From positions 1 to 23,180 of IMG/VR virus record IMGVR_UViG_3300048837_002274: a stretch of DNA of 23,180 nucleotides. The stretch is one strand, 5' to 3'. This document shows, piece by piece, positions 1 to 23,180 of the stretch. The translations under genes were made by a program, and so were the position numbers. The stretch is from a virus. Position 1 is the stretch's first letter; each line of letters begins with the position of its first letter. The notes beneath the pieces are model-generated. The model did no database searches, was not told the DNA's origin, and was given only the letters and a program-made list of their open reading frames with translations.

Positions 1-309
1 ATGAGTGAATACAAGGCACTGATGGACCAGGCCGTTGCCGCCCTGCAGGAAGTCATGAGGGTGGATGCGCAGCGAATCGCGGCGAGCATCAACCACGTGC
101 ACTCCTTCGGCGCGATCCTCGACCCCACCGCCTACCGGAATGGGATGAGCAACCTCGACGATCAGCAGGTGATCGCCCAGGCAATCCTCGCCGCCCAGAA
201 GGTCGTGCTCAAGTCTGATCGGCTGACGGCCATGCTGTCCCTTGCCGACGCGGTCCAGGGGAAAGATCCATGGCCGTGCATCGGAAGCGGGTTGGAACAT
301 GGACGCTGA
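1..309 (+). CDS. Hypothetical small helical phage protein
   Basis: A 102-residue acidic-to-neutral protein that I do not recognise. It is predicted to be mostly alpha-helical, with alternating hydrophobic and charged stretches from about residue 1 to 30 and 50 to 85. It has no signal peptide, membrane segment or cysteine motif, and the single Cys lies near residue 93. The ATG is the first base of the window, so its ribosome-binding site cannot be seen and an upstream start is possible. The stop at 307-309 overlaps the next start at 299, the first link in a chain of coupled genes running to 6748. No function is assigned. Confidence 0.7.
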   Translation: MSEYKALMDQAVAALQEVMRVDAQRIAASINHVHSFGAILDPTAYRNGMSNLDDQQVIAQAILAAQKVVLKSDRLTAMLSLADAVQGKDPWPCIGSGLEHGR

Positions 310-562
310 AACGAAGCACCTCCGTGTGGTCTGCCTGGGGCCTGACCCCTTGCCTGAAGTGGAGATGATCGACGGCGCGCGCAGTGTCGGCCGTTGGTGC
401 ATCACCGAGGAGGGGCAGATCCTGACCCGCAACACGGCTGCTGATGGTCCGTCGTGGATCGCAGACACAACCGGGATGCCGGTGCAGGCGATCGAGCTAC
501 TGCGGGAGATGCACGCGGGGTGCGAGCGGGTGCGCGAGTTCAGTCAGGCGGTGACACGATGA
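299..562 (+). CDS. Hypothetical phage protein, 87 aa
   Basis: The chosen start is the ATG at 299, inside the last codons of the preceding gene (11-bp overlap). An earlier in-frame ATG at 242 would overlap that gene by 68 bp. The protein is small and mixed alpha/beta. It begins MDAETKHLRVVCLGPDPL and ends in a charged helix around residues 66-87. There are no membrane segments, and its three Cys do not form a recognisable metal site. It ends in an ATGA overlap with the J-domain gene, so the two are probably co-translated. Function is unknown. Confidence 0.65.
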   Translation: MDAETKHLRVVCLGPDPLPEVEMIDGARSVGRWCITEEGQILTRNTAADGPSWIADTTGMPVQAIELLREMHAGCERVREFSQAVTR

Positions 563-1185
563 TCTGGACCACCCGGCCAATCGGCACCTATCCCGTGCCG
601 GAGACCAGCCCGCGGGATAGGCGCTCCAGTCCGTTCCGCACGACCTTCTCGGCGGCGATGGGTCTCCTCGAGCGCGAGCTCGGGAAGATTGGCGCGCGCG
701 CAGCCGTGCTCGAGATCGACGTGCAGCCATGGGACCTCCGACAGGATGGGCGGCTGCGAGCGAATGCGAGGCCCCAGGGCCCGCGCGTGGTCGTCTCTGC
801 CGAGACCACCCACGGCCCGATGCAGTGGCCGTGCGACACGTTCCGCCACTTCGAGGCCAACGTCTACGCGATCGCGCTCACCCTGGAGAAGCTGCGGGCG
901 ATTGACCGCTACGGTGTGACCACGCACGGTGAGCAGTACACCGGATGGATCGCGATTCCTGCCGCGACGGGTGGCACGGACCCGGTGGATGAGGCGTGGG
1001 CGCTCCTGGTGACCACTGCCGAGTGCGACGGTCCGCTGCCCGTGCATGAGCGGACACGCGAGGCTGCCGTGAAGCTCTTCCTGAAGGCAGTCCGGGTCGC
1101 CCACCCTGACGCCGGCGGCACAGCTGATCAGTTCGACGCGATTGTGCGCGCGCGCGACACCCTCCTGGAGAGGCTGACCACATGA
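559..1185 (+). CDS. J-domain (DnaJ-like) phage protein
   Basis: A 208-residue protein whose last ~40 residues match a J-domain core. Helix II carries VKLFLKAVRVA, the HPD tripeptide is at residues 182-184, and helix III carries FDAIVRARDTLLERL. By family knowledge, HPD stimulates the ATPase of DnaK/Hsp70, so this protein may recruit the host chaperone. The N-terminal ~160 residues are not a DnaJ zinc or C-terminal domain. They include LDRYG/IDRYGV-like and GEQYTGW motifs that I recall from small J-domain proteins annotated in actinobacterial genomes and phages, though this is from memory. The start at 559 forms an ATGA overlap with the previous stop. A longer reading from 454 would run antiphase through the preceding gene. 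The J-domain is C-terminal rather than N-terminal, and helix IV appears to be missing. Confidence 0.75.
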   Translation: MIWTTRPIGTYPVPETSPRDRRSSPFRTTFSAAMGLLERELGKIGARAAVLEIDVQPWDLRQDGRLRANARPQGPRVVVSAETTHGPMQWPCDTFRHFEANVYAIALTLEKLRAIDRYGVTTHGEQYTGWIAIPAATGGTDPVDEAWALLVTTAECDGPLPVHERTREAAVKLFLKAVRVAHPDAGGTADQFDAIVRARDTLLERLTT

Positions 1186-1679
1186 CCCGGACCCGCCGCA
1201 CCCTGCTGGTGCTCGCCGGCGTGCTCACCCTCGGCATGGGGTGGTGCACCGCCGATCTCTTCGTGCTCCGCCGAGGGATCACCGTGGCAAAGGGTCCCGA
1301 CGGCGATCCGTACCGGATCCGCCCCGGCTCCTGGGTGACCCAGGTCACGGGCACCGACGAGACGACGATCGGTCGCACCGTGCACCTGCGGTTCGAGAAG
1401 CGGCCGTCAGCCTACCTCTATGCGCACGCCTGGCGTCACCTCGAACAGCGTGAGCAGCTCGGCACCCCGTGGTTCGAGCTCCGCTACCTGGTCGACCGCG
1501 ACTGGGTGCGCGAGATCGAGGCCGATGCCCACCGGTACGGCTGCGCGAACCGGGAGCACCCGCACTTCGCCTACATCGTCCGCGTGATGGCCCGCGTCAG
1601 CCTCGATCGCACCGAGGCGCCGCCGGCGGGCTTGTACGCGGCACCCCAGACCATCAGCTGCGAGGACGTGACGCCATGA
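1182..1679 (+). CDS. Membrane-anchored or secreted hypothetical protein
   Basis: A 165-residue protein with a basic N-terminus (MTRTRRT) followed by one hydrophobic segment at about residues 8-24. This is either a signal peptide or a single membrane anchor. A Cys at residue 22 does not fit a lipobox, because the preceding residues are MGW. The remainder is soluble, rich in charged and aromatic residues, and includes a Cys pair at about residues 121 and 160. The start makes an ATGA overlap with the J-domain gene stop, and the stop is close to the next ATG at 1676. No family is recognised. A cell-envelope role such as host-surface modification is only a guess from topology. Confidence 0.7.
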   Translation: MTRTRRTLLVLAGVLTLGMGWCTADLFVLRRGITVAKGPDGDPYRIRPGSWVTQVTGTDETTIGRTVHLRFEKRPSAYLYAHAWRHLEQREQLGTPWFELRYLVDRDWVREIEADAHRYGCANREHPHFAYIVRVMARVSLDRTEAPPAGLYAAPQTISCEDVTP

Positions 1680-2356
1680 CCGAGACGACGCAGGGGCCCG
1701 TGGTGGTGCGGTACGAAGACGGTAGTGGCGACACGCTCGCGCTCTGGCTCAACAGCTACGGCGACCTGATTGGCGGATGGCAGCGCGACAACGTCGAGGG
1801 CTACTGCCCGACGAGGGGCTCGACGTTCCCCGTCCGCGATTACCCGCAAGCACTCGTAAACATCGGCAAGACCGAGGCGGAGGTCCGCGCCGACTTGGCT
1901 CGGGCGCAGGCCGAGCGGGATGCCAAGGCGTTTGACGGGCACTCGTTCACCTACATCCCTCGGGAGGGCGAACCAACGATGGCGTTCCGCGACTTCGACG
2001 GGCTCCGCGAGTACGCGGCCGACGCTCGGCTCGGCGCACTCGTGCGGCGGTGGCGCGACCACCCGGAGCGGAAGGCGAATGTGTTTCATATCAGCCTGAC
2101 CAACGCGGACGAGATGGAGGACGAACTGACACACCTCGACAGGAAAGCCGCAGTCCGTGCGGAAGCCGCCGCCCGCGCCGCCGAGGAGGGCGAGGTCGGC
2201 CCGGATAATGTCCGGCGCAGGGTCAAGGATGGGAGGGTGGAGTGGCGAGAAAAGATCAATGGGTCATGGGCCGCCTACTCCGATCTCGTCCTCTCGATCA
2301 GCACAGCCATCGCCTCCCTCGCGGCGCGGGCGCAACAGGCAGGGGGTGAAGGGTGA
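1676..2356 (+). CDS. Hypothetical phage protein, 226 aa
   Basis: The start at 1676 gives an ATGA overlap with the preceding stop. The in-frame ATG at 1469 would bury 200 bp in the preceding gene. The N-terminal ~50 residues look beta-rich (VVVRYEDGSGDTLALWL). They are followed by a charged helical stretch rich in Ala, Arg and Glu at about residues 60-85 and again at 150-180. The C-terminus reads LAARAQQAGGEG. Its DNA there shares a 16-bp identical block with the end of the next gene (2316-2331 versus 2501-2516). No domain is recognised. It is soluble, with one Cys near residue 43. Confidence 0.65.
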   Translation: MTETTQGPVVVRYEDGSGDTLALWLNSYGDLIGGWQRDNVEGYCPTRGSTFPVRDYPQALVNIGKTEAEVRADLARAQAERDAKAFDGHSFTYIPREGEPTMAFRDFDGLREYAADARLGALVRRWRDHPERKANVFHISLTNADEMEDELTHLDRKAAVRAEAAARAAEEGEVGPDNVRRRVKDGRVEWREKINGSWAAYSDLVLSISTAIASLAARAQQAGGEG

Positions 2357-2532
2357 GACAGGATGAGGTGCGTCCGTTTCTGCGGTTCATCGCCGCTGCG
2401 AGCTTCGGGCTCGGGGCCGGGATGTTGGTGCTGACGGCGATGGTGGAGGTTGGTGCATGGGCGGGGGTGTTTGCGGCTTTTGTGGTCGCTGCATTCACCA
2501 CCCTCGCGGCGCGGGCCAAGGGGGGCGAGTGA
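2353..2532 (+). CDS. Small two-helix membrane protein
   Basis: A 59-residue protein starting at GTG 2353 (GTGA overlap with the previous stop) and ending in a TGATG overlap with the next gene. Two hydrophobic segments, about residues 12-31 and 34-52, are joined by a very short turn. A charged N-terminus (MRQDEVR) and a basic tail (ARAKGGE) flank them. The size and topology resemble small phage membrane proteins such as holin-like, antiholin-like or superinfection-immunity peptides, but no lysis gene is adjacent. The tight coupling on both sides and the clean hydrophobic pattern support it as a real gene. The function is not established. Confidence 0.6.
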   Translation: MRQDEVRPFLRFIAAASFGLGAGMLVLTAMVEVGAWAGVFAAFVVAAFTTLAARAKGGE

Positions 2533-2855
2533 TGGAGACGGCGAAGTGCCCCGGCGAGGACTGCTGGTTTTGCACCGGTGAAGCGTGCGCCCGGTGCGAC
2601 CCAAGGCCGTGCCCGTGGAACCCTCCCTGCGAGTGCGACACGGCGGAACGGCACCCACTCGCTCTCCCCCCGACCCGTCTCACGGAGGAGCAGGTGCGCG
2701 AGCGGTTGGAGGCAAAGTGGCCTGCCGACTGCTTTGCCACGCTCGCCGGGGACGTGCTCAGCGCCCCTCAGGACAACGGGCTGCTACTCAGGTCCGTCGC
2801 CGTCCGCTGGGTACACGATCACTACGAGGAGGTGGGGGACGATGGCACAGAGTGA
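2532..2855 (+). CDS. Cysteine-rich small protein (metal-binding likely)
   Basis: A 107-residue protein with eight Cys between residues 6 and 35 (C6, C11, C14, C19, C22, C27, C33, C35) in CxxC and CxC spacings, suggesting one or two zinc sites. Residues about 50-107 look helical (LTEEQVRERLEAKW, then SVAVRWVHDHYEEV). The start at 2532 is set by a one-base TGATG overlap with the membrane-protein gene. An earlier in-frame ATG at 2457 lies inside that gene. The next gene starts 14 bp before this stop. It is one of six Cys-motif proteins in the accessory block. Nucleic-acid or protein binding through zinc is an inference. Confidence 0.65.
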   Translation: METAKCPGEDCWFCTGEACARCDPRPCPWNPPCECDTAERHPLALPPTRLTEEQVRERLEAKWPADCFATLAGDVLSAPQDNGLLLRSVAVRWVHDHYEEVGDDGTE

Positions 2856-3045
2856 GAAGAAGATTCGGCCTCGCAAGATGTTCTGCCCGGAGGAGAACGG
2901 ATTTCTGTGGGCCGAGCACGTCAGCGGTACCGCCAAAGAAGCCCGCCGCGCTTGGGTTGGTTCCTCAGTGCGGACGTGGGCGCAATGGCGCAAGGAACGC
3001 CCCGGCCTCCGCATCGTGAAAGTCGAGGTGCGCCATGTCCCGTGA
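2842..3045 (+). CDS. Small basic hypothetical protein, 67 aa
   Basis: A 67-residue basic protein beginning MAQSEKKIRPRKMFCPEENG. It has a single Cys at residue 15 and a Trp-rich centre (about W23, W38 and W45). The ATG at 2842 follows a GAGGTGGGGG purine stretch that serves as a Shine-Dalgarno site within the end of the preceding gene. A longer in-frame reading from 2578 would overlap that gene almost entirely and is rejected. The gene overlaps the next one by 11 bp. It has no recognisable domain. Its charge and small size would suit a nucleic-acid-binding or regulatory peptide, but this is not shown. Confidence 0.6.
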   Translation: MAQSEKKIRPRKMFCPEENGFLWAEHVSGTAKEARRAWVGSSVRTWAQWRKERPGLRIVKVEVRHVP

Positions 3046-3373
3046 CACGGACGCGCTGGTGCGGGAGTTGGAGGAGGCGGGTTGGCCCGTCAAGGAACAG
3101 GTGAGCGAGGCGGTGCCGCTTCCGTTCGCTGTGCGTGCCGGGGCGCTTGAGTCGGTGGCGCGGAAACTGGCGGCGGGTTCGTCCGACCTCCTCGCGCCGA
3201 TCCTCGTGCGTCACGCCAGCCCGGAGGTGCGGGCGAAGGTGCTGCGGGAGTTGCTGGAGGAAGCGATAGGACACGGTGTGCAGGTGGTGGCGCAGGGTGC
3301 TGGCCCGGTCGTGGTGTTCAGCGGCGACCTGATCGACGCGATCGCCCCCTCCCCGGAGGCCAGCGATGGGTGA
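3035..3373 (+). CDS. Hypothetical helical protein, 112 aa
   Basis: A 112-residue protein beginning MSRDTDALVRELEEAGW and mostly helical, with a small beta-like stretch near residues 88-98 (VQVVAQ...PVVVFSG). Helical segments VRAKVLRELLEEAIGHG and LESVARKLAAG suggest a compact helical domain. No motif is recognised. The ATG at 3035 overlaps the preceding stop by 11 bp and is preceded by GAGGTG. Its last codons, EASDG, are encoded by the first copy of a repeated 14-bp start cassette that serves the next gene. Confidence 0.65.
   Translation: MSRDTDALVRELEEAGWPVKEQVSEAVPLPFAVRAGALESVARKLAAGSSDLLAPILVRHASPEVRAKVLRELLEEAIGHGVQVVAQGAGPVVVFSGDLIDAIAPSPEASDG
3355..3368 (+). repeat. Start cassette copy 1 (GGAGGCCAGCGATG)
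   Basis: A 14-bp element combining Shine-Dalgarno GGAGG, a 6-nt spacer and the ATG of the gene at 3366. In the upstream frame it encodes the final EASDG of the preceding protein. It is identical to the copy at 3587-3600. Confidence 0.75.
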
Positions 3374-3611
3374 AATCAACCTGGAGACCATCGGGGAGTT
3401 GAGGGTGTCCCAGCACCCAATTCAGGGCACGCGCCGCAGCGTCGTCATCCGAGGCGAGAATCGTTGGGGCTGGCCTGCGGTCCGGCTGGAGTTCGGGCCG
3501 TGGTGGCATCGGATCTGGCTGGTCATCCGCCACGGCGGCAAGCCGCACGCGGTCATCACCGGGGAGCCGTGCGTGCGCTTTCGAGTGGAGGCCAGCGATG
3601 CAGACAAGTGA
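3366..3611 (+). CDS. Hypothetical small beta-rich protein, 81 aa
   Basis: An 81-residue protein predicted to be mostly beta strand (RRSVVIRG, AVRLEFGP, RIWLVIRH, CVRFRVE), with a Trp cluster at about W34, W36, W46, W47 and W51. It looks like a small barrel or sandwich, but I cannot name the family. The start at 3366 has an ideal site: GGAGG followed by six bases and ATG, which is part of a 14-bp element repeated downstream. Its own last codons, EASDADK, come from the second copy of that element. It overlaps both neighbours by 8-14 bp. Confidence 0.65.
   Translation: MGEINLETIGELRVSQHPIQGTRRSVVIRGENRWGWPAVRLEFGPWWHRIWLVIRHGGKPHAVITGEPCVRFRVEASDADK
3587..3600 (+). repeat. Start cassette copy 2 (GGAGGCCAGCGATG)
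   Basis: Identical to copy 1. It provides the ribosome-binding site and ATG (3598-3600) of the nucleotidyltransferase-like gene, and it encodes the EASDA near the end of the gene before it. Confidence 0.75.
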
Positions 3612-3993
3612 GCGGTGCGTTCACCGAGGGTTTGGCGTCGGGATGCCGAACACGCTGTACCTCGGCCTGTTCGGTGAGTACGTCCTGAACGCCTTTGGCG
3701 AGGTGCCGTATCTCGTCGGCTCGGCGCTCTCGTCGCGGACCCCGCGTGACGTGGACGTGCGGCTGATCCTGTCCGATGAGCAGTACGAGGCGTGGGGGTT
3801 CGGTGACCCGCGCCACCCTCACCAGAACCCGAAATGGGAAGCGACCGTGCTGGCGTTCTCGGCGCTGGGCACTCGGTTGACGGGGCTGCCCATCGACTTC
3901 CAGGTACAGGCCGCCTCGGTTGCCAATCAGGATGATGGCCCGCGCTCAGCGCTGATTCGGATGTCGAGCATCAAGGAGGCCCCCGATGCATGA
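3598..3993 (+). CDS. Minimal nucleotidyltransferase-like protein
   Basis: A 131-residue protein with the signature of the DNA polymerase beta-type nucleotidyltransferase fold. GS is at residues 41-42, two acidic residues in the strand RDVDVRLIL are D51 and D53, and a third acidic residue is D100 in GLPIDFQVQ. By family knowledge, GS binds the nucleotide phosphate and the three Asp coordinate two metal ions for nucleotidyl transfer. The substrate (protein, tRNA, antibiotic or other) cannot be read from the sequence. The length is near that of minimal (MNT-like) members. The start at 3598 is fixed by a perfect GGAGG cassette. No HEPN partner characteristic of HEPN-MNT toxin-antitoxin pairs is seen next to it. 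Confidence 0.7.
   Translation: MQTSERCVHRGFGVGMPNTLYLGLFGEYVLNAFGEVPYLVGSALSSRTPRDVDVRLILSDEQYEAWGFGDPRHPHQNPKWEATVLAFSALGTRLTGLPIDFQVQAASVANQDDGPRSALIRMSSIKEAPDA
3975..3988 (+). repeat. Start cassette copy 3 (GGAGGCCCCCGATG)
   Basis: A 14-bp element differing from copies 1 and 2 at two adjacent bases. It gives GGAGG, a 6-nt spacer and the ATG at 3986, and it encodes the EAPDA tail of the nucleotidyltransferase-like protein. An identical copy starts 33 bp downstream. Confidence 0.75.
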
Positions 3994-4402
3994 GCCGACC
4001 AGCGACGGGAGGCCCCCGATGCCGAGTGAGCGCACGCCCTGCCCCGACTGCGGGCGCACTACCAGTGCCGACACGATCCACACCTGCTCGCCGCAGGGCC
4101 GGGAGCCGATTCGCGTGGAGGTGGAGCCGGTGTGCTTCGCCTGCGGGCTTGATGGGTACCGCAGGTGCCCCTATCAGGAGGGGTGCCCTGACCCCCTCCG
4201 CACCCTCTCCCCCGACAGCTACTACGACCGGGTGATCCGGCTGGGGCTGGCTGACCTCGCAGTGCGGGAAGCGGCTGACGCCGGTAACGAAGCTCCGAGC
4301 GCCAGCGCGGCGGACCTCTGGGACCGGAAGGCCACGGAGTACGAGCTCGCGTTGGCGTTGGTGCGGACGCACCCGGACCACAAGGCCGGGGGTGCCCGGT
4401 GA
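3986..4402 (+). CDS. Zinc-ribbon-like protein, 138 aa (duplicated start)
   Basis: A 138-residue protein with two Cys clusters: C19-x2-C22 with C34, and C50-x2-C53 with C61 and C67. This suggests two zinc sites in the N-terminal half. Residues 78-95 and 107-130 are helical. The start is uncertain. ATG 3986 and ATG 4019 are in frame, 33 bp apart, and each is preceded by the same perfect GGAGGCCCCC cassette. The second gives a 127-residue protein and lies clear of the preceding stop. I give the longer form because it keeps the overlap pattern of the neighbourhood. It ends in a GTGA overlap with the next gene. The function is unknown, and nucleic-acid binding is only inferred from the Cys spacing. 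Confidence 0.65.
   Translation: MHEPTSDGRPPMPSERTPCPDCGRTTSADTIHTCSPQGREPIRVEVEPVCFACGLDGYRRCPYQEGCPDPLRTLSPDSYYDRVIRLGLADLAVREAADAGNEAPSASAADLWDRKATEYELALALVRTHPDHKAGGAR
4008..4021 (+). repeat. Start cassette copy 4, inside the preceding gene's N-terminus
   Basis: Identical to copy 3 (GGAGGCCCCCGATG). It offers a second start at 4019. In the frame of the nucleotidyltransferase-like gene it again reads EAPDA followed by a stop, 12 codons after that gene's real stop. Confidence 0.75.
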
Positions 4403-4674
4403 GCCGCCGTCGAATTGCACTCATCGTGTGCGCGGTACTGGGTTACCTCGCTGTCGCGGTGGTCGTGGCGGCCGTGCAAGCGCGGCGCACCTGCCCGCCA
4501 GTGGGCAGCCCGCCGGGCTGGGCGCGGAGTGAAGCGAAGTGGAACCGGGATGGGGTGGTGGCTGCGGCGATTGCTTGGCCCATCAGCGCCCCTTTCATCC
4601 TGCTCGCTGAGGTCCGGGACAGGGCGAACCCGTCACTAGCCGCGTGCCCGGACCACCCGAAGGGAGGGGCGTGA
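4399..4674 (+). CDS. Small membrane protein, 91 aa
   Basis: A 91-residue protein from GTG 4399 (GTGA overlap with the preceding stop). The N-terminus is basic (MSRRR), followed by a strong membrane segment at about residues 6-27. A second, more amphipathic hydrophobic segment lies at about residues 51-70 (VVAAAIAWPISAPFILLAEV). A CPP motif follows the first segment and a C-terminal CPDHPKGGA tail follows the second. It is likely an inner-membrane protein with two passes or one pass plus a re-entrant segment. The stop overlaps the next ATG by one base (TGATG) after an AGGGAGG site. The function is unknown. Confidence 0.65.
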   Translation: MSRRRIALIVCAVLGYLAVAVVVAAVQARRTCPPVGSPPGWARSEAKWNRDGVVAAAIAWPISAPFILLAEVRDRANPSLAACPDHPKGGA

Positions 4675-4880
4675 TGGCACTTCGTGAACTGGACAAGGCG
4701 ATCTTCGCCGTACTGGACGCCCTCTCTGCCGAGGTGGTCACGGGGCTGCGAGTCGCGGACGACGCGGTGGCCGCTCGCGGTGCTTACGTGAGCCAGTACC
4801 AGAACGCCGCGTCAACCCTCCGTGACCGGATGCGGAATCTGGTTGACGCGATGGACGCAGAGGGGGCCCCCGATGCCTGA
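4674..4880 (+). CDS. Small helical hypothetical protein, 68 aa
   Basis: A 68-residue, almost entirely helical protein (ELDKAIFAVLDALSAEVV, then YQNAASTLRDRMRNLVDAMDA) that could form a short coiled coil or dimeric bundle. The ATG at 4674 overlaps the previous stop by one base and has an AGGGAGG site 5-6 bases upstream. An earlier in-frame ATG at 4644 lies within the previous gene and is rejected. Its C-terminus EGAPDA is written by the fifth copy of the repeated start cassette. No family is recognised. Confidence 0.65.
   Translation: MALRELDKAIFAVLDALSAEVVTGLRVADDAVAARGAYVSQYQNAASTLRDRMRNLVDAMDAEGAPDA
4862..4875 (+). repeat. Start cassette copy 5 (GGGGGCCCCCGATG)
   Basis: It has one mismatch to copies 3 and 4. 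It encodes the GAPDA tail of the 68-residue protein and provides the ATG (4873) of the next gene. The central GGGGGCCCCC is also a perfect palindrome. Confidence 0.65.
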
Positions 4881-5589
4881 CCGGACCACGGAGCACCCAA
4901 AGGAGGAGTGGATTGCCAGCGAATTGCGCGACCTCGCTCACCACCTGTACGGGCTGGGGCTCAATGCGCCCGGTGAGCAGATCGAGCGCCTGGCAGACGA
5001 GACCGACGAAGCCGCCCGCGAGGTGCTGGCGCTACGGGAGCGCGTGGCACAGGTGGAAGCCGAGCGGGATCATGTCGCAGGCTACTACGCTACCCTCAAG
5101 CGCGTACGGACCTGCTTCCCGCACCAGTTAGATGTTTGCGACGAGGAAAAGGGCGGGTGCCTCGTTTGCGAAAACGATGCTCTCGCCGCCATCGCACGGG
5201 AGGCGGTGGCGGAGATCGAGAACGTCGGGCGCGGCTGGCACGCCTACGCGGTCGAGGAAGTCCAAGACCCGGAGTGGGGCGAATACGAACCGGGTGGCAA
5301 CCTCCGCGCCCTCCGCGCCCGCCTCGACGCACTGGGGGGAGCGACGGGAGCTGCCCCGTTCAGCGCCGCGAGGCTGATGATTCCGAGCATGGCAGGGACG
5401 CGCATGGACCAAGCGTCACGTCGAGCCATGATTGAGACGTGGAAGGGAACTGAGCCCCCGGCCCGGTCGTCACGCGAAGCCGAGCTCCGCAAGCTCGTCG
5501 AGCACGCCATCGTGCAGACCAGCGCCGTGCTACCTGCCACCGCGGTGCTGCTCTCCGAGCGGCTCGATGAGATCGGGAGGGGGGCGTGA
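4873..5589 (+). CDS. Coiled-coil protein with central Cys cluster, 238 aa
   Basis: A 238-residue protein. Residues about 12-75 form a heptad-rich helix (LRDLAHHLYGLG, then ERLADETDEAAREVLALRERVAQVEAE). They are followed by a possible zinc cluster at C81, C89, C96 and C99 and a helical stretch at 101-118. The C-terminal region (about 160-238) is also helical. The start at 4873 is chosen because it carries the repeated GG-rich cassette. An in-frame ATG at 4822 lies deep in the preceding gene. It ends in a GTGA overlap with the next gene. The layout of coiled coil plus small Cys cluster occurs in many phage early or accessory proteins, but I do not recognise this one. Confidence 0.65.
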   Translation: MPDRTTEHPKEEWIASELRDLAHHLYGLGLNAPGEQIERLADETDEAAREVLALRERVAQVEAERDHVAGYYATLKRVRTCFPHQLDVCDEEKGGCLVCENDALAAIAREAVAEIENVGRGWHAYAVEEVQDPEWGEYEPGGNLRALRARLDALGGATGAAPFSAARLMIPSMAGTRMDQASRRAMIETWKGTEPPARSSREAELRKLVEHAIVQTSAVLPATAVLLSERLDEIGRGA

Positions 5590-5945
5590 GCTTCCACGTG
5601 AACGCCGCCGGCGTACTGGTTGGCGACGCTACCGAGTGGCGGGAATGGACCGGCAAGGGTCGCCAGGCGATCACCATCGGGCTCTGGGAGTGCGCGGACG
5701 GCTGGCGTCACTCGCAGCACCTGCGCTTCCCGAACGGGGGGTACAGCGCCGCAGCACTCATGCGCGACCCGGCCTTCCCCTCGAAGCACGATGCCCTTCG
5801 GTTCGCGGTCATCGAAGCGCGCGGCATGCTCAATGGTTCGCTGAGCTACGAATCGAAAGACCTCGGGTCTGCCGTGGCTTGGTTGGATGGGCTGATCACG
5901 GATCCCACGCAGGCTGACTTGTTCGCGGCGGGAGGTGGACGGTGA
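5586..5945 (+). CDS. Hypothetical protein with C-terminal QADLF motif
   Basis: A 119-residue protein from GTG 5586, preceded by GGGAGGGGGG and overlapping the previous stop. The N-terminal half is beta-rich with several Trp (W18, W21, W34, W40, W99). The middle is helical (HDALRFAVIEARGML). The C-terminus carries QADLF at residues 109-113, close to the consensus of bacterial sliding-clamp (DnaN) binding pentapeptides (QLxLF-type), just before a flexible AAGGGR tail. Clamp binding is an inference from this motif alone. No enzymatic domain is recognised. It ends in a GTGA overlap with the HNH-like gene. Confidence 0.6.
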   Translation: MSFHVNAAGVLVGDATEWREWTGKGRQAITIGLWECADGWRHSQHLRFPNGGYSAAALMRDPAFPSKHDALRFAVIEARGMLNGSLSYESKDLGSAVAWLDGLITDPTQADLFAAGGGR

Positions 5946-6292
5946 AGCGGCTCGGCCAGATCAAGCGGAAGAGGCCCCTGCCCCGCTCCTCGGCTGCGCT
6001 CAAGCGTCGGAAGCGCCTCAAGGCAACCAACGCATACCACCGGAAGGAGTGGCGCGCCCTGGTGCGTCAAGTCCGTAAGCGTTCAGGTGGCGTGTGCGAG
6101 CTGCGGATCCGCTGCAATGGCGCACCAGCTCAGGGGGACCCTCATCACCACGGGTATGACGAGCGGTTCGTTGGCTGGCGCCGGCTGATCGTGCCGCTCC
6201 ACGACCTCTCGGACACGTGCTACGAATGCCACAAGGCAGTGCACTCCGCACCGGGGACGCTACCGCCGATCGAGGAGGACTTCCTGTCATGA
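5942..6292 (+). CDS. HNH endonuclease-like protein
   Basis: A 116-residue protein starting at GTG 5942 with a very basic N-terminal 45 residues (KRLGQIKRKRPLPRSS, then KRRKRLK). It continues with a zinc/HNH-like core: C52 and C58, the His triplet H68-H70 in GDPHHHGY, then C93-x2-C96 followed by H97 and H101 (CYECHKAVH). This resembles the HNH/ββα-metal fold, in which the first His acts as general base and the last helix supplies metal ligands. HNH proteins are often encoded near terminase genes and in some phages are needed for DNA cleavage during packaging. Here the terminase lies about 1.3 kb downstream. A nicking role is inferred. It ends in an ATGA overlap. Confidence 0.7.
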   Translation: MKRLGQIKRKRPLPRSSAALKRRKRLKATNAYHRKEWRALVRQVRKRSGGVCELRIRCNGAPAQGDPHHHGYDERFVGWRRLIVPLHDLSDTCYECHKAVHSAPGTLPPIEEDFLS

Positions 6293-6525
6293 CCGATAAG
6301 GAGGCGCGTGCAGCTGCACGCAACGCGCTCGGCCTGCGAGCCCGAGCCTACCGGAGCGGCGATACCTGTTTCGTGGCCAGGCATGAGGTGCTGGTGGGTG
6401 GCACCGGCTATCGGAAGGTCTACGGCTCGGGGCCGAGCTGGCAGGACGCGCTCTCTCAAGCCGAGCTGTCCTACCAGGCCATGCGCGCGAACCCGAACCG
6501 AGGGCTCCGTGATGAAGACGAATAG
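6289..6525 (+). CDS. Hypothetical small protein, 78 aa
   Basis: A 78-residue protein starting at ATG 6289 (overlap with the HNH-like stop), preceded by GAGGAGG within the end of that gene. It has a helical N-terminus (MTDKEARAAARNALG), a central beta-like stretch (TCFVARHEVLVGG, then YRKVYGSG) and a C-terminal helix ending in DEDE. The strand-rich core followed by a helix (WQDALSQAELSYQAM) could be a small AP2- or dsRBD-like fold, but the evidence is too weak to assign it. The next gene begins 14 bp before its stop. No function is assigned. Confidence 0.6.
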   Translation: MTDKEARAAARNALGLRARAYRSGDTCFVARHEVLVGGTGYRKVYGSGPSWQDALSQAELSYQAMRANPNRGLRDEDE

Positions 6526-6748
6526 GAGCGCCACGTTGCTGGCCGTGCCGGCTGGTACGATCGCAGGTCGCTGTCGCTCCTGCGAGTCGCCGATCTACTG
6601 GGTGAAGACAGCCCTAGGAAGGCGCATGCCTGTCACGATCGACGAGACCAGACCAGGGCACCGCATGCCCACCCTCGCTCTCGAAGGGGCCGGTATCGCG
6701 CACTTCGCCACGTGTCCGAACGCGAACGACTGGCGCAAGCCCCGCTGA
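6512..6748 (+). CDS. Small zinc-ribbon-like phage protein, 78 aa
   Basis: A 78-residue protein with a CRSC pair (C21, C24) and a distal HFATCP segment (H64, C68), a likely zinc ribbon. The pattern of CxxC, I(Y/V)W, K..GRRMPV and HF.TCP is one I recall from many small uncharacterised phage proteins, where it usually lies among accessory genes. The start at 6512 overlaps the preceding stop by 14 bp. A GTG one codon upstream (6509) is an alternative. It is the last gene of the coupled block and is followed by a 38-bp spacer. Confidence 0.6.
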   Translation: MKTNRSATLLAVPAGTIAGRCRSCESPIYWVKTALGRRMPVTIDETRPGHRMPTLALEGAGIAHFATCPNANDWRKPR

Positions 6749-6786
6749 TCGCACGTAGCATCCACCCGCAGTGAGCAGGAGCACCA

Positions 6787-7320
6787 GTGTCGAGCCGAGG
6801 GAGCCAGCACCCAAAGCGAACCGATCGCACCGATCACCACCAGGTCACGCCCCATCAGCTGGTGACGCTGCTCAGGGCAGACCCGGCCCTGCGTCGTGCA
6901 GACCGCATCGGCATCGGCCTATCGATGCACGCGGACGGATTCTCGACGCGCGACATCGCACGCGTAGCCTCGCTGCGGTGGTCCACGCTCGTCGAGATGC
7001 GACGGCTGCTCGGGCTGCCCCAGCGGCCGCGAGGCGCAGCTACGACCAACGTGCACAAGCCTGACCTCTACCCGCCTCCCCGCTCGCTCGTGCTGGCTGT
7101 CGCGGTCCTGGTGAGGACTGAAGACATCTGGACCGCCTCACGCCGACTCGGCATCGGCGAGATGACCGCGTATGGGATCCGGCGTGCCATCCAGTACGCG
7201 CTCGAGCTGCAGGCGGACCCTCAGGTGCCTCCTCAGTTCCGATGCCCTGAGTGCGAGCAGCGCGGCCCGCGGCACCCCTGCGCACACTGCGGTCACGAGT
7301 GGCTGCAGGACGCCGCGTGA
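6787..7320 (+). CDS. Two-HTH protein with C-terminal zinc ribbon (possible late regulator)
   Basis: A 177-residue protein starting at GTG 6787 after an AGCAGGAG site. An N-terminal basic tail precedes a helix-turn-helix-like unit at about residues 48-76 (GFSTRDIARVASLRWSTLVEMRRL). A second such unit lies at about 112-137 (TASRRLGIGEMTAYGIRRAI). A zinc ribbon occupies the C-terminus (C153, C156, C165, C168). The architecture suggests DNA binding. It lies directly before the presumed packaging site and terminase, so it could regulate late transcription or act in packaging-site recognition. Both roles are inferences from position. It stops in a TGATG overlap with a short ORF across the following interval. 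Confidence 0.65.
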   Translation: MSSRGSQHPKRTDRTDHHQVTPHQLVTLLRADPALRRADRIGIGLSMHADGFSTRDIARVASLRWSTLVEMRRLLGLPQRPRGAATTNVHKPDLYPPPRSLVLAVAVLVRTEDIWTASRRLGIGEMTAYGIRRAIQYALELQADPQVPPQFRCPECEQRGPRHPCAHCGHEWLQDAA

Positions 7321-7547
7321 TGCGCGCCACGAGGCATCCTGGGGGCTCACTGGGGCGCCCAGCGCCAACCGTTCCGGGTTGGAACGTTGTCGCGAAGTGC
7401 AACAACGTTGCGGCCTGCAACGTTCCAGCTTGTAACGGGTCCTCCCAGGCACCCCCACCGGGCGCGGGTAGCGGCGAGGCTCGGGCATTGTCCACACACC
7501 AAGTGTTGATAAGTAGGGGTCCGCTCCCGGTCGGTGTTGCCGTCTAA
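7320..7547 (+). CDS. Uncertain 75-codon ORF spanning the pre-terminase interval
   Basis: An ORF that exactly fills the space between the HTH gene and the small terminase. It has TGATG at its start and TAATG at its end, so both junctions look translationally coupled. The protein is odd: a central stretch of Cys-Asn repeats (residues 22-39, including CNN, ACN and PACN) followed by a Gly/Ala/Pro-rich tail. The Cys-Asn repeats are the direct reading of AACGTT DNA repeats that may instead be binding sites. There is no recognisable domain and no strong ribosome-binding site of its own. It may be a real small protein, or a fortuitous ORF over a cos-like region. Confidence 0.3.
   Translation: MRATRHPGGSLGRPAPTVPGWNVVAKCNNVAACNVPACNGSSQAPPPGAGSGEARALSTHQVLISRGPLPVGVAV
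7350..7440. promoter_or_regulatory. Putative cos/terminase-binding region (AACGTT repeats)
   Basis: This ~90-bp stretch upstream of the small terminase holds three AACGTT cores at 7383, 7404 and 7419 plus related AACCGTT at 7367 and TAACGG at 7433. They include a perfect 10-bp inverted repeat (TGGAACGTTG 7380-7389 with CAACGTTCCA 7418-7427), the palindrome CAACGTTG (7403-7410) and a small inverted repeat CGTTCC/GGAACG (7370-7386). A GC-rich near-palindrome, CTGGGGCGCCCAG (7350-7362), lies just to the left. In lambda, cosN and the terminase-binding cosB R-sites lie in this position relative to Nu1. The match here is positional and structural, not by sequence. No convincing promoter was found. 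Confidence 0.4.
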
Positions 7548-8041
7548 TGGCTGAGCACATCATCCAGAAAGACCTCGCAACCCGGCTCGGGCTCGATGTT
7601 CGGCAGATCCGTCGCCTCGAGGATGCCGGGATGCCGACTCGCGTCCGCAAGGGTCGGAAGGATTACCCGTGGCCTGGGTCGCTCCACTGGTACCTCGATT
7701 GGAAGGTGCAGTCAGAACTCGCGCGGCGCGCGCCCGGTGAGAAGTCGGACCTCGAGACGCGCGAGCTCGCGGCCAAGGTTCGGCTCGCCGAGATCAAGGT
7801 CGCGGAAGCCGAAGGGAAGACCATTCCGGTGCCGATCGTGAATCGCCGGTTCGAGGTCATCCACCAGCAGACCGCCGGCGCCATCCGGGCTCTGCGGCAG
7901 TACGCCGGTGACTTCGTCGGTTTAACGACGCTCGCGGAAGCCACACTCCGCTGCGAACGCATTGCCAACGAGCTGCTCGCACGAGCGCGCGCGGACGATG
8001 AGGACGACGAAGAGCCACCAGCGGACCCGGCGGCGGCATGA
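7547..8041 (+). CDS. Terminase small subunit (Nu1-like)
   Basis: A 164-residue protein with the layout of lambda Nu1. An N-terminal winged-HTH-like domain (about residues 4-50; IIQKDLATRLGLDVRQIRRLEDAGMP) is followed by a charged helical dimerisation or assembly region (about 65-150) and an acidic tail (DDEDDEEPP). By family knowledge it binds the packaging site and delivers the large subunit. The start at 7547 overlaps the upstream ORF stop (TAATG), and its own stop overlaps the large terminase ATG by four bases. Its position directly before a gpA-like gene is what makes the assignment secure, because the sequence similarity I can see is modest. Confidence 0.85.
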   Translation: MAEHIIQKDLATRLGLDVRQIRRLEDAGMPTRVRKGRKDYPWPGSLHWYLDWKVQSELARRAPGEKSDLETRELAAKVRLAEIKVAEAEGKTIPVPIVNRRFEVIHQQTAGAIRALRQYAGDFVGLTTLAEATLRCERIANELLARARADDEDDEEPPADPAAA

Positions 8042-9966
8042 TCGCGCTCGTGGAGGAGGAAGTCGAGGAAGAGTTCACCGTCGAGGGTGCCGAGGAGCGG
8101 TGCCGTGACCTCGACAGGGCACTCCGCCGCAAGATCTACCGGACCCAAGACTGGCTCACGACCAGCCAGTGGGCGGAGAAGTATCTCTGGCTCTCCCCGG
8201 AAGACACCGGCGAGTTGCTGAAGTACAAGCTCTCGCTCACGCCCTGGCATCGTGAGCCGATGGACGCGCTCGGCGACCTTCGGGTCCGCCGCGTCGTGCT
8301 CAAGTGGGCCAGTCAGACGGGCAAATCAACGCTCTACAAGGCGGACATGGGGGCACGGACCCACCAGCGACCCAGTCCGATGATCTACGTCTTCCCCCGT
8401 GTCGAAGACGCGGAGCTGTTCTCGAAGGAGCGGCTCGATCCGATGTTTCGCGACACCCCCATCCTCCAGGGGCTGATCAGCGACGCCACTCGCGACAAGC
8501 GCAATACGATGCGGCGGAAGTCGATTCCCGCTGGCTACATCGGCCTCGTGGGTTCGAACTCACCGGCCGCTCTCGCGGCACGGTCCTCACCGGTCGTGCG
8601 GGCCGATGAGGTGAACCGCATGGCTGAGAGCGCGGGCGACGAGGGCGATCCGCTCGGCATCATCTTCCGCCGCATGGCGCGATTCGAGTTCAGCTCCTTT
8701 GCCGCCGCCTCCTCGCCGACGATCGAGGGCGCGTGCCGGATCACCTCGGAGTACGCCACTACGGACCAGCGTGAATGGTGGGTCCCCTGCCCCCACTGCG
8801 ACGTGCCCCAGATGTTGCGCTTCGGTGGTCGCGACACGGAGTGGGGAATCAAATGGGTCTCCGGTCGGCCAGAGACCGCCGTCTACGTCTGTTGCCACTG
8901 CTCGAAAAGCATCGCTGAGCACTACAAGGCGGAGATGAACGCTGGCGCTGAGTGGGTACCGCAGGTTCCCGACATGCTCGACCGAGGGTACTGGCTGAAT
9001 GCGCTGGTGAGCCCCTTTGCGGGAGCCAGGTGGCCCCGGCTCGTTGCCGAGTTTCTGGAGAAGAAGGCCGACCCAACGAAGCTGCAGGGCTTCGTCAACA
9101 CGGTCCTGTGCGAGACCTGGCGCGAGGACGGGGTGCAAGCGTCCGAGGAGGAATTGCTTGAGCGCCTGGAGGCCTATGACCCGTCCCTCTCCGATGAGGC
9201 GAGGCCCATACCAGCTGGCGCGGCGATCATCACACGATCTGTGGACGTGCAGGATGACCGTCTCGAGACGGCCGTGTGGGCCTTCGGCGCCGACGACGAG
9301 AGCTGGCTCATTGACTACGACTACATCCCCGGTGATCCCGGTACCGGTACGCCGTGGCGCGAACTCACCGATATCCGCGCCCGGACCTACCGTCATGCGA
9401 GCGGGCATGAGCTGAAGCCGTTCGCCACCTTCATCGACTCCGGCGGTCACCACACTCAGATGGTCTACCGGTACGCCAAGCGCTACATCCGGGACAACGT
9501 CTGGGCGATCAGGGGCGTCGAGGGTGAGGGTGCGCCCATCCTGGGCAAGCCCAGCCGGAACAACTCGGCGAAGGTCACCGTGTATGCCGTGTCGAGCTTC
9601 AGCGGCAAAGAGACGTTCCTGAAGCGGTTGATCAAAGTCACCGAACCAGGACCCGCCTTCGTGCATCTCCCCCACTGGCTGGAAGGGGAGCAGCTCCGGC
9701 AGTTCGGGAATGAGCAGCTGGTGCCGCGGTTCGTCAACGGCCGCCTCAAACGCGTCTGGGTCCGCAAGGGCCCCAACGAAATGATCGACCTTGCCGTGTA
9801 CGCGCTCGCCGCCCTGCAGCTGCTGGGTGAGAAGAAGCTCGCGGAGCTCGGCGCCGTCGCCCAGTGGATGATGGACAACCCGCCCAATCCGGCCAATGGC
9901 TCCACCTCTGAGGTGGTGCCGAACGTTCCGCGTCGCCGGGTCCGTTCCGCGGGGGTGCAGGTGTAG
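8038..9966 (+). CDS. Terminase large subunit (lambda gpA-like)
   Basis: A 642-residue packaging motor and nuclease of the GpA family, the same length class as lambda gpA (641 residues). The N-terminal ATPase has Walker A ASQTGKST at residues 91-98 and a Walker B-type DE at 190-191 (VRADEVNR). A CxxC pair at 251/254 and another at 285/288 suggest a zinc ribbon. The C-terminal nuclease domain carries acidic residues D403 (SVDVQDD), D467 (TFIDSGG) and D584 (MIDLAVYAL), consistent with an RNase H-like metal site. It would cut at cos and translocate DNA through the portal. It overlaps the small subunit by four bases, and a 40-bp gap follows. Confidence 0.95.
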   Translation: MIALVEEEVEEEFTVEGAEERCRDLDRALRRKIYRTQDWLTTSQWAEKYLWLSPEDTGELLKYKLSLTPWHREPMDALGDLRVRRVVLKWASQTGKSTLYKADMGARTHQRPSPMIYVFPRVEDAELFSKERLDPMFRDTPILQGLISDATRDKRNTMRRKSIPAGYIGLVGSNSPAALAARSSPVVRADEVNRMAESAGDEGDPLGIIFRRMARFEFSSFAAASSPTIEGACRITSEYATTDQREWWVPCPHCDVPQMLRFGGRDTEWGIKWVSGRPETAVYVCCHCSKSIAEHYKAEMNAGAEWVPQVPDMLDRGYWLNALVSPFAGARWPRLVAEFLEKKADPTKLQGFVNTVLCETWREDGVQASEEELLERLEAYDPSLSDEARPIPAGAAIITRSVDVQDDRLETAVWAFGADDESWLIDYDYIPGDPGTGTPWRELTDIRARTYRHASGHELKPFATFIDSGGHHTQMVYRYAKRYIRDNVWAIRGVEGEGAPILGKPSRNNSAKVTVYAVSSFSGKETFLKRLIKVTEPGPAFVHLPHWLEGEQLRQFGNEQLVPRFVNGRLKRVWVRKGPNEMIDLAVYALAALQLLGEKKLAELGAVAQWMMDNPPNPANGSTSEVVPNVPRRRVRSAGVQV

Positions 9967-10006
9967 GTCTGTTGTTGCCCGATCCCTCGCCCCGCATCGT
10001 GGCACC

Positions 10007-10351
10007 ATGTCGAGCGCCTCGAGCGGACCCATCCTGATCCATCGCCAGCGGCTGGTGAAGCTGCAGCAAGCTGTATCGCTGCTGCTGCAGGACGTCGCGT
10101 CTGTGGAATTCGAAGGGACAGCCTACGGCTCCGCGCAGCTGCCTACGCTCTACGCCCTGAGCGAGCGCCTGCAGGTCAAGGCCGCGATCGAGGCGATCGA
10201 GGCGGGCAACCAGTCCTACGCGATCAACGGGATGACCTACACGCGCGGGGACCTCCGCACGCTGTATGACCGGGATCGCCAGCTCGAGGCGAAGGCCGGT
10301 CGCGCTGCCCGTGGTGGTATTGGGATCCGCTTTGGGGTGCCGGTCCAGTGA
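10007..10351 (+). CDS. Head-tail joining protein (gpW-like)
   Basis: A 114-residue protein between the large terminase and the portal, exactly where lambda gpW lies. Helical segments (LVKLQQAVSLLLQDV, then YALSERLQVKAAIEAIEAG) precede the YAINGMTYTRGDLRTLYDRDRQLEAK region. That region resembles the beta-hairpin plus helix of gpW/DUF6148-type joiners, ending in an arginine-rich tail. gpW-like proteins close the connector after packaging. The protein is longer than lambda gpW (68 residues), mostly through its N-terminus. The start at 10007 has no strong ribosome-binding site. Earlier in-frame starts run into the terminase gene. It overlaps the portal GTG by four bases. Confidence 0.75.
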   Translation: MSSASSGPILIHRQRLVKLQQAVSLLLQDVASVEFEGTAYGSAQLPTLYALSERLQVKAAIEAIEAGNQSYAINGMTYTRGDLRTLYDRDRQLEAKAGRAARGGIGIRFGVPVQ

Positions 10352-11955
10352 GCGCCGTCACGATCCACCAGAAGGGGCTCGTGCCCGCGGTGTCGAGCAC
10401 GCTGCTTGACCGTGCCATCAGCGCGATCTCGCCCGAGACCGGGCTGCGCCGGATGCAGGCGCGTGTGCAGCTCGCCGTGGCGGGCCAGTACCTGGGCGCG
10501 CGGCGGGATCGCCGCGCCACCCAGGAGTGGAACCCGCGCGAGGGCTCGCCGAACGACGATCTGATCGGTGACCTCCCGCAGCTCCGGGCGCGCTCGGCCG
10601 ACCTCGAGCGCAACGAGCCGCTCGCCGCTGGCGCCGTGGCCGGCCAGCTCACCGGTGTGGTGGGCTCTGGGCTGCAGCTGAACCCGCGCATCGATCGCGA
10701 GCTGCTCGGTCTCACCGACGAAGCCGCCGACGCCTGGGAGCTGCAGGCGTCGCGTCTCTGGATGGCGCATTCGTCGGGCAGCGGGTGGGACTACGCCGGC
10801 AAGGCGTCGTTCGCCGTCCAGACCGAGCAGGTCCTCTGGGGCGCCCTGGTGAAGGGCGACATCCTCGCGGTGCGGCGGTACCAGCCACGTGCCGGGCGGC
10901 TCTTCGGTCTCGCGGTCCAGCTGATCGAGGCCGAACGGATCAGCTCGCCGAACGGGCGGGACACCGACACGATCATCGCCGGCGTCGAGTTCAACAAGGC
11001 GACGGGCGAGCCGATCGCTTACCACGTCGCCAGCGACTACCCGGGGCGTCGGTTGGGGCGTGGGCTCGTGACCTGGTCACGCATTGCGCGGTTCGATGAG
11101 CGCGGGGAACCGCTGGCGATGCTGATGGGGGACCACCTCCGGCCGGACAGCCTGCGCAGCGCGCCGTGGCTCGCGGCGGTGATCGAACCGCTGAAGCAGC
11201 TCGGCACCTACACCCACGCGGAACTCACCGCCGCCGTGATCTCGGCGTTCTTCACCGTGTTCGTGAAGTCGCCGGCGACCGCTGAGGAAGGTGGCGCCGG
11301 TCCCTGGGCGGAGTCCGCCCTGCAGAGCTCGATCGCCGGGAATCCGCCGTCGTCGAAGAGCGACGTCAAGCTCGGCGCCGGGATGATCGCCGACCTCGTC
11401 CCGGGCGAGGACATCGAGATCGCCAATCCCGCCCGACCCAACGCGCAGTTCGATCCGTTCTGGATGGCGATGGTGCAGCAGATCGCGGTCGCGCTCAACA
11501 TGCCGGCCGAAATCATCCTGCAGCGCTTCAACGCCAGCTACTCCGCGAGCCGTGGTGCCATGGTGCAGGCGTGGCGCGTGTACCTCAAGCGCCGGGCACG
11601 CCTCACCGCCTGGTGGTGCCAGCCCGCCTACCAGTGGCTCCTCAACGAAGCGGTCGCCCGCGGCTACCTCAACGCGCCCGGCTTCTTCGCCGATCCGCTC
11701 CGTCGTGCTGCCTGGTGCGGTGCGGATTGGACCGGCCCGACGATGCCGCAGCTCGACCCGGTGAAAGAGGCGAACGGCGCGATCCTGCGCATGGGAGCCA
11801 CCCTCACCAGCCACGAGCAGGAGACGGCCGCGATGACCGGTGGGAACTGGGAGCGCCAGCTCGCGCAGGTGAAGAAGGAGCGCCGGATGCTGCAGGAGGC
11901 GGGCATTCCCGTCCCCGGCGCCACACCCGACGACGAGAAAGAAGAGGCCGCATGA
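10348..11955 (+). CDS. Portal protein (lambda gpB-like)
   Basis: A 535-residue portal of the lambda family. Typical features are WNPREGSPNDDLIGDLPQL near residues 52-75, the RNEPLAAGAV and GSGLQLNP stretch that follows, EAERISSPNG in the middle, and the conserved DSLRSAPWLAAVIEPLKQL and helical wing after it (about 265-300). It forms the dodecameric ring at the head vertex through which DNA passes and to which the neck attaches. The GTG start at 10348 overlaps the preceding stop (GTGA), and its stop overlaps the protease ATG (ATGA). The C-terminal tail is charged (DDEKEEAA). Confidence 0.92.
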   Translation: MSAVTIHQKGLVPAVSSTLLDRAISAISPETGLRRMQARVQLAVAGQYLGARRDRRATQEWNPREGSPNDDLIGDLPQLRARSADLERNEPLAAGAVAGQLTGVVGSGLQLNPRIDRELLGLTDEAADAWELQASRLWMAHSSGSGWDYAGKASFAVQTEQVLWGALVKGDILAVRRYQPRAGRLFGLAVQLIEAERISSPNGRDTDTIIAGVEFNKATGEPIAYHVASDYPGRRLGRGLVTWSRIARFDERGEPLAMLMGDHLRPDSLRSAPWLAAVIEPLKQLGTYTHAELTAAVISAFFTVFVKSPATAEEGGAGPWAESALQSSIAGNPPSSKSDVKLGAGMIADLVPGEDIEIANPARPNAQFDPFWMAMVQQIAVALNMPAEIILQRFNASYSASRGAMVQAWRVYLKRRARLTAWWCQPAYQWLLNEAVARGYLNAPGFFADPLRRAAWCGADWTGPTMPQLDPVKEANGAILRMGATLTSHEQETAAMTGGNWERQLAQVKKERRMLQEAGIPVPGATPDDEKEEAA

Positions 11956-13235
11956 GCCGCCGGATTCCGAAGCGGGTGCTCGCGCACGTGCTCGATGCGC
12001 CGTGGGCCATCACCGAGGACGGGCTCACGACCATCCTCGAAATCGTGCACCGGGAGAACCTCGATCCGGAGGCGGTCGCGGCGCAGTTGGGGCGGCCGCT
12101 CGACAACACCCGCGACGTCACCGTACGCGATGGCGTCGCCACGATCCCTGTGGTGGGGCCGATGTTCCGCCGCGCGGACTTCTTCACCGAGATCAGCGGT
12201 GCGACGACCTACGAGGAAATCGCGACGGACGTCACCGCTGCCCTCGCTGACCCCAAGGTGCACGCGATCCTGCTGGCGATCGACTCGCCTGGCGGGGAGG
12301 TGACTGGGACGTCGGAGCTCGCGCAGCTGATCCGCGCCGCGCACGCGAAGAAGCCGGTCACCGCCCACGTGGAGGGCTTCGGCGCATCTGCCGCCTACTG
12401 GCTCGCGGCAGCGGCGGGTGAGGTGGTCACAGGAGACACCGGCATCCTCGGCTCAATCGGTGTGCGGACGACGATCACCGATCGCCGCGAGGCCGAAGCC
12501 GCCCGGGGCACGAAGCGCTACGAAATCGTCTCGAGCCAGAGCCCGGCCAAGGCCTCAGACCCGGCGACGGAAGATGGGCGTGCGCGCATTCAGGCGACGC
12601 TCGATGCCCTTGCGGGGGTGTTCATCGCAGAGGTCGCTCGCTATCGCGGTGTCACGGAGGAGACGGTGCTCGCCCAGTTCGGGCAGGGCGATGTCTTCGT
12701 CGGCGCCGATGCCGTCACCGCTGGCCTCGCCGATCGCGTGGCCAGCTACGAAGTCGTGCACGCGCAGCTCGCGGCACGCACCCCTGCCTCGCCCCGCTCC
12801 GGGCGCGCGGCCGCATCCCACTCTCAGGAGACGGATATGCCTGGCTCTGACGCCACGCTCCTCACCGAGGCGACTGCCGAGCAGATCGTCGCGGCCCACC
12901 CGTCGCTCGCAACCGCGCTGCGCGCGGAAGGCGCCACCGCCGAGCGCGAGCGCATCACCCGCATTCTCGCGGTCCCATCGGCGGGACACGCGGACCTCGT
13001 CACCGAGGCGATCGCCGACGCGAACGCCACCGCCGGCACGGTCGCCGAGAAGATCCTCGCCAGCGAGGCCACGACGCGGCAGGCCGTGCTCGATGCGGCC
13101 GCCAAGGCCGAAGCGGGGATCAAGACCACGGCTGCCCCGTCCGCTGGTGGTGGCGACGACACGCCGACGCCCCGCGCTGCCGGGCGCGCCATGGCTGCCC
13201 GCTACCACTCCCTTTCCACTCCCACCCGGAGCTGA
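11952..13235 (+). CDS. S49-family prohead protease/scaffold (lambda gpC-like)
   Basis: A 427-residue protein fusing an N-terminal S49 (SppA/gpC) protease to a C-terminal scaffold-like region. The protease core includes LAIDSPGGEVTG (residues 108-119), the probable nucleophile S146 in GFGASAAYW, and a likely catalytic Lys at about K200. Their spacing of ~54 residues is close to that in lambda gpC. Residues ~296-427 are Ala/Glu/Thr-rich and helical, as in scaffolds, and an internal start at 12837 can make this part alone. It would process or clear scaffold during head assembly. The start at 11952 (ATGA with the portal stop) is much better supported than an upstream ATG at 11571, which would lie inside the portal. 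Confidence 0.9.
   Translation: MSRRIPKRVLAHVLDAPWAITEDGLTTILEIVHRENLDPEAVAAQLGRPLDNTRDVTVRDGVATIPVVGPMFRRADFFTEISGATTYEEIATDVTAALADPKVHAILLAIDSPGGEVTGTSELAQLIRAAHAKKPVTAHVEGFGASAAYWLAAAAGEVVTGDTGILGSIGVRTTITDRREAEAARGTKRYEIVSSQSPAKASDPATEDGRARIQATLDALAGVFIAEVARYRGVTEETVLAQFGQGDVFVGADAVTAGLADRVASYEVVHAQLAARTPASPRSGRAAASHSQETDMPGSDATLLTEATAEQIVAAHPSLATALRAEGATAERERITRILAVPSAGHADLVTEAIADANATAGTVAEKILASEATTRQAVLDAAAKAEAGIKTTAAPSAGGGDDTPTPRAAGRAMAARYHSLSTPTRS
12826..12839 (+). promoter_or_regulatory. Internal ribosome-binding site and start for nested scaffold
   Basis: AGGAG at 12826-12830, a 6-nt spacer and ATG at 12837, in the protease frame. This is an ideal initiation site inside a coding sequence. 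It sits at the junction between the protease domain and the scaffold-like tail, as with lambda Nu3 within C. Confidence 0.65.
12837..13235 (+). CDS. Nested scaffolding protein (Nu3-like), in-frame within the protease gene
   Basis: The proposed product of the internal start is a 132-residue protein identical to the C-terminus of the S49 gene. Its composition is scaffold-like: Ala, Thr and Glu rich, no Cys or Trp, helices such as TAEQIVAAHPSLATALRAEG and TVAEKILASEATTRQAVLDAAAKAEAG, and a Pro/Gly/Thr-rich linker before a basic C-terminus. The lambda precedent is Nu3, translated from within C in the same frame. The evidence here is the strong ribosome-binding site, the domain boundary and the gene order. 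The major capsid gene lies two genes downstream. Confidence 0.6.
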   Translation: MPGSDATLLTEATAEQIVAAHPSLATALRAEGATAERERITRILAVPSAGHADLVTEAIADANATAGTVAEKILASEATTRQAVLDAAAKAEAGIKTTAAPSAGGGDDTPTPRAAGRAMAARYHSLSTPTRS

Positions 13236-13238
13236 CGC

Positions 13239-13607
13239 ATGCCCGCCTCCTTTGGCAGCACTTCCTTCTCGCCGGACCGGCTGATCGCGGGGGACACGCC
13301 GATCGTGACCCGCGCGGTCACCCTGGTCTCCGGCCAGAACCTCACCCGCGGGGCGGTGCTCGGAAAGATCACCACCGGCGGGAAGTACACCCTGTCCCTG
13401 TCGGCCAGTTCCGACGGCTCGCAGACCCCGGACCTGATCCTGGCGGAGGACTGCAACGCCTCCGGCGGCGACAAGGTCGCGCTCGCCTACGTCACCGGTG
13501 AGTTCAACCAGAGCGCGCTCACCATCGGCACGGCGCACACCGCGGACTCGATCCGCGAGGGGCTCCGCGTCAAGGGCATCCACCTCATTCCCGTCACGGG
13601 GGCCTAG
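13239..13607 (+). CDS. Head decoration protein (lambda gpD-like)
   Basis: A 122-residue protein, slightly longer than lambda gpD (110), lying between scaffold and capsid genes as in lambda. It is beta-rich, with a TRAVTLVSGQNLTRGAVLGKI motif that matches the family's usual beta-tongue and hairpin region, and later DLILAEDCNASGGDKVALAYVTG. These proteins form trimers on the outside of the expanded capsid and stabilise it against DNA pressure. The start at 13239 lies just after the protease stop, with GGAG upstream. The last residues (IHLIPVTGA) are hydrophobic, as in the family. Confidence 0.85.
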   Translation: MPASFGSTSFSPDRLIAGDTPIVTRAVTLVSGQNLTRGAVLGKITTGGKYTLSLSASSDGSQTPDLILAEDCNASGGDKVALAYVTGEFNQSALTIGTAHTADSIREGLRVKGIHLIPVTGA

Positions 13608-13610
13608 ACC

Positions 13611-14633
13611 ATGCCGGACATGTTCAGCACTGACGCGATGCTCGGCGTGGTCGAGGACCTCAAGGTCCCCGGCAACTCGCTGTTGCAGACCTTCTTCCCC
13701 GAGCAGGTGGTGGAGGAGTCGGAAGAGATTCACTTCGACGTCGACGACAAGCGGCGTCGGGTCGCCCCCTTCGTCTCTCCCCTCGTGGGCGGCAAGGTCG
13801 TGGCGGGACGCGGCCAGACCGTGAAGACCTTCACGCCCGCGTACATCAAGGACAAGCGGGTCTACGACCCGAACCGAGCCTTCAAGCGCGCGCTTGGCGA
13901 GAGTGTGGGTGGTACCCAGCTCAGCGCCTCGCAGCGCATGGAGATGCTCCTGGTGCAGGACCTGGCGGACCAGCTCGACATGGCCCGTCGCCGGATGGAG
14001 TTGATGGCCCTCGAGGCTCTCAGCACCGGCGCCGTCACCGTCTCGGGTGAGCTCTACCCAACGACCGTCGTGAGCTTCGGGCGGCACGCGGACCTCTCAC
14101 CGACGGCGCTCACCTCCACGGCCCGCTGGGGCCAGTCGGCGGCCGCGCCGCTGACGAACCTCCGCACGTGGGCGGGGCTCACGCAGCAGAAGAGCGGCGT
14201 CTATTGCCGTGACGTGATCATGGATCCGGAGACGCTGGAAGCATTCTCCAACGACCCGAAGGTCGAGAAGAAGCTCGATCAGCGGCACGTCGACAACGTG
14301 GGCCTGAACGTGGACCAGTCTGACGATGAGGGCCTGGCCTACATCGGCACGATCAACGGCTTCCGCATCTGGTGCTACTCTGGCTGGTACGTGAACGACG
14401 CCGATGCCGAGGTCACCATGCTGCCGCAGGGACGGGTGATCCTGACGTCCCGGCGGGTGGACGGCATCCAGGCGCATGGCGCCATCAAGGACCATGACAG
14501 CCTCGCGGCGGTGCCGTACTTCCCGAAGTCGTGGACGGAGAACGACCCGTCCGTGCGCTTCCTCCTGATGCAGTCGGCGCCGCTCGTCGTGCCGACCCGC
14601 GTCAACGCCTGCCTGGGCGTGAACGTCCTCTGA
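13611..14633 (+). CDS. Major capsid protein (lambda gpE-like)
   Basis: A 340-residue protein, the same length class as lambda gpE (341). Family features are FSTDAMLGVVE at the start, PGNSLLQTFFPEQ at residues ~20-35, the HFDVDDKRRRVAPFVSP segment, KTFTPAYIKDKRVYDP near residues 75-90 and a C-terminal ESAPLVVPTRVN-like end (QSAPLVVPTRVNACLG). It adopts the HK97 fold and builds the icosahedral shell. The start lies three bases after the decoration gene stop. Its own stop overlaps the next ATG by one base (TGATG), so expression of the next gene is probably coupled and weaker. Confidence 0.92.
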   Translation: MPDMFSTDAMLGVVEDLKVPGNSLLQTFFPEQVVEESEEIHFDVDDKRRRVAPFVSPLVGGKVVAGRGQTVKTFTPAYIKDKRVYDPNRAFKRALGESVGGTQLSASQRMEMLLVQDLADQLDMARRRMELMALEALSTGAVTVSGELYPTTVVSFGRHADLSPTALTSTARWGQSAAAPLTNLRTWAGLTQQKSGVYCRDVIMDPETLEAFSNDPKVEKKLDQRHVDNVGLNVDQSDDEGLAYIGTINGFRIWCYSGWYVNDADAEVTMLPQGRVILTSRRVDGIQAHGAIKDHDSLAAVPYFPKSWTENDPSVRFLLMQSAPLVVPTRVNACLGVNVL

Positions 14634-15049
14634 TGTTCGCAGCGGACGCGGCGTTCGTGTTCGAGGATCTCTGCCAGCAGGGACTCCTCACGACCGTTCA
14701 GGTCGAGCGGACGGTGGCCACCGGGCGTAATGCCCGGGGTCACCGCACCGGGACACGGGCGCCCGTTGGCACCCCCGTGGGTGTCTACATCGCCTCGGGG
14801 TCCAGTACGCTGCTGGCCGGCGTGCAGGATGGGTTGCTCCAGACGGGGTTGCGTGGTGTCGGAGAGCGTGGGACGAACCGACTCACGGCCATTGCGCAGC
14901 CCGGCACGTTGGTGCTGATCGACGACGAGCTCGTGGCCCTCGATGGTCCGCGCTCCGGCTCACGCTATCGAGTCATTGATGAGCCGGAGGGTCAGGGCTC
15001 CGCCTCACCCGTCTTCCTGGTGCTCGAGCGCATGCGGGAGGATGCGTGA
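14633..15049 (+). CDS. Putative neck/head-closure protein
   Basis: A 138-residue protein immediately after the capsid gene, in the position of lambda gpFI/FII or other siphovirus neck genes. It is mostly beta-rich after residue 45 (VGVYIASGSSTLLAG, then TLVLIDDELVALDG and RYRVIDEPEG), consistent with a small barrel of the head-closure type. This assignment rests on gene order and predicted strand content, as I see no specific family motif. The start at 14633 shares a base with the preceding stop, and in-frame 14531 would lie inside the capsid gene. It overlaps the following GTG by four bases. Confidence 0.6.
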   Translation: MFAADAAFVFEDLCQQGLLTTVQVERTVATGRNARGHRTGTRAPVGTPVGVYIASGSSTLLAGVQDGLLQTGLRGVGERGTNRLTAIAQPGTLVLIDDELVALDGPRSGSRYRVIDEPEGQGSASPVFLVLERMREDA

Positions 15050-15630
15050 AACTCAACGTTGCAGTGCGAGGGTTGACTGCCACGCTCTCCGCGCTGAAGG
15101 CATACGACGAGGAGATGCAAGCCGCCCTCGATGCAGGGACCAAGAGCGCTGCGACAGCGATCCGCAATGCGACCCAGGCCGAACTTCGGACCGCGGGGAC
15201 CGGGCGCGAGTATCGGTCACGCCGGGGGCGCACGACGCGGCGTTTGGAAGCGGATATCGCGCGTCTCTCTGGTCTGGTGGACAGTGGGCAGAGCAGTCAG
15301 CGTGCGGACCTCTCCGCTGCACAACTCCGCCTACAGCGCGCCATCAAGAAGCGGGGAAAGCGCCCGGGTGATCTGCACCGCGCCGCGGAGGTTGGCCGAG
15401 CTCCAGCGCCGGACGTTGGGCTTCTTCCACAAGCCGTAAAGGCCGGCAAGCGCGAGGGCGCCTACCGGGTAGGTGTCGGTGGCGAGTGGGCGGGCTGGGA
15501 AGCCCTCCACGAGGGGCTCGGTCGCCTTACCGGACGCCGTCCATTCCTCGAGCTCGGTATCGCGCGCATGCGCTCGCGGCTCGCGGGTATCTGGACGCGT
15601 GCCGTGCAGGCGAGAAAGGGTCCCGCGTGA
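15046..15630 (+). CDS. Tail completion protein (HK97 gp10 / gpZ-like)
   Basis: A 194-residue protein from GTG 15046 with the usual features of HK97-gp10/minor-tail-Z-type proteins: a long N-terminal helix (LTATLSALKAYDEEMQAALDAG), an arginine-rich loop (REYRSRRGRTTRR) and the C-terminal RRPFLELGIARMRSRL motif typical of this group. It probably connects the tail terminator to the neck, completing the head-tail interface. The four-base GTGA overlaps at both ends fit co-expression with its neighbours. The middle (about 95-125) is a longer helical, basic insertion than I expect for the family. Confidence 0.75.
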   Translation: MKLNVAVRGLTATLSALKAYDEEMQAALDAGTKSAATAIRNATQAELRTAGTGREYRSRRGRTTRRLEADIARLSGLVDSGQSSQRADLSAAQLRLQRAIKKRGKRPGDLHRAAEVGRAPAPDVGLLPQAVKAGKREGAYRVGVGGEWAGWEALHEGLGRLTGRRPFLELGIARMRSRLAGIWTRAVQARKGPA

Positions 15631-16061
15631 GCGACGCCACCGGTACGCTGACTGAAGCGATCCTCGAGATCCTCAATGCCAACACGGCGATCCGGACCGC
15701 GTGCGGCCGCACGACGCAGTGCGCGATCGCGTGGGGCGATCTCGACCTCGATGCCGATCCACTCCCGATCCTCTGTGTGGAGGATGTCAGCGAGGGCGAC
15801 AGCTTCCTCGAGGACAGCCGCAGCGTGGCGTTCGTGATTGCGGCGTTCGCGGCTGGGCCTGAGGCTGACGCCATCACCGGCGCCCTCCTGGGCCTCGTCG
15901 AGGCCGCGCTCACCACCCCGGCATTCACCGCCCTGGATCTCGACGCGGGCGTGGATCCCACCAGCCAACCCTTTCCCCGCGATCGCGTGCTGGTGCGCGA
16001 TGTCGCCATTCCTGACCTGGTCCAGCGCACCATCGCGCCGGCCTTCCTGATCACTCCGTGA
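15627..16061 (+). CDS. Tail terminator-like protein
   Basis: A 144-residue acidic protein from GTG 15627, between the tail completion and major tail genes. This is where gpU-type tail terminators usually lie. It has an N-terminal helix (TGTLTEAILEILNANTAIRTAC), a beta-rich middle (LPILCVEDVSE, then VAFVIAAFAAG) and a helix (ADAITGALLGLVEAAL). The pattern of helix plus beta sheet with a split helix is compatible with the terminator fold, though no motif is diagnostic. It would cap the tail tube once the tape-measure length is reached. An in-frame ATG at 15486 is rejected because it lies inside the previous gene. Confidence 0.65.
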   Translation: MSDATGTLTEAILEILNANTAIRTACGRTTQCAIAWGDLDLDADPLPILCVEDVSEGDSFLEDSRSVAFVIAAFAAGPEADAITGALLGLVEAALTTPAFTALDLDAGVDPTSQPFPRDRVLVRDVAIPDLVQRTIAPAFLITP

Positions 16062-16074
16062 CCCGAGGCACCCC

Positions 16075-17532
16075 ATGGCGCTCAACAGCCTGAAGAACAA
16101 GATCCTGAGCCGGCCCGTGGCCGCCTATCTCCTCCAGGACAAGTCGGCGACACCGGCGAGCACCACGCTGGCCAATGCGGCCGCGATCGGCGCCACGACC
16201 GTCACGCTCACCTCTGGCACCGGCTTCACCACGGGTAAGCCGTTCCGGATCGGCGCCGGAGAGTTCACCGAGCCCTGCCAGGTCGCGTCCGTCGCCGGGG
16301 CGGTGGTGACGCTGGCGCGCCCACTGCGTCAGGCCCACGAGGCGCTGGAGCCGGTCATCGAGTACACCGCGTACGACCTGGGTGCCCTCGGCGGCGCGGC
16401 GGGTCTGCAGTTCAATGGCGAGTCCACCGACTTCGAGGTCGAGACCAGTCGCCTGGCCTTCGCCACGCTGAATGGCTTCATCGACATCGGTGCGTTCTGC
16501 ACCATGGTCGGGGTGACGCCGGCGAACTTCGCCGTCGGGCTTGGCATCCCGATGGGCAAGGTGCGCGGGGCTTCGAGCCTCGCGGATCCACTTGAGCTCA
16601 CGACGGACGGGAGCGAAATCGGCTCCGCCGTGAACCAGTCGGTCATTGTGCACGGTGTGAAGAACGACGGCACGCCGGTCGTGGTCGAATGCTGGGGCGC
16701 GGAGAACGACTACACCGGCTTCCAGGTCGCCTTTGCCCGTGGTCAGGCGGTGACCATTCCGGCCCGCTGGCTCGGGGGCTTCGGGCTGTACGACGAGAAC
16801 GCCCCGTTCTGGGTGGGTGACACCGCGATGCGTCCGAGCAAGGGCGACCTGCTCGACGGGATCCGGGAGATCGGCATCTGGATCCCGGCGACCACGGGAC
16901 CGCTGTCGACCACGCTCTCCTCGAGCGCCGCGGCGGATCAGAAGAACATCGCCATGACCTCCTCGACCAACCTCACCGCGCAGGACTGGGTGAAGATCGG
17001 CACGGGCGATCGCGCCGAGTACCATCGCGTGCAGACCCTCGGCACGCCAAACGTACTCGCGACGCGCCTCTATCGTGCGCACGCCTCGGGCACCCCCGTG
17101 GTCCGGATGCAGAAGGTGTCACTCGGCGCCATCGTGAAGGGCAGCACCTCCTTCTCGGTCGGCGGCAGCGTGGAGAAGATTCAGGTCGAGAACTCGCGCA
17201 CCACGCTTGGGCTCAAAGCCGGCTCCGCGACCCCGACGTTGGCGTTCCAGATTGCGCAGCTTACGGGCTCGACCTTGGCGTATGCGCTGGCGGCCGCGCA
17301 GGGCGACTTTGCCGGCGATCGGATGAACATCGGCGAGAACGTCGGCGTGGCCCCGATCGATGGGCTCTATCTCGAGGGACGCAATCAGAACCAGCAGACC
17401 GTGTTGCTCGGCCTCTGGGGGTGCTCGCAGGCGATCACCGAGCTGCTGATCTCCATGCAGAAGGCTGGCATCAACGGCCTCAACTTCAGCGTTCGTCCGG
17501 GCTCGGCGTTCACGCTCAACGTGCACGCCTGA
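16075..17532 (+). CDS. Major tail protein (tube), internally duplicated
   Basis: A 485-residue beta-rich protein in the position of the major tail protein, with a good GAGG site before the ATG. It seems to be two similar halves. Residues about 29-245 and 278-485 each begin STTL followed by an Ala/Ser-rich turn, then a small beta module (VKIG/FRIG with GAGE/GTGD), an RP-L/RLYRAH helix and an LGAL/LGAI strand. Each ends with a V/LHG or LEG plus NDGTPVVVE/NQNQQTVLL strand pair. This is a shared pattern rather than close identity. Tube subunits are commonly 150-250 residues, so each half could be one tube domain. The function is inferred from order and fold. Confidence 0.75.
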   Translation: MALNSLKNKILSRPVAAYLLQDKSATPASTTLANAAAIGATTVTLTSGTGFTTGKPFRIGAGEFTEPCQVASVAGAVVTLARPLRQAHEALEPVIEYTAYDLGALGGAAGLQFNGESTDFEVETSRLAFATLNGFIDIGAFCTMVGVTPANFAVGLGIPMGKVRGASSLADPLELTTDGSEIGSAVNQSVIVHGVKNDGTPVVVECWGAENDYTGFQVAFARGQAVTIPARWLGGFGLYDENAPFWVGDTAMRPSKGDLLDGIREIGIWIPATTGPLSTTLSSSAAADQKNIAMTSSTNLTAQDWVKIGTGDRAEYHRVQTLGTPNVLATRLYRAHASGTPVVRMQKVSLGAIVKGSTSFSVGGSVEKIQVENSRTTLGLKAGSATPTLAFQIAQLTGSTLAYALAAAQGDFAGDRMNIGENVGVAPIDGLYLEGRNQNQQTVLLGLWGCSQAITELLISMQKAGINGLNFSVRPGSAFTLNVHA

Positions 17533-17542
17533 GCCCCGGCTG

Positions 17543-18394
17543 ATGCCGGCACGCTCGATCCCGGTGAAGCAGTTGCGGGCGGAGTGTGAGTTCTTCGCCC
17601 GCGACCTCACCCAGCTCAATGGCGGCACTCTCCCAGAGGGTGTCGCCGCGGCGCGTCCCGGCCATGCCGGCAACCCCGCCAAGGATGCCCACGGCTGGCT
17701 CGTCTACTACCGGACTCTCATCGCGGAGCACGCGCGACGAACCCACCGCACGAACGGCACCGGCGACGGCGGTGATGTCGCTGGGCTCGCGGTCCTCGCA
17801 GAGCGGCCCCTCACTCGGGCCTCAGCTGTGCCTGGCCCAAATGGGGATCAGCGTTCCCTCACGGTCTACCCGAAGAGCTTTGAGACGCTTCGTCACATGG
17901 CCATCCGGGACGCGCAGCTGAGCTACATGCTCGGCATGCAACGCGAGGTCTTCGCGCTCGCGGATGAACTCCCTTCAACGTACGGCCGGCTCACCGGGGC
18001 CATCCTCGACGAGCACCGCCTCCTGGCGTGGATCGCGATGCACGAGGGATGCGGTATGCCCTGGGAGCCCGAGGCGGCGCCACCGGAGACGCTCCCGGAG
18101 CATATCCTCGCGCTGCGGGCGGTGGAGATCCACCAAGTGCGCCAGCTGTTCGAACAGTGCAACCACCATCAACTCCACGCGGCACGCCAGCTCCTCGAGG
18201 AGGTTGGTGGGCAGAATGCCACGAGTGGGCCGGGCGCGTGGTCACGGTTCTTCGTCGGCGCCGCACAACTCCTCGGCACGACGGAACGCGTGCTGATGCG
18301 TGACCGATCGCTGCTGAGCGTGCTGTTCCATGTGCAGGTGCGTGTGGATGAGCAGCGTCGGGCGCAAAGCGCCGCCGAAACAGGCGAGGGCTGA
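17543..18394 (+). CDS. Tail assembly protein (chaperone position)
   Basis: A 283-residue protein between the major tail and tape-measure genes, the usual place for tail assembly chaperones (lambda G/GT). It is mixed, with a Gly/Thr/Asn-rich linker around residues 67-80 and a long helical second half (YMLGMQREVFALADEL, HILALRAVEIHQVRQLFEQCNHHQLHAARQLLEEV). A single frame spans the whole gap, so no second ORF is left for a −1 frameshift extension before the tape measure. A CCCAAAT heptamer at 17836 is in the right register but a shift there ends within 14 codons. The function is inferred from position. Confidence 0.6.
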   Translation: MPARSIPVKQLRAECEFFARDLTQLNGGTLPEGVAAARPGHAGNPAKDAHGWLVYYRTLIAEHARRTHRTNGTGDGGDVAGLAVLAERPLTRASAVPGPNGDQRSLTVYPKSFETLRHMAIRDAQLSYMLGMQREVFALADELPSTYGRLTGAILDEHRLLAWIAMHEGCGMPWEPEAAPPETLPEHILALRAVEIHQVRQLFEQCNHHQLHAARQLLEEVGGQNATSGPGAWSRFFVGAAQLLGTTERVLMRDRSLLSVLFHVQVRVDEQRRAQSAAETGEG

Positions 18395-18397
18395 CCG

Positions 18398-21300
18398 GTG
18401 GCGAGTCTGATCGACAAGCTCTTCGTCGAGGTCAATGCGGACCTGACCAACTTCAAGAGCGGCATGGGAGAGGTGAACAAGGACCTCGCCCGGTTCGCCG
18501 ACTTCACCAAGGGCGCGCCGGTGGTGGCTGCCGGTGCTTTTGCCAGTTCGCTGCTCCTCGTGGCGACTCAGGCACGCGCGATGGCACTCGAGGTGGATCG
18601 GAGCGTTCAACAGGCCACCCGCTCAATGCCTTCGCTCCTGGCCCGAACCAACGAGATCAAGGATGCCATCGCGGAGCTCTCCGTCGCATCAGGGCGCTCC
18701 CAGGCCAGTATCGCTGAGGCGTTCGCCAGCGCGGCCAATACCGGTGTGGAATCCTTCAGCCAGCTCAACCAGGTGGTGCGCACGGCTGTCCGGGTGGCAG
18801 ACGCCACGGGTGAGGATGTGCGAAGCATCATCGGTGGCCTCGATGCCACCCTCGACAGCTTCGGGCTGTCTGCGGCGCGGGCGGGAGAGGTCGGTGCGCG
18901 GCTCTTCGCCCTGACCCAGGGGAAACTCGGGTTCACCGAGCTCACGAAGGCGATCCAGCCTGTCGTGCCACAGCTCGACGCGCTCGGATTGTCCTTCGAG
19001 GTGGTGGTCGGGGCGATGGCGGAGCTGCTGGGTCGCAACTTCTCCCCGAAGGACGCTGCGAGGGAGCTGAAGGCGTTGGGGGATGAGGGTGAGGCGGGTG
19101 CGGCCAAGATTCGCGATCTCGCCGGCGACGTCGCTTCGACCTCGGAAGCCATCGCTGAGCTCACGCGCCAGGCCGATGCCGCGCGCGGCGCCAGTGATCG
19201 CGCCGCGGAAAACTTGCAGGCGCGCTTCGCCGCAATCCTGATTCGGTTGGGTGAGACGATTCTCCCAACAACCAACTTTCTCCTGGGCAAGACCGCCGAT
19301 CTCTTCGACCGCCTCTCAGGTGCCTACACTCCGGTTTTCGGCTCAATCGCCGAAGACTTGCCCGACACCGAGAACGCGCTTCGCGCCCGTCTGTCCGGCA
19401 TCAACGAGGCCCTCGAGGAACTGAAGCGAGGGCGCGAGGAGTACGAAGCCGAACTCGCGCGCGTCACTGCCCCGCGGAGTCTGCCGGTGCAGGTGTTCGA
19501 TCCCGGGGGAGCGATCACCAATGCCTCGAAGGCCGTAGGGATCAAGGAAGAAATCGCTGCAATTACTCAGGAGATCGAGATCCTGGAGGCGCGCGCTGAA
19601 GGCGCGCAAGCCAAGTTGGCCGATCTCATCGCCGCGCCAGATATTGAGGCTGAGGCACGGGCCCGGCGCGAGAAGGCTCGCGAGGATGAGCGGAAGGAGG
19701 CCGAGGCCAAGCGACGCCAGGCTGAGAGTCTCCGGCGTACGAGGCAAGAGGTAGAAAGCGCAGCACGCGCGCTTGAGGAGTTGGCCGAGCGAGCTGTTCG
19801 TGCTGAAGAAGCACTTGGCGACCCCTTTGTCGCGGGACTATCACGGCTCACACGAGAGCTCGAGGAGCTGCAGACACGCGCCGCGGCGGGTGGCGCAGCC
19901 GCACTCGAACAAGCGCAGGCCGATGCCAGCCGGATCCTCGATGCCTACCTCCAGGCGGCGGAACAGAGCCTCACCGAGGCCCTCGGGAAATTCACTGAGC
20001 AGACGAGTTCCGCCGCACGTGCTGAGGTCTTCAAGGCCATCAACGAGCAGGCTCGCGCGCGAGCGCAGTTCAAGGAGACGATCTCCAGCAACCTCGACAC
20101 GGATTTCGCCGACACACTGCGATACGTCCGCGAGCTGGTCGCCAAGGACCAGGAGCGCGTCACGTACCTGCAGCAGCAGGGCCGCGCGATCCGGGAAGCA
20201 GTCGATGGTACGCTCGATCTCCTGAACGCCTTCGGGTTGGTCGACGACCGTACCGCGGACATCCTCGGTAACATCGCGCAGCTCGGGTCGTCCCTGCCCG
20301 CGTTCGCGGCGTCGCTCCAGGGGAACGTGGGCATCGAGACCGCCCTCCAGACAGCCCTCCCGGTCGCTGGTGGGATCGCGCAGCTCCTCGGGGGGCTCGG
20401 CTCATTGGGTGGGCCCGGGCCGGAACTGATCGCGCTCCGAGAGGCCGTGGAACGCAACCGTGAGGCGTTGGAGGTCAACTCCCAGCGATTGGCCGAAACC
20501 TCGGGCCGTGGGCTCGGAGAGACAGGACTGAGCGGCGAGCAGATCGCAACCGGTCGGAGTCTTCGCAACTTTGACCTCTCCAGCGACGGGCCGATCGTGA
20601 TCGACTTCGGGGGAGCCCCGAATGTCACGAACATCACGAGTGAGCTCGATCGCCTTGGCATCTCGATGGAGGACCTGGAGGACCTCGCGAAAGAGCTGGG
20701 TCTGGAGTTCGTGGAGCTCACCAACGGTAACCCGCAACAGTTCCTCGAATTCCTCGACCAGGTGCAGGAGAAGCTCGGGGGATCAATCTTCGGCTCTGGG
20801 CTCGGTGGCCGGCTGGAGCAAGCCCGGGTCGGGTTCGGCTTCTCCGCCGATCCCGTCTCCGGTGGGCAGCGGGTACAGGACTTGGTTCAGGCCGCAGGCT
20901 TCGGGGATGGATTCTCCTCGCTGATCGCGAATGCCTTCGCGGGGATCGAGTGGGATCAGCTGGAGACCCCAGCTGTGCAGGAGCAGATGCGCAGCATTCT
21001 GCGCGACCTCTTCGCGCAGGTGACCAGTGCAGACTTTGATGACTTCGAGGGCCTCGGGGACTTCACGTCCTCTGAGTTCATCGGCTTCTTGGTCGAGCTG
21101 CTGGGCCTGATTCCACCCGTCGTCGAGGACGCAGCCGACGAGGTCGAGTCAGCCACCGACCGCATGAACGCGGCCTTCGGTCGGCTCGGACGTGCCTTCC
21201 GGGTCTTCGACTTCTCCACGCTCGAGCAGGCCGAGCAGTTCCTTGCCACCCTGGGCGAGTTTTCGCCGGCGCTGCAGGAGATCATCAGCCAGTTCGACCT

Positions 21301-22291
21301 CTCGACCGTGGAGGGGATGGACGCCGCGGTGGCCATGTTGCAGGCGTTCTACCAGGCAGTGGAGGACGGCGAGATCTCCCTCGAGGGCACCGGCATCACG
21401 GTGGACCTTCTGGTCGATGCGATCGACCGGCTGCAGGGTGCGTCGACAGAAGCAGCCCGAGAGATCGAACGCCTGGCCGCCGAGGAGGCCAAGCGGGCTG
21501 AGCAGGCAGAGCAGGAGGCGGAGCGCCAGGCGCAGGAGGCCGAGCGGGAGGCCCAGCGGGCGCAGGACGCTGCCCGTCGTGCCGCCGAGCAGGCGGAGCG
21601 AGACCGCGTGGCCACGGGCGATCGAGCCCTCCGCCAGCTCTCAGATGAATTCCGGTTGTTCGGCATCACCAGCCCGCAGGAGCAGCTGCAGCAGCGCTTC
21701 AATGTCCTCAATCAGGGCAGCAATGGACTGTTTGGTCAGGTGACCGGAGGTGCCGACCTGAGCGACCCCACCGGGCAGGCAGCTGCCCTGGAGGCATTGA
21801 AGAAGTTCTTCCTCGACAACCCACAGGGCGTGGACGCCGGCTTCTTCGGGGCCGATGCCGTGCGCGGCCAAGTACTTGAGCTCGCGGAACTGATCAAGTC
21901 GGCGCAGGAGTTGGCGATCAGCGAGAGCGGCGGCATCGAGGCGGTGGGCGTCGATCGGACCATCAGCGAGGTCACGGGCGACCGCATGGCGGGCCTGCTC
22001 GGCTCGCAGCTCGTGGTGGAACAGGACCAGCTCGCCGAACTGCGGTTGATCCGTGCGCTGCTCACGCCTGGGAGCGTGGGTACGCTCGCACCGCCATCGC
22101 TGGCCCTGGCCACGGCGAGTGGTGGCGGTGCCACTGCCGGCGGCACGACGATCGTGTCCTTCTCCGGTGACATCAACATCAACGCGACGGGGGCCGTCGC
22201 GACAGATGGCACCCTCGACATTCCCGCCCTCACCGAGCTCATCGCGGCCGAGATCGTCCGTCAGGTGGCCATCCAGAAAGCGGGGGGCTGA
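18398..22291 (+). CDS. Tail tape-measure protein
   Basis: A 1297-residue protein, the longest in the window and in the expected place. An N-terminal tape-measure core (TNFKSGMGEVNKDLARF, then IAELSVASGRSQASIAEAFASAAN, near residues 12-130) includes a hydrophobic stretch at about 43-65. A charged coiled coil lies at about 411-470, and a second Ala/Glu/Arg-rich coiled coil at about 1021-1070 has heptad-like repeats. Hydrophobic segments occur near 615-675. The C-terminus (INGA/ININATG) is beta-like. It sets tail length. At about 1.5 Å per residue the tail would be near 195 nm. The start is GTG 18398, four bases after the preceding stop, with CGAGGG upstream. It overlaps the next ATG by one base. 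Confidence 0.92.
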   Translation: MASLIDKLFVEVNADLTNFKSGMGEVNKDLARFADFTKGAPVVAAGAFASSLLLVATQARAMALEVDRSVQQATRSMPSLLARTNEIKDAIAELSVASGRSQASIAEAFASAANTGVESFSQLNQVVRTAVRVADATGEDVRSIIGGLDATLDSFGLSAARAGEVGARLFALTQGKLGFTELTKAIQPVVPQLDALGLSFEVVVGAMAELLGRNFSPKDAARELKALGDEGEAGAAKIRDLAGDVASTSEAIAELTRQADAARGASDRAAENLQARFAAILIRLGETILPTTNFLLGKTADLFDRLSGAYTPVFGSIAEDLPDTENALRARLSGINEALEELKRGREEYEAELARVTAPRSLPVQVFDPGGAITNASKAVGIKEEIAAITQEIEILEARAEGAQAKLADLIAAPDIEAEARARREKAREDERKEAEAKRRQAESLRRTRQEVESAARALEELAERAVRAEEALGDPFVAGLSRLTRELEELQTRAAAGGAAALEQAQADASRILDAYLQAAEQSLTEALGKFTEQTSSAARAEVFKAINEQARARAQFKETISSNLDTDFADTLRYVRELVAKDQERVTYLQQQGRAIREAVDGTLDLLNAFGLVDDRTADILGNIAQLGSSLPAFAASLQGNVGIETALQTALPVAGGIAQLLGGLGSLGGPGPELIALREAVERNREALEVNSQRLAETSGRGLGETGLSGEQIATGRSLRNFDLSSDGPIVIDFGGAPNVTNITSELDRLGISMEDLEDLAKELGLEFVELTNGNPQQFLEFLDQVQEKLGGSIFGSGLGGRLEQARVGFGFSADPVSGGQRVQDLVQAAGFGDGFSSLIANAFAGIEWDQLETPAVQEQMRSILRDLFAQVTSADFDDFEGLGDFTSSEFIGFLVELLGLIPPVVEDAADEVESATDRMNAAFGRLGRAFRVFDFSTLEQAEQFLATLGEFSPALQEIISQFDLSTVEGMDAAVAMLQAFYQAVEDGEISLEGTGITVDLLVDAIDRLQGASTEAAREIERLAAEEAKRAEQAEQEAERQAQEAEREAQRAQDAARRAAEQAERDRVATGDRALRQLSDEFRLFGITSPQEQLQQRFNVLNQGSNGLFGQVTGGADLSDPTGQAAALEALKKFFLDNPQGVDAGFFGADAVRGQVLELAELIKSAQELAISESGGIEAVGVDRTISEVTGDRMAGLLGSQLVVEQDQLAELRLIRALLTPGSVGTLAPPSLALATASGGGATAGGTTIVSFSGDININATGAVATDGTLDIPALTELIAAEIVRQVAIQKAGG

Positions 22292-23109
22292 TGAACGGGC
22301 CGACCTACATCGACGACGTGGACCTGAGCGCCGAGGGGTTCCGCCTGGTACGCTCCACCGGCTTCGAGGACTCGTTCCCCGGCGAGATCCCGACCATGAC
22401 GGTGCCGGCGCTCGAGCGCGAGATCGAGGCCTCGACCTTCGCCATCCCGAAGCCCCGCGTGGTGTCCCTGCGCCTTCGCTACCGCACCAGCGATGCCGCG
22501 GCGATGCGCACGGCCATGGACCAACTACGGGCCCGGGTGCTCGGCCGTGAAGTCCGCCTCCGACACGTGCAGCGTGATGGACAGGAGCTGGTGGGCCGGT
22601 GCCGGAGTCTCCCCGTCGATGTTGGCCGGATCCGGTGGGTCGCCCCCTTCCAGTGGGAGCCGACCCTCGAGTTCGTCTGCCGGGACCCGGCATACCGCGA
22701 TCGGACGCCGCAGGAGATCGGGTTCACGACGTCAGCAGCGAGCCTGCCGATGGGAACGGGCTCCTCTCGCCTGGTGCTCCGGATCACCGCCGCCGGCGGC
22801 TCTGTCGTCAACCCGCGATTCATCTACGAATCCAACACGGCGGCACCGCTCGCTGACGTCACGATGACGCTCAGCGTCGCCAATGGCGATGCGGTCGAGC
22901 TCGATGGCGAGACGGGCGCGGTGCGCAAGCGCGTGTCGGGAGTCTGGTCCAACGCCCGTGATACCGTCCCTCTCGGCGCGGTCTTCCCGCAGCTGCTCCC
23001 GGCGCACGGCGACTTCCTCACGTCGGCCTACCCCACCATCAAGGGTGCCGCGACTTCGGGCGGCGCCAACATCGTCGGGTTGGCCACCTACCGCCGGCGC
23101 TGGGAATGA
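22291..23109 (+). CDS. Distal tail protein (Dit/Sipho_tail-like)
   Basis: A 272-residue protein directly after the tape measure, where the distal tail hub gene lies. The N-terminal half contains RLVRSTGFEDSFPGEIPTM, an LRLRYRTSDAAAMRTAMDQL region and DPAYRDRTPQEI. The latter fits the Sipho_tail/Dit pattern of an antiparallel beta domain followed by DPAY-like residues. The C-terminal half is beta-rich (RLVLRITAAGGSVVNP, then MTLSVANGDAVELDG) and probably carries the galectin-like domain. It forms the hexameric ring at the tail tip to which receptor-binding parts attach. The start at 22291 has a G-rich ribosome-binding site. It overlaps the next gene by four bases (ATGA). Confidence 0.85.
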   Translation: MNGPTYIDDVDLSAEGFRLVRSTGFEDSFPGEIPTMTVPALEREIEASTFAIPKPRVVSLRLRYRTSDAAAMRTAMDQLRARVLGREVRLRHVQRDGQELVGRCRSLPVDVGRIRWVAPFQWEPTLEFVCRDPAYRDRTPQEIGFTTSAASLPMGTGSSRLVLRITAAGGSVVNPRFIYESNTAAPLADVTMTLSVANGDAVELDGETGAVRKRVSGVWSNARDTVPLGAVFPQLLPAHGDFLTSAYPTIKGAATSGGANIVGLATYRRRWE

Positions 23110-23180
23110 GCCGTTTCTCGCACCTGATCACCGCCAACACCTGGCGCTATGCCAGTGGCTGGGTACCGGATGAACTGGAG
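23106..23180 (+). CDS. Partial tail-tip gene, truncated by the window edge
   Basis: ATG 23106 overlaps the distal tail stop and opens a reading frame that runs to the window end (25 codons; begins MSRFSHLITANTWRYASGW). By position it is a tail-associated protein, possibly a baseplate hub or tail-fibre gene, but the visible piece is too short to assign. Confidence 0.55.
   Translation, partial: MSRFSHLITANTWRYASGWVPDELE

Follow-up and report, generated by a model that had tools for sequence, protein, structure and literature searches.

A predicted lambda-type cos site and an adjoining AACGTT palindrome array upstream of the terminase genes of an uncultivated virus

The 226-bp intergenic region in front of the terminase genes of a 23,180-base virus record from IMG/VR (the window, by which we mean the whole stretch analyzed) very probably contains a lambda-type cos site at positions 7437 to 7478, and for this cos core, predicted from the nucleotide sequence, we estimate a probability of about 0.88. 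The evidence is computational and consists of the cos block itself, its spacing, its conservation in other phages, and the places where the contig of a relative begins and ends. The cos is of a known kind, whereas the AACGTT array that adjoins it is unexplained and possibly new. All genes of the locus lie on the + strand, in the order of a gene at 6787 to 7320, the intergenic region, the small terminase gene terS (7547 to 8041), and the large terminase gene terL (8038 to 9966), with portal and capsid genes after the latter. TerS has a gpNu1-type winged-helix DNA-binding domain (phrog_57, E 2.4e-12). Its N-terminal domain weakly matches the PDB sequences 6hn7 and 1j9i, which are solved TerS DNA-binding domains and the second of which we take to be that of lambda gpNu1; the structure model, good in the DNA-binding domain only, gave 6hn7_B as the best fold match of that domain (Foldseek E 0.05, probability 1.0). 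TerL belongs to the gpA family (PF05876, PF20454, and phrog_15), so that the terminase pair characteristic of a lambda-type cos is found just downstream. Searches of the intergenic region against named phages returned no DNA similarity, tblastn with TerS and the 6787 to 7320 protein gave no match in named phages, and Rfam returned no RNA family for the region.

The cos core begins with the heptamer GGGTCCT (7437 to 7443, + strand), identical to the heptamer at the right end of lambda, and by analogy with lambda it is presumably the packaging-termination signal. The predicted cosN follows at 7467 to 7478, with its start 30 nt from that of the heptamer, a distance shared by the window, lambda, and the two relatives L004 and L109. 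In lambda, the right end has ACGGGTCCT, and counting 30 nt from the first G of the heptamer leads exactly to the left cohesive end, CG^GGGCGGCGACCT (caret, nick); at an identical distance, the window and L004 both have CG^GGTAGCGGCG. The window thus shares with the lambda (gpNu1/gpA) cos an arrangement of GGGTCCT, 30 nt, and CG^GG(T/G)..GCGGCG-like core, as well as a downstream terS followed by terL in the same orientation. The top-strand nick is predicted after 7466 (CG^GG) and would be followed by GGTAGCGGCGAG; assuming an overhang of exactly 12 nt, the right-flank CG is absent from the window, with the distance and the left CG^GG both present. In the mechanism that we propose, GGGTCCT would act as cosQ and stop packaging, and the gpA-type TerL would nick cosN in a staggered fashion to leave the 12-nt 5' overhang. 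In lambda-like phages, the 7-bp cosQ is highly conserved and required for termination, and cosB, to the right of cosN, carries TerS specificity (PMC4669245, PMC9026076). The sequence-only reading had placed a cos/terminase-binding site at 7350 to 7440; the region does very probably hold a lambda-type cos, but the anatomy proposed for it was wrong, with the predicted cosQ and cosN lying at or past the right edge of that interval.

The block is conserved in related viruses. L004, the nearest relative covering the region (TerL 68-70% amino acid identity), retains 7435 to 7502 at 75% identity next to DNA that could not be aligned, and it retains ACGGGTCCTCCC and CGGGTAGCGGCGnGGCTCG...TTnTCCACAC. 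L006 (81% at the DNA level) breaks off within TerL. L109, found by way of the upstream protein, is a third member with the order HTH protein, cos, TerS and retains GGGTCCT, the 30-nt distance, and the element at bp 22-31 described below. GGGTCCT was also found in G001, L064, L065, L068, L073, L075, L077, L079, L081, L082, L087, L092, L096, BZS1, and Arya. When the degenerate pattern GGGTCCTNCC-N12-28-GGGTAGCG was scanned over 2.9 million viral contigs, 35 matches were obtained; TerL was located downstream of the match in approximately 10 independent phages besides this one, some of whose TerLs share only 28-34% identity, and every match with a downstream TerL had a spacer gap of 14-19. The form GGGTCCTNCC-N(12-19)-GGGTAGCG works as a cos search pattern for metagenomic phages with gpA terminases, and exact genome-end coordinates are hereby predicted for an uncultivated phage group.

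The termini of other genomes agree with the predicted cut. Contig G001 (43,694 bases) begins with TGGTAGCGCTACCCCC and ends with ...GGGTCCTTCC...TGCGGGTAGCGCTACC, both termini being within the predicted cosN. Its start is T followed by GGTAGCGCTACC, its end is ...GC followed by GGGTAGCGCTACC, and the 12-mer GGTAGCGCTACC is common to both, the same length as the lambda overhang. The 12-mer is a perfect palindrome, which we counted against the cos reading, but a k-mer assembly breaking there by chance is unlikely. G001 (ends L117 and L118) is classed as 'linear' despite having both ends in cosN, and it probably represents the entire genome of a cos phage, overlooked owing to its short end repeat. 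In Serratia phage BZS1, which also has a gpA-type TerL, GGGTCCTTCC is followed 31 nt after the first G of GGGTCCT by CGG^G... and the 12-nt end GCATTGCGCGCC; these ends were mapped by PhageTerm read mapping and PCR (PMC7556043). BZS1 differs from the window in its cosN sequence and in having no AACGTT array. The deposited records of Arya, Lily, Lagaffe, and Shimadzu likewise start a short way ahead of terS, after a related motif. On the basis of these comparisons, we infer that this phage is nicked at the predicted cosN bases.

To the right of cosN, the window carries a conserved DnaA-box-like decamer, TTGTCCACAC (7488 to 7497, + strand), spanning bp 22-31 as counted from the predicted left end. 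Its counterparts, TTTTCCACAC in L004 and ATTTGCACAC in L109, occupy exactly bp 22-31 as well, a position corresponding to the I2 segment of lambda, which covers bp 18-50 (PMC4856287). The element may serve packaging, as an I2- or R-like sequence, or be bound by a host factor. When cosN combined with the TTNTCCACA element was used as a scan pattern, only this virus, L004, and chance matches lacking a terminase were recovered. No repeat enrichment was detected right of cosN in the window (z -1.3), and neither recognizable R sequences nor the repeated R sites or IHF site of a cosB were found there, a difference from lambda; right-side repeats are present, as expected of cosB, in L079, L087, L077, L082, and BZS1. 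The terS start codon is at bp 81 counted from the predicted left end, compared with bp 191 in lambda. N15 has a single R site (R3) and terS at bp 89 (PMC9026076). With its short cosN-terS distance and at most one conserved element between the two, the window resembles the N15 cos, which has no IHF site, and a single-R layout is possible by this analogy; the element differs in location (bp 22-31 versus bp 48-60 for R3), the two having been compared by position alone. The segment from 7479 to the terS start would hold the I2/cosB function in a form as compact as that of N15.

The array lies at 7366 to 7436, or -71 to -1 relative to cosQ. All motif positions given by the sequence-only reading were correct: AACGTT occurs at 7383, 7404, and 7419, AACCGTT at 7366, and TAACGG at 7433; CAACGTTG is located at 7403, and TGGAACGTTG (7380 to 7389) is perfectly complementary, inverted, to CAACGTTCCA (7418 to 7427). 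The palindromes are centered at 7370.5 (an imperfect, degenerate unit), 7385.5, 7406.5, 7421.5, and 7436.5, with spacings of 15, 21, 15, and 15, and the last is a half-site directly abutting GGGTCCT. The cluster is real and nonrandom, because three AACGTT so close together (within 42 bp) were found in 0/300 third-order Markov simulations of the window and 0/2000 dinucleotide shuffles of 7321 to 7546. The whole window has five AACGTT compared with a mean of 1.3 in shuffles. Short-range dyads with 6-bp arms numbered 6 versus 1.2 expected (6 of 500 shuffles reached that count), and the 80 bp bordering cosQ on the left scored z = 5.7 for repeated 5-mers, although this ranked only third among 578 intervals of the record. 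The 10-bp inverted repeat is unremarkable by itself, since 68 of 500 shuffles contained some 10-bp inverted repeat. Foldability is likewise unremarkable (z = -2), and the region was rejected as a hairpin or terminator on the basis of this z value and the absence of a T-run. It was also set aside as an iteron/origin, as the sole DnaA-box-like element (7488) is beyond cosN and outside the array, whose GC content is 58%. Across IMG/VR, the precise arrangement AACGTT-N15-AACGTT-N9-AACGTT is confined to contigs belonging to this virus. L004 and L109, the closest two relatives, keep the cos core without AACGTT motifs, and the array is absent from the other phages examined, so the conservation in related phages looked for by the sequence-only reading is missing. 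Its view of the repeats as cosB-like fails by position, because the array is on the cosQ side and the cosB of lambda is between cosN and terS.

For the array we offer several readings, graded by likelihood. Our tentative preference, at slightly below even odds, is for a left-hand arm, specific to this lineage, that would be bound by TerS or by a terminase accessory protein, with the recognized motif switching together with TerS. This reading is supported by a shared register and by mirror arrays in L004. The window units TGCAAC/TGTAAC (TGYAAC) and the L004 units TGCCAT/TGCCAC (TGCCAY) all lie at -21/-6 from cosQ, a register based on two sequences. L004 has GCCAC, GCCAT, and GCCAC left of its cosQ, at -32, -20, and -5, and, as a mirror image right of cosN, TGGC at +95, +110, and +122, such that arrays of GCCAY/TGGCR units (L004:708-739 and L004:834-866) flank the cos core with an inverted match of 23/30, a value reached by 0/100 shuffles. 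The same test in 16 further phages left L004 as the only one with a significant inverted match. When the window is compared with L004, changes in the DNA-binding domain of TerS are seen in the presumed recognition helix and wing, but the upstream protein has nearly identical predicted HTH helices in the two; this comparison of two sequences favors TerS over the upstream protein as the binder. Counted against a left arm are the lack of any AACGTT unit right of cosN in the window (0 copies, with an inverted left-right match no better than shuffles, 76/100) and the absence of the array from L109 and others. A TerS site on the left only would not fit the lambda mechanism, in which terminase remains on the right, where cosB is. 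Should the flanking arrays be TerS sites, the window and L004 would form a natural case in which TerS and its DNA target change in concert, with the target on the unexpected side of cosQ. A broader proposal, which we consider doubtful, is a bilateral cos in which TerS arrays occupy the cosQ side (window) or both sides in mirror image (L004), abut cosQ in a 15-bp register, and have a motif that switches along with the TerS winged helix; such an architecture is not described for lambda, 21, or N15.

An unlikely but serious alternative to TerS binding is that the array is a transcriptional operator of the terminase/late operon, bound by the neighboring protein or by another phage regulator. RinA-type late activators are encoded directly before terS and act upstream of it; the window also has a DNA-binding-protein-like gene before terS, a likeness of gene position alone. 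The 6787 to 7320 product, a 177-amino acid HTH-like/zinc-ribbon-like protein (C-x2-C...C-x2-C) directly upstream of the cos region, is a possible regulator. It shows 51% identity to its equivalent in L004 and 39% to that in L109, at an equal position in both; Pfam returned only sub-threshold matches, and the AlphaFold model (pLDDT 42) was too poor for use. The form and location of the array suit an operator, with palindromes at regular spacing that lie between the gene for a putative DNA-binding protein and the first of the late genes, as does the overlap of the right-hand L004 array with the terS start. However, AACGTT is gone from L004 even though the predicted recognition helices of the upstream protein are nearly unchanged there, and a conserved operator motif is not seen. 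Only approximately 40-50 bp separate the upstream gene from cosQ in L004 and L109, no sigma-70-like promoter or terminator was detected in a scan of the region, and there are no further array copies at other promoters (AACGTT is missing from the 9.8 kb upstream and occurs twice downstream, in coding sequence).

It is improbable, though still conceivable, that the array is neutral, being extra intergenic DNA made of short inverted duplications in this lineage only. Consistent with this idea, the intergenic region is approximately 75 bp longer than that of L004, all relatives examined lack the array, and the repeat score is only the third highest of the record. A regular 15-bp step, palindromic units, and an array end that exactly abuts cosQ are improbable by chance, and the L004 repeats in the same register also argue against neutrality.

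We consider it very improbable that the array is a parS-like palindrome cluster for the virus's own ParB-like protein. That protein is encoded at L130:2057-3691 on contig G006, which overlaps the window and reaches approximately 9 kb past its left end, and carries ParB_N and HTH_ParB domains. Written as CGTTSC-N5-GSAACG palindromes, the array loosely resembles parS half-sites, but its spacer has 5 nt where parS has 4, the sequence is not that of parS, and no independent copy is present near the parB gene. Furthermore, relatives of the ParB-like protein are found in G003, G004, G011, and G013, phages that share the cos block but have no such array at cos. The proposal that the near-palindrome CTGGGGCGCCCAG (7350 to 7362) is the cut site, with the AACGTT repeats as cosB to its right, has a negligible chance of being correct: the order cut site, repeats, terS would resemble lambda, but the palindrome is not conserved, being absent from L004, and the conserved cosQ-cosN block is instead to the right of the repeats. 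Elsewhere in the region, an IstB/DnaC-like ATPase is encoded at L130:5159-6055, and an HNH-endonuclease-like protein (phrog_144, E 4e-5) is encoded at 5942 to 6292, approximately 1.1 kb upstream of cos; HNH endonucleases often neighbor cos-phage terminases.
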